DNA of 64,000 nt, taken from contig NC_019942.1 in assembly GCF_000327505.1 (NCBI RefSeq), positions 1-64,000 of the forward strand, read 5' to 3'. Both the position numbers and the translations under genes were made by a program. This DNA comes from Aciduliprofundum sp. MAR08-339 (GTDB lineage Archaea > Thermoplasmatota > Thermoplasmata > Thermoplasmatales > Aciduliprofundaceae). Under the pieces are notes generated by a model. It was not told the DNA's origin and ran no database searches. It saw only the letters and a list, made by a program, of their open reading frames with translations. Position 1 is the first letter of the stretch. Every line of letters starts with the position of its first letter. This document shows positions 1 to 64,000 of this stretch, in pieces.

Positions 1-61
1 ATTTGATAAGAAAATCTTTTTTAACTCCAAAGATATACCTACCTTTGCTTCGGGTGGAAAC

Positions 62-1309
62 ATGGCACAAGTGAATTTATTTGAGAAGCATATGCGCAAG
101 GTCTCGCTTTTCAAGGGGAACAGGGAAGCACTATACCCAGATTACATTCCAGACAACCTTCCCCACAGAGAGAAAGAAATAGATAAACTCGCAGAGATTT
201 TAGTGGCCGCCCTTGAGGGAAACAGGCCCTCAAACATTCTCATATTCGGAAAAACGGGCACAGGAAAAACAGCCGTTGTGAGATATGTGGGAAGAGAACT
301 GAAGAGGGCAGAAAAGGTCTATGCAAAAAGAAAAATTGAGTTCATATACCTGAACTGCGAAACCGTGGATACCCCATACTCCATTCTCCAAAATCTTGGA
401 AACCATTTCATCGAGGAGTGGGATGAGAAAATCCCGTTTACTGGATGGCCCATGGACAAGGTATTCTCAACGGCAAAGGAAAGAATTGATGAATGGAACG
501 GAATAGTGATCCTCGTTCTTGACGAAATAGATAAACTTGTTGTTAAAAGCGGGGATGACATACTCTACCAGCTGCTTCTTCTGGATTCAGAGATGAAAAA
601 TTCAAATCTGAGCATAATAGGTATATCCAACGAGTTGAAGTTCACAGATCTTCTTGATCCCCGGGTGAGAAGCAGATTGAGCCAAGAAAAGATGGTTTTC
701 TCCCCCTACAACGCCTTTCAACTGCAAGATATCCTTGCTGAGAGGGTTCAATTGGCTGTGAAGGAGGGTGCTGTCGGTGAGGATGTTATTGGCATATGTG
801 CAGCCATAGCCGCCCAGGAACATGGAGATGCCAGAAGGGCCATAGACCTGCTGCGCATATCTATAGAGATCGCAGAGAGGGAGGGAGCAGATAAGGTAAA
901 TGAGAGGCACGTGTATATGGCAAAAAACAAAATTGAAATGGACTGCATTGCAGAGGCAATAAAAACATTACCCCTGCACTCAAAAATAGTTCTCTTGGGT
1001 GTGGCCCTCAACGAGGAGGCAGGTAACAAGTTTCTGACCACGGGAGAACTCTACAAAATTTATATGGTTCTCAGCAAGAGGGTTGGTGTATCTCCGCTTA
1101 CCCAGAGAAGAATCTCGGACCTGATATCTGATATGGACATGCTCGGTCTGCTCAACACACAGGTAAAATCCTTCGGAAGGTACGGAAGGACGAAGATTGT
1201 TGAACTAGCCCTGCCCGTGGTGGAGGTGAAAAAGATCGTACTTGAGGATGAACTTCTCGTGGATCTTCAGGGAGCCAAGTTAGCCTCTCAGAAAAAACTA
1301 TTTTTCTGA
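62..1309 (+). CDS. cdc6: Orc1/Cdc6 replication initiator
   Basis: Archaeal origin-binding AAA+ protein that recognises replication origins and helps load the MCM helicase. The N-terminal half has Walker A GKTGTGKT (residues 63-70), Walker B LVLDEID (151-157), a sensor-1 segment around GISN (189-192) and an arginine-rich box RVRSRL (203-208). The last ~100 residues fit the winged-helix DNA-binding domain of the family. At 415 residues it has the usual family length. The ATG follows a purine-rich GGGTGGAAA. In archaea this gene often lies next to an origin, but only 61 bp upstream is visible, so no origin repeats can be judged. Its last 12 bp overlap the convergent signal peptidase gene. The family call is firm; whether this is the main initiator or a paralogue is not decidable here. 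Confidence 0.96.
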   Translation: MAQVNLFEKHMRKVSLFKGNREALYPDYIPDNLPHREKEIDKLAEILVAALEGNRPSNILIFGKTGTGKTAVVRYVGRELKRAEKVYAKRKIEFIYLNCETVDTPYSILQNLGNHFIEEWDEKIPFTGWPMDKVFSTAKERIDEWNGIVILVLDEIDKLVVKSGDDILYQLLLLDSEMKNSNLSIIGISNELKFTDLLDPRVRSRLSQEKMVFSPYNAFQLQDILAERVQLAVKEGAVGEDVIGICAAIAAQEHGDARRAIDLLRISIEIAEREGADKVNERHVYMAKNKIEMDCIAEAIKTLPLHSKIVLLGVALNEEAGNKFLTTGELYKIYMVLSKRVGVSPLTQRRISDLISDMDMLGLLNTQVKSFGRYGRTKIVELALPVVEVKKIVLEDELLVDLQGAKLASQKKLFF

Positions 1310-2134
1310 ACTTCGTCCCCGTATTCTCTCAACCATCTCCTTTCTGTGGGCAACAACATAATCTATCCCAAATGAACAGGCAATTATCAGAACTATGGAA
1401 ACAACAAGATCTGTATTGGTATTATGTGGAATTTCCCCCGTATTTGTATGCGTAAAATAGAGTTTTATCGCACCAAACCATGGGATCTCTCCCCGGGCAA
1501 CGCCAACAATCATATTGAAATTCACAAGTTTGGGACATATGGGTATAAACCCTCCAGTATTACTCTGGTCATAAGCACTTCCCCCAAACTGGGCAAGATT
1601 GTGATCTCCCATGGTTATGAAACCTGAGGTTCCAAACTTTGAGGGATTCAAATGGTACGGGTCTATATTTATCACCACTTCCTTTCTGGCATATCCCACA
1701 TTATCAATGGTTATGTAATCCCTGGTAACGTGAAGCCATGAGGGGTAGTTTCCATTCTCAAATCCCCTTATCTTCCACTCCCTGCCGTTCCAGTGCAGGT
1801 ACACAATTGCCCGGTGGATTATCAGTCTTCCATTGCATTTATATATGACCACATCCCCATAATCCCCATAACTCTTGTATCCGTGCATTCTACCTTCAAC
1901 ATAACTCACAACATCTTCGGGAGAGTAAACCTTCTTCACGATCACTATGTCTCCCGTATCAATGGTACCTATGTGGGACAGAGACCCATGCTGCATACTT
2001 CCAGATTCAATCACAACTATCGGAGGCCATGTCTGAGCATAGGCATACAGAGAGAGAAAAATAACGGCAACAATAACTAAGGAGATGACAATATCCTTCA
2101 CCGTATCCTTTACAATATTTTCATCCTTTGCCAT
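1298..2134 (-). CDS. Signal peptidase I, archaeal S26B (Sec11-like)
   Basis: Membrane serine protease that removes signal peptides from exported proteins. An N-terminal transmembrane segment (about residues 14-33) is followed by the catalytic box ESGSM with Ser46. A histidine in LIIHR (His107) replaces the bacterial lysine, which marks the archaeal/ER class, and ITMGDHN (Asp177) is the third conserved box. A second hydrophobic segment near 243-262 suggests a C-terminal anchor, so both ends are probably cytoplasmic. At 278 residues it is longer than a minimal Sec11, with extra sequence between boxes. It is divergent from eIF5A, and the 87 bp between them hold promoters for both. The window encodes many exported proteins that would be its substrates. 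Confidence 0.93.
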   Translation of the reverse strand: MAKDENIVKDTVKDIVISLVIVAVIFLSLYAYAQTWPPIVVIESGSMQHGSLSHIGTIDTGDIVIVKKVYSPEDVVSYVEGRMHGYKSYGDYGDVVIYKCNGRLIIHRAIVYLHWNGREWKIRGFENGNYPSWLHVTRDYITIDNVGYARKEVVINIDPYHLNPSKFGTSGFITMGDHNLAQFGGSAYDQSNTGGFIPICPKLVNFNMIVGVARGEIPWFGAIKLYFTHTNTGEIPHNTNTDLVVSIVLIIACSFGIDYVVAHRKEMVERIRGRSSEK

Positions 2135-2221
2135 TCAGGAAGGTATATTCCCAAGAAATAAAAATGTTTTGAAAGAAAATCTATATAAATGCAATGCCAT
2201 TTACCCTCCGAGGGATTAAAA

Positions 2222-2617
2222 ATGTCATGGAGAGATGTTGAAGTTCGAGAACTCAAGGTTGGCGGTTATATGGTTGTGGATGATGAGCCCTGCAAGATAG
2301 TGGAGATGACCACGAGCAAACCTGGGAAGCACGGAGAAGCCAAGGCAAGAATCGTCGCCATTGGAGTGTTTGACGGGCAGAAGCGGAGCATAGTGTACCC
2401 CGTGAAGCACAAGGTGAAGGTTCCAATAATAGAGAAGCGAAACGCCCAAGTTCTGGCCATAATGGGGGACGAGGCACAGTTGATGGATTCAGAAACTTTT
2501 GAGACCTTTGAACTGCCCATACCCGAAGAACTCAAGGGCAATATTGCTCCCGGAAAGAACGTTGAATATTGGGAAGCACTCGGAAAGAGAAAGATAATGA
2601 AGGTTACAGGCGAATAA
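2222..2617 (+). CDS. eif5a: Translation factor eIF5A/aIF5A (hypusinated)
   Basis: Elongation/initiation factor that relieves ribosome stalling and is modified on one lysine to deoxyhypusine or hypusine. The modification loop reads [12 protein letters not shown], with Lys36 as the target. An N-terminal SH3-like domain and a C-terminal OB fold account for all 131 residues, the normal length. The start MSWRDVEV was chosen because family members begin this way and a TATA-like TATATAAAT lies about 40 bp upstream; an in-frame ATG 11 codons earlier would add an atypical extension. The next gene, an agmatinase, begins 2 nt after the stop codon, a linkage that suggests polyamine supply for the modification. 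Deoxyhypusine synthase is also in this window. Confidence 0.97.
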
Positions 2618-2619
2618 AC

Positions 2620-3495
2620 ATGCTTCTGCACTTTGCAGATGCAAATGGAGATTTTGATTCTTCTTTTTTCGTAATATTTGGAGTACCCTTTGATGGTACC
2701 TCTTCCTTCAGGCACGGTTCAAAATTCGCTCCAGACGAAATAAGAAAGGCATCCTACAATCTTGAAAGTTATATGCTTGAGCATGGCATATCAATTCCAG
2801 ATCTGCCAGTACATGATATGGGAAACATAGGCACTTTAGACGAGTTTGGCTCCGTCGAAGAGGTTATAGAGACCGTGCATTCCACTATGGATTACATTCT
2901 TCCAGAGAAATTCCCCATAATGCTTGGGGGTGAGCATTCAATAACCATCGGAGCAGCAGAGGCACTGAAAAAGATAGGTGACGTAGGAATAATATTCATA
3001 GATGCCCATGGAGATTTTAGAGACGAGTACCTTGGAAACAGATACAGCCATGCATGCACTGCCAAAAGGGCCTATGAAATTCTCAATAAAAAGGTGATTT
3101 CAATCGGTGTGCGTTCCGCCTCAAGGGAGGAGGTTGTAGATGCAAAAAAACTTGGGTACGCTTGGATCGATGCCTACGAGTTCCATAAAATCGGATGGAA
3201 AATGGCAATAGAAAAGGCACTAAAAATTATGAACGTAGAGCAAATATATTTATCAATCGATATTGATGGCATTGATCCTGCCTATGCCCCTGGTACAGGC
3301 ACTCCCGAATTCTTTGGCCTGACCCCTCTTGACGTGAAAAACATAATAGATTTTTTGGGACCAAAACTCATAGGGGCGGACATAACGGAGGTATGCCCGG
3401 TTTACGATAACGGGAACACGGCAGTACTCGCTTCCAGACTTGTTCAGGAGATAATAGCAGCAAAAGCCAAAACCTGGAAGGATAAGTTTAAATAA
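2620..3495 (+). CDS. speB: Agmatinase-family ureohydrolase
   Basis: Binuclear manganese enzyme of the arginase/agmatinase family that removes urea from agmatine, or from N1-aminopropylagmatine as in some thermophiles, to feed putrescine/spermidine synthesis. All metal ligands are visible: His106 in GGEHS, Asp128, His130 and Asp132 in DAHGDF, and Asp214/Asp216 in SIDIDGIDP; His144 in YSHAC fits the catalytic loop. At 291 residues it is full length. The start lies 2 nt after the eIF5A stop, so the genes are almost certainly co-transcribed. An earlier in-frame start inside eIF5A was rejected because it would overlap and add non-family sequence. The exact substrate cannot be told from the sequence. 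The last codons contain the TATA box of the following pilus operon. Confidence 0.93.
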   Translation: MLLHFADANGDFDSSFFVIFGVPFDGTSSFRHGSKFAPDEIRKASYNLESYMLEHGISIPDLPVHDMGNIGTLDEFGSVEEVIETVHSTMDYILPEKFPIMLGGEHSITIGAAEALKKIGDVGIIFIDAHGDFRDEYLGNRYSHACTAKRAYEILNKKVISIGVRSASREEVVDAKKLGYAWIDAYEFHKIGWKMAIEKALKIMNVEQIYLSIDIDGIDPAYAPGTGTPEFFGLTPLDVKNIIDFLGPKLIGADITEVCPVYDNGNTAVLASRLVQEIIAAKAKTWKDKFK

Positions 3496-3528
3496 CATTT
3501 CTCCCCTATGGTTCATGGTGCTCGAATT

Positions 3529-4425
3529 ATGAGGAGGATTTACAGGAAAGAGGGAGGAATTGCCTCGACAGTAGGTACGATATTCGCATTGATGATATTC
3601 ACATCTCTACTCTCCATGTTCATGGTGCAGGTTGTGCCCGTACAGATAAAGGAAAGTGAGGCAGAGCACGATATGCAGGTATTATCACAATTCTCACAAC
3701 TTCGCAGCATGGTTGATCTCCTCACACTAACAAAGAATACAAACTACACAGCATACGTGCCCATAAAACTAGGTGCTCCCGGGGTGCCTGTGGTGGCCTC
3801 ACCAACCTACGGACAACTATCTGTTTATCCGGCTGGATTGAATACAACATTTAGTATGAACGTGAGTTTTTACGATAAATATTCAAATTTCATATACCTG
3901 AAATCCCAGGGAAGCATTCAGTTCACCGCTCCAAACAGATACTATGTTCCAGAAACTTTCTCCTATGAGAACGGGGCAATCCTGAGGTACAATTTCTACG
4001 CAAAGAATGCCATAATGCCCATAAAGCCTGATATGAAATTTGTGAATTCAAGCAGGTATGTGAATATCACAATGACCCTGCAGAGCATATATGGACTTCC
4101 AGTAACCGTGACAGGTGTTGAAACAAGGAGTCTGGGTATATCCCTGGAGGGTATAAACACCCAAACCTATTTCCTTGGCGGGAAGGAATTAAATATAACA
4201 ATAAACGATACCTATTACTATGGCCTGATGCCCTTAAACTTTACAAAATACTGGATAAATTTCATAATGCAGGCACTCAACAGCAGCGGAATTGCTGAAA
4301 ATGCACCCCCTTCAGCCACATACCCCTATTACACGTACACACCGGGAGGAAACACCATCCACATATTCCATGTTTGGAACCTTAAAGTTAAGATGGTGTA
4401 TCTGCAGATAGAGGTGGGATCCTGA
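3529..4425 (+). CDS. Pilin-like secreted protein of a type IV pilus operon
   Basis: No precise family recognised. The N-terminus (residues 1-30) carries positive charges, then EGGIASTVGTIF and a long hydrophobic helix, which looks like a class III (prepilin) signal or a single membrane anchor. The remaining ~250 residues are polar, rich in Tyr, Asn and Thr with many NxT/S sequons, and end in a beta-rich segment, as expected outside the cell. The start at the second ATG is preferred because the TATA box TTTAAATA (3487-3494) would place transcription start just downstream of the first ATG. The stop overlaps the start of the following ATPase (TGATG), so it belongs to the pilus/secretion operon and may be a pseudopilin or assembly subunit. 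Confidence 0.7.
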   Translation: MRRIYRKEGGIASTVGTIFALMIFTSLLSMFMVQVVPVQIKESEAEHDMQVLSQFSQLRSMVDLLTLTKNTNYTAYVPIKLGAPGVPVVASPTYGQLSVYPAGLNTTFSMNVSFYDKYSNFIYLKSQGSIQFTAPNRYYVPETFSYENGAILRYNFYAKNAIMPIKPDMKFVNSSRYVNITMTLQSIYGLPVTVTGVETRSLGISLEGINTQTYFLGGKELNITINDTYYYGLMPLNFTKYWINFIMQALNSSGIAENAPPSATYPYYTYTPGGNTIHIFHVWNLKVKMVYLQIEVGS

Positions 4426-6062
4426 TGATGCCAAAGGGGTTCAAAAGGCTGAACATGTCCATATTCCAAGGCATATTAAAGCCCCAGGTTAAAATCAAAA
4501 TCCCAAAGTTTGAGGTGGCCAAGAGCAGTGACATCACCCCTATTCCTCCGCTGGAGAGGGACAACTATGAAACTGTTGAGGTGTACCCTGTTTACCCTCC
4601 ATATGTTTACGTGAGAATAATTTACGATAGGGAAGAGTACGAGTACATTTACCAGCTCATAGAGCCTCCCCTGAGCGAGGAAGAGCAAGACTTGCTTGAA
4701 GAGCTCAACGATACTTTAAACCGCACGCTAAGGTATAACTGGGAGATGATGAATATCAAGGACAGAGAGCAGTACCTTATGGAGAGTGTTGACAGTTTCC
4801 TAAACAGCAGGGAGATCAAAATAGATAAATTATCAAAGCAGAGAATAATGTACTACGTTGTGAGGGACCATGTGGGTTATCAGAAAATTGATGGCTTGCT
4901 GAGGGATGAGTTCGTTGAAGACATATCCTGCGATGGAGTGGGTGTGCCGATTTACGTTTTTCATAAAAAGTATCAATCCATAAAGACAACCATTTCATAC
5001 AAGGACGATGATGAACTCAATTCATTCATAGTTTACATAGCTCAGAAATGCGGAAAGCAGATTTCTGTGGCCGAGCCAATACTGGATGGAACCACCTCTG
5101 AGGGACACAGAGTCCAGGCCACATACGGCCGTGAGGTTACAACAAGGGGAGGTACTTTCACCATAAGAAGATTCAAGGAGCGCCCATTCACGCCCACTGA
5201 ACTGGTACTGTTCGGGACTGCCTCTCCTGAGATCGTAGCATACCTCTGGCTCATGGTTGAGCACGGGGAAAGCGCCATAGTCATAGGAGGACCTGCATGC
5301 GGCAAAACATCCACTCTCAACGCCTTTTCAATGTTCATCCCTCCCACCGCAAAGATTGTGAGCATTGAGGACACAAGAGAAATAAACCTGCCACATCAAA
5401 ACTGGATACCCGGAACAACTAGAAGCGGAATTGGAGAGGCAACCCTAACAGGAAAATCGGCAGGCGAGATTGATATGTACGATCTTGTTCGTGCTGCGTT
5501 GAGGCAGAGACCCAACTACATAATTGTGGGAGAGGTTAGGGGCAAGGAGACCTACACAATGTTTCAGGCCATGGCAACGGGGCATACAACATACTCGACC
5601 ATGCATGCAGATTCCATAATATCAATGATCCACCGCCTTGAAAATCCGCCAATAAACTGCCCCAGAATTCTCATGACCGCATTGAACAACGTCATAATTC
5701 AGAAGATGGCCAGGGTTAAAAACGAGACTGTTAGGAGGATAACCCAACTGGTGGAAAATGTGGGTTTTGAACCTGAAACGAATGAACTGATAACGAATGT
5801 GGTATTTGAGTGGGATCAGGGGAAGGATACCCACAAGTTCAAGGGACACAGTTACCTCTTTGATAAGATAATGACCATGAAAAATCTGACCCACAATGAG
5901 ATGATGGAGGAATTTGAGCGTAGAACCGATGTTGTTAGGTACTGGGTTGAAAAAAGGATTCTTGATTTCCGAGAGATATGGAGCACAATCTCAGATTACT
6001 ACAAAGACCCAATCGGAACCGCTGAGAAAATAAGGCTCGAACTTGGGGAGGTGGAGAAATGA
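4425..6062 (+). CDS. Type II/IV secretion ATPase (archaeal pilus assembly), copy 1
   Basis: Hexameric motor ATPase of the VirB11/TadA/PilB group that powers pilus or pseudopilus assembly at the membrane. Visible motifs: Walker A GGPACGKTS (288-296), Asp box SIEDTREI (313-320), Walker B region YIIVGEVRG (365-373) and His box TTYSTMHADS (388-397). The N-terminal ~150 residues are a family-specific segment including ITPIPPLERDNYETVEVYPV, shared with the second ATPase of the operon. At 545 residues it matches archaeal PilB-type ATPases. It overlaps the upstream pilin-like gene by 1 nt and the downstream TadC gene by 4 nt, which indicates translational coupling. It could instead serve a pseudopilus-type secretion machine; the archaellum ATPase ArlI is less likely given the twin TadC genes. 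Confidence 0.92.
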   Translation: MMPKGFKRLNMSIFQGILKPQVKIKIPKFEVAKSSDITPIPPLERDNYETVEVYPVYPPYVYVRIIYDREEYEYIYQLIEPPLSEEEQDLLEELNDTLNRTLRYNWEMMNIKDREQYLMESVDSFLNSREIKIDKLSKQRIMYYVVRDHVGYQKIDGLLRDEFVEDISCDGVGVPIYVFHKKYQSIKTTISYKDDDELNSFIVYIAQKCGKQISVAEPILDGTTSEGHRVQATYGREVTTRGGTFTIRRFKERPFTPTELVLFGTASPEIVAYLWLMVEHGESAIVIGGPACGKTSTLNAFSMFIPPTAKIVSIEDTREINLPHQNWIPGTTRSGIGEATLTGKSAGEIDMYDLVRAALRQRPNYIIVGEVRGKETYTMFQAMATGHTTYSTMHADSIISMIHRLENPPINCPRILMTALNNVIIQKMARVKNETVRRITQLVENVGFEPETNELITNVVFEWDQGKDTHKFKGHSYLFDKIMTMKNLTHNEMMEEFERRTDVVRYWVEKRILDFREIWSTISDYYKDPIGTAEKIRLELGEVEK

Positions 6063-7057
6063 GGTTGATGGCAAGACTCTTCGAGAGGTACGCACCCAAA
6101 CCCAGAGATATGCCCTACAAGATCAAGTTACCAAAGGGCACACTGCCAGCATACATAACCCTGGATCCATATCATAAAATCGCGTGGAAAATTATGGGCA
6201 GGATGGCCGAGAGAGCGGTGAAGAAGAAAAAGTACTCAAAACTCGAAATGGATCTTTTAAAGGCCCATATACTTCTAAGGCCCCAGGAATATCTTGCCTA
6301 CACGTACTTCACAACCCTTTTGGTTGGTATTATCAGCATAGTTATGGCTGCCTTTTTGGCTCTTATGGGTCTCGCCATTAAAAATCCACTAATAACCATT
6401 CTGTTTCTTATGATTGGAATATTTATGGCAGTTTTCATACCCATAATGACGTATTTTTCTCTAATATCTTCACCATCATCCAAGTCCAAGAAGAGAGGAA
6501 AGGATATAGATACCCATCTCCCCGCAGCGGTAAATTTCATCGCTGCATTATCCTCTGCCGATGTGACCGTAGCAACGATATTCAAGGAACTATCACTAAG
6601 AAATGAGTATGGAGAAATAGCAAAGGAGGCCGAATGGATAACCAGAGATACTGAACTTCTCGGCAAGGATATACTCTCTGCGATAGAGGAGGCCTCAAGA
6701 AGGAGCCCCTCGGTAAAATGGCAGGAGTTTCTCCAGGGGGTTATAACAACTGCCACCTCTGGAGGACGCCTTAAACCCTTCTTCCTCTCAAAATCGGAGG
6801 AGTACGAGAAGGAGAAGAAATTGATGCTCAAAAAGAACATGGAGAGTCTCGGCCTTTTTGCAGAAATATACGTCACCGTGGGAGTGGCCTTTCCCCTGTT
6901 TCTCGTGGTGATAATAGCCATAATGGCTCTTATAAATAAGAACAGTGCAGCGAGCACCGTTATGCTTCTGGAGATCATTGTGATTGTTATGATTCCCATT
7001 CTAATTTTCGTGTTTAGTTATTTCATCTACAGCACAAGTAAGGAGGTGGCAGAGTGA
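6059..7057 (+). CDS. TadC/PilC-like pilus platform membrane protein, first
   Basis: Polytopic inner platform protein of the type II secretion F/TadC family, which sits in the membrane above the assembly ATPase. Four hydrophobic segments are visible: about 85-110, 115-140, 270-292 and 300-328, with a long cytoplasmic stretch between the pairs that carries the typical segment HLPAAVNFIAALSSADV. At 332 residues it has the size of a single-module T2SSF protein. The ATG overlaps the upstream ATPase stop (ATGA), and its own stop overlaps the next gene's GTG (GTGA). Together with the next gene it may form a two-subunit equivalent of the fused two-module PilC of other archaea; that pairing is inference. 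Confidence 0.85.
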   Translation: MRLMARLFERYAPKPRDMPYKIKLPKGTLPAYITLDPYHKIAWKIMGRMAERAVKKKKYSKLEMDLLKAHILLRPQEYLAYTYFTTLLVGIISIVMAAFLALMGLAIKNPLITILFLMIGIFMAVFIPIMTYFSLISSPSSKSKKRGKDIDTHLPAAVNFIAALSSADVTVATIFKELSLRNEYGEIAKEAEWITRDTELLGKDILSAIEEASRRSPSVKWQEFLQGVITTATSGGRLKPFFLSKSEEYEKEKKLMLKKNMESLGLFAEIYVTVGVAFPLFLVVIIAIMALINKNSAASTVMLLEIIVIVMIPILIFVFSYFIYSTSKEVAE

Positions 7058-7926
7058 ATAAGGAAAAAATTGTGTTCTACACATCTGCCCTTATAGCCGC
7101 GGCTTTCATCAGTTTGGGGATACTTCTGTACAAGAGAGATATGCACATCCTCGGGCTCAAGTATCTTGATTTCATTGTCACTGGGACATCTGCCTTTTTA
7201 TTTGGACCCGGTATATACGACATGCTCTCAACACGCAGAATTAAAAAAATGGAAGAGCGTTTTCCTGACTTTCTAAGGGATGTGGCCGAATCCTCAAGAT
7301 TCGGTATGACCCTTGCAGAGGCTATAGTTGTGGCATCTTCAGGAAGGTACGGTGCTTTGACAGATGAGATAAAGAGGCTGGCAGCAAAGATAAACTGGGG
7401 AGTGCCTGTGAGAGATGCTTTGCTTTCATTCAATGAGCGCGTGAAGACGCCTCTAATAGATAGAATAATCGCAATAGTTATAAAATCAAACGAGGCGGGA
7501 GGCAATGTATCGGATGTGCTCAACATGGTTGCAAGATCCGCCAGAGATAGTCAGCTATCACAAAAAGAGAGGAACATTGAGATGTTCACCTATGGATTTG
7601 TTCTTCTGACCTCGTTCTTCGTGTTCCTTGCCACAATAATAATCCTCAACAACTCGTTCCTACCAGAAATGGGTAAGGCAGGAATGGCCGTAGAAGAGAG
7701 TTTCAAAAAAGCATCGCTGGCTGGGGCGCTGCCGGGTGGTGGTATAGCATATGAATACGTACCCATAATAAGTTTTCTATTTGTGATCGCAACAATAATC
7801 CACGGAATAGGTGACGGTATAATGATTGGCATACTTTCAGACGGGCGCATAAAGAGCGGGTTCATATGGGCCTTTGTGCTCTTGGTATCCGGATATTTCA
7901 TCCTCAGACTTCTGGGGGCGGCTTGA
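7054..7926 (+). CDS. TadC/PilC-like pilus platform membrane protein, second
   Basis: Second T2SSF/TadC-type membrane protein of the operon. Hydrophobic segments lie near residues 5-22, 32-52, 175-198, 230-255 and 265-288. The cytoplasmic loop has the family pattern ERFPDFLRDVAESSRFGMTLAEA, with the usual FxxFLRxxA-like helix, and later SNEAGGNVSDVLNMVARSARD. The start is a GTG that overlaps the previous stop codon. The gene is 290 residues, close to the standard single module. The second ATPase begins 7 nt downstream. The pair of different TadC proteins lies between two ATPases, which suggests a heteromeric platform. Confidence 0.85.
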   Translation: MNKEKIVFYTSALIAAAFISLGILLYKRDMHILGLKYLDFIVTGTSAFLFGPGIYDMLSTRRIKKMEERFPDFLRDVAESSRFGMTLAEAIVVASSGRYGALTDEIKRLAAKINWGVPVRDALLSFNERVKTPLIDRIIAIVIKSNEAGGNVSDVLNMVARSARDSQLSQKERNIEMFTYGFVLLTSFFVFLATIIILNNSFLPEMGKAGMAVEESFKKASLAGALPGGGIAYEYVPIISFLFVIATIIHGIGDGIMIGILSDGRIKSGFIWAFVLLVSGYFILRLLGAA

Positions 7927-7933
7927 GGAGGCG

Positions 7934-9586
7934 ATGAAGTTGGCAATGTCCAAGAAGGATATACCTGCAAAATTGAAGATTGTGAACCTGATGAAACCCG
8001 TGTTCAAGCCGGATAATCTGAAGGTTAAAGAGCCCGCAAAGAGGCAGTATCTGGGCAGTGAAGTAACCCCAATACCCCCAATAAGTTCCTCAAACATCAA
8101 AGAAATTGAAGTAAATCCAATAGAAGAGCCCTACTCCTACGTTAGGATTCTGTACGATAGTCTCACAAGCGAGTACATTTACGAGGTTATAGAGCCGCCA
8201 ATGACTGACGAAGATTGGGAAAATTTAAAAAAGATAAAGGATGAGATGATAGAAATACTGGAACTGAAAAATTTTGAAACAGAGGATGAGAAAAAAGAGT
8301 ATCTTTTTGAAATGGCAGAAAATGTGGCCAAAAAACTTCAGATTTCGGTAGACCCTATTTTGTGGGAGAGGTACAAATACTACATTTACAGGGATTTTAT
8401 TGGGTATGGACCTGTGCAGGTACCCATGCACGACGGAGAAGTTGAGGACATATCCTGCGATGGTGTAAATATTCCTATTTACATATACCACAGAATGTAC
8501 GGATCAATAAGGTCAAACCTTAAATTCCAGAAGGAGAATGAGCTGGATAACTACGTGATTTGGATCGTGCAGAAATCCGGCAGGCACATATCAATATCCA
8601 TGCCAATGGTTGATGCCTCCCTCCCAGACGGTTCAAGATTGCAGGCCACTCTGGGAAAACATGTTACAAAGAGAGGGTCCTCCTTTACCATAAGAAGATT
8701 CAAACCCAATCCGTTTACCCCTGTGGATCTCATAAGATTCAAAACAATGAGCAGGGAGATGATGGCTTACCTGTGGCTCGCTGTTGAAAATGGAATGAGC
8801 ATAATCGTATGCGGGGGCACAGCAAGTGGAAAAACAACTACACTTAATGCAATACTCCTGTTCATACCTCCAAATATGAAAATAGCTACCATCGAGGATA
8901 CAAGGGAACTCAACCTTCCCCATGAGAACTGGATTCCTTCGCTCACCAGAGAGGGACTTGGGGAACCGAATCCAGTAACGGGTAAGAAACCAGGAGAGAT
9001 AGACATGTTTGATCTTCTGAAAGCCGCCCTGAGGCAGAGACCCCATTACATAATGGTTGGAGAGGTGAGAGGACCTGAGGCCTACACAGTGTTCCAGGCC
9101 ATGGCCACTGGAAAGACATGCTACACCACGTTCCATGCAGATGATATAAAGTCCATGGTTCACAGATTTGAGAATGCCCCCATTAATCTACCAAGAGCAC
9201 TTATAGCTGCACTGGACATTGTGATTTTACAAGCGCAGGTCAAGGTGGGCACAACAATGACCAGGAGGGTAAAATCCATAACAGAGATTGTAGGAATAGA
9301 TCCGGAGACAAACGAAATAATCACAAACAACGCATACACGTGGAACCCTGCAGACGATACTTTCAATTATAGTGGACACAGTTACATATATGAAAAAATA
9401 GCCATAATCAAAGGATGGACCCAGAGGAGAATGGAGCTGGAGGTTAAGAGAAGGGAGAGGATACTGGAGTATATGGAGAAACTTGGAGTGAGATACTACA
9501 GAGATGTGGCCAGAATAGTAGCCGCCTATTACAAAAATCCAGAGGATGTATTAAAAAGGGTGGAAGAGGTATTGTCTCAGAAGTGA
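7934..9586 (+). CDS. Type II/IV secretion ATPase (archaeal pilus assembly), copy 2
   Basis: Paralogue of the first ATPase of this operon. Walker A GGTASGKTTT is at residues 294-303, followed by an Asp box IEDTREL, a Walker B region YIMVGEVRG and a His box CYTTFHADD. The two copies share the N-terminal ITPIPP-like entry, the EDISCDGV segment and nearly the same block around GEIDMFDLLKAALRQRP. The ATG was chosen because it lies 6 nt after GAGGAGG, just past the stop of the TadC gene; a longer reading would run into that gene. At 550 residues it is full length with intact catalytic motifs, so it is not a decaying duplicate. The stop is 1 nt from the end of the convergent surface-protein gene. 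Confidence 0.92.
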   Translation: MKLAMSKKDIPAKLKIVNLMKPVFKPDNLKVKEPAKRQYLGSEVTPIPPISSSNIKEIEVNPIEEPYSYVRILYDSLTSEYIYEVIEPPMTDEDWENLKKIKDEMIEILELKNFETEDEKKEYLFEMAENVAKKLQISVDPILWERYKYYIYRDFIGYGPVQVPMHDGEVEDISCDGVNIPIYIYHRMYGSIRSNLKFQKENELDNYVIWIVQKSGRHISISMPMVDASLPDGSRLQATLGKHVTKRGSSFTIRRFKPNPFTPVDLIRFKTMSREMMAYLWLAVENGMSIIVCGGTASGKTTTLNAILLFIPPNMKIATIEDTRELNLPHENWIPSLTREGLGEPNPVTGKKPGEIDMFDLLKAALRQRPHYIMVGEVRGPEAYTVFQAMATGKTCYTTFHADDIKSMVHRFENAPINLPRALIAALDIVILQAQVKVGTTMTRRVKSITEIVGIDPETNEIITNNAYTWNPADDTFNYSGHSYIYEKIAIIKGWTQRRMELEVKRRERILEYMEKLGVRYYRDVARIVAAYYKNPEDVLKRVEEVLSQK

Positions 9587-9587
9587 T

Positions 9588-12500
9588 TTACTCTTTCTCC
9601 TTTTTCACTGCGATTACCTTCTTTATTATCTTCTTCCTCACCACTGGCTTTTCTTCCTTCTTCTCCTTTTTCTCTAATTCTTTCTCTTCCTTCTTACCAG
9701 TCTCCGTATCTCCGGCCTTCTTTTCCTCTTCTTTCTCCCTCTTTTCCACCTGTTTTCTCTTGGCCCACTCTTCAACTGTAACCACACCTGGTCTCTTAAG
9801 CCTTTCAAGTTCTTCCTTGGGTATCACTGGCGTTTCTTTCTTACCTTCTTCCCTCTTCTCCTCATGCTCCTTTTCCTCAAATACCGGAAGAGGTGAGCCG
9901 CAAACTCTGCAAATCTTTGCACCCTTTGGATTCAAAGATCCGCATATCGGACATCTCACTGTAGCTCCCTCAATTTTCTCCTCCTGCCTCTTCACCCATT
10001 CAAGGAAGGATATGAACTCGGGGTGAGTCTTCCACCACTTAAAGAACTCCTCCGTGGTGAACTTTTCACCTATATACTTCTTCGCCTCTTCCTTGTACTT
10101 GTCAATGTACTTCTCATAGTTCTCTTTCAATTTTTCATACTTCTTGAACTCTGGATCCTCGGGTGGCATGAATATTGTACCGCAAACTGGACAGAACTTG
10201 GCATCTTCATCAATCCAAGAGCCACACTCTGGACACTTGACTTTCTCCTTCTCAAACACCACACCACAGTATGGGCACTTTTCAGAATCCGCAGGTATGA
10301 GATGCCCGCAATTGCCACAGACCATGTATTCTGGAGCTTCCCTCTTGAATGAGATGTAACCGTAGAGGAAGAAACCCGCTATTGCTGCCACAATCACTAT
10401 TATTATGATCCAAAGCCAAGGTAAAGTGAATGGTTTCTTTTCCACGTTTATGGCCATTCCAGAAGGTGTGTACTTCTCCACATAGCCCTGGTAGGTCAGC
10501 TGCAGCTGAGGATTGTAAGTTCCGGGAGCGGTTGCCTTAATGTGGAATATTGCCAAACCATAGGCATTGGTTGTCTGGGTGTATGTACCCAATCCACCAG
10601 TCAGAATTAGCTGAACCTTCACCCCCTTCATATATATTGTTTTGCCCTGAGATTCAGTGGCATTCATATTTATTATCTTCACCACAACAACCAGGGTGTC
10701 TCCGACATAAACCTTTGTATTGTGCTCAAGAGAATAACTTGTAACTATGATCTTCAAACTTGGCATAATGACATTGAGCTTCTTGACTGCCACATCGTCC
10801 CCATAGATGCTCTCTTGAACTGTACCATTTGGATTTACCTTCACCTCAATATTATGGGTCCCAAGAGAGGTTACTGTGTAATTGTAAAATATAACCTTGT
10901 AATTTCCAGGAGCAAGGATTCCTGCCTTGCCCCATATCAATGGCTTACCGTTGTCCAAAATAACATAGTCGAGTGCTCCAGGTAGGCCTCCATAATTCCT
11001 AACAATGAAATGAATGCCTATTTTCACACCCTCCGCCACTGTGGAAACCTGCCTTTCACCTTGGGTTATGAGGAGTGATGATAGCACAAAATTGGTTTTT
11101 TCCTTTATCACAAATTCCTTGCCGGGATGCACATACTTGGCATTTCCGGTGATATCAGAAGTGATATTTATCTGATAGACCACATTGATTGATGCCTTCC
11201 CTTTAAGATATCTCTGGTAGAAGGTTTTTTGGATTAGAAATGCTACCGTAACAGGAGTATTTGCCTTAAGATTTACTGGATTCTTCGGAGTTATGGGATT
11301 AAGAGCCATGTTCCAATCTGGAATGTAGAGTACAAGTGATGCATTTGCATCAACATTGCTTGTCACAGTAACATTCACCACTATATTTGTACCATTCACA
11401 TATTCATTGCCGGCACTTATAGATAAAGTGAAAGGTTCAGCATACACTGTGAATACCTTGCTCATTACATTGTTTGAGGACACATAATCTCCAGGAGCAA
11501 CTACCTTCACTTCAACCCTGTAATCCCCAACCATGTTGGGAACAAACGACAACGCATACGTTGATGGATAGGCAAAAGTCTTATTTTGAACCAGAGTCCC
11601 TAGAGGGTCGTAAATATTTATGTAAACCATTGCCGATGATGGGGCTTCCTTTCCTAAATTAACAATGCTAGCCTGAATGCTTAAAGTTTCCCCTATGTAA
11701 ACCTGATTGGGAGTAATGCTCAGAGAGGAAACTGCAAGATCAATATCTCTCTTGACATTTATGGAAAAGCTGCCGAGAAACACTCCGTTGCTGAGATAGA
11801 GCAAAAGGGTGTGTGGGCCTGCTGAAACATTATCAGATATGTACCATCCAAAGGAAATTTCTGTAAGTCCTTTATTTATATTTGTTACTGTGCTATTTAC
11901 AACCACAGTTCTATTGTCCAGATACAGATATATGCCCACGTTATTCCAAGAATACTCAGAATTCAAGGTGACGTTTACCCATATGCTACTATACCTCACT
12001 GGAGTACCAACACTCCAAGCACTCACCCATATGCTCCCCACATTTATCAATACACTTCCCCTGTTATTGCTCAAATTGTAATCCCATTCCTGCACTACAT
12101 CAATGCTTATGTTGTAACCACCATTCGTCGGAAATTCGCTCCCATTTATCTCCCACTCGTACTCCTTGCTCTCCTGTCCCCCTATCGTCCCCACATCGTA
12201 TACCTTGTACAAATTCCCATTGATGTACACATATACCTCTACCCCATCTGCCTCGTCCTTACCATAATTCTCTACACTCACCCTTATACTCTCACTCCTT
12301 CCTGGTACATAGGGACTGGCACTCACTACATCCACACTCTTTACTCCTATGTCTACATCCCTCTTTATCTCTATCCTGTATACCCCTATCTCTACCCCGT
12401 TATCCATGTAAACCCTTATGTAATGTGTCCCTGGTGCCACTGCCCCACTTATGTACCATTCAAAACTCATAAACGTATTCCCGGACCTTATGTTAACCTC

Positions 12501-14750
12501 GCTCTCATTCAGTAAATTGCTCTCATTGTCTAAGTACACATAGATCTTTACTCCGCTCCAGTAATATACCGAACTTATTGTGTAGTTTATCCACACATCA
12601 TGGTACCTTATGGCTTCCCCTATCTGCCAAGCACTCACCCATATGCTCCCCACATTTATCACTACACTTCCCCTGTTATTGCTCAAATTGTAATCCCATT
12701 CCTGCACTACATCAACACTTATGTTGTAACTACCATTCGTCGGAAATTCGCTCCCATTTATCTCCCACTCGTACTCCTTGCTCTCCTGTCCCCCTATCGT
12801 CCCTACATCGTATACCTTGTACAAATTCCCATTGATGTACACATATACCTCTACCCCATCTGCCTCGTCCTTACCATAATTCTCTACACTCACCCTTATA
12901 CTCTCACTCCTTCCTGGTACATAGGGACTGGCACTCACTACATCCACACTCTTTACTCCTATGTCTACATCTTTATACTTATCCAAAGTGATATTCTCAA
13001 TGCAAGTATTATTTGAAACAAGTAGCCATGGATAATACCCAAGCCCTATCTGAGCATGATAAAACTCCTTAGTAGAATTTTTTATGGACAGTTGATAAAC
13101 ACCAACAAACTTGCTATTTGGCTCTTCAGTTTGATTTATTATATCAGAAAGAAGCGGCAAGTATACTCTGCCATTCACAGTTTTATCATATATCACATTA
13201 CCAGATATACGAACATCACCAAGTTTCATCAATGGAATCAACGCAGTATTTTCAACATATGTTCTCATAACACCCATCATCTCAGAAATCAACTGAGAAT
13301 TATCACTGAAATCAACAGGATATGGTGTGGCAGAAACATTAAGACCATCTAGGGAAATATTCCTAAAATAAACCTTCGTAAGACTGTATCTTAATATGTA
13401 AGCTTCCGAGTTTGAATCGTTCATTAAAAACGCTGTATCATACCGTGGAGATTTTCCAGTATCGTTTATGGTGAGATTCAAAGCATACATTCTAGAGGCT
13501 CCAGTAAAATAGAACATGTTATGGGAAACACCCAAATCAGCCCTTGGAGAATAATCAACATCCACATACACATCTCTCAGATAAAGCGTGGAACCAATTA
13601 CATTAAATGAGAACTTTTTTATACCGTATTTCAAAAGATTCTTCTCAATTTCAATTCCAAACGAAACTTTAGAAATTGTCACTGTCTTATTCTTTGAATT
13701 TGTAACATAAACTCTTATATCCCCACTGCTTAATTTCTCGTAAAACTGGTTCGGAGTCCACCCATACTCCATCAATAGAATATTGGCATTCAATATTCCA
13801 GACGCACCATTGCTCAAAGCTTGAATTGTCATGTTCAAAAGTTGTTTGTTCTCGTATTCAATTATAAAGTTTGATGATGAATCATACCCAGTTGCATTTG
13901 AATAATCCACCCTAACAGCAACGTTCTTCAAAACAACATAACTCCAATACCAAGAATACAGCTTACTCTCTTGAAAATTATCAATCACCGCCCCAGAAGA
14001 TGAAGAAATGGTATAACCAGTAGTGTCGTTGATCCATCCAATGTTTCCACTTCCTCCAGTCTGATTTTTAAATAAATTCCTGAACTGCGTATTTCCGATG
14101 TAAACCTTTGAATTGTAAAAATAAGGAGTAGGGCCATAGGAAGGGGGCGCAGGATAATCTGTTGGGCTTGAGGACATCTTGGCAAATGTGGTGTTATAGA
14201 TCACCACGTTACCATTTTTATTGGTCACGTTGAACCACCCTGGAAAGAGTAACCTACTGTTTATTATTTCAACTTTGGAGTAACTTGGACCACTTATAGT
14301 GAATTTGAATGGGAAATATGGTTCCACCAGTCCATGAGCTATCGTGAATGTAACATTGTAAAAATAAAGTCCCCCATTCACAGTTAAAGAATATCTGTGA
14401 TTCACATCGGAGAGAAAATAAAGAGTAGCATTTTCCACAATAAGCTTTCCTGTTGAAGTAACAACCACATTTGCATCAAATCCATACTTACCCTTCTGCC
14501 CGGTTAAAGGATCCACCGTTGTTTGATTTATAATATATGTTCCAGATATGTACACAGTATTTGAAACCGTTGAAGATATCGCTCTGGTTTCGTACCTATC
14601 GCTTATAACTTTAACCACATTAGTATCCTTTGTGGACAAACCTTGGTGCTCTTGAGATGAGTTCCAACCTGAAGATATATTCACAAGATATCCAAATCCC
14701 CCTAACACCATTATTATAATTACCAAAACGCTTACAATCGTTCTTTTCAT
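9588..14750 (-). CDS. Giant cell-surface protein with CARDB-like repeats and cytoplasmic zinc ribbons
   Basis: A 1720-residue membrane-anchored protein. Residues 1-28 form a signal or anchor segment (KRTIVSVLVIIIMVLGGFGY). Residues ~50-560 look like beta-helix or beta-rich sequence with many Asn-linked glycosylation sites. At least four CARDB-like beta-sandwich modules follow (near 590-700, 800-910, 1000-1100 and 1220-1330); the first two are nearly identical. A transmembrane helix at about 1440-1468 is followed by a cytoplasmic tail of some 250 residues with three CxxC-CxxC zinc ribbons (CGNCG/CPYCG, CPECG/CPVCG, CPICG/CRVCG) and a Lys/Glu-rich end. The start has a strong AAGGAGGTG 5 nt upstream and a TATA-like box near 14801-14810. 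Likely a cell-envelope protein with an intracellular binding domain; the ligand is unknown. Confidence 0.85.
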   Translation of the reverse strand: MKRTIVSVLVIIIMVLGGFGYLVNISSGWNSSQEHQGLSTKDTNVVKVISDRYETRAISSTVSNTVYISGTYIINQTTVDPLTGQKGKYGFDANVVVTSTGKLIVENATLYFLSDVNHRYSLTVNGGLYFYNVTFTIAHGLVEPYFPFKFTISGPSYSKVEIINSRLLFPGWFNVTNKNGNVVIYNTTFAKMSSSPTDYPAPPSYGPTPYFYNSKVYIGNTQFRNLFKNQTGGSGNIGWINDTTGYTISSSSGAVIDNFQESKLYSWYWSYVVLKNVAVRVDYSNATGYDSSSNFIIEYENKQLLNMTIQALSNGASGILNANILLMEYGWTPNQFYEKLSSGDIRVYVTNSKNKTVTISKVSFGIEIEKNLLKYGIKKFSFNVIGSTLYLRDVYVDVDYSPRADLGVSHNMFYFTGASRMYALNLTINDTGKSPRYDTAFLMNDSNSEAYILRYSLTKVYFRNISLDGLNVSATPYPVDFSDNSQLISEMMGVMRTYVENTALIPLMKLGDVRISGNVIYDKTVNGRVYLPLLSDIINQTEEPNSKFVGVYQLSIKNSTKEFYHAQIGLGYYPWLLVSNNTCIENITLDKYKDVDIGVKSVDVVSASPYVPGRSESIRVSVENYGKDEADGVEVYVYINGNLYKVYDVGTIGGQESKEYEWEINGSEFPTNGSYNISVDVVQEWDYNLSNNRGSVVINVGSIWVSAWQIGEAIRYHDVWINYTISSVYYWSGVKIYVYLDNESNLLNESEVNIRSGNTFMSFEWYISGAVAPGTHYIRVYMDNGVEIGVYRIEIKRDVDIGVKSVDVVSASPYVPGRSESIRVSVENYGKDEADGVEVYVYINGNLYKVYDVGTIGGQESKEYEWEINGSEFPTNGGYNISIDVVQEWDYNLSNNRGSVLINVGSIWVSAWSVGTPVRYSSIWVNVTLNSEYSWNNVGIYLYLDNRTVVVNSTVTNINKGLTEISFGWYISDNVSAGPHTLLLYLSNGVFLGSFSINVKRDIDLAVSSLSITPNQVYIGETLSIQASIVNLGKEAPSSAMVYINIYDPLGTLVQNKTFAYPSTYALSFVPNMVGDYRVEVKVVAPGDYVSSNNVMSKVFTVYAEPFTLSISAGNEYVNGTNIVVNVTVTSNVDANASLVLYIPDWNMALNPITPKNPVNLKANTPVTVAFLIQKTFYQRYLKGKASINVVYQINITSDITGNAKYVHPGKEFVIKEKTNFVLSSLLITQGERQVSTVAEGVKIGIHFIVRNYGGLPGALDYVILDNGKPLIWGKAGILAPGNYKVIFYNYTVTSLGTHNIEVKVNPNGTVQESIYGDDVAVKKLNVIMPSLKIIVTSYSLEHNTKVYVGDTLVVVVKIINMNATESQGKTIYMKGVKVQLILTGGLGTYTQTTNAYGLAIFHIKATAPGTYNPQLQLTYQGYVEKYTPSGMAINVEKKPFTLPWLWIIIIVIVAAIAGFFLYGYISFKREAPEYMVCGNCGHLIPADSEKCPYCGVVFEKEKVKCPECGSWIDEDAKFCPVCGTIFMPPEDPEFKKYEKLKENYEKYIDKYKEEAKKYIGEKFTTEEFFKWWKTHPEFISFLEWVKRQEEKIEGATVRCPICGSLNPKGAKICRVCGSPLPVFEEKEHEEKREEGKKETPVIPKEELERLKRPGVVTVEEWAKRKQVEKREKEEEKKAGDTETGKKEEKELEKKEKKEEKPVVRKKIIKKVIAVKKEKE
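12015..12359. repeat. Intragenic near-identical 345-bp repeat, copy A
   Basis: Encodes residues 798-912 of the giant surface protein. I count about five mismatches against copy B over 345 bp; the spacing is exactly 612 bp (204 codons), so the reading frame is kept. Most differences are single changes such as TCAATA versus TCACTA near the start. Sequence outside the block diverges at once. Confidence 0.93.
12627..12971. repeat. Intragenic near-identical 345-bp repeat, copy B
   Basis: Encodes residues 594-708 of the giant surface protein and matches copy A almost perfectly, including synonymous positions. This points to a recent duplication or gene conversion of one CARDB-like module rather than selection on protein sequence alone. 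Confidence 0.93.
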
Positions 14751-14883
14751 CTATGCACCTCCTTAAGCATCCAGAGCATATTGGTAAGTTATAGATACCA
14801 AACTATATATACCTTACTTGTGTGCCAGGACTCAATATGATATATTACAAAAAAGTTGATATAAGCAAAAAAATAAGTAATCC

Positions 14884-14920
14884 GTTACCCTTAAATACAA
14901 GTTCACTATACCACAAATTG
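14884..14920 (+). promoter_or_regulatory. Promoter of the 23S rRNA gene
   Basis: TATA box TTAAATAC at 14891-14898, preceded by the upstream sequence CCGTTACCC, which may hold a BRE. The expected start lies near 14918. A ~100-nt leader then runs to the processing stem. The 134 bp upstream toward the surface-protein gene are AT-rich and contain that gene's own divergent TATA (about 14801-14810); I see no gene in it. Confidence 0.75.
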
Positions 14921-14985
14921 CGCTTTTAAGATGCACCCGGTAACAGGGGTTATCGGGGAAGGGCTTAGACCATCAAGGTCAGTGA

Positions 14986-15026
14986 GGCCAATCACACGCA
15001 CTCCGGCATAATGGACTGGAAGGTAG
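14986..15026 (+). other. 5' arm of the pre-23S processing stem
   Basis: GGCCAATCACACGCACTCC (14986-15004) and GGACTGGAAGGTAG (15013-15026) pair with the 3' arm downstream of 23S. Between them GCAT (15006-15009) and the bulge AAT form half of a bulge-helix-bulge motif, the substrate of the archaeal splicing endonuclease. Each long helix contains one G-U wobble. Confidence 0.88.
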
Positions 15027-17955
<2,929 letters not shown>

Positions 17956-17996
17956 CTACCTTCCGGTCCATGCTAAAGGAGTGTGTGTGATTGGCC
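17956..17996 (+). other. 3' arm of the pre-23S processing stem
   Basis: CTACCTTCCGGTCC (17956-17969) and GGAGTGTGTGTGATTGGCC (17978-17996) are complementary to the 5' arm. The central ATGC (17970-17973) pairs with GCAT of the 5' arm and is followed by the bulge TAA(A). The geometry of a 4-bp helix between two 3-nt bulges is the classic cut site that releases and circularises archaeal pre-rRNA. Confidence 0.88.
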
Positions 17997-18034
17997 ATTC
18001 AAAAATATTTTATTGTGCAATTCCATATTTATTC

Positions 18035-19024
18035 GTGGTTTATGCCATAAGGGTAAGAAAAAAAGATGCGGAGAGAACTCGAAAAAAACTGGTAAAAGGG
18101 GGCCTTTTAGATGATAGGTGGTCCATTGTGGAGGATGGAGACTTCATAATATTCCCCGTTAAAAGAAAAATAGATGGCTCAGAGGAGTTTCACCTTCCCC
18201 CAAGAGAGAAAAAAATTTCCCCATACCAAAAAATAAAAAAAATCATTGAAGATGAGAGGATCCCAGATTTCTGGGAGAAGATAGGCGATATAATTCTACT
18301 CCCTCCATTTCCCCAGTACAAAAAAAAGGGCAAAATCGTGGGCGAGGCATTTGCAAAGGTTCTCAAAGCCAAAACCGTTGCCGCGTATATTGGCACAGAG
18401 GGGGAGTTAAGAAAACCCAAGGTAGAAATCTTGTACGGAAAAGATACCGAAACCGTGCACATTGAAAATGGTATAAGGTACAAACTAGACATTGCCAGAA
18501 TAATGTTTTCATCAGGAAACGTTGACGAGAGAATCAGGATGGGAAGGATGAACGTGCAGGGAGAAATAATCGTTGATTTATTTGCTGGAATTGGATACTT
18601 CACATTACCACTGGCAAAGTATGGTAAAGCAAAGAAAGTATATGCCTGCGAAAAAAACCCCGTGGCAATATGGTATCTTATTGAAAATCTGAAATTGAAC
18701 TCCATACAAAACGTGATTCCTGTACTTGGAGACAACAGGAAAGTTGCCCCTATGCACATAGCGGATAGGGTGATACTTGGTTACATACATACGGATAAAT
18801 TTCTGAATCTTGGGTTCAATGTTCTCAAAAAGAGTGGCGGTGTTATTCACTATCACGATACCTTCACCTCAGAGGAACTCGAGTGGAAGCCCGGACAAAA
18901 TTTGAAATATTACGGTAAAAAAAATGGTTTTAGGGTGGAGATACTCAGAAAGAAAAGAATAAAATCCTACGCACCACACATATGGCACGTTGTGGTGGAT
19001 GCCAGAGCAATTCCAAAAGATTAA
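18035..19024 (+). CDS. taw2: tRNA-Phe 4-demethylwyosine aminocarboxypropyltransferase (Taw2/TYW2)
   Basis: Transfers the 3-amino-3-carboxypropyl group of S-adenosylmethionine to 4-demethylwyosine at position 37 of tRNA-Phe in wybutosine synthesis. The Rossmann motif DLFAGIGYFTLPLAKYG, the preceding VDERIRMGRM and VHIENGIRYKLDIAR, and the C-terminal YAPHIWHVVVD are characteristic of Taw2 rather than of Trm5. An N-terminal segment YAIRVRKKDAERTRKKL is a D1-like domain. The GTG start was chosen because the TATA-like AAAAATATTTTA lies about 27 nt upstream (leaderless) and because any upstream start would read into the 23S processing stem. The protein is 329 residues. Confidence 0.85.
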   Translation: MVYAIRVRKKDAERTRKKLVKGGLLDDRWSIVEDGDFIIFPVKRKIDGSEEFHLPPREKKISPYQKIKKIIEDERIPDFWEKIGDIILLPPFPQYKKKGKIVGEAFAKVLKAKTVAAYIGTEGELRKPKVEILYGKDTETVHIENGIRYKLDIARIMFSSGNVDERIRMGRMNVQGEIIVDLFAGIGYFTLPLAKYGKAKKVYACEKNPVAIWYLIENLKLNSIQNVIPVLGDNRKVAPMHIADRVILGYIHTDKFLNLGFNVLKKSGGVIHYHDTFTSEELEWKPGQNLKYYGKKNGFRVEILRKKRIKSYAPHIWHVVVDARAIPKD

Positions 19025-19048
19025 GTAAATCTTGAAATATACGCCAAT

Positions 19049-19768
19049 ATGCCGGACGTACCATTTCTAGTAGCCACGATCGTTGGATTCGTTCCATCCT
19101 TTGGAATTCTATACTTTGCATGGGGAAAACTTGAGGGGCTTTTCAATGAGAAGCAAATGTTCTGGAACTATTTCCTCGGATGGATAATGGGCGTGTTCAT
19201 AGCAGTATTTTTTCTCATACTGAAATATTCTGTGGGAGCCTACCTTGATCTGTCACTAATGTTCCTTGTATTCTTTGCCATATTCACCGAGAGCCTGAAA
19301 TACATATACCTGAATATCCCAAAAAAGAGGGAAAACTACCAACTCCCGTATCAGGGCTTCGCCCTCGGACTGGGTATAAGTGCCCTTTGGGCTGTGGCAG
19401 TAATATATCAGTACCTGAGATATGCAAATTTAAATGATGCACAATACATCATCGGAATAATATCATTCTTCCTATTTTCAACTGGCATCGCAGCAATCCA
19501 TGCATCCACAGGAGCAATGATGGGCTACGGGATATTCAATAGAGAGGGTGAGAGATTTCTCTTAAAGAGCATGGGAATCATGATCATTTTCAACCTAACC
19601 CTTCTCCCACTGGTCTGGGAAATGAACCCAGTTTACTACATTTTCGGATTCTCTATAGGAATTCCCTACCTTTACTTTAAAGTTTATAAAGGTGTACTTG
19701 TTAATGTAATACCACGGGAGGTAAAATCAAAATGGTTAAGAGAAAGAAAAAAAGTAAGGGGCGAGTAA
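19049..19768 (+). CDS. Polytopic membrane protein, PrsW-like
   Basis: Integral membrane protein with about seven hydrophobic segments over 239 residues. The pattern TESLKY (near residue 86), then GFALGLGISALWA, then AAIHASTGAMMGYGIF resembles the three motifs of PrsW-type intramembrane metalloproteases (EExxK, a GxGFAxxE-like helix, and His in a conserved helix). The His is present, but the first motif has only one Glu and the second lacks its Glu, so activity is doubtful. A basic C-terminal tail faces the cytoplasm. It overlaps the following transglutaminase-like gene by 37 bp, so the two are co-expressed. The PrsW relation is an inference from pattern only. Confidence 0.6.
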   Translation: MPDVPFLVATIVGFVPSFGILYFAWGKLEGLFNEKQMFWNYFLGWIMGVFIAVFFLILKYSVGAYLDLSLMFLVFFAIFTESLKYIYLNIPKKRENYQLPYQGFALGLGISALWAVAVIYQYLRYANLNDAQYIIGIISFFLFSTGIAAIHASTGAMMGYGIFNREGERFLLKSMGIMIIFNLTLLPLVWEMNPVYYIFGFSIGIPYLYFKVYKGVLVNVIPREVKSKWLRERKKVRGE

Positions 19769-20865
19769 TCGCCAAAGTGGTTGCAGTTGTGATTTTTCTT
19801 CTGATCCTGTACATGTTCTTACCAACTATCAAGAACCTGGTGGAGCATCCACCATCCCTGGAGAGTATGGAAATTCCAGCAAAGATGACCTTTAAATTTG
19901 AGAGGGTGATAAACATAGAAGCCTCAGGTAAATACACTTTGAACATCACAGTACCCTACAACAATCAGTTCCAGAACGTACAGGTGAAGGATCTCTCCGG
20001 ACTGAAAAAATCGGTGATAAAGGAGTACAACAAAACTCTGTGGCAGTACAATTTGAGTGGTTCCTCCAAAATAACCCTTCTTTATCAGGGCACGGTGGTT
20101 GCAAAGGTGTGGAACATAAAAGATAGTTTGGGTGTAAATGCCATACCCAAATCTCTGAAAGAGCAGTACAATCACAACGAATCTATAAAGGTATACGATA
20201 GACAAATGCATCAATACGTAACAAAGACAGTAATCACACCCTCAGCATTCAAGGAGGTAACAGAAAAATACACCAAGAATGATACCACAGTACTTGAAAA
20301 ATTGAGAACAATTTACAACATAATTGTGGAAAATTTCAGGTACAACTCAGAGCGTAGTGGAGCACCAAATACGGCAATTCAAACCTGGAACAACAGGTAC
20401 GGAGATTGTGATGAACTCTCATTTGTATTTGTGTCCATGGCAAGAAGCATTGGTATACCCGCATGGGTGGAATACGGGCTTGTGTACGTTCAGGGTACAT
20501 GGGGACCACATGCATGGATAGGTACTGTTGTACCAACCAAGAATGGGCTCATTAGGGTGAACATAGATACAACTGAAGAAGTTGGACACAAAAACATCTA
20601 CTACATTGGATTTCTCAAACGCGGTGCAGATAGAATCACAGAATGGGTTGATGACGGAAACAGTCAGCATTTGAATGCATTCTATTCGTTCATACGGGGA
20701 TATTACAGCAATTTGCAGTACAGCGAAAAAATAAACGTATTCTATGCAAATCAAACGGGCACAATAAACATCCCGGTACCCGGCTCACAGTTTCCATCAT
20801 GGCTTGTTCTATTTATAATAGCCATAGTGATACTGGCAATTTTTATCATAATAATAAGATTTTAA
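19732..20865 (+). CDS. Membrane-anchored transglutaminase-like protein
   Basis: A cysteine-protease/transglutaminase-fold protein outside the cell. Basic N-terminus with a transmembrane helix (11-30), a beta-rich stretch, then the core with the catalytic triad visible: Cys226 in GDCDELS, His260 in GPHAW and Asp279 in NIDTT. The C-terminus (about 354-377) is a second membrane helix, so the core is likely extracytoplasmic with both ends anchored. The start has GGAGGT 8 nt upstream within the end of the preceding membrane-protein gene. Such domains act as peptidases or cross-linkers; the substrate is unknown. Its end meets the convergent gene, with a 4-bp overlap. Confidence 0.83.
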   Translation: MVKRKKKSKGRVIAKVVAVVIFLLILYMFLPTIKNLVEHPPSLESMEIPAKMTFKFERVINIEASGKYTLNITVPYNNQFQNVQVKDLSGLKKSVIKEYNKTLWQYNLSGSSKITLLYQGTVVAKVWNIKDSLGVNAIPKSLKEQYNHNESIKVYDRQMHQYVTKTVITPSAFKEVTEKYTKNDTTVLEKLRTIYNIIVENFRYNSERSGAPNTAIQTWNNRYGDCDELSFVFVSMARSIGIPAWVEYGLVYVQGTWGPHAWIGTVVPTKNGLIRVNIDTTEEVGHKNIYYIGFLKRGADRITEWVDDGNSQHLNAFYSFIRGYYSNLQYSEKINVFYANQTGTINIPVPGSQFPSWLVLFIIAIVILAIFIIIIRF

Positions 20866-21830
20866 TATATTTTTTCTTTTATTATTTCTCCCGTTGCGGC
20901 GTTTATTGTTATAATACCCCTCTTACCCTCTATAACCCAGAGAGGCAAATAATAAAGACCCATAAAATGGGCCTTTATGCTTCCCTTCTTAGGCCTTGTT
21001 TTTTTCTTCTCAATAATTGTAACATTTTCACCCTCTATTTTAACCTCCTCTTCCCGACTATACTGCTCTTCAAGTATACTCTCAACCTGGCTCTTTACCT
21101 CTTCAAATCCAACCTTGGGCTCCATTTTACGATGCTCTAAATTAATTCTTGTGGTTGTTTCATATCCTCTTTTCCAAAGATCGTGTTTTCCATTTATTGC
21201 ATTTATGGCAAGTACTCCCTTTACGGCCTTGGTCTGCATGGTACCCTCAATCAGCAGTTCCAGGGAGTATTCAAAGAGAAAATAGGGAAGAAGAACAAGT
21301 TCCTGATGGAAACCATGAATGTAATTTCTCGCAATCTCCTCAGCCTTTTCAGGCATAACTATGGGCTTGATTATCCTCTCCTCACCCTCCTCATCAACCT
21401 CCTCAAGGAAAATAGGAATGGTATCTTCATCCTGCTCAGTTTCAAATTCCTCCACCTCAATATCTTCCTCCTTCAGGATTTCAAGATCATTGAGCTTACC
21501 CTGCTCATAAATCTCAATAAGAAACTCTCCAAGCACATGGGCAAATTCCCGCCGATCTAGGAGATCTATCTTCAATTTCTCCGCCATATCCCGGGCATTT
21601 GATGTGCAACCCTTCAGACATATTATGGTCTTGGATGCGTGGATCTGTTCAGTTTTTCTTGAGAAGGATACAACATACTCTCCATTCACCTGCACAGAAT
21701 CTTCCAGATATATGAGTTCGAGGCCCTCCACATCCCTGGCCCAGATGTAATCGTAGGGCTCCCTATCCAAAATCTCAACGCCCTTTAGCGCGAATATCTT
21801 TTTGAGCAGTTCCCTTAAATCCACCACCAT
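20862..21830 (-). CDS. Uncharacterised protein with Mrr-like nuclease-fold N-terminus
   Basis: No named family recognised with certainty. Residues ~1-110 follow the pattern of a restriction-endonuclease-like (Mrr-type) fold: a conserved WARDVEGLELIY core, then SKTIICLKGCTSNARDMAEKL and IDLLDRREFAHVLGEF, which resembles the alpha/beta end of Mrr domains where cells recall A-x3-A and I-x-L-x-D. The usual PD-(D/E)xK catalytic residues are not convincing. An acidic stretch (130-170) leads to a C-terminal half ending in LPLWVIEGKRGIITINAATG, similar to repeats that bind or inhibit (PepSY-like). The ATG with GAGGT ten bases upstream was preferred over a start 11 codons earlier. Function unknown; possibly a DNA-associated regulatory protein. 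Confidence 0.6.
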   Translation of the reverse strand: MVVDLRELLKKIFALKGVEILDREPYDYIWARDVEGLELIYLEDSVQVNGEYVVSFSRKTEQIHASKTIICLKGCTSNARDMAEKLKIDLLDRREFAHVLGEFLIEIYEQGKLNDLEILKEEDIEVEEFETEQDEDTIPIFLEEVDEEGEERIIKPIVMPEKAEEIARNYIHGFHQELVLLPYFLFEYSLELLIEGTMQTKAVKGVLAINAINGKHDLWKRGYETTTRINLEHRKMEPKVGFEEVKSQVESILEEQYSREEEVKIEGENVTIIEKKKTRPKKGSIKAHFMGLYYLPLWVIEGKRGIITINAATGEIIKEKIY

Positions 21831-21837
21831 AAATCCA

Positions 21838-22041
21838 TTACCTCTTATTAATTGTTTTCTCAAATTCGTTAAGCAGTATCCTGAAATCTGTTCTCAATGT
21901 ACCTTCGCTGTTCTCGATCATCTCTGCAAGAAGGTTTCTCAGCTCCTCGGGACTCTTGCCTTCATTCTCATCAACAAATTTTTTTATTCTATCCAGATTT
22001 GAAATGTAAGGGGCAACCTCCTCAAAGACAGTTCTGAGCAT
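21838..22041 (-). CDS. Small hypothetical protein (67 aa)
   Basis: A 67-residue, mostly helical, charged protein (begins MLRTVFEEVAPYISNLDRIKK). Not recognised. It lies 7 nt upstream of the Mrr-like gene on the same strand, so the two are probably one operon. Its codon usage and length of open frame look natural. It could be a partner or leader subunit of the downstream protein. Confidence 0.55.
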   Translation of the reverse strand: MLRTVFEEVAPYISNLDRIKKFVDENEGKSPEELRNLLAEMIENSEGTLRTDFRILLNEFEKTINKR

Positions 22042-22075
22042 AAATCAAAAAAAGGATGATTTGATAAAAACCTTT

Positions 22076-22492
22076 CTACTGCGGCGGTGGCTGCAAGGTA
22101 CTCTGCTGTGAATATGCACCTACATTCTTCAACTCACCGAGCTGAATGTACGCAATGAGAAGAAGTATACCGACGACCACCCCAAATATGAGGGTTAACA
22201 CGATCCATACCACAAGAAGATCGTAAAGGGCCTGATATCTCCTCTCATTCAACATACCAACAAACTCGTCAAATTTCATATATGCCATCAGATTTATTAT
22301 GGCAGACACGATCCAATATATGCCTCCGGGTATTCCTCCCCAAGCCCCATAAATTATAGGCCATGCTGCCCATGCGGCAAGAAGAAATCCCACTATCCCA
22401 ATAACCAGAGCGAGGATCTTCGCCACGTTGAAAAGATCCAGAATGGAACGCACCTTACTCGATTCCCCAATATACGGTCCTTCCCCATCCAT
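22076..22492 (-). CDS. Four-helix membrane protein, function unknown
   Basis: A 138-residue membrane protein with hydrophobic stretches around residues 20-38, 42-62, 85-110 and a Pro/Gln-rich C-terminal tail (QSTLQPPPQ). Not assigned to a family. The ATG was chosen because TTTAAATA lies about 26 nt upstream on this strand, making a leaderless message; an upstream TTG would be too close to that box. It lies between the HVO_0476-like zinc-finger gene and the small 67-residue gene, all on the minus strand. Confidence 0.65.
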   Translation of the reverse strand: MDGEGPYIGESSKVRSILDLFNVAKILALVIGIVGFLLAAWAAWPIIYGAWGGIPGGIYWIVSAIINLMAYMKFDEFVGMLNERRYQALYDLLVVWIVLTLIFGVVVGILLLIAYIQLGELKNVGAYSQQSTLQPPPQ

Positions 22493-22527
22493 AATTGCAT
22501 ATGGGCATTTCAATATTTAAACTTTTT

Positions 22528-23106
22528 TTAATATTCCCGGACCTCACGTATCTCCTTGGCATATATCCTTACAATATCCCGTGCCATTGCACCGCCACGC
22601 ATTATGAAACGCTCCTGGGTTTTTATTTTGTGGATAACGGCATGCATTTTCTCCAGATCCAAAATATCTCCAATATAAAACTCCTCGTCAGGGTGGGCAA
22701 CTATCTCGTATTTTGCAGTTTTAGGACCCATATTCACGGATATTTTTACAACAACCCTATCAAATCTCTTAGCCCAAAGCGTGTCTATATCCTTCACCTT
22801 GGCCTTTTTTACCCTTATTCCATGGCTGTCTATGGCCGTTATCTGAGAGTTTATACCCTCAACCTTGATTTCATCACCCACAGAGATAACATCCTCCTCA
22901 AGGAGGGTTATTCTCTTGACCTCGGATCTGTCCCTCCAACTCCAAACAACCTTCAGTTCCCTCATTTTCTCATCTTCTATGAATTTTTTATACGTGTAGC
23001 CGCAACTCTTGCACTTAAGCGTGTATTCAGCCCCATTTTTACGCGATTTTATGGAAAGGATCTCATGCTCCGTCTCCTGAGCGCAGTTCGGACATAGCAG
23101 TTTCAT
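22528..23106 (-). CDS. HVO_0476-family zinc finger protein
   Basis: An archaeal conserved protein of 192 residues with an N-terminal zinc ribbon (CPNC at 5-8, CKSCGY at about 32-37) and a beta-rich remainder with two barrel-like segments (VISVGDEIKVEGINSQITAID; EEFYIGDILDLEKMHAVIHKIKT). This arrangement matches the family found across Euryarchaea, thought to bind nucleic acid or the translation apparatus, without a proven function. It is full length. Its promoter region is the 99 bp shared with the divergent 1175-residue surface protein. Confidence 0.8.
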   Translation of the reverse strand: MKLLCPNCAQETEHEILSIKSRKNGAEYTLKCKSCGYTYKKFIEDEKMRELKVVWSWRDRSEVKRITLLEEDVISVGDEIKVEGINSQITAIDSHGIRVKKAKVKDIDTLWAKRFDRVVVKISVNMGPKTAKYEIVAHPDEEFYIGDILDLEKMHAVIHKIKTQERFIMRGGAMARDIVRIYAKEIREVREY

Positions 23107-23205
23107 AATGCCCGTATTGCCTCTCCCTTGTAAAACTTTGCCTGTGTATCAAAATAATGATGAATTTTCTCATAAAAATGAAGAAATAATTTATAGGAGG
23201 GTGGC

Positions 23206-26200
23206 ATGGTGAGAAATGTGATAAGAAAGATACTGGAGAGATACGGGCTGGATTCGAAGGATATTGATGCTCTGATAGCCCATTTTGGAAGATTAGAGGA
23301 TATTGCAAATTCAGATCATTCAAAAATCGCATCTCTCACAAATTTAAGCAAGGACGATATTGTAAAGCTTCAAGATTATTTGAAAAATTATCTGAAAAGT
23401 AAAAAGGACAATAACAATGTGGGCAAGGATTTCCTGAAGAGGTGGGGAAAGGTATCCTCTGAAGAGGATCTGCTATCTGCCTACGAGGAGTACAACAGGC
23501 TCTCAAGGCTCTATCCAAAATCTCCGGTTGTCTGGGAGATGAGGGGAGAGATCCTCGAAAAAATGGGAAGGATTGAGGAGGCTAAAAAATCATACAAGAA
23601 GGCCTACATACTCCACATCAAAAATGGAGATACGCCACCAAGAGAATTGAAAGAGAAAATTGAAAAGAAAACCCCTGCAGCAACTCCAAAAATAGGGTTA
23701 TCAAATGGGTTTGGAAACATAAACGGATTCAAAAACGGGATAATAAATGGCACGGGAATAGTGAATGGTACCTCCACTGGATGGAGCGGGCCGAAGGGTA
23801 CAAATCCCTGGAAGGCCACGGTAGCCATACTTCTGGTGTTCCTGATAATAGCCGCACCACTGGTAGGGTTCATATTCTTTGAAAAACACAATGTGTACGC
23901 TGTTGACGGGAATTTCTCCGAATGGTCCCAAGGAGTAGCATACCATGGCCTAGAGCAGGGAAATAAAAGTGTTAACATAAACTACGTGAAATTCCATACC
24001 GCAAAAAATGGTATTTATTTCTATGTGAATCTTACCGGAAAGAATGATTTTAAATCTCCCCACGGGATTTACATATTTTTTGACACAGATAACTCCACAA
24101 GCACAGGATACCTCGTGGAAGGTATAGGGGCAGATTACATGGTTGAGCTGTATGGATGGAACAATACACTGAAAGGAAAGGAACTCTACAAATTCAATTC
24201 TAGTGATCAAAACAATTACGGAGGGTTCAAGGCAATTCAATCTGTACCTGCAGTACTGGAAAGGAACCAGATTGAGGGTTTTGGACCCATTGAATCAAAG
24301 AATTTCAGGGCGATTGTGATATCTTACAATTACAGAAACAGCCAAGATGTAGCTCCATGCCCAGAGTATGGAAAAACCGCGCTCATAATAGAGGAATATG
24401 CAGAACAGAAAGTTATACCCGTGAACAAACCAGCAGAGATCTTGCAACTTAAAATAACAGGCCCAAAGTTTATCATCCACTCTATATCATTCAGAATAAA
24501 GGGAACTGCAAACATATCGGAACTTGGAAATTTCACCCTTGTAATGAATGGCACACCCCTATCTAAGATCTTCAGTATTTCAGGCGATGTCATCACATTT
24601 CCAAACATAAACAAAGAAATACCTGCAAATTCAAAAATAAGCCTAATTTTAACATCCTCCTCAAAGAATATGGAAAAAACTGTTATGTTCTCAATAGAGA
24701 ACATTGATGTGAATATACCCTACTATATTGAAAAAGTTATAATCGGTGCGGATTACATAGGCGCTCTACCAAGCACTCCGCAGATAGATGGAAGTTTCCT
24801 AGACTGGAGGGACGTCAAGAATGATTCTCCCAACGATGTTATCTCTCCTAACGGCACCAGAGTTAGCGACCCAAACGTAGACATACTGAGATATGGAGAC
24901 TACACATCAAACTCCACACCGCTTCTCGTATACCTGCAGGTGCAGGGTAAGATGCTAGGAGGGACGGATGTACCCGTGGTGCGTGCACCCCTACCTCCAA
25001 AGAATAACAACAGCGTTATAATAAATCAGACAAACTTGCCTCACAAAAAGATATACGGAATGGACACAATTGATATATTCATAAACAGCGACAACGACAA
25101 AAATACGGGCTTCTCCCCCTCAAACTATAAATTTGGAGCGGATTACATGGTACAGATTTACGGGCGAGATGGAGTGGTGTACAATGCCTCGCTTTACAGG
25201 TATGTGGACGGTAACTGGAGTTTTGTAAGGCATGTGAAATACGCACTTGGATACCACTCAATAGAACTCAACAGTTTTCTACATTTCACAAGTGGAGATG
25301 TTCTCATTGTAACCTTCAACTGGAAGGAGTACATGGACGTTAGTGATAGCCCACTAGTGAATGAAGGATCTACGGAAAACATTCTCAGTATTCACTTATC
25401 AAATAACACGCCTGTCCAGCATAGTAAGCCATATGAAAAAATCGAACATTTTAAATTTAAGGTTAAAGATGGTTCTATTAAATATGAAAAAATAAAACTC
25501 ACACTAACACAAGGGTTTGGACAGGATATTCCTGTTACTTCATCCAATTACACAGAATATATGCCAGATATAACCAGAACAAGTGATGGCACCATATGGG
25601 TTGTATACAACAACAATTCAAATTATCTAAGTTTAGCAATATCAACCGATGGTGGCAAGACATGGGGGATTACGCATCCATTCAACGTAAATAATGCCAT
25701 AAATGCAACCATAATTGCAGATAGTTCTGACAACGTTTACATATTTTACGAAAACCATTCATCAAGCTCAAATTTCTCATATATAAAAATATCACCCACT
25801 GGAGATGAAACCCTATACATTTACAATTCCACAAACTGGTGGAAATACGTTTACCATCCGTCCGTGGCCATTTACAATGATTACATCTATCTATTCTTTG
25901 ACTATCATCCAAACAATTATTATTACATAGGATACATCAACTCAGCAGATTTAGGAGGAACATGGAATGGATATTTAATATACAACGTTACTACGTATCC
26001 CGGATTGCCCCAAGTGACTATTACCACCGGAAGTTTACCCAAGGTCTTTGTGGCGTTTCAGGATTACTACTCTTATACATATTCTTTCATAACTCTTATT
26101 TATAATAACACGGAAATCGGAAGTAATCAGTGGAACATAAGTGAAGTGATATATGCGTATACTTCAAGTGGTTTTGGATATAGAGGTGCCCTTATCCCAT

Positions 26201-26733
26201 CAATATACTCATCAGGAGATTATATATATGTAGCGGTGGATAGTCAATACGGCTATATGCTCTCTCTGTTTAATTTACGATGGATACCTATAGACTGGGA
26301 TATATTTGTGGCATATTCCTCGAATAACGGTGCCTCATGGAACGTTACTCAAGTTAAATCCACCCTGTCAACCAACGAGGAATACCCCTGGGTTGTAGCC
26401 AGCAGACAAACTGTATACGTTTTCTACCTGAATGCAACCACGGGCTATATATGCATGGTTGAATCCGATGACGGAGGAAATACGTGGAGCAATGCATACC
26501 TGGTCAGCGATCAGGGCTCCGGAGTAGGAATATACCGAACTGTGAACGCCATACTATCTGGAGGGCGATTATATGTGGTATGGACAGACAATAGAAACGG
26601 ACAGGATGATATTTATTTCGACACAGAGGTCCCTGAATTTAACAATGCAATAATACCTCTTATCATGATAGTGAGTATTGCGATAATTCTAAGGAGAAGA
26701 AATACAAAAATGGGCACAAAATCAGAACAATAA
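23206..26733 (+). CDS. Large membrane-anchored protein: HhH/TPR, CBM9-like and sialidase-type repeats
   Basis: An 1175-residue protein with an unusual layout. Residues 1-65 look like a helix-hairpin-helix pair, 75-150 like TPR helices, then an Asn/Gly tract (about 165-195, with repeated NG), a transmembrane helix at 204-225, and then the outside part: two CBM9/DOMON-like modules, each starting DGNFSEW or DGSFLDW and containing GADYMV, followed by a beta-propeller-like region with Asp boxes (STDGGKTWG, SSNNGASWN, SDDGGNTWS). The C-terminus VPEFNNAIIPLIMIVS and RRR resembles archaeal PEF/VPXXP-type anchors. A GGAGGG precedes the ATG. It probably binds glycans or cell-wall polymer outside and something in the cytoplasm; the ligands are unknown. 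Confidence 0.8.
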   Translation: MVRNVIRKILERYGLDSKDIDALIAHFGRLEDIANSDHSKIASLTNLSKDDIVKLQDYLKNYLKSKKDNNNVGKDFLKRWGKVSSEEDLLSAYEEYNRLSRLYPKSPVVWEMRGEILEKMGRIEEAKKSYKKAYILHIKNGDTPPRELKEKIEKKTPAATPKIGLSNGFGNINGFKNGIINGTGIVNGTSTGWSGPKGTNPWKATVAILLVFLIIAAPLVGFIFFEKHNVYAVDGNFSEWSQGVAYHGLEQGNKSVNINYVKFHTAKNGIYFYVNLTGKNDFKSPHGIYIFFDTDNSTSTGYLVEGIGADYMVELYGWNNTLKGKELYKFNSSDQNNYGGFKAIQSVPAVLERNQIEGFGPIESKNFRAIVISYNYRNSQDVAPCPEYGKTALIIEEYAEQKVIPVNKPAEILQLKITGPKFIIHSISFRIKGTANISELGNFTLVMNGTPLSKIFSISGDVITFPNINKEIPANSKISLILTSSSKNMEKTVMFSIENIDVNIPYYIEKVIIGADYIGALPSTPQIDGSFLDWRDVKNDSPNDVISPNGTRVSDPNVDILRYGDYTSNSTPLLVYLQVQGKMLGGTDVPVVRAPLPPKNNNSVIINQTNLPHKKIYGMDTIDIFINSDNDKNTGFSPSNYKFGADYMVQIYGRDGVVYNASLYRYVDGNWSFVRHVKYALGYHSIELNSFLHFTSGDVLIVTFNWKEYMDVSDSPLVNEGSTENILSIHLSNNTPVQHSKPYEKIEHFKFKVKDGSIKYEKIKLTLTQGFGQDIPVTSSNYTEYMPDITRTSDGTIWVVYNNNSNYLSLAISTDGGKTWGITHPFNVNNAINATIIADSSDNVYIFYENHSSSSNFSYIKISPTGDETLYIYNSTNWWKYVYHPSVAIYNDYIYLFFDYHPNNYYYIGYINSADLGGTWNGYLIYNVTTYPGLPQVTITTGSLPKVFVAFQDYYSYTYSFITLIYNNTEIGSNQWNISEVIYAYTSSGFGYRGALIPSIYSSGDYIYVAVDSQYGYMLSLFNLRWIPIDWDIFVAYSSNNGASWNVTQVKSTLSTNEEYPWVVASRQTVYVFYLNATTGYICMVESDDGGNTWSNAYLVSDQGSGVGIYRTVNAILSGGRLYVVWTDNRNGQDDIYFDTEVPEFNNAIIPLIMIVSIAIILRRRNTKMGTKSEQ

Positions 26734-26761
26734 AAATAGGAGGGGGAAGGTTTACTCCCTC
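26731..26761 (-). terminator. Terminator-like hairpin of the Alba gene
   Basis: Read on the minus strand, GAGGG and CCCTC form a 5-bp stem around a 12-nt loop that contains the TAA stop codon, followed by a TATTTTTA tract. This resembles the hairpin at the end of the next minus-strand gene. Confidence 0.55.
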
Positions 26762-27024
26762 TTCATCTCTATTTCGATGGAAGATACGTTTGTTTCTCCC
26801 TTCTCGCTCTGAAGGGTCTCTGTTCCTATCTTTATCTCGCCGTACTGCAAACTGGGCACGAAGCGGTTACGAACAATCTCAGCAACATCAACGGCCTTGC
26901 TTATGGCCTTTCCCCTTGCCTTCAAAATCACAGTGTCAACACCGTTGTTAAACTGTGTGACCACAGCGAGTACGTAGTTCATTGTTGGCTTCTTTCCCAC
27001 GAACACAACGTTTTCTTCTGCCAT
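26752..27024 (-). CDS. alba: Alba nucleic-acid-binding chromatin protein
   Basis: Small dimeric DNA/RNA-binding protein that compacts archaeal chromatin and is often regulated by acetylation. Its 90 residues follow the family: [18 protein letters not shown] at the N-terminus with the DNA-contacting Lys, and [18 protein letters not shown]-like helix 2 (here [18 protein letters not shown]). A GGAGGCGA lies 6 nt before the ATG. A TATA region (27066-27080, minus strand) gives a leader of about 30 nt. The next gene upstream ends within 80 bp, so this is its own transcription unit. Confidence 0.95.
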
Positions 27025-27090
27025 TTTTCATCGCCTCCTTTTTGTTGGGTATGTGAGGAATAGGATTTAAATATTTATATTTTTCTTCAG

Positions 27091-27116
27091 AAAAAAGAGG
27101 GAAAAATTACTCCCTC
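27091..27116 (-). terminator. Intrinsic-type terminator of the RND/MMPL gene
   Basis: On the minus strand GAGGGA (27116-27111) pairs with TCCCTC (27102-27097), and six T residues follow. The gene's TAA stop lies inside the loop, an economical arrangement repeated at the Alba gene. Confidence 0.65.
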
Positions 27117-30100
27117 GATTCTCTCCACTTGGCCCACATGTACAGGAAAGTGGGCAGGATGAACACGGATAGTATGAAACTGTAAAGAATGGACAGCGTG
27201 GAAATCTCACCGAACTGCTGTATTGGGGGCATGGAAGAGAGTGTAAGCGTGCCAAATCCAGCCATTGTGGTGGCTGCCGCTCCAAATATGGATGTACCCG
27301 TATGCCTGACCGTTTTCTTTATGGCATCTTCTATGCTCTTTTCCCTTTCCCAATCCTCAAGGAACCTGTGGGTTATGTGTATGGCATAAGTGATTCCCAG
27401 TCCTATGGTCAGAGATGTAACAGTTACAGTTACAACATTGAAATTTATTCCAAGGAGATACATGGTTCCAAGAAGCCAGAGAAGGGCAAGCATTACCGGT
27501 AGAGAGGTTATAAGTCCAAGGATCAAACTCCTCCTTTCATAGAAGAACACTATGGTCAGAACTATCAGAGAGGCAATCAGAGTTATCACAAGGGAGTTCC
27601 ATTCTGTTCCCTGAAGCATATCCAATATGTGGAAGGTGAGAATATTTGTGCCAGTCAGAGTTGCTTTCAGTCCTGCATTTCTCAATGGCTCTATATCCTT
27701 CTCAATTTCCTTGGTAAGGATCCTGTTTGCCTCCTGGGTACTCGCAGTGCTCCTGATCACGATTATCATGGAGCTGTATGTACCGTTGCTCTTGTGGAGA
27801 ATGGCCCTTCCATCGGCATGGTCGTATAGCCAGTCATATATACCAACCACATTCTTATCCGGCAGACCATCTCCATTCGTATCATTCTGGCTCACCATAC
27901 TTGCGAATGTTGCATTTCTCTCCTCCCACTGAGAAATGAGGGTAGTTATACTGGAACACTGTGAATAATCCACGTATTCATCATCCTTCAGACTCTCCAT
28001 CGTCTGTTTAACCGCTTCAAGGGCTTTAGGTGTAGCCACATTTCCCTCTATGAGAATGTAGTTATCGTTCATTCCAGATGTGTTGAAATTATTCATCATG
28101 AAATTTATCGTATCTGTAATCTCCAGATTCTGAGGAAGGAAATCCTTTAGATCAAATGTGGTACCAACGTTCATACCCCCATATACCGCCGCCCCTGTGA
28201 TTAGAAGCACTGCGGCTATAACCCCGTATCTGTGATGCTCTGCAGCCACAGCACTTAGAGCCATGAACTTGTTGAGCACTATGAGTCCAGAGCCTTCTCT
28301 TTCCTTTTCCCTTTTTATCTTCAACTTGCCCTTTTTCTCCCTGTGACCGTCTATAAGGATTTTCACAGCAGGTATAGCAGTCGTGAATATGATGAATGCC
28401 CCAAATATACCAACAGCGTTCATAACTCCAAAGTCCTGCACGGGAGGAATGGGCGAGGAAACGTTGGATAGAAATGCGATTATCGTGGTTATTGTGGCAA
28501 GTATGAGCCCCATGCCAAGATGGGTTATCATTTCCTTCATCGCATCACGTACATTTCTACCCTTTCTCAACTCCTCCCTGTAGCGCAGTATGGTGTGAAT
28601 TGCATAATCTATACCCAGACCAACAAGCAGAACGGCCACCGTTGTGCTTATCTGATTGAAATTGTATCCCGCGAGAACCCCGTATCCATAGGCCCACGAA
28701 ATTGCCATGCCCAACCCAAGCAATCCAAGAAGGGTATCCACAATGCTTCTGAAGGTTATAAGCAGGATAATAACCACAAGAATCATCGAGACAGGAAGCA
28801 AAACGTTCATCGTCTCGTTTGCCGTTTTCTCTGTGGCCTTGGATATGAGGTAGGATCCAAGGACCATAACCCTGCTCTCGATCTTGGAATTCCTTGCAAT
28901 TGTGCTAACCCTCTCTTCCAGAGATTCCATCCTCTGGCTGTGCTGCTTATCCGTTTCTCCAGGCAGGTATGTTTCATTGAGCATGACGATCATCATTGCC
29001 GCTCTGGCAGAATAACCATTGAAATCCTTGGAAAACATACTCTTCAACTCCCCCGAGAACTGGTGCATCATGTAGGTGAATCCAGAGATGTGGGGGAGAT
29101 ACCCAGCCATGTATTTCAATCCAGAAGATGCGTTGGATATATTTCCATACATACTTCTGTATAATACCAAACTCCTGCTCACATTCTCATTTTTCGTTGT
29201 TCTGTAAACAAACTCTATTGAATCCACAATATTCCTTAGAACACTTCCCACCCTTCCCATCTCGGAGGTAACATTGTTTATAACGGGTAGGGTCTGATTC
29301 AGGGTTGATGTGAGTTCGGTGGAATTGTAGTTCTCAATATTTTTCAAGGTTCCTATTATCTCCTTCTGGCTCATGTTCTCAAGCATTTTTTTCTTATCCG
29401 CAGCACTCGGATTCAGCTTCGGAATCTTAATGGCAGGGGAGGATGGCATGCTTGGCATTTTATCAAATTCTCCACCCATATTGGCCATACCCATTATTGT
29501 GAGATACATACTTTGAATCTTGTACTTGTAAACATCCGCCACGGAGGACATGAATGCATCTTTCAGTGCGTAGAACACATCAAATCCCCCAGAGCCAGAG
29601 GTGTGGGGCTGGTTCATCATTCGAATCGTATAAGCGAATATGTTCAGGGCATTTTCTCCCACACGTGAATTGTGCATAACATAATCAAGGTCCCCGATCA
29701 TCTGGGAGAACCACTTTGGATAGGGCTCATTCATGGCGGAGATTATCTCCTGCAACTTATCCCTCTGAGCCTCAAGTCCCTGATTCATACCTTTAAGGTA
29801 CCCGGATAGGGTATCTATATGCGCCGTAGTATTAGCCACAGTATCATGATTTATCTCCATTCTTATGCCTGCGAGAGAATTCTGGAGCATAACCATGGCA
29901 TCGTAATTTCTAATAAAATTCTGAACGATCTGCAATGTTGAGTTGGCCTCGTATGCAACATCGTAGAAGAGGTAGTTGCTATTGAGCCATTGGGTGAATG
30001 TTGAGTTGAATATTTCCATCATATTTTTCAGATCACCCTGGGAGACGGATAGCATTGCCGAGATATTCTCCTTCACACCAAGGATATCCTGGGGAGTTAG

Positions 30101-31180
30101 AGTGCCCATCTCCATATCATACAGAAACTTTGACACTGATTCATTATAAGCCCTATAATATGGGAGAACACGCCCCATCTCGTTGAGATTTGAGGATACT
30201 CCCTGTATGGTCTGATTCATTATTTTAAGTGCTGTGAAGTTATCCCCGTTCATTACATACATTTTCACTGCTGCAAGAGCATTTATGAGTTGTGAATTTC
30301 CATTAATCGCAGAGTTCACCGAGGACAGGGAATACTGCAGGGATATGGATGTGAACTCGTTGCTCAGAGAGAAGTAATGAACTGCAACAGCCTTGTCATC
30401 ATAACTCATATTTGACTCTATATTCTTCACAAAATATCCAAACAGGGGATTCTCCATGCTCGAAGTGGCAGAGGAGGTCCCACCCTGTGGAGGGGTTACT
30501 ATTGTCAGAACCTTGGCTTTTATCTCAAAATTCTCACCATTTACAAGCACCGCTGTTATGTTCTGAAGTAAGGGTTCAATATCAACCATTTCTGAGCCAT
30601 TGTGCTCAGAGGGCATATTGAAAAGCATAAGCACTATGGTCTGGGCATCGCTTCTTATTAATGAGGCATTGTTGTATATGTTCTCATAATCAGCCAGAAC
30701 GGAGTTCATAGCATTCAGAGGCATGAGCATCAGAGTGAAATTCAAATCATCCATGGTTGCGGTAAAATTTTTAAGCATTGAAATCAGGGATTTCTCAAAT
30801 CCAAGAGTTATATTGCCCATAACAATTATATCTGCAGGAGAAACTATGCTATTTCCGGGATTATCTGGAGTTTTCAAATTCTTCAAAATCACACTGTCAT
30901 TTTCGAGATTTGCCTCAACAGTCAGCATATCTTCCAGAGTTGATTTTGAAAGAGTATTATTGGACACAAATACAACCTGCACAATATCAGTATCCCCAAA
31001 TTCATCACTTATCTTCTCCTGAGCACGCACCATTTCATCGTTCGGCAGAAATGTCTGCATATCGGCACTCATTTGCATCTGCGCCGCATAGAACCCGAAA
31101 ACTGCAGTAATCAGGAGGATAACAATGAGCACCGTGACCGGCTTCCTGCTCACAATATTTCCCAGACCTCTCAGATCCAT
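27107..31180 (-). CDS. RND/MMPL-family transporter (HAE3-like) with two sterol-sensing-like domains
   Basis: A 1357-residue export protein of the RND superfamily. Residues 10-30 are the first transmembrane helix. An exceptionally long extracellular region (about 35-730) is rich in helices and Asn/Met. Next come a five-helix SSD-type block with GLGIDYAIH and a second such block near the C-terminus with GLGITYAIH. The Asp of the proton relay is present in the first and replaced by Thr in the second. Typical HAE3 proteins are shorter, so the extra domain is notable. The ATG was chosen over an upstream TTG as the normal family start. It likely exports or extracts lipids or amphiphiles from the membrane; the substrate is unknown. 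It is divergent from a regulator gene. Confidence 0.87.
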   Translation of the reverse strand: MDLRGLGNIVSRKPVTVLIVILLITAVFGFYAAQMQMSADMQTFLPNDEMVRAQEKISDEFGDTDIVQVVFVSNNTLSKSTLEDMLTVEANLENDSVILKNLKTPDNPGNSIVSPADIIVMGNITLGFEKSLISMLKNFTATMDDLNFTLMLMPLNAMNSVLADYENIYNNASLIRSDAQTIVLMLFNMPSEHNGSEMVDIEPLLQNITAVLVNGENFEIKAKVLTIVTPPQGGTSSATSSMENPLFGYFVKNIESNMSYDDKAVAVHYFSLSNEFTSISLQYSLSSVNSAINGNSQLINALAAVKMYVMNGDNFTALKIMNQTIQGVSSNLNEMGRVLPYYRAYNESVSKFLYDMEMGTLTPQDILGVKENISAMLSVSQGDLKNMMEIFNSTFTQWLNSNYLFYDVAYEANSTLQIVQNFIRNYDAMVMLQNSLAGIRMEINHDTVANTTAHIDTLSGYLKGMNQGLEAQRDKLQEIISAMNEPYPKWFSQMIGDLDYVMHNSRVGENALNIFAYTIRMMNQPHTSGSGGFDVFYALKDAFMSSVADVYKYKIQSMYLTIMGMANMGGEFDKMPSMPSSPAIKIPKLNPSAADKKKMLENMSQKEIIGTLKNIENYNSTELTSTLNQTLPVINNVTSEMGRVGSVLRNIVDSIEFVYRTTKNENVSRSLVLYRSMYGNISNASSGLKYMAGYLPHISGFTYMMHQFSGELKSMFSKDFNGYSARAAMMIVMLNETYLPGETDKQHSQRMESLEERVSTIARNSKIESRVMVLGSYLISKATEKTANETMNVLLPVSMILVVIILLITFRSIVDTLLGLLGLGMAISWAYGYGVLAGYNFNQISTTVAVLLVGLGIDYAIHTILRYREELRKGRNVRDAMKEMITHLGMGLILATITTIIAFLSNVSSPIPPVQDFGVMNAVGIFGAFIIFTTAIPAVKILIDGHREKKGKLKIKREKEREGSGLIVLNKFMALSAVAAEHHRYGVIAAVLLITGAAVYGGMNVGTTFDLKDFLPQNLEITDTINFMMNNFNTSGMNDNYILIEGNVATPKALEAVKQTMESLKDDEYVDYSQCSSITTLISQWEERNATFASMVSQNDTNGDGLPDKNVVGIYDWLYDHADGRAILHKSNGTYSSMIIVIRSTASTQEANRILTKEIEKDIEPLRNAGLKATLTGTNILTFHILDMLQGTEWNSLVITLIASLIVLTIVFFYERRSLILGLITSLPVMLALLWLLGTMYLLGINFNVVTVTVTSLTIGLGITYAIHITHRFLEDWEREKSIEDAIKKTVRHTGTSIFGAAATTMAGFGTLTLSSMPPIQQFGEISTLSILYSFILSVFILPTFLYMWAKWRESRE

Positions 31181-31322
31181 AACCACCACCAATGGAGCAT
31201 GGGTAGGCGATATTTAAATTTTTGCTATTTTTCCATATTTTTTATCAAAATTATCAATTATTATAAGTTATTTTTTGAATTTTTTGGAAATTTTTAAATA
31301 TGGGCTCTCCATTATGGTTTTG

Positions 31323-32393
31323 ATGAAGTTCAACAGTGTTCAAAAGGAGATTCTCTGCGGGGCGTTGAAAAATCCGGATATGTCCGTTAAGGAACTTGCA
31401 GATTTTCTGGATATGAATTACTGGACAGTTTATAAATCCCTGGAGAAGATGAAAAAGGAGAAAATATACAGGGAAGTTATCATTCCAGACTTTCACTCCC
31501 TTGGATTTGAACTTCTTGTTGTTGGATACGGGAGCCTGAATAAGAAAAAGATGAACAATTTGCAGAAGGTGAAAAACATAAGGGATTATCCCCCCTTCTC
31601 ATCGGGGATATTTTACTCCTTCGCAGAGTCATACAGAGGGTTCGTCATAGCAGTATCAAAGAATTTCACCGAGGTTTTTAAGGGACTGATATACGCTGAG
31701 AGGCTGATAAAAGTGAGAGAGTTTCTCCAAACAGAGAACACAAGGATGATCATATTTCCATTCGAACTGACAGAGATTCCCATGTTCTTTGACTATGCGC
31801 CCTTGATATGTAAGGATTTCAACATAGAAATGGAAGGATGGACTAAGAATTCAGAAGAAAAGGAACCCCTGAAAGGCAAGGAATTTGACGTGCTCCTTCA
31901 ACTGGTGAAGAATTCTGCAAGCACTGTATCCTCCATTGCAAGGTATACAGGTCTATCACAACAGAGCGTTTCAAAAATAAAGTCCAAATTGTTCAAGCAG
32001 GGCTGGCTCTCAAGAAAGATAATCCCCAACCTAGCCAAGATGGGCTACGATGTGCTTGTTTTTGCACACTGGACCTCAAATCCAGATCCAATGGAGAAAT
32101 TGAAAAGAAAGGATCTGAGAAAGTTTGGATACGATCTATCAAACATAGTGTTTGCAGCCTACAATTCCCTGGAAGGGGTTGCCCTAGCACCCTTCAAAAC
32201 CCTGAAGGAGAGCAGAGATATAGTGTCATTTTTTGAAAAATTGGGAGAGGAAACAGGAGTGCTCACCAAGGAGCCCAATATCCTGTTTCTCTCACTCCAG
32301 GAGGGAATAAAAATAAAGGACCATGTTTACTACCCGATATTGCGATCTTTCATCAGTTCAAGGGCCATAAGAACTTCAAAGGCAACACCGTAG
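31323..32393 (+). CDS. Two-winged-helix transcription regulator (internally duplicated)
   Basis: A predicted DNA-binding protein of 356 residues built from two similar halves. Each half has a winged helix (first: SVKELADFLDMNYWTVYKSLEKM; second: TVSSIARYTGLSQQSVSKIKSKL) followed by a matching effector segment (PDFHSLGFELLVVGYG versus PNLAKMGYDVLVFAHW). The ATG was placed about 27 nt after TTTAAATA (31293-31300), giving a leaderless message; an upstream ATG at 31314 is possible. It is divergent from the RND/MMPL gene, so it may control it. The 3' end overlaps the convergent M20 peptidase gene by 64 bp. The effector is unknown. Confidence 0.78.
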   Translation: MKFNSVQKEILCGALKNPDMSVKELADFLDMNYWTVYKSLEKMKKEKIYREVIIPDFHSLGFELLVVGYGSLNKKKMNNLQKVKNIRDYPPFSSGIFYSFAESYRGFVIAVSKNFTEVFKGLIYAERLIKVREFLQTENTRMIIFPFELTEIPMFFDYAPLICKDFNIEMEGWTKNSEEKEPLKGKEFDVLLQLVKNSASTVSSIARYTGLSQQSVSKIKSKLFKQGWLSRKIIPNLAKMGYDVLVFAHWTSNPDPMEKLKRKDLRKFGYDLSNIVFAAYNSLEGVALAPFKTLKESRDIVSFFEKLGEETGVLTKEPNILFLSLQEGIKIKDHVYYPILRSFISSRAIRTSKATP

Positions 32394-33481
32394 GGCAGAG
32401 CAGATTCATCAATGTCAAATTTGGGGCTGTGATGTGGATTCGTGATTCCCTTTTCCTCATTTCTTACTCCAAGATATGCAAATAATCCAGGAATTCGTCT
32501 TGCGTATTCTGAAAAATCCTCACCTCCCATGTTTATACCCTGATCCAACACCTGTGTGAAAGAGGCAACTTGTCTTCCTATCTCTGCCATCCTTTCCTCG
32601 TTTACAGTGGCATAATTCAGGTGCATATACTCCAAGTTAGCCTCACACCCATAAGCACGGGCAACGTTGGTGCATATCTCACCAATTCTTCTCTCCACCA
32701 ACCTCTGGGTACCATCCTTGAACGTGCGCACGGTGCCGTCCATCTCCACACTCTCAGGGATGACGTTAAAGGCGGATCCTCCATGAATCGACCCAACAGT
32801 GAGAACTGCAGTATCAACAGGATCCACGTTCCTGCTCACCACACTCTGCATGGAAGAAATGATTTGAGCAGAGGCAACTATTGGATCAGCAGTCTCATGG
32901 GGAGATGCTCCATGGCCTCCTTTCCCCAGCACCTTTATTTTAAACCTGTCAACCGCCGCAAGAATGGGGCCGGGAGATATGCCAATACTTTTCGATGGCA
33001 GATTTACCCACACATGCATACCTATGATCCTATCCACCCCTTCAATCGCTCCCTCTTCAACCATCTTTGCCGCTCCGTTCAATCCCTCCTCTGCAGGCTG
33101 AAATATGAAGCGCACATTTCCATCAAATTCCATTCCGCTCAGAATCTTTGCTGTGACGAGAAGCATAGCTGTGTGGGCATCGTGGCCACAGGCATGCATT
33201 TTTCCCGGGACCCTTGATTTATATGGCACCTCATTTTCCTCCTGAATTGGAAGAGCGTCCATGTCAGCCCTGATTCCCACGGTAACCTCACCTCCATTGT
33301 TCAGATAACCAACAACACCCGTTTTGGCCATGCTCACCGTCTCTATTCCAAGATCGCCCAGGTAATCTCTCACAATGCCAGAGGTGCGGAACTCTTCAAA
33401 TCCCAGCTCGGGGTGCATATGGAAATCCCTGCGAAGGGCAATTATCTCATCCTGATACTTTAGAAAATTCTCAAGTCGCAT
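32330..33481 (-). CDS. M20-family amidohydrolase/carboxypeptidase
   Basis: Zinc-dependent hydrolase of the M20D group (hippurate/indole-acetyl amino acid hydrolase, CPSA type) that cleaves amide bonds of N-acyl amino acids or short peptides. The metal-binding core is clear: RRDFHMHPELGF at the start, DMDALP, MHACGHDAHTAMLL and EPAEEG-like QPAEEGLNGA, plus the dimerisation domain. At 383 residues it is full length. It ends inside the regulator gene on the opposite strand, and starts 34 bp from the AT-rich leader of GINS. Substrate cannot be named from sequence. Confidence 0.9.
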   Translation of the reverse strand: MRLENFLKYQDEIIALRRDFHMHPELGFEEFRTSGIVRDYLGDLGIETVSMAKTGVVGYLNNGGEVTVGIRADMDALPIQEENEVPYKSRVPGKMHACGHDAHTAMLLVTAKILSGMEFDGNVRFIFQPAEEGLNGAAKMVEEGAIEGVDRIIGMHVWVNLPSKSIGISPGPILAAVDRFKIKVLGKGGHGASPHETADPIVASAQIISSMQSVVSRNVDPVDTAVLTVGSIHGGSAFNVIPESVEMDGTVRTFKDGTQRLVERRIGEICTNVARAYGCEANLEYMHLNYATVNEERMAEIGRQVASFTQVLDQGINMGGEDFSEYARRIPGLFAYLGVRNEEKGITNPHHSPKFDIDESALPYGVAFEVLMALELMKDRNIG

Positions 33482-33559
33482 GGGAAGAAATGCAAAAGAA
33501 AGTATAAAAATTCATTGGTTCTGCAAAAAGCATTTATACAAGTTGAAGCATTGAGAAAT

Positions 33560-34135
33560 GTGGGTTTGCTTAACGAACTTGAAGAGATCAAGCGCCAAGA
33601 ACGGGCAAGTAAAAAGAACCTGCAAAAATTGAAGAAGAACTTCTACGAAGATACCATCAACAGGATAGAGGAACTCAGAATGAATGCCAGAGTTTACATG
33701 GAGAAGATGGACCTGGAGAAGGCAGGAAAGATAATGGGAGAGATAAAGAAAATTGAGAAGGCTCTGGATGAGATCATAGCACTCAGGACCCGGAAAATTC
33801 TACTTTCCACACTCTGGAAAAACGAGAGGGAGGTAAAAAACCTGACCAAGGAGGAGGAGGTGCTGTACAGAGAAGTCAAGGATGCCATTGAGAGACACAA
33901 AAACGCCATTTACAGAAGGGAGGTAAGCCCGCTTCAGGAAAAGAAGGAAAAGGAGAGAAAGGTTGAGGAGATAGAGAAGGAAGAGTACGTTCTCGCCCGT
34001 GTTAAAGTTCCATCTATGAAAATAGCGCTGCCCGATAGGAACCTTATTTTGAAAAAGGAGGATGTGCTTCATATGCCCAAGAAAATATTCAGCATTCTCT
34101 CGAAGAACGATGCGGTCGAAGAGATCAAACTCTGA
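33560..34135 (+). CDS. gins51: GINS complex subunit, archaeal Gins51
   Basis: Part of the replicative helicase (CMG-like) complex with MCM and a Cdc45-type protein. The helical A domain comes first (FYEDTINRIEEL, IIALRTRKILLSTLW) with the typical eE block after KEEE, and the small beta B domain is at the C-terminus (YVLARVKVPSMKIALPDRN, EDVLHMPKKIFSIL). The A-then-B order identifies Gins51. A GTG start (MGLLNELEEI) is favoured because TTTATACA lies about 27 nt upstream; earlier TTG starts would sit within or before that box. The protein is 191 residues, a normal length. It heads a cluster with ribosomal proteins, as in other Euryarchaea. Confidence 0.86.
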   Translation: MGLLNELEEIKRQERASKKNLQKLKKNFYEDTINRIEELRMNARVYMEKMDLEKAGKIMGEIKKIEKALDEIIALRTRKILLSTLWKNEREVKNLTKEEEVLYREVKDAIERHKNAIYRREVSPLQEKKEKERKVEEIEKEEYVLARVKVPSMKIALPDRNLILKKEDVLHMPKKIFSILSKNDAVEEIKL

Positions 34136-34187
34136 ACCAACGAAATACTCTTATATAGGTAATGTATAGGGCGGTTTGGCGATTGAT

Positions 34188-34643
34188 ATGGTCACAGTGT
34201 ATGATGTTCCCCCAGATAAACTCATTCGGGCAGTTGCGGAAAAGTTGAAAAAAGAGAAAAAAACAGAGCCTCCAGAGTGGACCAGATGGGTCACCACGGG
34301 AGTGCATAAAGAGAAGGGTCCCGAGCAAGAGGACTGGTGGTACGTGCGCTTAGCATCTGTGCTCAGAAAGATCTACATAATGGGTCCAATTGGAACCTCC
34401 AGATTGGCAGCAGAGTATGGAGGAAAGGAGGATCGTGGCTCCAAGAGATACAAGGCAAGGAAGGGTAGCAGAGCCATCGTACGCAAGGCACTTCAACAAC
34501 TCGAAGAACTTGGATACGTGAAGAAGGATAAGAATGGCAGGACGGTCACTCCGCAGGGGAGATCATTCATGGATAACACTGCCCACGAAATAATGAAGGA
34601 TCTTGTTAAGGAAAATCCCCAGATGGAGAAGTACCTGAAGTGA
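34188..34643 (+). CDS. rps19e: Ribosomal protein S19e
   Basis: Small-subunit protein shared by archaea and eukaryotes, needed for 18S/16S maturation in eukaryotes. The sequence VTVYDVPPDKLIRAVAEKLK, then TGVHKEKGPEQEDWWYVRLASVLRKIY and GSRAIVRKALQQLEELGYV, are diagnostic. The ATG with MVTVYDVP is the family start; a TTG 4 codons earlier would add atypical sequence. The 151-residue length is normal. TATA-like TATATAGG is 30 nt upstream. Genes for PDCD5, L39e, L31e and aIF6 follow closely. Confidence 0.97.
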   Translation: MVTVYDVPPDKLIRAVAEKLKKEKKTEPPEWTRWVTTGVHKEKGPEQEDWWYVRLASVLRKIYIMGPIGTSRLAAEYGGKEDRGSKRYKARKGSRAIVRKALQQLEELGYVKKDKNGRTVTPQGRSFMDNTAHEIMKDLVKENPQMEKYLK

Positions 34644-34649
34644 GGGAGT

Positions 34650-34982
34650 ATGGAGGATAGAGAACTTGAGGAAATTAAGCGTCGAAAGATGATGGAACTC
34701 ATGCAGCAGAGTGCTGCCCAGGAGAATGTGGAAGAGAGGAGAAGGGAGGAGGAAGAGGCCGCCAGACAGGCAATACTCCGCCAGATCCTAGAACCGGAGG
34801 CCAGGGAGCGCCTTGCACGAATAAAACTTGTGAGGCCCGAACTTGCAGAGGCTGTGGAGAATCAGCTCATAATCCTGGCCCAAAGCGGAAGGCTGGGCAG
34901 AATGATAACGGATGATGAACTAAAAAGTATATTAAGCAGATTGACTTCACAAAGAAGGGAAATAAGGATTGAGAGGAGATGA
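34650..34982 (+). CDS. PDCD5-like DNA-binding protein
   Basis: Small helical protein (110 residues) of the PDCD5/TFAR19 family, conserved in archaea and eukaryotes and usually placed next to S19e in archaea. A long charged N-terminal helix ([20 protein letters not shown]) leads to the three-helix core [20 protein letters not shown] with [21 protein letters not shown] lies just before the ATG. Its precise archaeal role (nucleic acid binding) is not settled. Confidence 0.95.
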
Positions 34983-34984
34983 AA

Positions 34985-35140
34985 ATGGCAAGAAACAAGC
35001 ATGTGGCAAGGAAAATGCGTTTAATAAGAAGGATGAACTCCAACAGGAGGGTTCCTGCCTGGGTTATGATGCGTACCGATCGAAAATTCACGTTCCATCC
35101 ACACAGAAGGAACTGGCGCAGGAACAAATTGAAGGTGTAA
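34985..35140 (+). CDS. rpl39e: Ribosomal protein L39e
   Basis: A 51-residue, very basic large-subunit protein that lines the exit tunnel: [20 protein letters not shown] at the N-terminus, then [20 protein letters not shown] and a basic end. The conserved [14 protein letters not shown] is the family signature. It starts 2 nt after PDCD5 and ends 10 nt before the L31e start, so it is clearly inside the operon. Too short to be found by length cut-offs. Confidence 0.96.
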
Positions 35141-35150
35141 GGTGAGGAAG

Positions 35151-35414
35151 ATGGCAGAGAAGGAGATGATATTTAACGTTCCGCTCAGAAAGGCCAAGAT
35201 GGTGCCCCGTACCAGGAGAGCAAATTACGCGGTAAAATTGCTCAAGATTTACATTTCAAGGCACATGAAGGTGCCCATGGAGAACGTTTGGATTGACAAC
35301 AGGGTTAACGAGGAGATATGGAAGAGAGGAATGCAGAAACCTCCAAGCAAAATAACGGTAAAGGCTATAAAATTTGAAGAAGAAGATACAGTAGAAGTAC
35401 TGATGCCTGAATGA
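35151..35414 (+). CDS. rpl31e: Ribosomal protein L31e
   Basis: Large-subunit protein near the tunnel exit. The 87 residues contain FNVPLRKAKMVPRTRRAN, the motif AVKLLKIYISRHMKV and NVWIDNRVNEEIWKRG, typical of the family. The ATG is preceded by AAGGTGAGG; a GTG three codons earlier lies within that Shine-Dalgarno-like sequence and was rejected. The stop overlaps the start of aIF6. Confidence 0.96.
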   Translation: MAEKEMIFNVPLRKAKMVPRTRRANYAVKLLKIYISRHMKVPMENVWIDNRVNEEIWKRGMQKPPSKITVKAIKFEEEDTVEVLMPE

Positions 35415-36067
35415 TAAAGAAAGCATCTATCAATGGGAGCACGTTCATTGGAGTTTACGCCGCATGCAACAATAATATTGTGGTTTTGCCCAATCTGGAT
35501 GTTGATATTTCCACCTTTGAAAGGGCCCTGAGGGCAAGGGTTTTTAAGACAATGCTAGGTGGCTCGCCCCTGATCGGAAGTTTAATGGTTATGAACTCAA
35601 ACGGGGCGGTTGTAACAAACTTTGCCGATGAAAGGGAGGTAAGTTTTCTCGTTGATGAAATGAACGTTCTGTTTGTGGAAGACAAAATAAATGCCATAGG
35701 CAACGACATTCTGGCAAATGACAAGGTTGCCCTCGTCCACGTGGATTTTGATAAAGAAACTGTGAAGTACATTGAGGAGGCCCTAGATGTGGAAGTGGTT
35801 AAGGGTACCATTGGCGGGATAAAAACCGTGGGTTCAGCAGCCGTTGTAACGAACAAGGGGATGGTAGTGCATCCCGAGGTTGATGAAGAAGAAATAAAAT
35901 CTCTGAAAAATCTTTTCGGTGTACCAGTTTACGTTAGCACCGCCAATTATGGAAGCAAATACCTGGGTGCAAGTCTGGTGGCCAACGACTACGGTGCAGT
36001 GGTGGGAGAGAAAACCACAAATGTGGAGATAGATAGAATAGAAAATGCCCTTGATATCATAGAGTGA
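35411..36067 (+). CDS. eif6: Translation initiation factor aIF6 (ribosome anti-association)
   Basis: Pentein-fold factor that binds the 50S subunit and prevents early joining with 30S. The five-fold repeated alpha/beta units are visible (for example FIGVYAACNNNIVVLP, VGSAAVVTNKGMVVHP, GASLVANDYGAVVGE). At 218 residues it has the usual length. It overlaps L31e by 4 nt (ATGA) and closes this ribosomal cluster. Its 3' end overlaps the convergent metallo-beta-lactamase gene by 11 bp. Confidence 0.97.
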   Translation: MIKKASINGSTFIGVYAACNNNIVVLPNLDVDISTFERALRARVFKTMLGGSPLIGSLMVMNSNGAVVTNFADEREVSFLVDEMNVLFVEDKINAIGNDILANDKVALVHVDFDKETVKYIEEALDVEVVKGTIGGIKTVGSAAVVTNKGMVVHPEVDEEEIKSLKNLFGVPVYVSTANYGSKYLGASLVANDYGAVVGEKTTNVEIDRIENALDIIE

Positions 36068-36701
36068 ATACCCAAACCTGCATTTCCTTGGGCAAATCAT
36101 CCCTCGTTACATATATGGAGTTTCCAACGTACTCGACCTGGTCCTTTCTGAAAAGTTTCAAAAATTCGTCAACGGGAGCTATGCCCAAACTCATACCTGT
36201 AATCTTGTAGTGCATCGGCACAATCACTTTCGGCCTGATCCTTATGGCATTTTCATAGGCACCCTTGGCATCCACAGTGTAAACTCCACCAACGGGGATG
36301 AAAAGGATATCAACCTCTCCGATTTCTGAGAGCTGCTCAGAAGCGAGTATATGTCCCAGGTCTCCCACATGCAAAAGTCTTATTCCCTCCTTCTCAACCT
36401 TGAACATTGTGATTCTTCCCCTCTTTCTTCCGTTCATTTCATCATGATAGGCCTCAATACCCTTGATGCGTAAATCCCCTACTTCATAATCCCCAGGAGA
36501 ATCAATTACCTGGTAATTTCCCCTTACCACGCGTACCGCATCATGGTCAAAATGGTGGTGAGTTACAAGAACAATATCTGCCTGAACTCTCGGCGTTTTT
36601 ATGCCTATTGAGCGGCCGTCATGGGGATCTATCACTATCCTCGTTCCATCGCCTATCTCAAAGCACGAGTGTCCGTGCCACCTAATCTCCACATCTCTCA
36701 C
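36057..36701 (-). CDS. Metallo-beta-lactamase-fold hydrolase (UPF0173-like)
   Basis: Metal-dependent hydrolase of the MBL superfamily, of the UPF0173/UlaG-like type. Metal sites: WHGHSCF near the N-terminus, THHHFDHDAVR (the HxHxDH motif), HVGDLGHI and the C-terminal MHYK. It is 214 residues, full length. A TATA-like TATAATTT and GGGGTGAG lie upstream of the ATG on this strand. Substrate is not known for this subgroup. Confidence 0.9.
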   Translation of the reverse strand: MRDVEIRWHGHSCFEIGDGTRIVIDPHDGRSIGIKTPRVQADIVLVTHHHFDHDAVRVVRGNYQVIDSPGDYEVGDLRIKGIEAYHDEMNGRKRGRITMFKVEKEGIRLLHVGDLGHILASEQLSEIGEVDILFIPVGGVYTVDAKGAYENAIRIRPKVIVPMHYKITGMSLGIAPVDEFLKLFRKDQVEYVGNSIYVTRDDLPKEMQVWVFTL

Positions 36702-36758
36702 CCCATTTCAATCCTTTACACCGAAATTATAATGTAATTTCAAATATAAACATTTTCA

Positions 36759-37280
36759 ATGGACGTTTACCCCATATCGGAGGATACGCTGCTCATACTG
36801 AAAAACATAAGATGCGGTAGAGATGTTCTTGATATGGGCACGGGAAATGGTGAAATTGCCATAGAATGCGCCAAAAGAGGCAGCAAAGTTACAGCCGTGG
36901 ACATAGATCCAGAGGCAATAGATTACTCCAAAACACGAGCAAGAAGGGAAGGCGTGAAAATAAAATTCATCGTATCAAATCTATTTGAGGATGTGCAGGG
37001 CAGGTACGATACCATAATATTCAACCCACCCTATCTTCCAGGAGAGGCAAAAAGCATAAAGGATATGCAGTGGGCTGGAGGAAAGCATGGTGATGATACC
37101 ACCATAAGGTTTCTAGAGGAGGCATGGAAACACCTGAAGCCTGATGGAGAGATTTACATCATTCTATCCTCATTCAACAGAATCAAGGAAATTCTAAAAA
37201 TGCCCTACGAATTCACCCTCATCGATAGGATGAAACTCTCGTTCCACGAAATATACCTCTACAGGGCAAGAAAAAATTAA
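36759..37280 (+). CDS. HemK2/Mtq2-like protein N5-glutamine methyltransferase
   Basis: SAM-dependent methyltransferase of the PrmC/HemK family. The entry VYPISEDTLLIL, the glycine loop LDMGTGNGEIAIECAK and the catalytic NPPY (near residue 88) mark the archaeal/eukaryotic HemK2 group, which methylates release factor aRF1 at a GGQ glutamine. At 173 residues it lacks a large N-terminal domain, as is normal for this group. It starts at an ATG shortly after ATATAAAC. Confidence 0.87.
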   Translation: MDVYPISEDTLLILKNIRCGRDVLDMGTGNGEIAIECAKRGSKVTAVDIDPEAIDYSKTRARREGVKIKFIVSNLFEDVQGRYDTIIFNPPYLPGEAKSIKDMQWAGGKHGDDTTIRFLEEAWKHLKPDGEIYIILSSFNRIKEILKMPYEFTLIDRMKLSFHEIYLYRARKN

Positions 37281-37304
37281 AAAGATATGTGGCCATAAAG
37301 CAGT

Positions 37305-37559
37305 ATGGAACTAAAAGAGGCACAGAGGATAATTGAGGATTTCTACGGCCAGAAGGACAGAAAAAGGGGAATCAACGCGGATTTGGTCTGGCTCGGAGAG
37401 GAGGTGGGAGAGCTGTTCAAAGCCGTGCGTGAGGGTGAGGGCATTGAGGAGGAGATTGCAGACGTGTTTGCCTGGCTTTTATCTGTGGCAAATGTGCTCA
37501 ATATTGACGTGGAAGATGCATTCAGGAAGAAATACATCAATCCTCCAAATCCTCCCTAG
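37305..37559 (+). CDS. MazG-like nucleotide pyrophosphohydrolase
   Basis: A short all-alpha NTP pyrophosphohydrolase that hydrolyses non-canonical or excess NTPs. The EEVGEL (about 31-36) and EEIADVFAW (48-56) motifs supply the Mg-binding Glu/Asp residues. At 84 residues it is a single MazG module (the minimal form). Its last 23 bp overlap the convergent KaiC-like gene. Confidence 0.85.
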   Translation: MELKEAQRIIEDFYGQKDRKRGINADLVWLGEEVGELFKAVREGEGIEEEIADVFAWLLSVANVLNIDVEDAFRKKYINPPNPP

Positions 37560-38115
37560 TCAGGTCCCGTAAATCAATGATGTCATCCACAAATGTGGTT
37601 GCCTGACTGAACTCAACGTCCTCAAGTTCCTTGTCGAGCATGAAAATTATTCCTATGAGACCGTAAAGCCGAATCTCGTTGGTTATCATTCTCAGAAACC
37701 TTATAAATGATTGATAGGAATTGTAGGCCAAAAAAGTGCTCATTGACTCAATGTAAACAAAATTGCGCTCCCCATCCAGAACCCTGAGGCCATGTCTCAG
37801 AGCACCCTCCATGAGGATTATAGAGGGTTCACTCAGGTATATCACATTCTCACGCTCTTCAGGTGATTTTATGGAAGCTGTTATGCAATCTATGAAAAAC
37901 AGTTTTGATGGATCCGCACCAAGTTTCCGCACCCTTTTCTCCACAGTCAAGTGTGGTATATTGAGAGCCACGTAGAGACCCTTGGTGTTCTCCTGCTTCA
38001 AAAGATGAGCCACTATCTTGTACCCCAGCAATGTTCTCAACTCTGCCTTTGTGAGAACCATCACTATCTTGGAATCGTCAACCATGCTATCTATTATCTC
38101 GTCTAGCCTGGTCAT
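37537..38115 (-). CDS. KaiC-like RecA-fold protein lacking a P-loop
   Basis: A 192-residue protein whose layout matches the KaiC/RAD55 fold: beta strands and helices with VYIESMSTFLAYNSY at the place of Walker B, and GLIGIIFMLDKELEDVEF after it. The position where GxxxxGKT should stand reads VMVLTKAELRTLLGYKIV, so ATP binding is probably lost. It follows the active KaiC-like gene with a stop/start overlap, so the two are a translationally coupled pair. Probable role: a regulatory partner of the active copy. The exact function is unknown. Confidence 0.7.
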   Translation of the reverse strand: MTRLDEIIDSMVDDSKIVMVLTKAELRTLLGYKIVAHLLKQENTKGLYVALNIPHLTVEKRVRKLGADPSKLFFIDCITASIKSPEERENVIYLSEPSIILMEGALRHGLRVLDGERNFVYIESMSTFLAYNSYQSFIRFLRMITNEIRLYGLIGIIFMLDKELEDVEFSQATTFVDDIIDLRDLTREDLED

Positions 38116-38807
38116 AGCACAATTCCCTCGTCCCGAATGTGGAATGGGATCCAGTAGGTTGGATGATTGAATCCGTATCTCTTCAAAATTTTCATGGCCC
38201 TCATATGAAGATTCTCGTGCTCCTTGTAATCCATCACAACCGTGGCCTCACTGAAATTCTTCATCTCCCCGTATTTGACCTTTAAATCTCCGTCCATCTC
38301 CTCAATGAACAGCATTGCAATCTTTTTCTCGTGGAAGAACCTTATCCAGGTGGCTCCAAGATACCTGAACATTGCCGGATCATCAACCATTCTCTCAACC
38401 GTTGTTAGGCTATCAAGAACCAGACGATCAATCGGTTTTATAAGATTTAACTGCTCGTCAAAGTAATCTGGAAGGACCCTGTGTATGAGATGAAGCATCT
38501 TTTCGGTGGTGAAAGGAATAAGATCCTTCGGGCTTATGTACATATCGTACCATCCAATCTTATCCACCACCCCCTTCAAAAGTTTCATCTCACCATAGTA
38601 TGCTATAACGGCCTCAGAAGGTATTGTGGTGGACACGTATACACAAGATTCTCCATTTCTGGCTCCCTCTGCAAGCCACTGGAGCGCAAGTATCGTCTTG
38701 CCTATTCCAGAAGGTCCAACCAAGAGTGACATTCCATTCCTGGGAAAACCTCCGCCAAGCGCTTCATCAAGTTTTTTAATGCCCGTTGGGGCGACCGGAA
38801 CTGTCAT
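38112..38807 (-). CDS. KaiC/RAD55-like ATPase
   Basis: A single-domain RecA-fold ATPase, 231 residues. Walker A GPSGIGKT is at residues 31-38, preceded by the family start PTGIKKLDEALGGGFP; a Walker B-like LVLDSLTTV follows. A TATA box (ATTTAAATT) about 27-30 nt upstream suggests a leaderless message. Such proteins serve as archaeal signalling or regulatory ATPases. The next gene on this strand encodes a P-loop-less relative. Confidence 0.87.
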   Translation of the reverse strand: MTVPVAPTGIKKLDEALGGGFPRNGMSLLVGPSGIGKTILALQWLAEGARNGESCVYVSTTIPSEAVIAYYGEMKLLKGVVDKIGWYDMYISPKDLIPFTTEKMLHLIHRVLPDYFDEQLNLIKPIDRLVLDSLTTVERMVDDPAMFRYLGATWIRFFHEKKIAMLFIEEMDGDLKVKYGEMKNFSEATVVMDYKEHENLHMRAMKILKRYGFNHPTYWIPFHIRDEGIVL

Positions 38808-38900
38808 AGTTGACGCTTCAACTTCCTGAATTTAAATTTTTCCTTTTGATTATCAATTATGAAAACAAAAATATTTAGGAGGTATGCACATTGAGCTTCA

Positions 38901-39614
38901 ATGATCCTTAAAAACCAGAAAATGAAAGAACTTGAAGATTTCTGCAAGAGGGATCCTGTGAGGCACGCCTTTACCCTTTGGGACCTGAGGGTAGAGCGTG
39001 AAAGCACGGAATTCTATGTGAACTGGGAGCGAGGGATAAGAGGATACATGCTGATATACCATGGAGCAGCAGTACCCTCCGTGATAATTTATGGCAACGA
39101 GGAAAGCACCAGGAATTTTCTTGATATTCTAGATCTTGAAAAGGGAATCATCCATATGCCCTACAAATTCCATCATATGGGGAAGGGAAAGAAGTACCGA
39201 ATTCTGGTTATGGCAAGAAAACCCGCAAGATTTAAAATCTCAGAGAAGGTGGTTGAAATAAAGGATCCTTCGCTTCTAACCTCACTTTTTCAGGATCCCT
39301 CGTACCTAGTTGAGAAAGCCAGAACGTGGGGAATTGTGGATGGGGAGAGGGCAATAAGTTCCGTTTCAGCCCTCACATACCTCCCAGAGGTTTGGGTTTT
39401 GGGAGCTCTGATCACAAAGAGAGAGTATCGCAGAAGGGGATATGCAAAGGCATTGATATCCCACTTCCTAAACGAGGCCTATGGAAAAACCGAAAATGTG
39501 GTGCTCTGGGTCAGAGATGACAACTACCCTGCCATAGAACTGTACAGAAAATTTGATTTCAAAACTGTGGGAGAAGATGCTTGGATCAACGTAGGGGTGG
39601 ATATAACTCCCTGA
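38901..39614 (+). CDS. GNAT-family N-acetyltransferase
   Basis: A 237-residue acetyltransferase. The acetyl-CoA site is visible as ITKREYRRRGYAKALI (R/Q-x-x-G-x-A) in the C-terminal half, followed by LWVRDDNYPAIELYRKFDF. The N-terminal half is a degenerate first GNAT module (LTFALWDLRVE-like entry HAFTLWDLR). The ATG lies about 27 nt after AAATATTTAGG, fitting a leaderless message. The substrate (protein N-terminus, metabolite or antibiotic) is not predictable. Confidence 0.82.
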   Translation: MILKNQKMKELEDFCKRDPVRHAFTLWDLRVERESTEFYVNWERGIRGYMLIYHGAAVPSVIIYGNEESTRNFLDILDLEKGIIHMPYKFHHMGKGKKYRILVMARKPARFKISEKVVEIKDPSLLTSLFQDPSYLVEKARTWGIVDGERAISSVSALTYLPEVWVLGALITKREYRRRGYAKALISHFLNEAYGKTENVVLWVRDDNYPAIELYRKFDFKTVGEDAWINVGVDITP

Positions 39615-39682
39615 TTTCGTCATCAAAAAGTCAGCCATTATCATTTTCCATACCTTTTCGTATTTTGGTAATTTTTCGCGAA

Positions 39683-39722
39683 AACTTTAAATACTTATTT
39701 GTCATATATTTGTCTGACAATA
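39683..39722 (+). promoter_or_regulatory. Promoter with inverted repeat before the 61-aa gene
   Basis: TATA box TTTAAATA (39686-39693) followed by the inverted repeat TTGTCA (39699-39704) and TGACAA (39715-39720), which overlaps the expected transcription start. Such placement suits a repressor site. The rest of the 128-bp interval upstream of the gene shows nothing else. Confidence 0.5.
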
Positions 39723-39742
39723 AGATGACTGGAGGAATAAAA

Positions 39743-39928
39743 ATGGAAAAAATGCCAAAAAATGTGGAGAAATGGCTCAAATCACACACGGTTGAGGATC
39801 TTGAGGCTGCTCTCTGGGAGATGAAGGGCAAGAAAGCTGAGGTTCTGGCTGAGATACTCAGCATTCTTTACGAGATTAATGACGATCTCCTTGGTACAGA
39901 GATCCCCGAAATAAAAGCTCTCGCATAA
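39743..39928 (+). CDS. Small acidic helical protein (61 aa)
   Basis: Encodes MEKMPKNVEKWLKSHTVEDL and a helical rest ending EIPEIKALA. Not recognised. The ATG has GGAGG 7 nt upstream and a TATA box 57 bp upstream, so it has a real leader, unlike many neighbours. A TTG or ATG further upstream (39725) lies before the Shine-Dalgarno sequence and is rejected. The frame ends at a good terminator hairpin. A regulatory or chaperone-like small protein is possible. Confidence 0.65.
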   Translation: MEKMPKNVEKWLKSHTVEDLEAALWEMKGKKAEVLAEILSILYEINDDLLGTEIPEIKALA

Positions 39929-39957
39929 TTTTTTCCCTTTTTCTGGGAAATATTTTT
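39929..39957 (+). terminator. Hairpin and T-tract terminator
   Basis: TTTCCC (39932-39937) and GGGAAA (39945-39950) form a stem, followed by TATTTTT. The tRNA-Thr gene starts 28 bp later and has its own promoter, with a TATA-like AATATTTTTG close to this T-tract. Confidence 0.6.
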
Positions 39958-39985
39958 GTAGTGGAATTTCATGCGCATCTTGTAA

Positions 39986-40058
39986 GCCACCGTAGCTCAG
40001 CCGGTGGAGCGCCACCTTGGTAAGGTGGAGGTCCCGGGTTCGATTCCCGGCGGTGGCT
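39986..40058 (+). tRNA. tRNA-Thr (anticodon GGT)
   Basis: Cloverleaf with acceptor GCCACCG/CGGTGGC, D-stem GCTC/GAGC, anticodon stem CCACC/GGTGG around loop TTGGTAA, T-stem CCGGG/CCCGG and discriminator T; no intron. The CCA end is not encoded. The DUF47 start codon follows only 3 nt after the 3' end, so tRNA and mRNA must share a transcript. Confidence 0.97.
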
Positions 40059-40061
40059 CTG

Positions 40062-40724
40062 ATGTTCAAATCCAAGAGGGAGAAAGAGGCAATTGGAATT
40101 TACGAAAAGCATTCAAACATTGCTCTGGAATGTATGGATCTATTCATAAAGCAGGTTGAGGCTCTCCTGAAGGAGGACTGGGAAGAAATTGAGAAAATTG
40201 AAGGCATAATATACGAGAAGGAGAAGGAGGGAGATTCTCTACGAAGAAAAAATGAATTCCTGTTTTCTGAAGGTCTTCTATTTCCATCAGATAGGGCAAT
40301 ATTCATAAACCTTTCAGAGGAGATAGATAAGGTCATAGATAAGATACAGCAGGTTAGCAGGATAATCGCCCTGAGAAAGCCCTCCAAAGATGCCATAGAG
40401 TTTCTAAAGGAAAGCAAGATAATGGAGTACCTTAAGGTCACAAAGAAAAGTGTTGAAACCCTTAACGCTTCGGCAATGGAACTCCTGAAGGGAGATATCC
40501 ACAAAGCGGTGGAAAAGGCCCATGAGGTTGAGAAGTACGAGAGTCGGGCGGACGATTTGAAACTTGAAATTCTTCGAAGACTCTACACCCAGGAAAAGAA
40601 GATTGACGACATACTCTCCATACTTCAAATTGAAAAGATAATTCTATGGATAGATGCAATAAGTGATAAGGCAGAAGATGCCTCGGACGTTATCATTCTC
40701 ATATGTGCCAAGATAACACCATAA
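40062..40724 (+). CDS. DUF47 (PhoU-like) phosphate-transport accessory protein
   Basis: An all-helical 220-residue protein of the DUF47/TIGR00153 family, PhoU-like, usually paired with a PiT phosphate transporter. Begins MFKSKREKEAIGIYEKHSN; helical blocks SDRAIFINLSEEIDKVIDKIQQ and AHEVEKYESRADDLKLEILR are typical. The ATG is 3 nt after tRNA-Thr; an earlier frame reaches into the tRNA and is not plausible. It has no room for its own promoter, so it depends on tRNA transcription and probably on tRNA 3' processing. The 3' end overlaps the convergent PiT gene by 26 bp. It may gate that transporter. Confidence 0.87.
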   Translation: MFKSKREKEAIGIYEKHSNIALECMDLFIKQVEALLKEDWEEIEKIEGIIYEKEKEGDSLRRKNEFLFSEGLLFPSDRAIFINLSEEIDKVIDKIQQVSRIIALRKPSKDAIEFLKESKIMEYLKVTKKSVETLNASAMELLKGDIHKAVEKAHEVEKYESRADDLKLEILRRLYTQEKKIDDILSILQIEKIILWIDAISDKAEDASDVIILICAKITP

Positions 40725-41634
40725 CTATGAAGTAGGTAAGGGCAAAACCAACTATCGGCGCAATGGACCATGATAAAAACAGATTTTTCACAGTTTTCTT
40801 ATTCAATTCCCGATATCCCTTCACCATCCCGGTTCCTATAACACCCCCTATTATGGCCTGGGTTATGGACACAGGAAGATGAATCTGGGTAAATGCCTCA
40901 ACAACAATGGCTCCAGCTATCTGGGCAGCAAAGGCCCTTGGAGGATCCATATTGGTTATCCTGCTTCCAACGGTGACTACCGTTCTCTTCCCCAAAACCA
41001 CCGTGCCAACCAGAGCGGCAACACCTGTCACGATAATAGAATACCAGGAAAGATTCAAGGATGCTATCAGCCCTATGGTGTTTGCCCCAAGGGTATAGGC
41101 CATAAAGGCGCTGCTTATCAGCAGTGAAACTGTGTAAAAACGGCTCAAGGCAAAAACGTTGAAATGTTTTGTGAGCCTAGACGTAAGAACGTATATTGAG
41201 AGAGACAGGAAAAGGGATATGGCGAAATTCAAAATCCAAGAAACAACGATGAATGCCGTAAATCCACCATTTATGCTCCACCCAAAAGCGAAGGCAACAC
41301 CTATTATTGAACCGACCATCAGCTGGGACGCGGACATGGGAACTGCAAGGATCGTAAAGAGAAGCATGAGCAGGATAACAGAGAGCAAAACCAGCAGAGA
41401 CATTTCAAGACCCAGTGGATAAGAGATGAGCCCCCCCTCAATGGCCCCAGACATTTTCCAGCCCTCAAGAAATGTACCGAGCATAACAAAAAATCCGGCC
41501 ATAAATGCGGCTCTATAATACGAGGTAATCCTAGAGCCGTAGAGCGTTCCAACACTCCCGGCCGAGTTGTTTGCGGCTATCACGAAACTTACGACTGCGG
41601 CCAAAAAAATATAGGCAAGTTCAAGCATTTCCAA
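40699..41634 (-). CDS. pit: PiT-family inorganic phosphate transporter
   Basis: Phosphate permease with about 9-10 transmembrane helices over 311 residues. PiT signature sequences: AANNSAGSVGTLYGSR near the N-terminus (GANNxANS class) and TLGANTIGL in the second half, plus PMSASQLMVGSIIGVAFAFG. At 311 residues it is shorter than many PiT proteins but has both repeats. It faces the DUF47 gene tail to tail, unlike the usual operon order. Confidence 0.9.
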   Translation of the reverse strand: MEMLELAYIFLAAVVSFVIAANNSAGSVGTLYGSRITSYYRAAFMAGFFVMLGTFLEGWKMSGAIEGGLISYPLGLEMSLLVLLSVILLMLLFTILAVPMSASQLMVGSIIGVAFAFGWSINGGFTAFIVVSWILNFAISLFLSLSIYVLTSRLTKHFNVFALSRFYTVSLLISSAFMAYTLGANTIGLIASLNLSWYSIIVTGVAALVGTVVLGKRTVVTVGSRITNMDPPRAFAAQIAGAIVVEAFTQIHLPVSITQAIIGGVIGTGMVKGYRELNKKTVKNLFLSWSIAPIVGFALTYFIVMVLSWHI

Positions 41635-41661
41635 GAGGAAAGAATTTTTAATATTTCAAAT

Positions 41662-42435
41662 TTATGAATTTTTCACGAAAAACATAACGTATTCGTGCTT
41701 GAAAATGTAATACCCGTCCTTCAGGGCACGATAGCGCCATAGGGCATATTGTCCCCTCTTTCCTCTATTCTCCTCTATGTTCTTAACCACTATGCTCTTC
41801 AAGGTGAATCCCTCATCCATAACCTCCCGCATTGTGTAGAATCCAAGAGGTATCCATTCACCCTTGGAATACTTGTCCCCTATAACGAGGACCAAATAAC
41901 GTTCCTCATCAAGATGCTGGGATGCCAGATGCACCGCCCTTCTGAATTTATTCAGAAATTCATCAAGTGATTGGGAAGCTGAGAGATCACCACCCTTATT
42001 GGAAAATTTTATTATGTCCCAGTAGGGAGGGTGCATTATCACCATCTGAAAATTTCCGAGATCTTCATATACCTCCTCGCTGGTGGAATCTCCAACTATA
42101 ATCCTTGTTTCCACATTGTATACATTGTCTTCATTCTCAACAAGATCCATCGCCTTCCTCGCAATTTCCCCGTTTATTTCTATTCCAACGGCATTTCTCC
42201 CCAGTCTGCGTGCCTCTATGAGGGTTGTACCGAGACCTGCAAAGGTGTCCAGGACCCACTCACCCCTCCTCGTGAAGCGCAGCATGGCCTGGCGTGGAAT
42301 CTGCGGAATGAAGTTCCCATGGTACTCCGGAGTATGGGCGCCGGTATTATCCCTGGCAGGGAAGATCCAGAGAGAATCGGTTATTATATCATCATACTCT
42401 TTCCACCTTCTCATATCTATATCGTTTATTTTCAC
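41662..42435 (-). CDS. DNA (adenine-N6 or cytosine-N4) methyltransferase
   Basis: A beta-class DNA methyltransferase of 257 residues. Motif IV is HPPYWD and the SAM-binding motif I is FAGLGTTLIEARRLG with GIEIN downstream, in the order typical of this class. The GTG start (MKINDIDMRRWK) is chosen because a TATA-like TTTTTAATA lies about 27 nt upstream and this avoids overlap with the decarboxylase gene; it is not certain. No restriction endonuclease gene is nearby, so it looks like an orphan methylase used for regulation or replication, or a relic of a restriction system. Confidence 0.82.
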   Translation of the reverse strand: MKINDIDMRRWKEYDDIITDSLWIFPARDNTGAHTPEYHGNFIPQIPRQAMLRFTRRGEWVLDTFAGLGTTLIEARRLGRNAVGIEINGEIARKAMDLVENEDNVYNVETRIIVGDSTSEEVYEDLGNFQMVIMHPPYWDIIKFSNKGGDLSASQSLDEFLNKFRRAVHLASQHLDEERYLVLVIGDKYSKGEWIPLGFYTMREVMDEGFTLKSIVVKNIEENRGKRGQYALWRYRALKDGYYIFKHEYVMFFVKNS

Positions 42436-42466
42436 GTCACTGCAATTGCATTGAAGTATTAAAAAT

Positions 42467-43930
42467 TTAGAGCACGTAAATCGTGTCAAGTGTCGGATCG
42501 CGGGCGCTTATGTGACCACCCATCTCTTTCACCGTGAGAAGATACTTCACGTTATCCTGTGTTATTCTGAATCCCTCAAGAATCACGGGTATTCCAGGTG
42601 GGTACACCTCTATATGCTCTGCTGCAATCTTTCCTATGGCATCCCGCAACGGAACCTTTCTGCCTATGGTCTGTGCAACTCTTCGAGCAACATAGGGCTC
42701 TATGACTGGCTTATTTTCCAGATGTCTGAATGGATTCGGTATTAACTCCTTCTTACCGGTTTTTGTAAGTTTCTTCATTATTCTCTGCATGGCATCCACC
42801 GTTTTATCAACATCTTCATCCCCAATCTGGAAGGTTGCCAAGAAAAGAAGTGTGTTTAAGCCGCTCTTCTCAACAACAATTTTGTATTTTTTCGCCAAAA
42901 TCTTGGCAATCTCAAAGCCCGTTTCCCTGAACTTGGTGAGAGCGATCACAGTCTTTGCCTCATCGTACCCAGATATGTAGTTTTTCACAAGATCCAGTTC
43001 CAGGGAATCATCCATCATTCGCATGGGAGGGATAACCCGCTCACCAAGAAGATCCTTTAACTTGTGGGCTTTTTTCACCATATCGTTTACAGCCTTTTCC
43101 CCATTTTTCTCCATGTACGCAGTAACAGCGTCCAGCGATGCAAGTAGGTGATAAGAGGGACTGGTTGTAACATATTCCCTGAAGGCCGCGTACATGATAT
43201 CGCTGTCCACATACTTCTCCTTCCAGTGAATCATACCTGTTTGCTGCAAAGAGCCACCCTCTTTGTGTGTGCTCTGAACCGCAATATCCGCCCCGGCATC
43301 CATAGCGCTTTCTGGAAGGGAATCAGAAAAATGAAGATGCGCACCCCACGCTTCATCAACTATCACCTTTATTTCTTTATCAAAATTTTTAACTGCCCGA
43401 GTAATATCTCCAATACGAGCCACCAGACCGTTATATGTGGGCGAGGAAATTATTATGGCATTTGTCTCAGGATAATTGTTAAGCGTATCTATAACATCCT
43501 CTGGTTTTGGAGGTATCAGACTCTCAAACTGTGGATCGTACGCGCATTTTATAAATCTGAATCTGACACCGAGCCATTCAGCAGCGTGAAGTATCGAATG
43601 ATGAATATTTCTTGTCACAAGTATCTGGGGGGTATCATTTTCAAGAGATATCATCCGCATAACTATGAAATTGCTTCCAGTTGTGCCATTGACCGTGAAG
43701 AGGGTTTTATCAGCACCATAAACCCTTGCCGCCCGTTCATGAGCTTTTCTGAAAACACCTGTGTTATCAACATAACTGCCGAAAAAATGCGCGGACACGG
43801 ATACATCCGTGGAATATATGTCCGTTAATTTTTTCTGATTGGGCAGAACAGATGGTGTGCACCAGCGAATGTATCTGGGCACATCTTTAAGTGCATCCAG
43901 TATGTACGTTTGCCCGGCTCTTTCACCCAT
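42467..43930 (-). CDS. PLP-dependent Arg/Lys/Orn decarboxylase (class I)
   Basis: Fold-type-I amino acid decarboxylase, close in length to the short SpeA type of Bacillus. PLP lysine K223 in STHKEGG, DEAWGAHL at 192-199, and the C-terminal EHIEVYPPGIPVILEGFRIT. The 487 residues include a complete major domain and the C-terminal lid. A leaderless start is suggested by TTTATATA upstream. If it is arginine-specific it makes agmatine, feeding agmatinase and hypusine formation; many euryarchaea use a pyruvoyl enzyme (PdaD) instead, so this type may have come from bacteria. The substrate cannot be fixed by reading. Confidence 0.85.
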   Translation of the reverse strand: MGERAGQTYILDALKDVPRYIRWCTPSVLPNQKKLTDIYSTDVSVSAHFFGSYVDNTGVFRKAHERAARVYGADKTLFTVNGTTGSNFIVMRMISLENDTPQILVTRNIHHSILHAAEWLGVRFRFIKCAYDPQFESLIPPKPEDVIDTLNNYPETNAIIISSPTYNGLVARIGDITRAVKNFDKEIKVIVDEAWGAHLHFSDSLPESAMDAGADIAVQSTHKEGGSLQQTGMIHWKEKYVDSDIMYAAFREYVTTSPSYHLLASLDAVTAYMEKNGEKAVNDMVKKAHKLKDLLGERVIPPMRMMDDSLELDLVKNYISGYDEAKTVIALTKFRETGFEIAKILAKKYKIVVEKSGLNTLLFLATFQIGDEDVDKTVDAMQRIMKKLTKTGKKELIPNPFRHLENKPVIEPYVARRVAQTIGRKVPLRDAIGKIAAEHIEVYPPGIPVILEGFRITQDNVKYLLTVKEMGGHISARDPTLDTIYVL

Positions 43931-43960
43931 GGCGGGATATGGGATTGCCTATATAAAATA

Positions 43961-44899
43961 TTAATGAGAGGGATACACCCTGGTACCCGTATTACCATTC
44001 AAAGCATCCATAAGTTTTTCAGGAGAGGTTATCAGAACTTCCTCTCCCCCGTTTCTGATGAACCTTATGGAGGCAAGTATCTTGGGGTACATGCTTCCCT
44101 TCTTGAAATGTCCCTCTTTGAGATATCTCTCTGCCTCATCAACGCTCATCTCCCCTATCCCCATTTGCTCGGGTGTTCCAAAATTCAGGTAAACCTGTTC
44201 AACGCTGGTTAATATGATCATCTTCTCGGCCCTGATATCCCGGGCAAGGGTGGCGGATGCCAGGTCCTTGTCTATTACACCCTCCACACCCTGGAGTTTT
44301 CCATTTTTTCTGATCACAGGAATTCCACCACCGCCAACAGCGATGGCAATGAACCCTGAATCTATAAGTCTCCTTATGGCATCCTTCTCCACAATCCCCA
44401 AGGGATCTGGTGAGGGCACGACCCTCCTCCATCCGCGACCTGAATCCTCAATCACATGCCAGCCCTTCTCCCTTGCAAGTTTTTTTGCCTCCTCCTCGGT
44501 GTAAAACGGCCCGATGGGCTTTGTTGGATTCTTGAATGCCGGATCTTTCTCATCCACAATCACCCGCGTGAGTATGGCAACCACACTCTTATCTATACCC
44601 TTATTTCTTATAACCTCATAAAAACTCTGGGCAAGAAAGTAACCTATTTCACCCTGAGACATGGCTCCGCATACATCGAGGGGCATGGGTGGAACAACAT
44701 TTCGGGAATTCTCGTTCTGAAGAAGTATGGCCCCGACCTGAGGCCCGTTCCCATGGGTGATGACCACTTTATAACTTTCAAAAAGTGGATATATGGCCTC
44801 CGCAGTTTCCCTTGCCCTTAGCATCTGCTCCGCCGCAGTCCCTTTATCCCCAGGTCTAAGCAGTGCGTTACCACCCACAGCGAGAACAACGGTTTTCAT
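43961..44899 (-). CDS. Carbamate kinase
   Basis: Transfers phosphate between carbamoyl phosphate and ADP, making ATP in arginine or agmatine breakdown or carbamoyl phosphate for synthesis. Signatures: VLAVGGNALLRPG at the N-terminus, THGNGPQVG, AVGGGGIPVI, GVIDKDLASATLA and KKGSMYPKI-like end. The 312 residues are complete. A TATA-like TTAATATAA about 27 nt upstream gives a leaderless message. It lies between the decarboxylase and deoxyhypusine synthase on the same strand. Confidence 0.93.
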   Translation of the reverse strand: MKTVVLAVGGNALLRPGDKGTAAEQMLRARETAEAIYPLFESYKVVITHGNGPQVGAILLQNENSRNVVPPMPLDVCGAMSQGEIGYFLAQSFYEVIRNKGIDKSVVAILTRVIVDEKDPAFKNPTKPIGPFYTEEEAKKLAREKGWHVIEDSGRGWRRVVPSPDPLGIVEKDAIRRLIDSGFIAIAVGGGGIPVIRKNGKLQGVEGVIDKDLASATLARDIRAEKMIILTSVEQVYLNFGTPEQMGIGEMSVDEAERYLKEGHFKKGSMYPKILASIRFIRNGGEEVLITSPEKLMDALNGNTGTRVYPSH

Positions 44900-44932
44900 A
44901 GAAAGGGAAAGGCAGGGATTTATATTAATTTT

Positions 44933-45859
44933 TCACAATTTTTCAAGCACACTGGCAACAAGGAGAGGAAGAATGACAGTAACGTCTCCTTCCACGGTCA
45001 CGTACTTAGCATCCTCTCTGACCTTACCCCAGGATACAGCCTCGCGCACCCTTGCACCACTCAGGGAGCCGTCCCACTCAACCGCGGTTGTGATGTAAAC
45101 CGCATAATCCAAACCCTCTCTGAACTGATTCCACCATATAGTGTGGTGCTTTGAGATTCCTCCACCAAGCATGAGTGCGCCTGTCTTACTCGCATCAAAC
45201 ACTATATCCGCAAGTTCATGCTCGTCCTTCAGGATATCTATACGGAAATCAGGATGCATTTCCCTGAATGACCACAACTGCGAGCCGAATGATCCGTCGG
45301 TTATGCCGGGAACATAAACGGGAATATTATTTTTATGGGCCCAGTAAAGGATAGAATCCTCACCCAACCTTTTTCCAAACTCCTCAATTATCTCCCTAGG
45401 TCCCCACTCCTTCTTCTCCCTGTATAACTCCTCCAGAATGGGCATCATAAAGTTCTCCATTACCTCACCGTACGATTCATTTGGTACAAGAACATTGCCA
45501 AGACGATTCACACCCATCCTGTGCAATTCCACATCGTCCAGGAGAAACGAGCCATGGTAGTAGGACTTGAAACTCCTCGCAATATCGTGATCCAGAGTGC
45601 CGCAGGTTGTGATGATCACATCCACAAGTTTCCTTTTAACAAGTTCTTTTATGACACCCCTGGTGCCAGTGGCAATTATGCACGCTGGAAAAGAGAGGAA
45701 TGTGGTATTTTCCTCGGAAAACATTCTGAGAAGGATCTTCTCCGCTATGGCAAGGTGCTTTGCCACAAATCCACCAGACCTGTAGAGCTGATCCATCAAC
45801 TCTCCGGCTGTCATTCCCTCCCGAATATCCATATCCTCCACAGGAATCATATCATTCAT
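44933..45859 (-). CDS. dhs: Deoxyhypusine synthase
   Basis: Transfers the aminobutyl group of spermidine (or a related polyamine) to Lys36 of eIF5A. The catalytic lysine is Lys237 in LGGGISKHHTIWWN, and NAD-binding segments include FPACIIATGTRG and PGITDGSFGSQLW. At 308 residues it is the archaeal length. The ATG overlaps the stop of TyrRS (ATGA), so the two are coupled; a GTG three codons earlier was rejected. eIF5A and an agmatinase lie 40 kb away in the same window. Confidence 0.93.
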   Translation of the reverse strand: MNDMIPVEDMDIREGMTAGELMDQLYRSGGFVAKHLAIAEKILLRMFSEENTTFLSFPACIIATGTRGVIKELVKRKLVDVIITTCGTLDHDIARSFKSYYHGSFLLDDVELHRMGVNRLGNVLVPNESYGEVMENFMMPILEELYREKKEWGPREIIEEFGKRLGEDSILYWAHKNNIPVYVPGITDGSFGSQLWSFREMHPDFRIDILKDEHELADIVFDASKTGALMLGGGISKHHTIWWNQFREGLDYAVYITTAVEWDGSLSGARVREAVSWGKVREDAKYVTVEGDVTVILPLLVASVLEKL

Positions 45860-46872
45860 CTTCCCCACCCCAGAGCACGGGGAATATCATCGTTTTTCTC
45901 AACATACTCACGCACGGGCTTCAGAATGCGGATCAACTCCCCCGCCACAGCCATCTTCAGGTCCATTGGGTGAAGTTCTCCCTTGGCATAGGCCCTTTCA
46001 AGTTCATCGTAGGAATGAAAGATGATATCCCCACCCCATTTCTCGGGTCTTTTTATCACCATTTTCTCAATATAGTACGAGAATAGAATGTGTCTTGCGA
46101 TCTGAAGCACCGGATTTCCCTCAACCTCAGGAGGGCAGAATGCCTTTTTCATCTTCCTCCTTATATCCTCCTCACTATCATCCACAAAGATCGCACTTCC
46201 CTCCTTGCTCTTGCTCATCTTAGCCTCAATTGGATCCATTCTACCTGTGCCCTTCAATCCTGCGAGAATGACCGTGTGCACCGCCACAGGTTTCTTGTAC
46301 CCAAGTTTATCCGCCACGTCTCTAGCAAGCATATGAGCGTGCCTCTGATCCATGCCCCCAAGGGCGATATCCAAATCCATGTCAAATATGTCTGAGACCT
46401 GCATGAACGGGTAAATGATCTTTGAAGAATCAAGTTCTGCCTCGTCCTCCTTGCGGCCCATTATGCTCATTGCCCTCTTGGCGCGTTTGAGCGATGTTCT
46501 CTTTGCCACCCTTATTACCCTTTTCCAGTACTCCTTTCTGCTAACCAGCTCATCTGCCCATACATACCTTGGCCTTATATCCAGGGCCCCAAAAACTCCC
46601 TTCATGTATTCCCCCGCAAGGCGAATCTTCTCAATATCCCCTCCAAACTTATCGTTTATGAATGCGTGCCAATCCGCCAGAAACACTATCATATCCACAC
46701 CTGCATCCATAAGATCCCGAACCTTCGCTCCTATTATGAGTCCGGTGCCAAGATGCACCCTGCCAGATGGCTCAAGACCAACATAGCCCCTTGGATTGCC
46801 CTTTAGAGCAATCTCCAGTTCTTCAGGGGTGATAACCTCAACCACGTTGCGCATGAGTTTATCTGAAAGCAT
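45856..46872 (-). CDS. tyrS: Tyrosyl-tRNA synthetase (archaeal type)
   Basis: Class I synthetase. HIGH-like VHLGTG (39-44) and KMSKS (in EAKMSKSKEG) are present; DQRHAHMLARDVA and the tyrosine-site segment are typical of the archaeal/eukaryotic form. At 338 residues it lacks extra domains, as normal. The ATG (MLSDKLMRNVVEVI) follows TATA-like sequence about 25 nt upstream; a start 23 codons earlier would include that box. It overlaps deoxyhypusine synthase by 4 nt. Confidence 0.95.
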   Translation of the reverse strand: MLSDKLMRNVVEVITPEELEIALKGNPRGYVGLEPSGRVHLGTGLIIGAKVRDLMDAGVDMIVFLADWHAFINDKFGGDIEKIRLAGEYMKGVFGALDIRPRYVWADELVSRKEYWKRVIRVAKRTSLKRAKRAMSIMGRKEDEAELDSSKIIYPFMQVSDIFDMDLDIALGGMDQRHAHMLARDVADKLGYKKPVAVHTVILAGLKGTGRMDPIEAKMSKSKEGSAIFVDDSEEDIRRKMKKAFCPPEVEGNPVLQIARHILFSYYIEKMVIKRPEKWGGDIIFHSYDELERAYAKGELHPMDLKMAVAGELIRILKPVREYVEKNDDIPRALGWGR

Positions 46873-46962
46873 AGATAGGCGATGAATTGAAGATATAAAG
46901 AATTTATGAATTGAAGCAAATTTATATAAGGGCAATATCATTCAAGTAACGGGTGGAAAACT

Positions 46963-48393
46963 ATGGAAAAATATGACCTGAAATACGCAAAAAGAGCAAC
47001 CGCAATTTTCGTACTCCTTCCACTCCTGGTTATGTACACGGAGGCCGTGCTCATTCCATCTCTTCCCACAATACAAAAGGATTTTAACATCACCCCTGGC
47101 AACGCCAGCTGGATACTTTCAATATACCTCCTCGTTGGAACCGTAAGCGTGACGGTCATGGGAAAACTCGGAGATATGTACGGAAAGAAAAAGATGTTCC
47201 TCATATCCCTGATATTCTACACGTTGGGCGTATCAATGAACGGTTTTGCACCCAATTTTCAATATCTCCTGTTCTCAAGGGGGCTTCAGGGTATAGGCAT
47301 GGCCATATTTCCGCTTGGATTCAGTCTGGTAAGGGAGGAATTTCCACCGGAAATGGTTCCTGAGATTCAGGGACTCATAAGCGCCATGTTCGCCATAGGA
47401 ATGGTCATAGCCTTCCCCCTGGGTGCATACATATCCCAGAACTATGGATGGAGATGGACATACCACAGTGTTGCACCCTTTGCAGTATTGATGCTCATTG
47501 CATCCTATTTTGTGCTGCGTGAGAGCAGATACATCACAAGAAGTAAGTTTGATTTTGTTGGCCTGATTCTCCTAACCTTCTTCGTGGTGCCAGCACTGGT
47601 GGCGGTTACAAGAGCACCAACCGTTGGATGGTACAAAACTCAAACTCTGCTCCTGTTTGCCATCTCCGCCGTATCCTTTACCATCATGATTCTCTGGGAA
47701 AGAAAGACGAAGGATCCACTGATCCCGATATCCGTGATATCCAGCAGAAACCCCATGATAGCCAACATTGGGATAATGATGGCTGGATTTGGCATACAGA
47801 TGATGAGCCAGGCCAACACCTACATACTCCAGATGCCACAACCCTACGGATTTGGAAAAACCATACTGGAAACGGGCCTTCTTATGACGCCAATGGCCGT
47901 TGCCTCACTGATAATAGCACCAATTGCAGGAAAACTTATGCCCAGAGTGGGTGTGAAAATCTTTGCAGTCCTTGGTTCCCTAACAGCATTTTTCGGGCTG
48001 GTTCTCATGGCAAAATATGCAACAAGCGTGGACCTCTGGAGATTCATAGGAATGACCATTATTGTCAGTTCTGGAATCGTGCTTATGAACGTATCCCTAA
48101 TCAACGTGCTCATATTCAGTGTAAATAAGAGGGTTATGGGTATTGCCACGGGGGCAAACAGCCTTTTCAGAAATTTTGGGGCCACATGGGGTCCAGCAAT
48201 AGCGGGGACGATTATGACCACCTACTACACACTCATTCATCTCCCTGCACCTCCCTACGTGATGCAGATACCGACAAACAAGGCCTACGAGATACTATTT
48301 TCAGGTTCGGCTCTGATTTTCCTCCTGCTGGGCATACTCTCCCTGTTCATAATTGAGGTCATGAAGAAAGGAGTAATAGGAACAAAACAATAA
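46963..48393 (+). CDS. MFS drug-export-like transporter (DHA2, 14-TM type)
   Basis: Proton-driven efflux protein of the EmrB/QacA type. About 14 hydrophobic helices over 476 residues; motif A GKLGDMYGKKKMF follows helix 2-3, and motif C-like GIGMAIFPLGFSLVREEFP is present. The ATG lies in a GTGGAAAACT context with TATA-like TTATATAAG 40 nt upstream. Substrate unknown; it may expel toxic organic compounds. Confidence 0.88.
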   Translation: MEKYDLKYAKRATAIFVLLPLLVMYTEAVLIPSLPTIQKDFNITPGNASWILSIYLLVGTVSVTVMGKLGDMYGKKKMFLISLIFYTLGVSMNGFAPNFQYLLFSRGLQGIGMAIFPLGFSLVREEFPPEMVPEIQGLISAMFAIGMVIAFPLGAYISQNYGWRWTYHSVAPFAVLMLIASYFVLRESRYITRSKFDFVGLILLTFFVVPALVAVTRAPTVGWYKTQTLLLFAISAVSFTIMILWERKTKDPLIPISVISSRNPMIANIGIMMAGFGIQMMSQANTYILQMPQPYGFGKTILETGLLMTPMAVASLIIAPIAGKLMPRVGVKIFAVLGSLTAFFGLVLMAKYATSVDLWRFIGMTIIVSSGIVLMNVSLINVLIFSVNKRVMGIATGANSLFRNFGATWGPAIAGTIMTTYYTLIHLPAPPYVMQIPTNKAYEILFSGSALIFLLLGILSLFIIEVMKKGVIGTKQ

Positions 48394-48431
48394 TCAGCAA
48401 ATTATTTGTTCTATACTCTCATGCAAGCCCC

Positions 48432-49127
48432 ATGGACATAACCGTGATCTTCGTTGAGCCCCAGTTCACAGGAAACATAGGATTCCTCGCCAGAACCATG
48501 GCGAACTTTAACTTCAAAAATTTAGTGCTTGTTAATCCTCCCCCACTGGACGATGATGCTTTCAGATTCGCGAAGCATGCCAGATACATTTTGGAGAATG
48601 CAGAGATCGTGAAAGATTTTGAAGAGGTACGAAGGTCATTTGATTATCTTGTCGCCACAAGCGGTGTGAGCACAAAATCTCCAAAGAAATTCAAGAGAAT
48701 CGCAATGAGCCCCAGAGAATTTGCAGAGAAGGTCGGAGGATACAAGGGAAAAATGGGCATGGTTTTTGGAAGGGAAAACTACGGGCTCTACAATGGGGAA
48801 ATTGAGCAATGTGATGCCCTGATAACAATCCCCACAAGCGAGGATTACCCCATCATGAACGTTACCCATGCGGCGGCCATCGTGCTGTACGAATTATTTC
48901 TTCAGGAAGAACGGAAGGAGGAAATGCCCATTGCCGAGAACTTTGAGTTGAATCTTCTTAATTCAAGATTCTCCGAAATTCTAGATGCAATAAATTTTCC
49001 AGCGCATAAGAGGAAGAACACGGAGGTGATGTTCCGCCGCATAATTGGAAGGGCGATGCTCACCAAGTGGGAGTATCACAGCATGATGGGAGTTTTCAAA
49101 AGGATTCTATACAAACTCGAAAGGTAA
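48432..49127 (+). CDS. TrmJ-like tRNA 2'-O-ribose methyltransferase (SPOUT)
   Basis: Knot-fold RNA methyltransferase. The first motif FVEPQFTGNIGFLARTMANF and the SAM-site FGRENYGLYNGEIEQCD with IPTSEDYPIMNVTHAAAI are typical of the TrmJ group, which methylates position 32 of tRNAs in archaea. A C-terminal helical extension (about 170-231) supports the TrmJ assignment over other SpoU members. 231 residues. It lies 38 bp downstream of the MFS gene. Confidence 0.85.
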   Translation: MDITVIFVEPQFTGNIGFLARTMANFNFKNLVLVNPPPLDDDAFRFAKHARYILENAEIVKDFEEVRRSFDYLVATSGVSTKSPKKFKRIAMSPREFAEKVGGYKGKMGMVFGRENYGLYNGEIEQCDALITIPTSEDYPIMNVTHAAAIVLYELFLQEERKEEMPIAENFELNLLNSRFSEILDAINFPAHKRKNTEVMFRRIIGRAMLTKWEYHSMMGVFKRILYKLER

Positions 49128-49182
49128 CATATGTAAGAAACTTTTAAATATTAAGTCGCATTTGAGTAATTTGGTGATTAAG

Positions 49183-49437
49183 ATGCCCTATGGTGATGGA
49201 ACTGGACCTGATGGTCGAGGGCCCAGAGGTAGGAGAATGGGACCCTGCGGGCGTGGGATTTATCCATTCAACGGATACAGTGGTGGCTATGCTGATTACG
49301 GACCCAGAGGATACTACGAACCCCCAATGGGATATCCGCGCAGGACCTACCTTGGAAGGTTCTTTACCCGTCTGTTTGGAAGTTTCAGGAGATACGGAAG
49401 GGGATACAGACGTGGACGCAGAGGGAGAAGATGGTGA
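49183..49437 (+). CDS. Glycine/arginine-rich DUF5320-like protein
   Basis: An 84-residue low-complexity protein starting MPYGDGTGPDGRGPRGRRMG, the typical entry of DUF5320-like proteins that occur with NifX-type metal-cofactor genes. The rest is rich in Gly, Tyr, Arg, ending GRRGRRW. The start is preceded by GGTGAT, with TATA TTTTAAATA about 30 nt further up. It heads a four-gene operon with overlapping ends. Another frame is open here (49190-49459) but codes for nothing recognisable. Confidence 0.72.
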   Translation: MPYGDGTGPDGRGPRGRRMGPCGRGIYPFNGYSGGYADYGPRGYYEPPMGYPRRTYLGRFFTRLFGSFRRYGRGYRRGRRGRRW

Positions 49438-49649
49438 GAGGGATGCCCCGAGGTGGTAGATACCTGTACTCCCCTCCATTGGGATTCAGATTCGCAGGCA
49501 TTTACTCACTCATAGACCTCGTGATCCTGGTGCTGGTGATAATAATACTGATACACCTATTCATAGTGGCATCATTCTATGTGATAGCCCTCGTTGGGCT
49601 TCTCCTGCTAAGAGAGTTTGTAAGACCGAGATATGGAAGAAGATGGTAA
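49431..49649 (+). CDS. Small membrane protein of the DUF5320/NifX operon
   Basis: A 72-residue protein with a Gly/Arg-rich N-terminus (MPRGGRYLYSPPLGFRF) and two adjacent hydrophobic helices (about 24-45 and 46-60), ending RPRYGRRW like its neighbour. The start overlaps the stop of the preceding gene, so it is coupled. It may anchor the complex to the membrane. Function unknown. Confidence 0.65.
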   Translation: MVRGMPRGGRYLYSPPLGFRFAGIYSLIDLVILVLVIIILIHLFIVASFYVIALVGLLLLREFVRPRYGRRW

Positions 49650-49663
49650 GGAGGTGATGAAAA

Positions 49664-50014
49664 ATGTATGGATATTACGGATACTACCCGTATGGACCCG
49701 GCTTTGGCTGGGGCCGAGGATGGGGTAGAGGAAGAGGATTTGGACGTGGTCGTGGCTGGGGAGCCATGCTTGGATACTGCCCATGGACAGGCATGCCAAG
49801 GGGATGGAGATGGATGTACCCCTATGGAACCACCTACAGTATGTACAGCCCTTACTACCCGAGGTACTACCCATACTACGGAACAGGCACCCAGGCATAC
49901 GTACCGGCCTATGCGCCCGTGAACGAAAGGAGTATGCTTGAAAGTGAAGCGAGAAGTCTTGAAGAGAGATTGAAGGAGATAGAGCGGAGAATAGAGGAAC
50001 TGAAAGGTGAATGA
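49664..50014 (+). CDS. Glycine/tyrosine-rich DUF5320-like protein with coiled-coil tail
   Basis: A 116-residue protein: MYGYYGYYPYGPGFGWGRGW at the start, a Gly/Arg and Tyr-rich middle with one Cys, and a C-terminal coiled coil EERLKEIERRIEELKGE (about 93-116). The tail closely resembles the end of the downstream NifX-like protein. It starts 15 nt after the membrane protein and its stop lies 1 nt before the NifX-like ATG. A metal- or cofactor-associated scaffold is a reasonable guess. Confidence 0.7.
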   Translation: MYGYYGYYPYGPGFGWGRGWGRGRGFGRGRGWGAMLGYCPWTGMPRGWRWMYPYGTTYSMYSPYYPRYYPYYGTGTQAYVPAYAPVNERSMLESEARSLEERLKEIERRIEELKGE

Positions 50015-50015
50015 A

Positions 50016-50495
50016 ATGCGCGTGGCAATAACTGCAGATGCTCCCTCTGAAAATTCACCGGTATCGCCCATATTCGGTAGATGCGCGTACTACGCAATAT
50101 ACGATACAGCCACTGATAAACTTGAATTTGTGCCAAATGCATCGGCCATGTATGCAAGGGGCGCGGGAGTTCAGGCTGCACAACAGGTTGCAAATCTTGG
50201 AGTGCAGATGGTCATAACTGCGGGAATAGCAGGGCCCAACGCCTCAATGGTCCTGGCACAGGCAGGAATTCAGGTGATCAACTCATTCCAAGGAACCGTG
50301 AGAGATGCCGTTGAAGCTGTGAAATCAGGAAGGGTGACGACCACAAACATACCTCCAGCACCATTTGAGCCACAGTACCCTCCGTACTACCAGGTGAGCA
50401 AGGAGGAAGAACTGAGGATGTTGGAGGAGGAAAAGAGGTACATAGAGGAGAGATTGAAGGAAATAAAGAAACGCCTTGAAGAACTGAAAGAATGA
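50016..50495 (+). CDS. NifX/NifB-C-like dinitrogenase-cofactor-type protein
   Basis: A 159-residue protein whose first ~105 residues follow the dinitrogenase iron-molybdenum cofactor fold: MRVAITADAPSENSPVSPIF with FGRCAYYAIYD, then GAGVQAAQQVANLGVQMVITAGIAGP and a glycine-rich ending. The family binds Fe-S or metal clusters outside nitrogen fixation as well. The last ~35 residues form a coiled coil (EERLKEIKKRLEELKE) matching the previous protein. The ATG follows AAAGGTGA at 5 nt. No other nif genes are in view, so nitrogenase itself is not implied. Confidence 0.82.
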   Translation: MRVAITADAPSENSPVSPIFGRCAYYAIYDTATDKLEFVPNASAMYARGAGVQAAQQVANLGVQMVITAGIAGPNASMVLAQAGIQVINSFQGTVRDAVEAVKSGRVTTTNIPPAPFEPQYPPYYQVSKEEELRMLEEEKRYIEERLKEIKKRLEELKE

Positions 50496-50530
50496 TTTTT
50501 TTCTTTATTTTCATTTTATTTTCATTTTCA
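50495..50530 (+). terminator. T-rich terminator of the NifX operon
   Basis: A long run of T-rich sequence (TTTTTTTCTTTATTTTCATT) follows the stop codon without a clear hairpin, as common for archaeal terminators. The TATA box of the next gene lies just after. Confidence 0.5.
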
Positions 50531-50576
50531 ATAATCACTGCACAAAACTTAAATAATCCTCAAAGATAGAAAATTG

Positions 50577-51284
50577 ATGAGAATTAGAACAGGCGTGCCC
50601 GGATTTGATGAACTTGTTCAGGGAGGGTTGGTCTCCCAGAGAGTTTATATTGTTGCTGGTCCACCTGGCTCGGGCAAAACAACATTCGGAGTACAGTTTC
50701 TGATTCAGGGGGCAAGGGAGGGAGAGAGGGGACTCTACGTGACCCTAACAGAGGATCCACACAGCATAATTGAGGATCTTTCCACATTCCGATTTAATCT
50801 GAGAAGATATACCATTAGTGGTATGATCTTCTTTGCAGATATGGGACCATTGAGCATACAGTACCTAGGTGCTGTTAAATCCCCAGAGAGCATAAGGGAG
50901 ACCTATGCCCAGGAGGTTTTCAAGAGGATTAACTCCATAGTAAAGGCAAAGGGTATAAAAAGACTGGTAATAGATTCTGTGCTCACCTTGAAATATGGCG
51001 GAGGAGACAGGGAGGAGCAAAACAAGGAAATTGCCAGATTTTTCAGAAGTTTGAAAGATCTAAAAATCACGGTTCTCATACTTTCTGAGATGACTGATCT
51101 AACCAACTACAGCCCAGAGCACTATATGGCCCACGGTGTCATATTCCTACACAATTTTCTAAACGGGCACACCATGACGCGAGCATTGCAAGTTATAAAG
51201 ATGCGCGGCACGATGCATGATTGTGATATGCACAAGATGGAAATAACTCCCGATGGGATAAAGGTATACTCTTCGAAGGTGTGA
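50577..51284 (+). CDS. KaiC/RAD55-like ATPase
   Basis: A 235-residue RecA-fold ATPase. Start MRIRTGVPGFDELVQGGL is typical; Walker A GPPGSGKT is at 28-35 and RLVIDSVLTL fills Walker B. The ATG lies about 27 nt after CTTAAATAA (leaderless). The C-terminal part ends with DGIKVYSSKV. It is co-transcribed with the next gene (Zn-ribbon, CheC-like) after a 3-nt gap. Possibly a signalling ATPase linked to motility given its location, but nothing in the sequence proves it. Confidence 0.84.
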   Translation: MRIRTGVPGFDELVQGGLVSQRVYIVAGPPGSGKTTFGVQFLIQGAREGERGLYVTLTEDPHSIIEDLSTFRFNLRRYTISGMIFFADMGPLSIQYLGAVKSPESIRETYAQEVFKRINSIVKAKGIKRLVIDSVLTLKYGGGDREEQNKEIARFFRSLKDLKITVLILSEMTDLTNYSPEHYMAHGVIFLHNFLNGHTMTRALQVIKMRGTMHDCDMHKMEITPDGIKVYSSKV

Positions 51285-51287
51285 AAA

Positions 51288-51956
51288 ATGGTTATCTGTC
51301 CAATTTGCGGCTCAAGGGATGTGACGAAACTCAAAACTGGCAGTTACAGGTGCAATTCCTGCGGCTTTGTGTTCTATCCCACAAGAGAGGCAATTATAGA
51401 TATGAGGGACCTGCTAACAGCAGAGCAACTCACGGAAGAAGAGATCAAAGAACTTGGTAAGAAAATGGAGAAAAGCACAACATCAGTAGGTGAGGCTATT
51501 TTTGGGGAGAAATTAAACAACGTGTTTAGGAGTTTAAATTCTCTAGATGAAATCTTGGCACAGTACAATGAGGATGACAGGGTATTCGGCATTTTTGTGG
51601 ATTTTGTGGGAAACATAAGGGGTACCTTCTTAATAATGGTCCACGAGAATAGCGTTGAAATAATAAAGAAGGCCTACGGTAAGGAGAGCGTTGTAGAGGC
51701 TCTGAAAATATTTGGCACAAGCATTGCAAGCAAGTTCAAGGATAACTTCAGAGATTACCTTGAAATTGAGAAAATAGATATCGCCTACGACACAATACTT
51801 TCAATGATAAATTACCTAATTTCAGACATTGCGGGAGATAGGGAGGTCATGTTCCTCAATGTGAAAATGCAGACAGAGCAAACTCCCAGGGGAGAGATAA
51901 TCTTCGTGCCTCAAAAAGATAGCATAAAGTATTTAAAAAGGTTTCTTAACGAATGA
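51288..51956 (+). CDS. Zinc-ribbon protein with CheC-like domain
   Basis: A 222-residue protein. N-terminal zinc ribbon: CPICGSRDV and CNSCGF (residues 4-26). After a helical linker, residues ~85-222 have the layout of CheC/FliY-type domains (strand-helix units with GNIRGTFLIMV, EALKIFGTSIASKF, SMINYLISDI), but the usual E-x-x-N phosphatase residues are missing. It follows the KaiC-like gene after 3 nt with GGTG upstream. The CheC relation is pattern-based and tentative. Its 3' end overlaps a small gene on the other strand. Confidence 0.6.
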   Translation: MVICPICGSRDVTKLKTGSYRCNSCGFVFYPTREAIIDMRDLLTAEQLTEEEIKELGKKMEKSTTSVGEAIFGEKLNNVFRSLNSLDEILAQYNEDDRVFGIFVDFVGNIRGTFLIMVHENSVEIIKKAYGKESVVEALKIFGTSIASKFKDNFRDYLEIEKIDIAYDTILSMINYLISDIAGDREVMFLNVKMQTEQTPRGEIIFVPQKDSIKYLKRFLNE

Positions 51957-52055
51957 TCGCATCTCCTTCTTTGACACGCCATTCACAAATGTCCGTGACT
52001 CCCTCTCCAGATTCTCATCGTAAATCTTTATCCAGGTAACCTTATTTTCCTTCAT
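51933..52055 (-). CDS. Small conserved-looking ORF (40 aa)
   Basis: Encodes MKENKVTWIKIYDENLERES and a rest ending MRSFVKKPF. TATA-like TTTAAATT, then GGTGAT upstream of the ATG, give it promoter and ribosome-binding context. It overlaps the end of the CheC-like gene by 24 bp on the opposite strand. Not recognised. The presence of both a promoter and a Shine-Dalgarno sequence is the main reason to list it; it may still be spurious. Confidence 0.45.
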   Translation of the reverse strand: MKENKVTWIKIYDENLERESRTFVNGVSKKEMRSFVKKPF

Positions 52056-52114
52056 ATTTGAATATCACCCATATGAAAATTTAAATAAATCGCTGTGAAA
52101 ATCTAAAGGTGTAA

Positions 52115-52474
52115 TCAAAATTGATTACGTCTCCTGAGAAACCTTGGCAAATCCATAAATTGCATTCTCAACTCGTACCTGCGAATTAACCTTATTGTAT
52201 TTCTCTCGACCCTGATACTTGGCTGTTCCATCGGCTTTTCCTTACCCTCTGTGATCTCATAACTTCTTTTTCTCCTACCCTCATCCTTTCCCCTTTTGTA
52301 GACCTTCTCAATTTCTTTTTCTATACCCTCCGCTCTTGCCAACTGCTCAATTTTACGCAGTTCTTTCTTCACCCAGCCAACTGCCTCATCATGAGAGTAG
52401 TAACCAACCTCGTAGCCAAGCACGTATGCGCGCTTGATCAGATTGTATTTTTTCTTTGTCTTATTGGAGCTCAT
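52115..52474 (-). CDS. Basic helical protein downstream of the archaellin gene
   Basis: A 119-residue, strongly basic protein (MSSNKTKKKYNLIKRAYVLG, later RKRSYEITEGKEKPMEQ and RLIRRYELRMQFM). The middle is amphipathic helix. Not recognised. The ATG (GAGGT 7 nt upstream) starts 9 nt after the archaellin stop, so both lie on one transcript. It could be an archaellum-associated regulatory or chaperone protein; nucleic acid binding is equally possible. Confidence 0.6.
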   Translation of the reverse strand: MSSNKTKKKYNLIKRAYVLGYEVGYYSHDEAVGWVKKELRKIEQLARAEGIEKEIEKVYKRGKDEGRRKRSYEITEGKEKPMEQPSIRVERNTIRLIRRYELRMQFMDLPRFLRRRNQF

Positions 52475-52483
52475 TGGCATACC

Positions 52484-54103
52484 TCAGTATATCTCCACAT
52501 ATCTATTTAACATTACTGGCGGAATCTCAATCACTGTGTATATGGGAATTCCAGGACCCGGAATTATCTTCATCGTGAGTTTCGTCTGAGGTGTCAAGGT
52601 CAATCCCACATCCCTTGCGTTAATGTACATTATTATTATGGCTCCATCTTCAAGAATGTAACTCTGCCTGAACTCTCCGGAGGGGTCATTCACGACCTGC
52701 ACTCCATAAAGGGTTGCATTGGCGGCCTCAACACCAAATCCAGAGGAATTCAGTTTCAAAGATGCTTCCACATTTCCATCGGTAAGTTCCACAATAACAT
52801 TGTTGAAGTCAACTGGCTTAGAACCAGGTCCAAGTGCAAGTTTTATCTCCAGCACCTGAATTGAGCTCTGAGGTACTATTATCTGCCCGTAATTGGATGC
52901 GTTATCCACAGCAACAACCAGATAATAGTAGGTCTGATAAGGCATATACACATAGTCGTTGAAATAGGTACCCTTCACAAAGGCATAGGGCTTGCTGTTG
53001 AACACCTGCGTTGTTGCCACAGCCAGATAATTTGTGGAACGATATATGTAATAGCCCTTTATACCACTCTGATTATCCCGAACCGGTTTCCATTCAAGAT
53101 GGATGTAGTACTGAGAAGTATACGCCCGAAGACCCTCCACTGAGGGAGGAGAAGTATTATCCACCCTTGTAACAGTTATGCTATTCGTTGTGGCCGAGTA
53201 CAAGGCACTGTTTCCTGCCCTATCATAACCTACAATGGCATAATACCAAGTTCCATTGGCTGGTGGATAGTCAATGTAACTCCTCACATCAGGACCCACC
53301 GTGGCAACCAAAGTGGCATTCTCCACATTAGCCGCTGTGATTTCACTTCTGGAACGGTAAATTTTTTGATAGTCCAGACCACTTCCGCTATCACTCGCGG
53401 TCCATGTTATCATCACCCCATATCCAGATGGGGTTATGGTTTCTATGTTGCCTGTGGGTGCCGTGGTATCAGGAGTGCCGGTTCCTGTGTAAACAGTTTG
53501 ATTCAACGCAGTATAAAGAACGCTGTTACCTGCCCTATCGTATCCAATTATTGCATAGCCATAGTAAGTGCTGGAATTCACACCGTAATCCACATATGTT
53601 CTATCATCTCCAAACCCGGAGGTAAAGGTCGCCACAAGGGTTCCAACACTCTTTATGTAATTCTCATCCTTTAAAATGAACTTTATGGTGGAGGGCGCTC
53701 CAGAAATTCTGTAAAGCTCCTCTTTCCACATACCGCTCTCAGTGTCAACGGCAGAATTCCACACAATTTTCACCGACAGCGGATCCGTGCTGTTTACCGT
53801 TACATTCAGAATCAAACCACCATAGGGAGGAGTGTAATCCCTCTGAATTGGCGCCTTGACATTCACCACAGAGGGATCCTTTCCATCAATATCCCTATCT
53901 CCCAAAATATTCAGGATTCTAACGGAACTGGTTATTTGAGAGGTTACATCCGATGCCACCTTCTCACCCTGCTCCCTCAAAGTCACACCTACATATATTA
54001 TGAGGGATGCTGCGATGGCGGCCACTATGATCATCGCAATGAACAGTATTAGGGTTGCAATTCCTATATCACCCTCTTCCTTCCTTGTGTACAGCCTCTT
54101 CAT
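52484..54103 (-). CDS. Archaellin-like protein with inserted FN3 domains
   Basis: A 539-residue filament-type protein. The N-terminus MKRLYTRKEEG followed by DIGIATLILFIAMIIVAAIA has the class III signal and hydrophobic helix of archaellins, with cleavage expected after Gly11; residues 42-70 continue the D0 helix (EQGEKVASDVTSQITSSVRIL). The C-terminal ~120 residues (from LALGPGSKPVDFNNVIVELTDG to the end) fit the archaellin beta-sandwich with the ending PGIPIYTVIEIPPVML. Between them three FN3-like modules (YDRAGNS repeats twice; WTASDSGSG; WKPVRDNQSG) are inserted. Typical archaellins are 200-270 residues. GGTGGTT lies before the ATG and TTTAAATAA further up. It could alternatively be a large pilin. 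Confidence 0.7.
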   Translation of the reverse strand: MKRLYTRKEEGDIGIATLILFIAMIIVAAIAASLIIYVGVTLREQGEKVASDVTSQITSSVRILNILGDRDIDGKDPSVVNVKAPIQRDYTPPYGGLILNVTVNSTDPLSVKIVWNSAVDTESGMWKEELYRISGAPSTIKFILKDENYIKSVGTLVATFTSGFGDDRTYVDYGVNSSTYYGYAIIGYDRAGNSVLYTALNQTVYTGTGTPDTTAPTGNIETITPSGYGVMITWTASDSGSGLDYQKIYRSRSEITAANVENATLVATVGPDVRSYIDYPPANGTWYYAIVGYDRAGNSALYSATTNSITVTRVDNTSPPSVEGLRAYTSQYYIHLEWKPVRDNQSGIKGYYIYRSTNYLAVATTQVFNSKPYAFVKGTYFNDYVYMPYQTYYYLVVAVDNASNYGQIIVPQSSIQVLEIKLALGPGSKPVDFNNVIVELTDGNVEASLKLNSSGFGVEAANATLYGVQVVNDPSGEFRQSYILEDGAIIIMYINARDVGLTLTPQTKLTMKIIPGPGIPIYTVIEIPPVMLNRYVEIY

Positions 54104-54122
54104 ATTCCAACCACCCTTTGTT

Positions 54123-54190
54123 TCTTATTTAAATAATTACGTGTGATTATCATTTCGTAAAATCACTTAAGAAACGGTAAATTTTAATGC
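54123..54190. promoter_or_regulatory. Divergent promoter region of archaellin and glyoxylate reductase
   Basis: Contains the archaellin TATA (ATTTAAATAA, near 54128-54135) on the minus strand, a plus-strand TATA-like AAATTTTAAT (54180-54188) for the dehydrogenase, and between them the inverted repeat GTGATT (54143-54148) / AATCAC (54161-54166). The repeat is positioned to act as an operator for either gene. Confidence 0.45.
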
Positions 54191-54210
54191 CTTCAAGCGC
54201 ATTCTCACCT

Positions 54211-55164
54211 ATGAAAATCTTTCTAACAAGAAAAATCCCAGATGATGGGATAAAGGTACTGAAGAACCATGAATTCCAAGTGGATATATTCCCGGAAAAC
54301 AGGCAGCCAACCAAGGAGGAAATAATAAAGGGCGTGAGAGATGCAGACGCTTTAATATCTCTCCTCTCAGATCCCATAGACAGGGAAGTTATAGACTCTG
54401 CACGGAATCTCAAGGTTATTGGCAACTACGCTGTGGGCTACAATAATATTGATGTGGAGTACGCGAGAAAAAAGGGAATCATCGTGGTAAACACCCCGGG
54501 GGTTCTAACAGATGCAACCGCAGATCTAACCTTCGCCCTCATACTTGCAGCTGCACGGAGAGTCGTTGAGGGCGATAGATTCATGCGCGATAAAAAATTC
54601 AGAGGCTGGGAGCCTATGTTAATGCTCGGCAAGGATGTGTGGGGTGCCACCATAGGCATAGTCGGAGCAGGACGCATAGGACAGGCCGTAGGAAGAAGGG
54701 CAAGGGGATTCAACATGCGCATACTATACCACTCACGCACCCGAAAAATGGAATTTGAAAGGGAAACAGGTGCAAGATTCGTATCTCTGACCGAACTGCT
54801 AAGAGAATCGGACATTATAACCCTACACGTTCCCCTAACCCAGGAGACAAGGCACCTCATAGGCGAGGAGGAATTCAAAATCATAAAGGAGGGGGCAATT
54901 CTGATAAACACAGCCCGTGGAGAGGTGGTGAAGGAAGAGGCCATGATTCGAGCCCTCAAATCCGGTAAATTGTTCGCTGCAGGGCTAGATGTGTTTTACG
55001 GAGAACCTAATGTGAATACAGAACTGCTCTCACTGCCAAATGTGGTTCTCACCCCACACGTGGGGAGCGCAACGGAGAGAACCAGAAGAAAAATGGCAGA
55101 GATGGTATGCGAGGACGTATCCAGGGTTCTTCTGGGAAGAGAACCTCTACACAGGGTTGTTTAA
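54211..55164 (+). CDS. D-2-hydroxyacid dehydrogenase (glyoxylate/hydroxypyruvate reductase type)
   Basis: NAD(P)H-dependent reductase. The Rossmann motif GIVGAGRIGQAVGRRARGF and the catalytic residues Arg (INTARGEVVKEE), Glu (DVFYGEP) and His (LTPHVGSAT) are all present. Length 317 residues is typical. The ATG with MKIFLTRKIP is about 27 nt after a TATA box; an upstream ATG eight codons earlier is less likely. It overlaps the convergent HisRS gene by 4 bp. Substrate preference between glyoxylate, hydroxypyruvate and others is not resolved. Confidence 0.9.
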   Translation: MKIFLTRKIPDDGIKVLKNHEFQVDIFPENRQPTKEEIIKGVRDADALISLLSDPIDREVIDSARNLKVIGNYAVGYNNIDVEYARKKGIIVVNTPGVLTDATADLTFALILAAARRVVEGDRFMRDKKFRGWEPMLMLGKDVWGATIGIVGAGRIGQAVGRRARGFNMRILYHSRTRKMEFERETGARFVSLTELLRESDIITLHVPLTQETRHLIGEEEFKIIKEGAILINTARGEVVKEEAMIRALKSGKLFAAGLDVFYGEPNVNTELLSLPNVVLTPHVGSATERTRRKMAEMVCEDVSRVLLGREPLHRVV

Positions 55165-56390
55165 ATATCCTCAATTTTTACAACTTTCTGCTCACCGGTT
55201 TCCATGTTTTTAAGCGTTACCTCTCCACGCTCTATCTCCTCACCCACAATCACGGCAAATTTCGCGTTTATGCGGTTCGCATACTTCATCTGCTTCCCAA
55301 CGCTCCGGTTTCCGAGTTCAATATCCACAACATACCCCTTCCTCCTCAGTCGCATCGCAACCTCAATGGCCCTTCTCCTAAATCCAGGAATTATAACAAC
55401 AAAATAATCCACCTCAATTTTCTCCTCCGGCCACACGCCCTCCCTCCTCATGAGGAGTTCAAGCACAGCATCCCCCATACCAAAACCAACGGCGGGAGTG
55501 GGCTGCGCTCCAAATAGTTCCACAACCCTATCGTATCTTCCCCCTCCCAGCACGGCGCGGAACTCTCCACTTGGATCGTGGACCTCAAAAACCACGCCCG
55601 TGTAATAGGCAAGTCCCCGCACAATTGAGAGATCGAAAACCGCCCTTTTTCCATAGGCATTGAGCAACTCCTTTAACTCTCCAAGAACTTCGCTCCTCTC
55701 AAAATGCTGGAGTTTTGATAGAACTGCATCAACATCTCCACGGAGTTCCATAAGGGAAAGAAGTTCATCCACATTCTCCTCTGAAGTGATCTTCTCCATC
55801 TCCACCCGAAAAGCATCCTCTCCGATTTTATCCCTCTTGTCAATTATTCTGAAGGCCTCTTCTACATTTTCAATACCCATGGATTTCAAAAGATCCTCCA
55901 TTATGATTCTGTCGCTAAAACGCATAACGTACCTGTTTTTGAGTCCAAGGGAGTCCAGAATCTCCATGGCGAGGGCCATTACCTCCGCATCTGCAGTTAT
56001 GTCCTTGACCCCGAAAATATCAGCGTTGAACTGGTAGAATTCACGCAACCTTCCGCTCTGGGGCTCTTCGTACCTCCACATTTTCGGAAAGGAAAACCAC
56101 TTGACAGGCTTAACAAGATCCTTTCTAGCCGCAATCATCCTAGCAACTGAGGGTGTGAGTTCAGGAATTAGAGTTATTTCACGTCCTCCCTTATCAACGA
56201 AACTGAAGGTCTGTTTCACTATCTCCTCACCACTCTTTATGCGAAACAGATCAAGATATTCCATACTTGGAGCATCTATCTCGTGAAAACCAAATTCACG
56301 GGCAACCGAGCATATTTTATCAAAAACTATTCTGCGGGCACGCATATATTCCGGGTACATATCACGAAATCCCTTGAGACGCTGAATCAT
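55161..56390 (-). CDS. hisS: Histidyl-tRNA synthetase
   Basis: Class II synthetase with motif 1 region at the start, motif 2 MWRYEEPQSGRLREFYQFNADIFG-type segment (RLREFYQFN), the histidine-binding RGLAYYTGVVFEVHDP, motif 3 (GFGMGDAVLEL) and a C-terminal anticodon-binding domain. 409 residues is normal. The ATG begins MIQRLKGFRDMYPEY, a standard start. It sits between the dehydrogenase and MATE genes on the opposite strand. Confidence 0.96.
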   Translation of the reverse strand: MIQRLKGFRDMYPEYMRARRIVFDKICSVAREFGFHEIDAPSMEYLDLFRIKSGEEIVKQTFSFVDKGGREITLIPELTPSVARMIAARKDLVKPVKWFSFPKMWRYEEPQSGRLREFYQFNADIFGVKDITADAEVMALAMEILDSLGLKNRYVMRFSDRIIMEDLLKSMGIENVEEAFRIIDKRDKIGEDAFRVEMEKITSEENVDELLSLMELRGDVDAVLSKLQHFERSEVLGELKELLNAYGKRAVFDLSIVRGLAYYTGVVFEVHDPSGEFRAVLGGGRYDRVVELFGAQPTPAVGFGMGDAVLELLMRREGVWPEEKIEVDYFVVIIPGFRRRAIEVAMRLRRKGYVVDIELGNRSVGKQMKYANRINAKFAVIVGEEIERGEVTLKNMETGEQKVVKIEDI

Positions 56391-56460
56391 AGATGCTTAT
56401 CCCTGACCCTTATAAAAAATTTACCTCAAAATTTATCTACAGGCTTACCATTGCACATAC

Positions 56461-57795
56461 GTGCAATTAAGGAGAACAGTGTTGAATCTCGCAATTCCTG
56501 CCGTGATATCAAACGTACTTTACACTTTCCAGAACATAGTTGATGCCATGATGCTCGGCAGATACGGCAATCCAGCGGTAACCCTGAGTTCCGCAGGCAT
56601 AGGCGGCATGTTCTACTTCCTGACCTTCCCGCTTGTGATGGGAATAACAACGGGGGGCGTGGCAATCATAGCCAGAAGGTGGGGCGAGAAAAGGTACGAG
56701 GAGGCAAGATACACCTTTGAAAATCTCTACATTCTCCTAATTCTCATCTCCATACCCATATCCCTATTCGCCGTATTATTTGGATGGACTCTGCCCACGG
56801 CGCTTGGGGCCGGACCTGCTGTGGTGAAGGGAACGGCACGATACATAATGGGCGTGTTCACCTTCTATCCCTTTGCGGTGTTTATGGCAGCGTATCAGGC
56901 ATCACTCCGGGCAGCAGGAGATACCAAAACACCCATGAACGTGGACATATTCGCCAATCTGTGGAACGTGTTCTGGAACTACGCACTGATATTCGGAAAT
57001 TTCGGATTTCCACAACTTGGAGTGCTAGGTGCGGGTATTGCCACGGGCTCCTCATACCTCTTCGGTTCCCTAATCTACCTCATTATGCAAAGCAAGGGTA
57101 AACTCGTGATATACCCCAAACTCCTTGCAAGGGAGAAATGGAACATGGAACTCATAAAGAAAATGTTCAGAGTTGGCATACCCGCCGGAATTGAGAGAGG
57201 TATGTGGGCCATAACATCCTTCATATACGCAGCCCTGATATTTGCCGCATCCGGTGCACTCGGCTACGCCTCATTTCAGATCGGCCTAAAGGCGGAGAGT
57301 TTCGCCTATATGCCAGCATTCGGGTTCTCAATCGCAGCCACCACACTGGTGGGACAATCCCTTGGAGAGGGAAACGTGAGAAAGGCAAAAATGTCAGCAA
57401 TTGAGGCAACGAAGATGAGCATGCTCTTCATGGCAGTGGCAGGAGCAATAATGATCCTCTTTCCACAGTACCTTGCAGAGATATTTACGGGCGATGAGAA
57501 AATCATACACTTCGCATCCATATACCTTTTCCTGATGGGAATGACAGAGCCAGCACTTGGAGCATTGTTCACCCTTGCCGGCGGAATGCGTGGAGCAGGA
57601 TACACCACAATGCCCATGGTGATAAACCTCACCGGTTTGATGGGCATACGTCTTGGCATTGCTGTTGTTCTTGCCTTTCCCTTGGGAATGGGACTTGTTG
57701 GGATATGGCTCGGAATGTTCTTTGAGACCTTCATAAGGGCAGGATGGATGTACCTTGAGTTCCGCAGAGGTAAATGGGCAAAGGTTAGGGTTTGA
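56461..57795 (+). CDS. MATE-family efflux transporter
   Basis: Na+ or H+ driven multidrug exporter with about 12 helices over 444 residues. MATE signatures include LAIPAVISNVLYTFQNIVDAMMLGRYG at the start and AYQASLRAAGDTKTPM in the N-terminal half, with a similar segment LFTLAGGMRGAGYTTMPM in the C-terminal half. The GTG start lies roughly 27 nt after an AT-rich TATA-like region; no nearer ATG gives a full-length protein. Substrate unknown. Confidence 0.9.
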   Translation: MQLRRTVLNLAIPAVISNVLYTFQNIVDAMMLGRYGNPAVTLSSAGIGGMFYFLTFPLVMGITTGGVAIIARRWGEKRYEEARYTFENLYILLILISIPISLFAVLFGWTLPTALGAGPAVVKGTARYIMGVFTFYPFAVFMAAYQASLRAAGDTKTPMNVDIFANLWNVFWNYALIFGNFGFPQLGVLGAGIATGSSYLFGSLIYLIMQSKGKLVIYPKLLAREKWNMELIKKMFRVGIPAGIERGMWAITSFIYAALIFAASGALGYASFQIGLKAESFAYMPAFGFSIAATTLVGQSLGEGNVRKAKMSAIEATKMSMLFMAVAGAIMILFPQYLAEIFTGDEKIIHFASIYLFLMGMTEPALGALFTLAGGMRGAGYTTMPMVINLTGLMGIRLGIAVVLAFPLGMGLVGIWLGMFFETFIRAGWMYLEFRRGKWAKVRV

Positions 57796-57835
57796 CCGAA
57801 AAAATTTATATTCGTTCTTACCTTCCCCACCTTAG

Positions 57836-57909
57836 GGGCCGGTAGATCAGCCCGGAAGATCGCTGCCCTTGCAAGGCAGAGGCCGCGGGTTCAAATCCCG
57901 CCCGGTCCA
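57836..57909 (+). tRNA. tRNA-Ala (anticodon TGC)
   Basis: Acceptor GGGCCGG/CCGGTCC has the G3-U70 wobble that identifies alanine, D-stem GATC/GATC, anticodon stem CTGCC/GGCAG around loop CTTGCAA, T-stem GCGGG/CCCGC and discriminator A. No intron; CCA not encoded. A TATA-like AAATTTATATT lies about 27 nt upstream. Copies of its 3' end follow downstream. Confidence 0.97.
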
Positions 57910-58035
57910 TTCCGCTACGCTCCATGGACCAGGCTTATGTTCTCCTGTCGTCGAACATCCAGCCCGGTCCACTCACTTCGTTCGTGAACACGGGCTAAGT
58001 CGAAAATTGTAAATTTTCTCCTCCCGCCCGGTCCA
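57909..58035. repeat. Repeats of the tRNA-Ala 3' end and hairpins
   Basis: Downstream of the tRNA the sequence GCCCGGTCCA recurs at 57962-57971, and TCCCGCCCGGTCCA (14 bp, identical to the tRNA end at 57896-57909) recurs at 58022-58035, followed by CCA. Between them are inverted repeats, for example GGTCCAT and ATGGACC, and AGCCCG with CGGGCT. The arrangement resembles attachment-site remnants or a decayed partial tRNA copy. No other gene lies in the roughly 260 bp from the tRNA to the biotin ligase start. Confidence 0.7.
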
Positions 58036-58173
58036 CCAAGCACCTTTAAAAAAGGTGGTTTACCCCAAAAGGATGATTTTTAGATGATTCGTGGAATACT
58101 CCGTATTCTTTCTATCACCCGATTTACAGCAAAAAAAATAAAAAGTATTAATTGGAGGGGAAAATACCCCTTT

Positions 58174-58836
58174 ATGGGCTCAGAGTTTCAAATTCTGCAC
58201 TTTCAATACGTGAACTCAACGCAGGATTTGGCAAGGCAAATTCTGAGAGAAAACGTTGTGGTTCTGGCAGATACCCAGAAAAGCGGAAGGGGTAGGTTTG
58301 GAAGATTCTGGCACTCTCCCATCGGAGGTTTGTGGTTCACAGCCATAATACGGGTCAAATTACCTCTTCAAATTGTATCACTCATGGCCGGAGTGACCAT
58401 TGCAAAGGCCCTGGAGGATATGAATGTAAGAGTGTGCCTAAAATGGCCCAACGATGTCATCATGCAGGGAAAAAAACTGGGAGGCATAATAGGAGAAGTG
58501 CACGGAGATTACGTACTACTGGGAGTAGGAATAAATCTGCGAAACGAAATACCTGAAGAGATTTCAGATATTGCAATAAACCTTTCCAACGTTTCCAGGG
58601 ACGAACTTCTACTGAAGATCCTTGAGATTCTGGATGAGGAGAAGAAAAAAAGCAAGGATGAAATAATAAAAGAATGGAAAGCGTACAACTGCACACTTGG
58701 AAAAAGAGTTAGAATAGTGGATAACGGTGAATACGAGGGTAGGGCTGAGGATATTGACGATGATGGTTTTCTCCTGGTACGGGTGGGCGATGAACTCAAG
58801 AAGGTACTCGCAGGAGATGTTCAGATTTTAGAGTGA
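58174..58836 (+). CDS. birA: Biotin-protein ligase (BirA-type)
   Basis: Attaches biotin to the carrier domain of carboxylases via biotinyl-AMP. Signatures: STQDLARQI at the start, SGRGRFGRFWHSP (substrate loop), LKWPNDVIMQGKKLGGIIGE and GVGINL. The C-terminal SH3-like domain is present. At 220 residues it lacks the N-terminal DNA-binding domain of E. coli BirA, as usual in archaea. The start at MGSEFQILHF was chosen by family comparison; an ATG 30 codons earlier would add a basic, unrelated extension. Confidence 0.9.
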   Translation: MGSEFQILHFQYVNSTQDLARQILRENVVVLADTQKSGRGRFGRFWHSPIGGLWFTAIIRVKLPLQIVSLMAGVTIAKALEDMNVRVCLKWPNDVIMQGKKLGGIIGEVHGDYVLLGVGINLRNEIPEEISDIAINLSNVSRDELLLKILEILDEEKKKSKDEIIKEWKAYNCTLGKRVRIVDNGEYEGRAEDIDDDGFLLVRVGDELKKVLAGDVQILE

Positions 58837-58867
58837 AACTTATAAATCACATAAGAGATTGCCCGTC

Positions 58868-60127
58868 GTGATCGGATACTGCCCAAAATGCAACGTTCCT
58901 GTGCGAGGAGAGAGGTGCGGAATATGCCACTCTCACCCAGCAACTCTAAGATTTCATCCCCTTGGAGATATAAGGCCTGCAAGCCCCTATGAAATGGGAA
59001 TACTGAGCAAACTCATTCCGTTCAGGGAGGCGAGGGATTACGTGAGAAGAAGATTTGTACTTCTATCAAAGCAACCTGGTTTGGATTACAGAAAGGATGT
59101 CTTCGTTGACGGTTTTAAGATTGGAACCCTTGAGTATGTGAAGGACAGAAGGTGGAAATACGTATTCGTGCCCACAGGTAGGGGTGCTGCCCTCTTTTAT
59201 GCACTCACAGACCATGTGGATTTTGAGATACATCAGAGGGGTCATCTCAAGGGAAAGAAAATAAGCAGAGATGTGGAAAGCTGGGAGATTTTCTCTACCG
59301 GAAGGTGCACGGGTGTGGCTGTGAAAGCCCGGAATGGAGCAAAAATAAAGGATCTGTACTGTGAAAGGGTTGGAACTAAAAAAAGAAGCAGTATGAAAGA
59401 TGCCATAAGTGCAAACGAGAACTTTCTCCGCGAGATGGAGAGAGAAGCAATTAATATGGTAAAAAAGGGACGGGCAAACTACGTGGCATTCTCCGGGGGC
59501 AAGGATAGCGAGGTCGCACTCTACATTGCGTGGAGGGCGGGGGTGAGAAAAGCCATATATGCCAACACAGGCCTTGAATTTCCAGAGACAGAGCGGTTCG
59601 TTTACAATTTTGCAGACTATCTGGACATTGAACTTATTGAAGTGCATCCCAAGATCGATTTCTGGAAAACCCTGGAGGAAAAGGGCATACCCACAAAGGA
59701 CAATAGGTGGTGCACAAGGTACCTGAAACTTGAGCAACTAAAAAAATTCAGGGGCGTGGTGGTGGACGGCACGAGAAGGTACGAATCCCTTGGAAGAATG
59801 ATGCGCTCCGGTGACCGAACTCTCGGAAACTTGAAGATGATCTATCCGCTGCTTGAGTGGCTCGCTCTGGATGTTTGGCTCTTCATAAAGTGGAAGGGTC
59901 TGCCTTACAACCCGCTGTACGACATGGGCTACGAACGTATAGGATGTTTCATGTGCCCCTCGATGCTCAACTCAGAATTTCATAATCTGAAACGCACCCA
60001 TCCACAACTTTTCAAAATATGGTACGATTATCTGCAAAGCCATGGTTACTCGCACGAAGAAATCATGGATGGGCTATGGAGATGGAGGGAACTGCCTCCA
60101 AAGATGAAGAAAATCCGCAAATCTTAA
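58868..60127 (+). CDS. PAPS-reductase-like ATP pyrophosphatase with N-terminal zinc ribbon
   Basis: A 419-residue protein of the adenine-nucleotide alpha-hydrolase group. An N-terminal zinc ribbon (CPKC, CGIC near residues 5-25) precedes a PUA-like or other beta domain with [14 protein letters not shown] and [17 protein letters not shown], then the P-loop [10 protein letters not shown] near residue 220, and [24 protein letters not shown]. The C-terminal part has [13 protein letters not shown]. The GTG start is about 27 nt after TTATAAATC. It is probably a sulfur-transfer or RNA-modification enzyme rather than sulfate assimilation; substrate unknown. Confidence 0.8.
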
Positions 60128-60152
60128 TACAACATTGCCATACGGAAAAAAT

Positions 60153-61889
60153 ATGATAAGGCAGCCCATCGTGAGCGTTCTGGGCCATGTTGACCATGGC
60201 AAGACCACACTTCTGGATAAGATAAGGGGCACCTCCGTGGCAAAAAAAGAGGCAGGTGCAATAACCCAGCACATAGGGGCAACCGAGGTGCCCATTGAGG
60301 CAATATATCGTATATGTGGAAATCTCATCAAGAAAAAGTTCAAAATCCCAGGACTGCTGTTCATCGACACCCCTGGACATGAGGCATTCACCACATTGAG
60401 GGCAAGAGGAGGGGCACTGGCAGACATAGCCGTGCTCGTTATCGATATAAATGAGGGTATAATGCCCCAGACCATTGAGAGCATAAATATCCTGAAGAGG
60501 TATCGCACTCCCTTTGTTATCGCAGCCAACAAGATAGATCTAATCTACGGATGGAAAAATGCAGACAACATGCCATTCATTTTGGCAATTCAGAAGCAAA
60601 AGGAGGAGGTGCAGCAGGCGATCGATGAGAAGATATACGGCATAGTGGAGAAATTGTACGAACTCGGGTTTTCCTCAGAGAGATACGATAGGATTGCGGA
60701 TTTCACGCAGAACGTTGCAATTATACCCATGAGTGCAAAGAAGGGTATAGGCATTGCAGACCTTTTGCTCGTTCTTGTAGGACTTGCCCAGAGGTTTCTT
60801 GAAAAAAATTTGCACACCGAAGATGGTCCCGGGGAGGGAACTGTGCTGGAGGTAAAGGAGGAGCGTGGCCTGGGCAAAACTATCGATGTGATCCTCTACT
60901 CAGGAACAATCAGAAAGGGAGATACCATCGTGGTTGGAAGTACAGATGAACCGATAGTCACGAAGATAAAGGCGATACTTAAGCCAAAGCCCCTGGACGA
61001 GATGCGTGACCCGAGAGATAGATTTCTCAGTGTTGATGAGGTTCACGCTGCAGCAGGTATAAAAATAGCCGCACCGAACCTTGAAAGAGCCCTGGCAGGA
61101 TCTCCTGTGCTGGTGGCCAATGAAAATCTTGACGACGCGCTTAGAAGGGTGAGAAAGGAGACAGGTATACATATAGAGATCCAGGAGGAGGGCATCATAA
61201 TAAAGGCGGATGCACTCGGCTCTCTGGAGGCCCTTGCCTACGAACTCAAACAGGAAGGCATACCAATAAAAATGGCAGATATAGGAGATATAAGCAAAAG
61301 AGATATAGTGAATGCCCAGACAATTGGCAATCCACTGTACCGAGTGATCCTCGGATTCAACGTTAAGATTCTTCCGGATGCTGAAAATGAGGCTGAAAAA
61401 ATAAAAATATTCACCAACAACGTTGTGTACAAACTCATAGAGGACTATGAAGAATGGGCCCAGGAGAAGGAGAGAGAACTTGAGGCGGAGAAGAGAATGG
61501 ATATAACCTTCCCGGGTAAGTTCAAGATCCTGCCAGAGTACATATTCAGGCTGAGCAAACCTGCCATTGTAGGGGTGCGCGTTTTAGGGGGTAGGATCCG
61601 CGTGGGGCAGAGAATACTGCGGGATGATGGACGCGTTGTGGGGCGCATAAAGAGCATAAGAAAAGGAGATAATAACATCACAGAGGCAATAATGGGCGAG
61701 GAGGTAGCCATAGCCATAGATGGCGTTACCGTTGGAAGACAGATAAAGGCGGGAGAGACATATTACATAGATATCCCCGAGGAACATGCAAAAAAACTGT
61801 TCAAGATGAACTTAAAATACGAGGATAAAGAGGTTCTTGAAGAAATTGCCAGAATAAAGAGAGGAGAGAAACCTTTCTGGGGGTTGTAA
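60153..61889 (+). CDS. infB: Translation initiation factor aIF5B
   Basis: Ribosome-dependent GTPase that helps join subunits and place initiator tRNA. G motifs: GHVDHGKTT (11-19), DTPGHEAF and AANKIDLI. It contains domains II-IV and the C-terminal tRNA-binding domain, 578 residues in total with no intein, the plain archaeal length. The ATG follows TTAATACA by about 28 nt; a TTG six codons earlier is rejected. The AlaX gene starts directly after its stop. Confidence 0.96.
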
Positions 61890-62336
61890 ATGGACGAGGA
61901 TATAAGAACCCACACAGCCCTCCATATACTCAAGGGCGCCGTGGTAAAGGTACTCAACGCAAAATGGACGGCTAGCGTGTATGTGAATGGCAGCCACGGA
62001 AGGCTAACTGTGAAATGCAACAGAAAACCCTCAGAAGATGAAATAAGGGAAATCGAATACCTTGCAAATGAGAAAATAAGGGAAAATGCACCCATAAAGG
62101 TGTACACCCTTCCAAGGGAGGAGGCCGAACGATTATTCGGTGAAGAGATGTACGATCTTTTTCCGGTTCCTGAAAGCATAAAGGTTCTAAAAGTGGTCGA
62201 GATAGAGGGCTGGAACGTCAATGCCTGCAACAAGGAGCACACAAAAACCACTGGCGAGGTTGGCTCAATAAAAATAAGAAAAACAAGATTCAGAAGGTCA
62301 AAGGAACTCCTTGAGATAAGTTTCGATGTGGAGTGA
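61890..62336 (+). CDS. AlaX-S, trans-editing alanyl-tRNA deacylase
   Basis: Stand-alone editing domain that removes wrongly attached Ser or Gly from tRNA-Ala. Zinc ligands are complete: HTALH (His8, His12) and CNKEH (Cys113, His117). At 148 residues it is the short AlaX-S type. It starts immediately at the aIF5B stop, so it is co-translated. It lacks the glycine-rich core found in full-length AlaX-M/L. Confidence 0.86.
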
Positions 62337-62365
62337 AACTATTAAATATGGGATCGATATATTAA

Positions 62366-63772
62366 ATGGGTGGATACATGAGTTGGTCTGAAAAACTGGA
62401 CTCATATTTTAAAATTAGTGAACATGGCTCAACGGTGAGAACAGAGATTGTAGCAGGTTTCACCACCTTTATGACCATGGCATACATTATTTTCGTGAAC
62501 CCCGCAATTTTGAGCCAGACTGGCATGCCCTTTGCCCCCCTCGTGACCACAACAGTACTGGCTTCTGCACTTGCCACTGTGATAATGGGCCTTTACGCAA
62601 AAAAGCCCTACGCTCTGGCTCCGGGAATGGGTTTAAACGCGTATTTCACATACACTGTTGTAATCGCCATGGGCTACACCTGGCAAGTTGCCCTGGCAGC
62701 GGTTTTCATTGAGGGTCTGATTTTCATCGCCCTTTCAGTGACCAAAGTTAGAACTTGGGTGGCAAACTCGTTCCCGACAAATCTAAAGTACTCAATAGGA
62801 GCAGGCATAGGTCTTTTCCTCACATTCATAGGACTAAACAACGCGAGCATAATAAGGTACACGGCAGATAAACTCCTTCCAAACCACCAGGTAGTGGGTG
62901 TGGTAATCTCAATGAACTACCTTAATCTACCCTCAGTGGCCATAGCACTGTTTGGAATCACCATAACCATAATATTTCTGGTGAACAGGATAAAGGGTGC
63001 ATTGCTATGGGGCATACTGAGCTCAACCGTGGCGGCGGTCATCTGGGCCTCCATAAGTCCATGGGCTGCATCCAATTTATATCCATCTGGATTCTCCCTA
63101 CCATCCTCACCGGTATCCCTTCCCGCATCAATTGCACCAATAGCACTGCATATGGACTTTGGCGGGCTTATGGCTGCCGGAGCTCTCGGGGTGATATTCG
63201 CATTTTTAATGGTGGATTTCTTTGATACACTTGGCACGGTAACGGGCCTGAGCGCGAAGGTCGGTGATCTGGATGAGAAGGGAAACATCCCAGAGAAACC
63301 ACTGACAAGAATGCTGCTAACAGACGCTTTGGGGACAACCTTCGGCGCACTTATGGGAACATCAACTGTAACAACATACATAGAGAGTGCAGCGGGTGTT
63401 GAGGAAGGAGGACGTACAGGACTAACAAGCGTTGTGGTTTCTCTGCTCTTCCTAACCGGATTGTTCATCACACCCATAATTGCCCTGGTTCCATCTGCCG
63501 CAACTGCACCTGCGTTGATACTCGTGGGCCTGTTCATGCTCTCAAACATGCGCAATGTGAATTTTGAGGACTACACAGAGTACATACCCGCGTTTATGAC
63601 CCTTATAGTGATGCCATTCACCTACAACATATCCAACGGCATAGGTGCAGGTATAATCGCATATGTGATAACAAAAATAGCGTCCAGGAGAGTCAGGGAG
63701 ATAAGCCCTCTGATGTACATTCTCGCCGTCATATTCGCCATATACTTCCTATGGCTCTACTGGCTCCACTAA
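62366..63772 (+). CDS. NCS2/AzgA-like purine permease
   Basis: Nucleobase uptake protein of the adenine/guanine/hypoxanthine permease group, about 12-14 helices over 468 residues. Signatures: EIVAGFTTFMTMAYIIFVNP, APGMGLNAYFTY, and the central DFFDTLGTVTGLSAKVG with ALMGTSTVTTYIESAAGVEEGGRTGL. The first ATG is used; an ATG four codons later with a GGGTGG is equally possible. TATA-like TATTAAATATG precedes it. Confidence 0.92.
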   Translation: MGGYMSWSEKLDSYFKISEHGSTVRTEIVAGFTTFMTMAYIIFVNPAILSQTGMPFAPLVTTTVLASALATVIMGLYAKKPYALAPGMGLNAYFTYTVVIAMGYTWQVALAAVFIEGLIFIALSVTKVRTWVANSFPTNLKYSIGAGIGLFLTFIGLNNASIIRYTADKLLPNHQVVGVVISMNYLNLPSVAIALFGITITIIFLVNRIKGALLWGILSSTVAAVIWASISPWAASNLYPSGFSLPSSPVSLPASIAPIALHMDFGGLMAAGALGVIFAFLMVDFFDTLGTVTGLSAKVGDLDEKGNIPEKPLTRMLLTDALGTTFGALMGTSTVTTYIESAAGVEEGGRTGLTSVVVSLLFLTGLFITPIIALVPSAATAPALILVGLFMLSNMRNVNFEDYTEYIPAFMTLIVMPFTYNISNGIGAGIIAYVITKIASRRVREISPLMYILAVIFAIYFLWLYWLH

Positions 63773-63800
63773 TTTTTCCCTTTTTTGCAAAAATTTTTAA
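63773..63800 (+). terminator. T-rich terminator of the permease gene
   Basis: TTTTTCCCTTTTTTGC and further T-rich runs follow the stop codon. No strong hairpin is seen. The next gene's TATA-like sequence follows soon. Confidence 0.45.
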
Positions 63801-63821
63801 GGCAAAATCCAATCTTCCGGT

Positions 63822-64000
63822 ATGTTCAATCCCCTCGTATTCCACGGAAATCAGGGTGCAAAGGATATGATGTGCAAGATTGGTGTGAGCAAGGAGGGCA
63901 CAGAAATAATGGACAAAAAATCTAGATTCTTCATTCTGAAACTTGAGAATCTTCCACTCAAAGGTGCCCTACTTTTGAAGCAGGAGGCTCTGGCGGCGGG
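63822..64000 (+). CDS. Dihydropteroate-synthase-like protein (5' part, cut by window end)
   Basis: Open from an ATG through the window end (59 complete codons): MFNPLVFHGNQGAKDMM and later KLENLPLKGALLLKQEALAAG. The N-terminal pattern of VSKEGTEIMDKKSRFFIL with an ILKQEAL-like helix resembles the entry domain of archaeal dihydropteroate-synthase-related proteins. That is a tentative match, since the TIM-barrel core is outside the window. Confidence 0.4.
   Translation, partial: MFNPLVFHGNQGAKDMMCKIGVSKEGTEIMDKKSRFFILKLENLPLKGALLLKQEALAA

Follow-up and report, generated by a model that had tools for sequence, protein, structure and literature searches.

A stretch of 64,000 nucleotides (hereafter, the window) from Aciduliprofundum sp. 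MAR08-339 (NC_019942.1, positions 1–64,000) was analyzed, with a focus on the open reading frame (ORF) at 52484–54103 on the minus strand. This ORF begins with ATG, encodes a protein of 539 amino acids and is an archaellin that carries three tandem fibronectin type III (FN3) domains in the loop between strands b1 and b2 of its head (hereafter, FN3-archaellin). Residues 1–73 comprise a class III signal peptide, the filament helix and strand b1. The predicted signal peptide, of the type found in archaellins and type IV pilins (residues 1–11, MKRLYTRKEEG ahead of DIGIATL; 54071–54103, minus strand), was placed by alignment to plain archaellins, and its position is kept in 15 family sequences. It is followed on the same strand by the filament core helix, or D0 (residues 12–58; 53930–54070), which was delimited by AlphaFold2 (AF2)/DSSP and family conservation, and by strand b1 of the head (residues 61–69; 53897–53923), which was delimited by AF2/DSSP and alignment to plain archaellins. 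The three inserted domains, also encoded on the minus strand, were defined by AF2, Foldseek and internal repeats: FN3-1 with a lead-in strand (residues ∼79–206; 53486–53869), FN3-2 (residues ∼212–313; 53165–53470; repeat of FN3-1) and FN3-3 (residues ∼314–411; 52871–53164; repeat of FN3-2). The remainder is the archaellin head, or D1, from strand b2 onward (residues 412–539; 52487–52870, minus strand), which aligned with 5o4u and 40 plain archaellins and matched 7ofq_B in Foldseek.

The archaellin core was readily recognized in sequence searches. PF01917 (Arch_flagellin) matched with an E-value of 6.8e-16 and 59.5 bits (curated cut-off 29.5), the best-matching part being residues 11–76. The top PDB match of phmmer was 5o4u, the Pyrococcus archaellum subunit, which aligned in two segments (residues 9–72 and 415–533; 1.1e-13 overall). 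The predicted processing site KEEG/DIGIATLILFIAMIIVAAIAA and the hydrophobic helix behind it lined up with 40 plain archaellins, which in the joint alignment covered residues 1–74 and ∼411–539 only. No Pfam FN3 model scored above threshold on FN3-archaellin in the profile search. The internal repeats were nonetheless clear, with FN3-1 aligning to FN3-2 (z 17.7) and FN3-2 to FN3-3 (z 7.8) better than in all 500 shuffles each, and FN3-1 to FN3-3 better than in 499 of 500; the motif YDRAGNS is present twice. Phage records gave no match. A chance ORF or a gene-fusion artefact could be ruled out, because the ORF is kept across several families.

Two AF2 models were made. With 12 close orthologues as input, the FN3 domains were well determined and the head reached a pLDDT of only 22–37; with orthologues plus 40 plain archaellins, the head was modelled as well (pLDDT ∼90 over residues 412–539). 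In the second model, with a mean pLDDT of 91.7, the helix spans residues 12–58, the first strand 61–69, the FN3 region 79–411 and the head strands 417–538. Foldseek matched the archaellin core to 7ofq_B (rmsd 1.7 Å over 153 columns) as well as to 5ya6, 8rh5 and 5z1l, and the FN3 part to the FN3 tandems of contactin, titin and LAR (E ∼1e-10); with the first model, a fibronectin tandem was also matched. Taken together, the modelled segments, the archaellum matches and the coverage by plain archaellins place the insert in the b1–b2 loop of the head. A preliminary description had read the ORF as an archaellin with inserted FN3-type repeats, and Pfam, a 58-sequence alignment, the AF2 model and Foldseek concur that such a protein is real. 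Its first and last segments were modelled as archaellin D0 and D1 around the FN3 domains, as that description had anticipated, in agreement with Foldseek. The FN3 repeats themselves stood, whereas their length had to be corrected from ∼320 to ∼335 residues, and the site had been misplaced between the helix and the beta-sandwich: it lies between strands b1 and b2, with b1 still joined to the helix. The type IV pilin and S-layer families that had been named as competing assignments did not prevail, since the best sequence matches were PF01917 and an NCBIfam flagellin model and the core structural matches were archaella.

The gene directly downstream, in the same direction, encodes a basic protein of 121 amino acids (52115–52480, minus strand) with the motif AYxLGYEVGYYxHxExxGWV; it had no Pfam match above the cut-off, and no database name was found for its family. 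Converging on this operon are a gene for a 222-amino-acid protein with an N-terminal zinc ribbon, assigned from sub-threshold matches (51288–51956, plus strand), and a gene for a KaiC-like ATPase (50574–51284, plus strand; PF06745, E=6.7e-56). Families are denoted below by the codes of our genome search, f1 being that of the window genome. In the f1 genera, the archaellin, 121-amino-acid, zinc-ribbon and KaiC-like genes remain together and the gene upstream of the archaellin varies by genus. Homologs of the 121-amino-acid protein lie beside FN3-archaellin in f1 and also in the f23 and f59 loci, and the closest f23 and f59 homologs of the KaiC-like protein are likewise those in the FN3-archaellin loci (45–46% identity over the full length, clearly above other KaiC paralogs). 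In the FN3-archaellin loci read in f8, neither a KaiC-like nor a 121-amino-acid homolog was found. Thus, both genes appear linked to FN3-archaellin in three families (f1, f23 and f59), in the sense of a conserved neighborhood only. Upstream of the archaellin gene, a conserved element, GTGATTTTACGAAATGATAATCAC (54143–54166, minus strand), has core letters that do not vary among 13 aligned sequences, in surroundings that have diverged, and no other match to it at two or fewer mismatches was found genome-wide. It is followed by a BRE/TATA-like sequence, TAATTATTTAAATAAG (54124–54139, minus strand), which is conserved in the same number of aligned sequences and has a putative promoter role. Such a promoter element of its own suggests, as far as sequence can tell, that FN3-archaellin may be made under separate control.

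Elsewhere in the window, we observed a protein of 1720 amino acids containing CARDB domains and, at its C terminus, several zinc ribbons (9588–14750), an archaeal 23S rRNA gene (15017–17965), which accounts for the GC-rich stretch of the window, and an MMPL/Patched-like transporter of 1361 amino acids (27107–31192).

The genome consists of one contig of 1.437 Mb and encodes four archaellins, including the FN3 form. Archaellin 1 (212 amino acids) heads an operon with arlF, arlG, arlH, arlI and arlJ, archaellin 2 (206 amino acids) lies 5′ of an arlCDE fusion, and archaellin 3 (289 amino acids) lies 5′ of an arlD/E-like gene. Both the arl operon and the plain archaellins that the preliminary description had proposed to look for are therefore present, and the FN3-archaellin gene stands apart from the operon in its own genome. 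The statement that archaellins normally lie within an arl cluster holds for FN3-archaellin in relatives, namely in families f8 and f23. Some further features of these loci should be mentioned. Archaellin 3 (L010:6600–7469), ∼290 amino acids long across the family, carries, as judged from its sequence, a different and smaller insert of ∼80 residues in the same b1–b2 loop. The ArlF protein of the arl operon (L008:12787–13857; 356 amino acids) has an ArlF-like N-terminal part of ∼110 residues and then a repeat-rich, beta-propeller-like extension; the gene at the ArlF place in f8 and f23 is likewise long (∼397 amino acids). The extended ArlF is possibly an adapted stator, judging by its sequence. 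In addition, two consecutive ArlI-like ATPase genes, judged by their sequence starts, occur in f8/f23 arl clusters (L058:11007–14492, L059:4574–8067, L061:10754–14241 and L065:12525–15986).

The occurrence of FN3-archaellin tracks the presence of the archaellum. Within f1, 15 of the 16 relatives with archaellins carry it, and the one that does not (G005) is an incomplete assembly; within f8, it occurs in each of the seven genomes with archaellins and in no genome among the 12 that lack them. Besides f1, four further families of Thermoplasmatota contain it: f8, where it lies within the arl cluster and is flanked by two plain archaellins; f23, where it is also within the arl cluster; f59, where it takes a 649-amino-acid form and the adjoining gene resembles arlD/E; and f58, where only a partial copy, lying at the end of a contig, was found. 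It was missing from the sampled genomes of the archaellated Thermoplasmatota families f6, f24, f29 and f32, and thus it is not a general part of the archaellum. FN3-archaellin is, then, a single-copy paralog held across a hot-vent archaeal group and some distant relatives.

Every full-length copy has three FN3 domains, and each genome has a single copy. Among 15 aligned f1 sequences, mean identity was 92% for the helix, 78% for the head and 61–65% for the FN3 parts. Asp and AGN loops are conserved in the FN3 triplet. The FN3 arm is hence the least conserved part of the protein, with moderate divergence and no hypervariable region, and the order of conservation (helix, head, FN3) is the pattern of an outward-facing insert. 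In a tree of the archaellin core (187 columns, FN3 columns excluded), all 18 FN3 forms fell on one side of a single branch (support 98/97). Repeated independent insertion of FN3 domains is unsupported by this single clade, although the tree has long branches in other parts and should be read with some care. The helix differs too. At positions 49–50, Thr-Gly is near-universal in plain archaellins (39/40 and 37/40), as a common feature of those compared and not a family-defining trait, whereas FN3-archaellin here has Val-Ala; the pair is missing in 17 of the 18 FN3 forms and retained in that of f59. Moreover, the helix has Tyr at position 37, where plain archaellins mostly have Gln, Ser, Asn or Thr. 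The single clade together with the loss of Thr-Gly indicates an old specialized paralog rather than a recent fusion.

On the basis of these results, we consider it reasonably probable that FN3-archaellin is a specialized archaellin that the Arl machinery places in the archaellum, with its arm outward and perhaps in a distinct segment, at the tip or as a sparse decoration. In such a scheme, the ArlK/PibD peptidase would cut the predicted signal peptide, ArlI and ArlJ (the assembly ATPase and platform) would set the helix in the archaellum core beside plain archaellins, and the FN3 arm would point outward from the filament. With less certainty, the protein might form a cell-proximal segment, a tip or a sparse decoration rather than the bulk of the filament, and its arm may contact the cell envelope, a surface or other cells. 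The three fixed domains, the single copy and the moderate divergence of the FN3 parts agree with a specialized structural segment, at the base or the tip, no less well than with adhesion, and the altered helix, along with the domain number and the single copy, tips the balance slightly toward such a segment. A more elaborate version is doubtful: FN3-archaellin, the KaiC-like ATPase and the 121-amino-acid protein might constitute a dedicated, separately regulated module, in which the KaiC-like protein, alongside or instead of ArlH, would direct FN3-archaellin to one filament end and so switch the archaellum between swimming and attachment.

The preliminary description had suggested that the inserted modules may decorate the filament, so that it could serve adhesion rather than plain swimming. 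Adhesion by the FN3 arm is possible; in this reading, FN3-archaellin would coat much of the filament or build a filament of its own, the FN3 domains would bind surfaces or other cells, and the archaellum would act as an adhesive fiber. The predicted adhesive AidA-like inserts of Halorubrum archaellins (PMC7349177) offer a precedent for such a fiber, with which the low conservation of the arm also agrees. By codon adaptation, a weak proxy with a narrow range in this genome, the FN3-archaellin gene ranks at the 89th percentile among the genes of the window and exceeds two of the plain archaellins, of which there are three. This gives no sign of a rare protein, but as a measure of abundance it scarcely bears on the choice between an adhesive coat and a minor subunit. 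PF00181 performed poorly as a ribosomal marker in these archaea. However, FN3 domains often act as spacers, and the invariable presence of three domains in full-length copies, the single copy per genome and the lack of a hypervariable region do not favor adhesion, so that we regard an adhesive fiber of this kind as possible but rather unlikely.

The altered helix could also mean that FN3-archaellin does not join the common lattice. Both the absence of Thr-Gly at positions 49–50 and the replacement of the usual residue at position 37 would suit a surface protein held in the membrane by an archaellin-type anchor without polymerizing. We find this improbable, as the entire D1 head is retained and 78% conserved, which a mere anchor would not need, and as in f8 and f23 the gene is placed within the arl cluster and in f8 vanishes with the archaellum. 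It is more improbable still that the protein is no archaellum subunit but a pilin belonging to a distinct type IV pilus system. Archaellins and type IV pilins have the signal peptide and helix in common, and the gene is away from the arl operon in its own genome, but the D1 head matches archaella in both sequence and structure, and the arl-cluster location in f8 and f23 and the arlD/E-like neighbor in f59 point to the archaellum.

Why archaea maintain several archaellins is an open question, on which the FN3 paralog bears; the roles of minor archaellins have been called enigmatic (PMC8821640). This paralog can be separated from bulk subunits by sequence, occurs in single copy and has one origin on the tree. 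Its large arm should be visible by electron microscopy, and its place in the filament is directly testable in cultured Aciduliprofundum. A hook-like archaellin has been described in Methanococcus, namely FlaB3 (PMC7349177, PMC8821640). FlaB3 and the FN3 form are alike in being specialized paralogs beside the main archaellins, and by this comparison it may be hypothesized that the FN3 form acts in a hook. To our knowledge, FlaB3 has no inserted FN3 domains.

The plain euryarchaeal archaellins (ArlB/FlaB; for example, 5o4u of P. furiosus and 7ofq of Methanocaldococcus villosus) share with the FN3 form the signal peptide, helix, strand b1 and head from b2 onward, whereas the FN3 form has ∼335 extra residues in the b1–b2 loop and a helix without Thr-Gly. 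A literature search, with most subscription papers outside it, found no paper combining archaellin and fibronectin type III. Within Thermoplasmatales, the barbed archaellin of Oxyplasma meridianum (8rh5) has a spike of 28 residues protruding within the head (PMC12448462); both are archaellins with a protruding extra part, which in the FN3 form amounts to three whole domains. Halorubrum FlaB2 variants of 332–418 amino acids have AidA-like or DUF4397 inserts, for which an adhesive role was proposed by the authors (PMC7349177); these are other domains of variable lengths, whereas the FN3 form stays constant from family to family and occurs in a single copy. The closest parallel in position comes from the long haloarchaeal-type archaellins 9v95 (454 amino acids) and 9v96/9xtb (463 amino acids), whose organism was inferred from similarity to Natrialba. 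By sequence alignment, 9v96, whose solved structure is a many-chain assembly, likewise has its b1–b2 loop interrupted by a large insert (b1 before residue ∼75 and b2 after residue ∼345), and the inserts of 9v95 and 9v96 have no clear sequence similarity to that of the FN3 form. The b1–b2 loop thus receives inserts in at least two groups of archaea that are distant from each other: archaellins with inserts at this site are already known in haloarchaea, and the version with three FN3 domains seems to be new.
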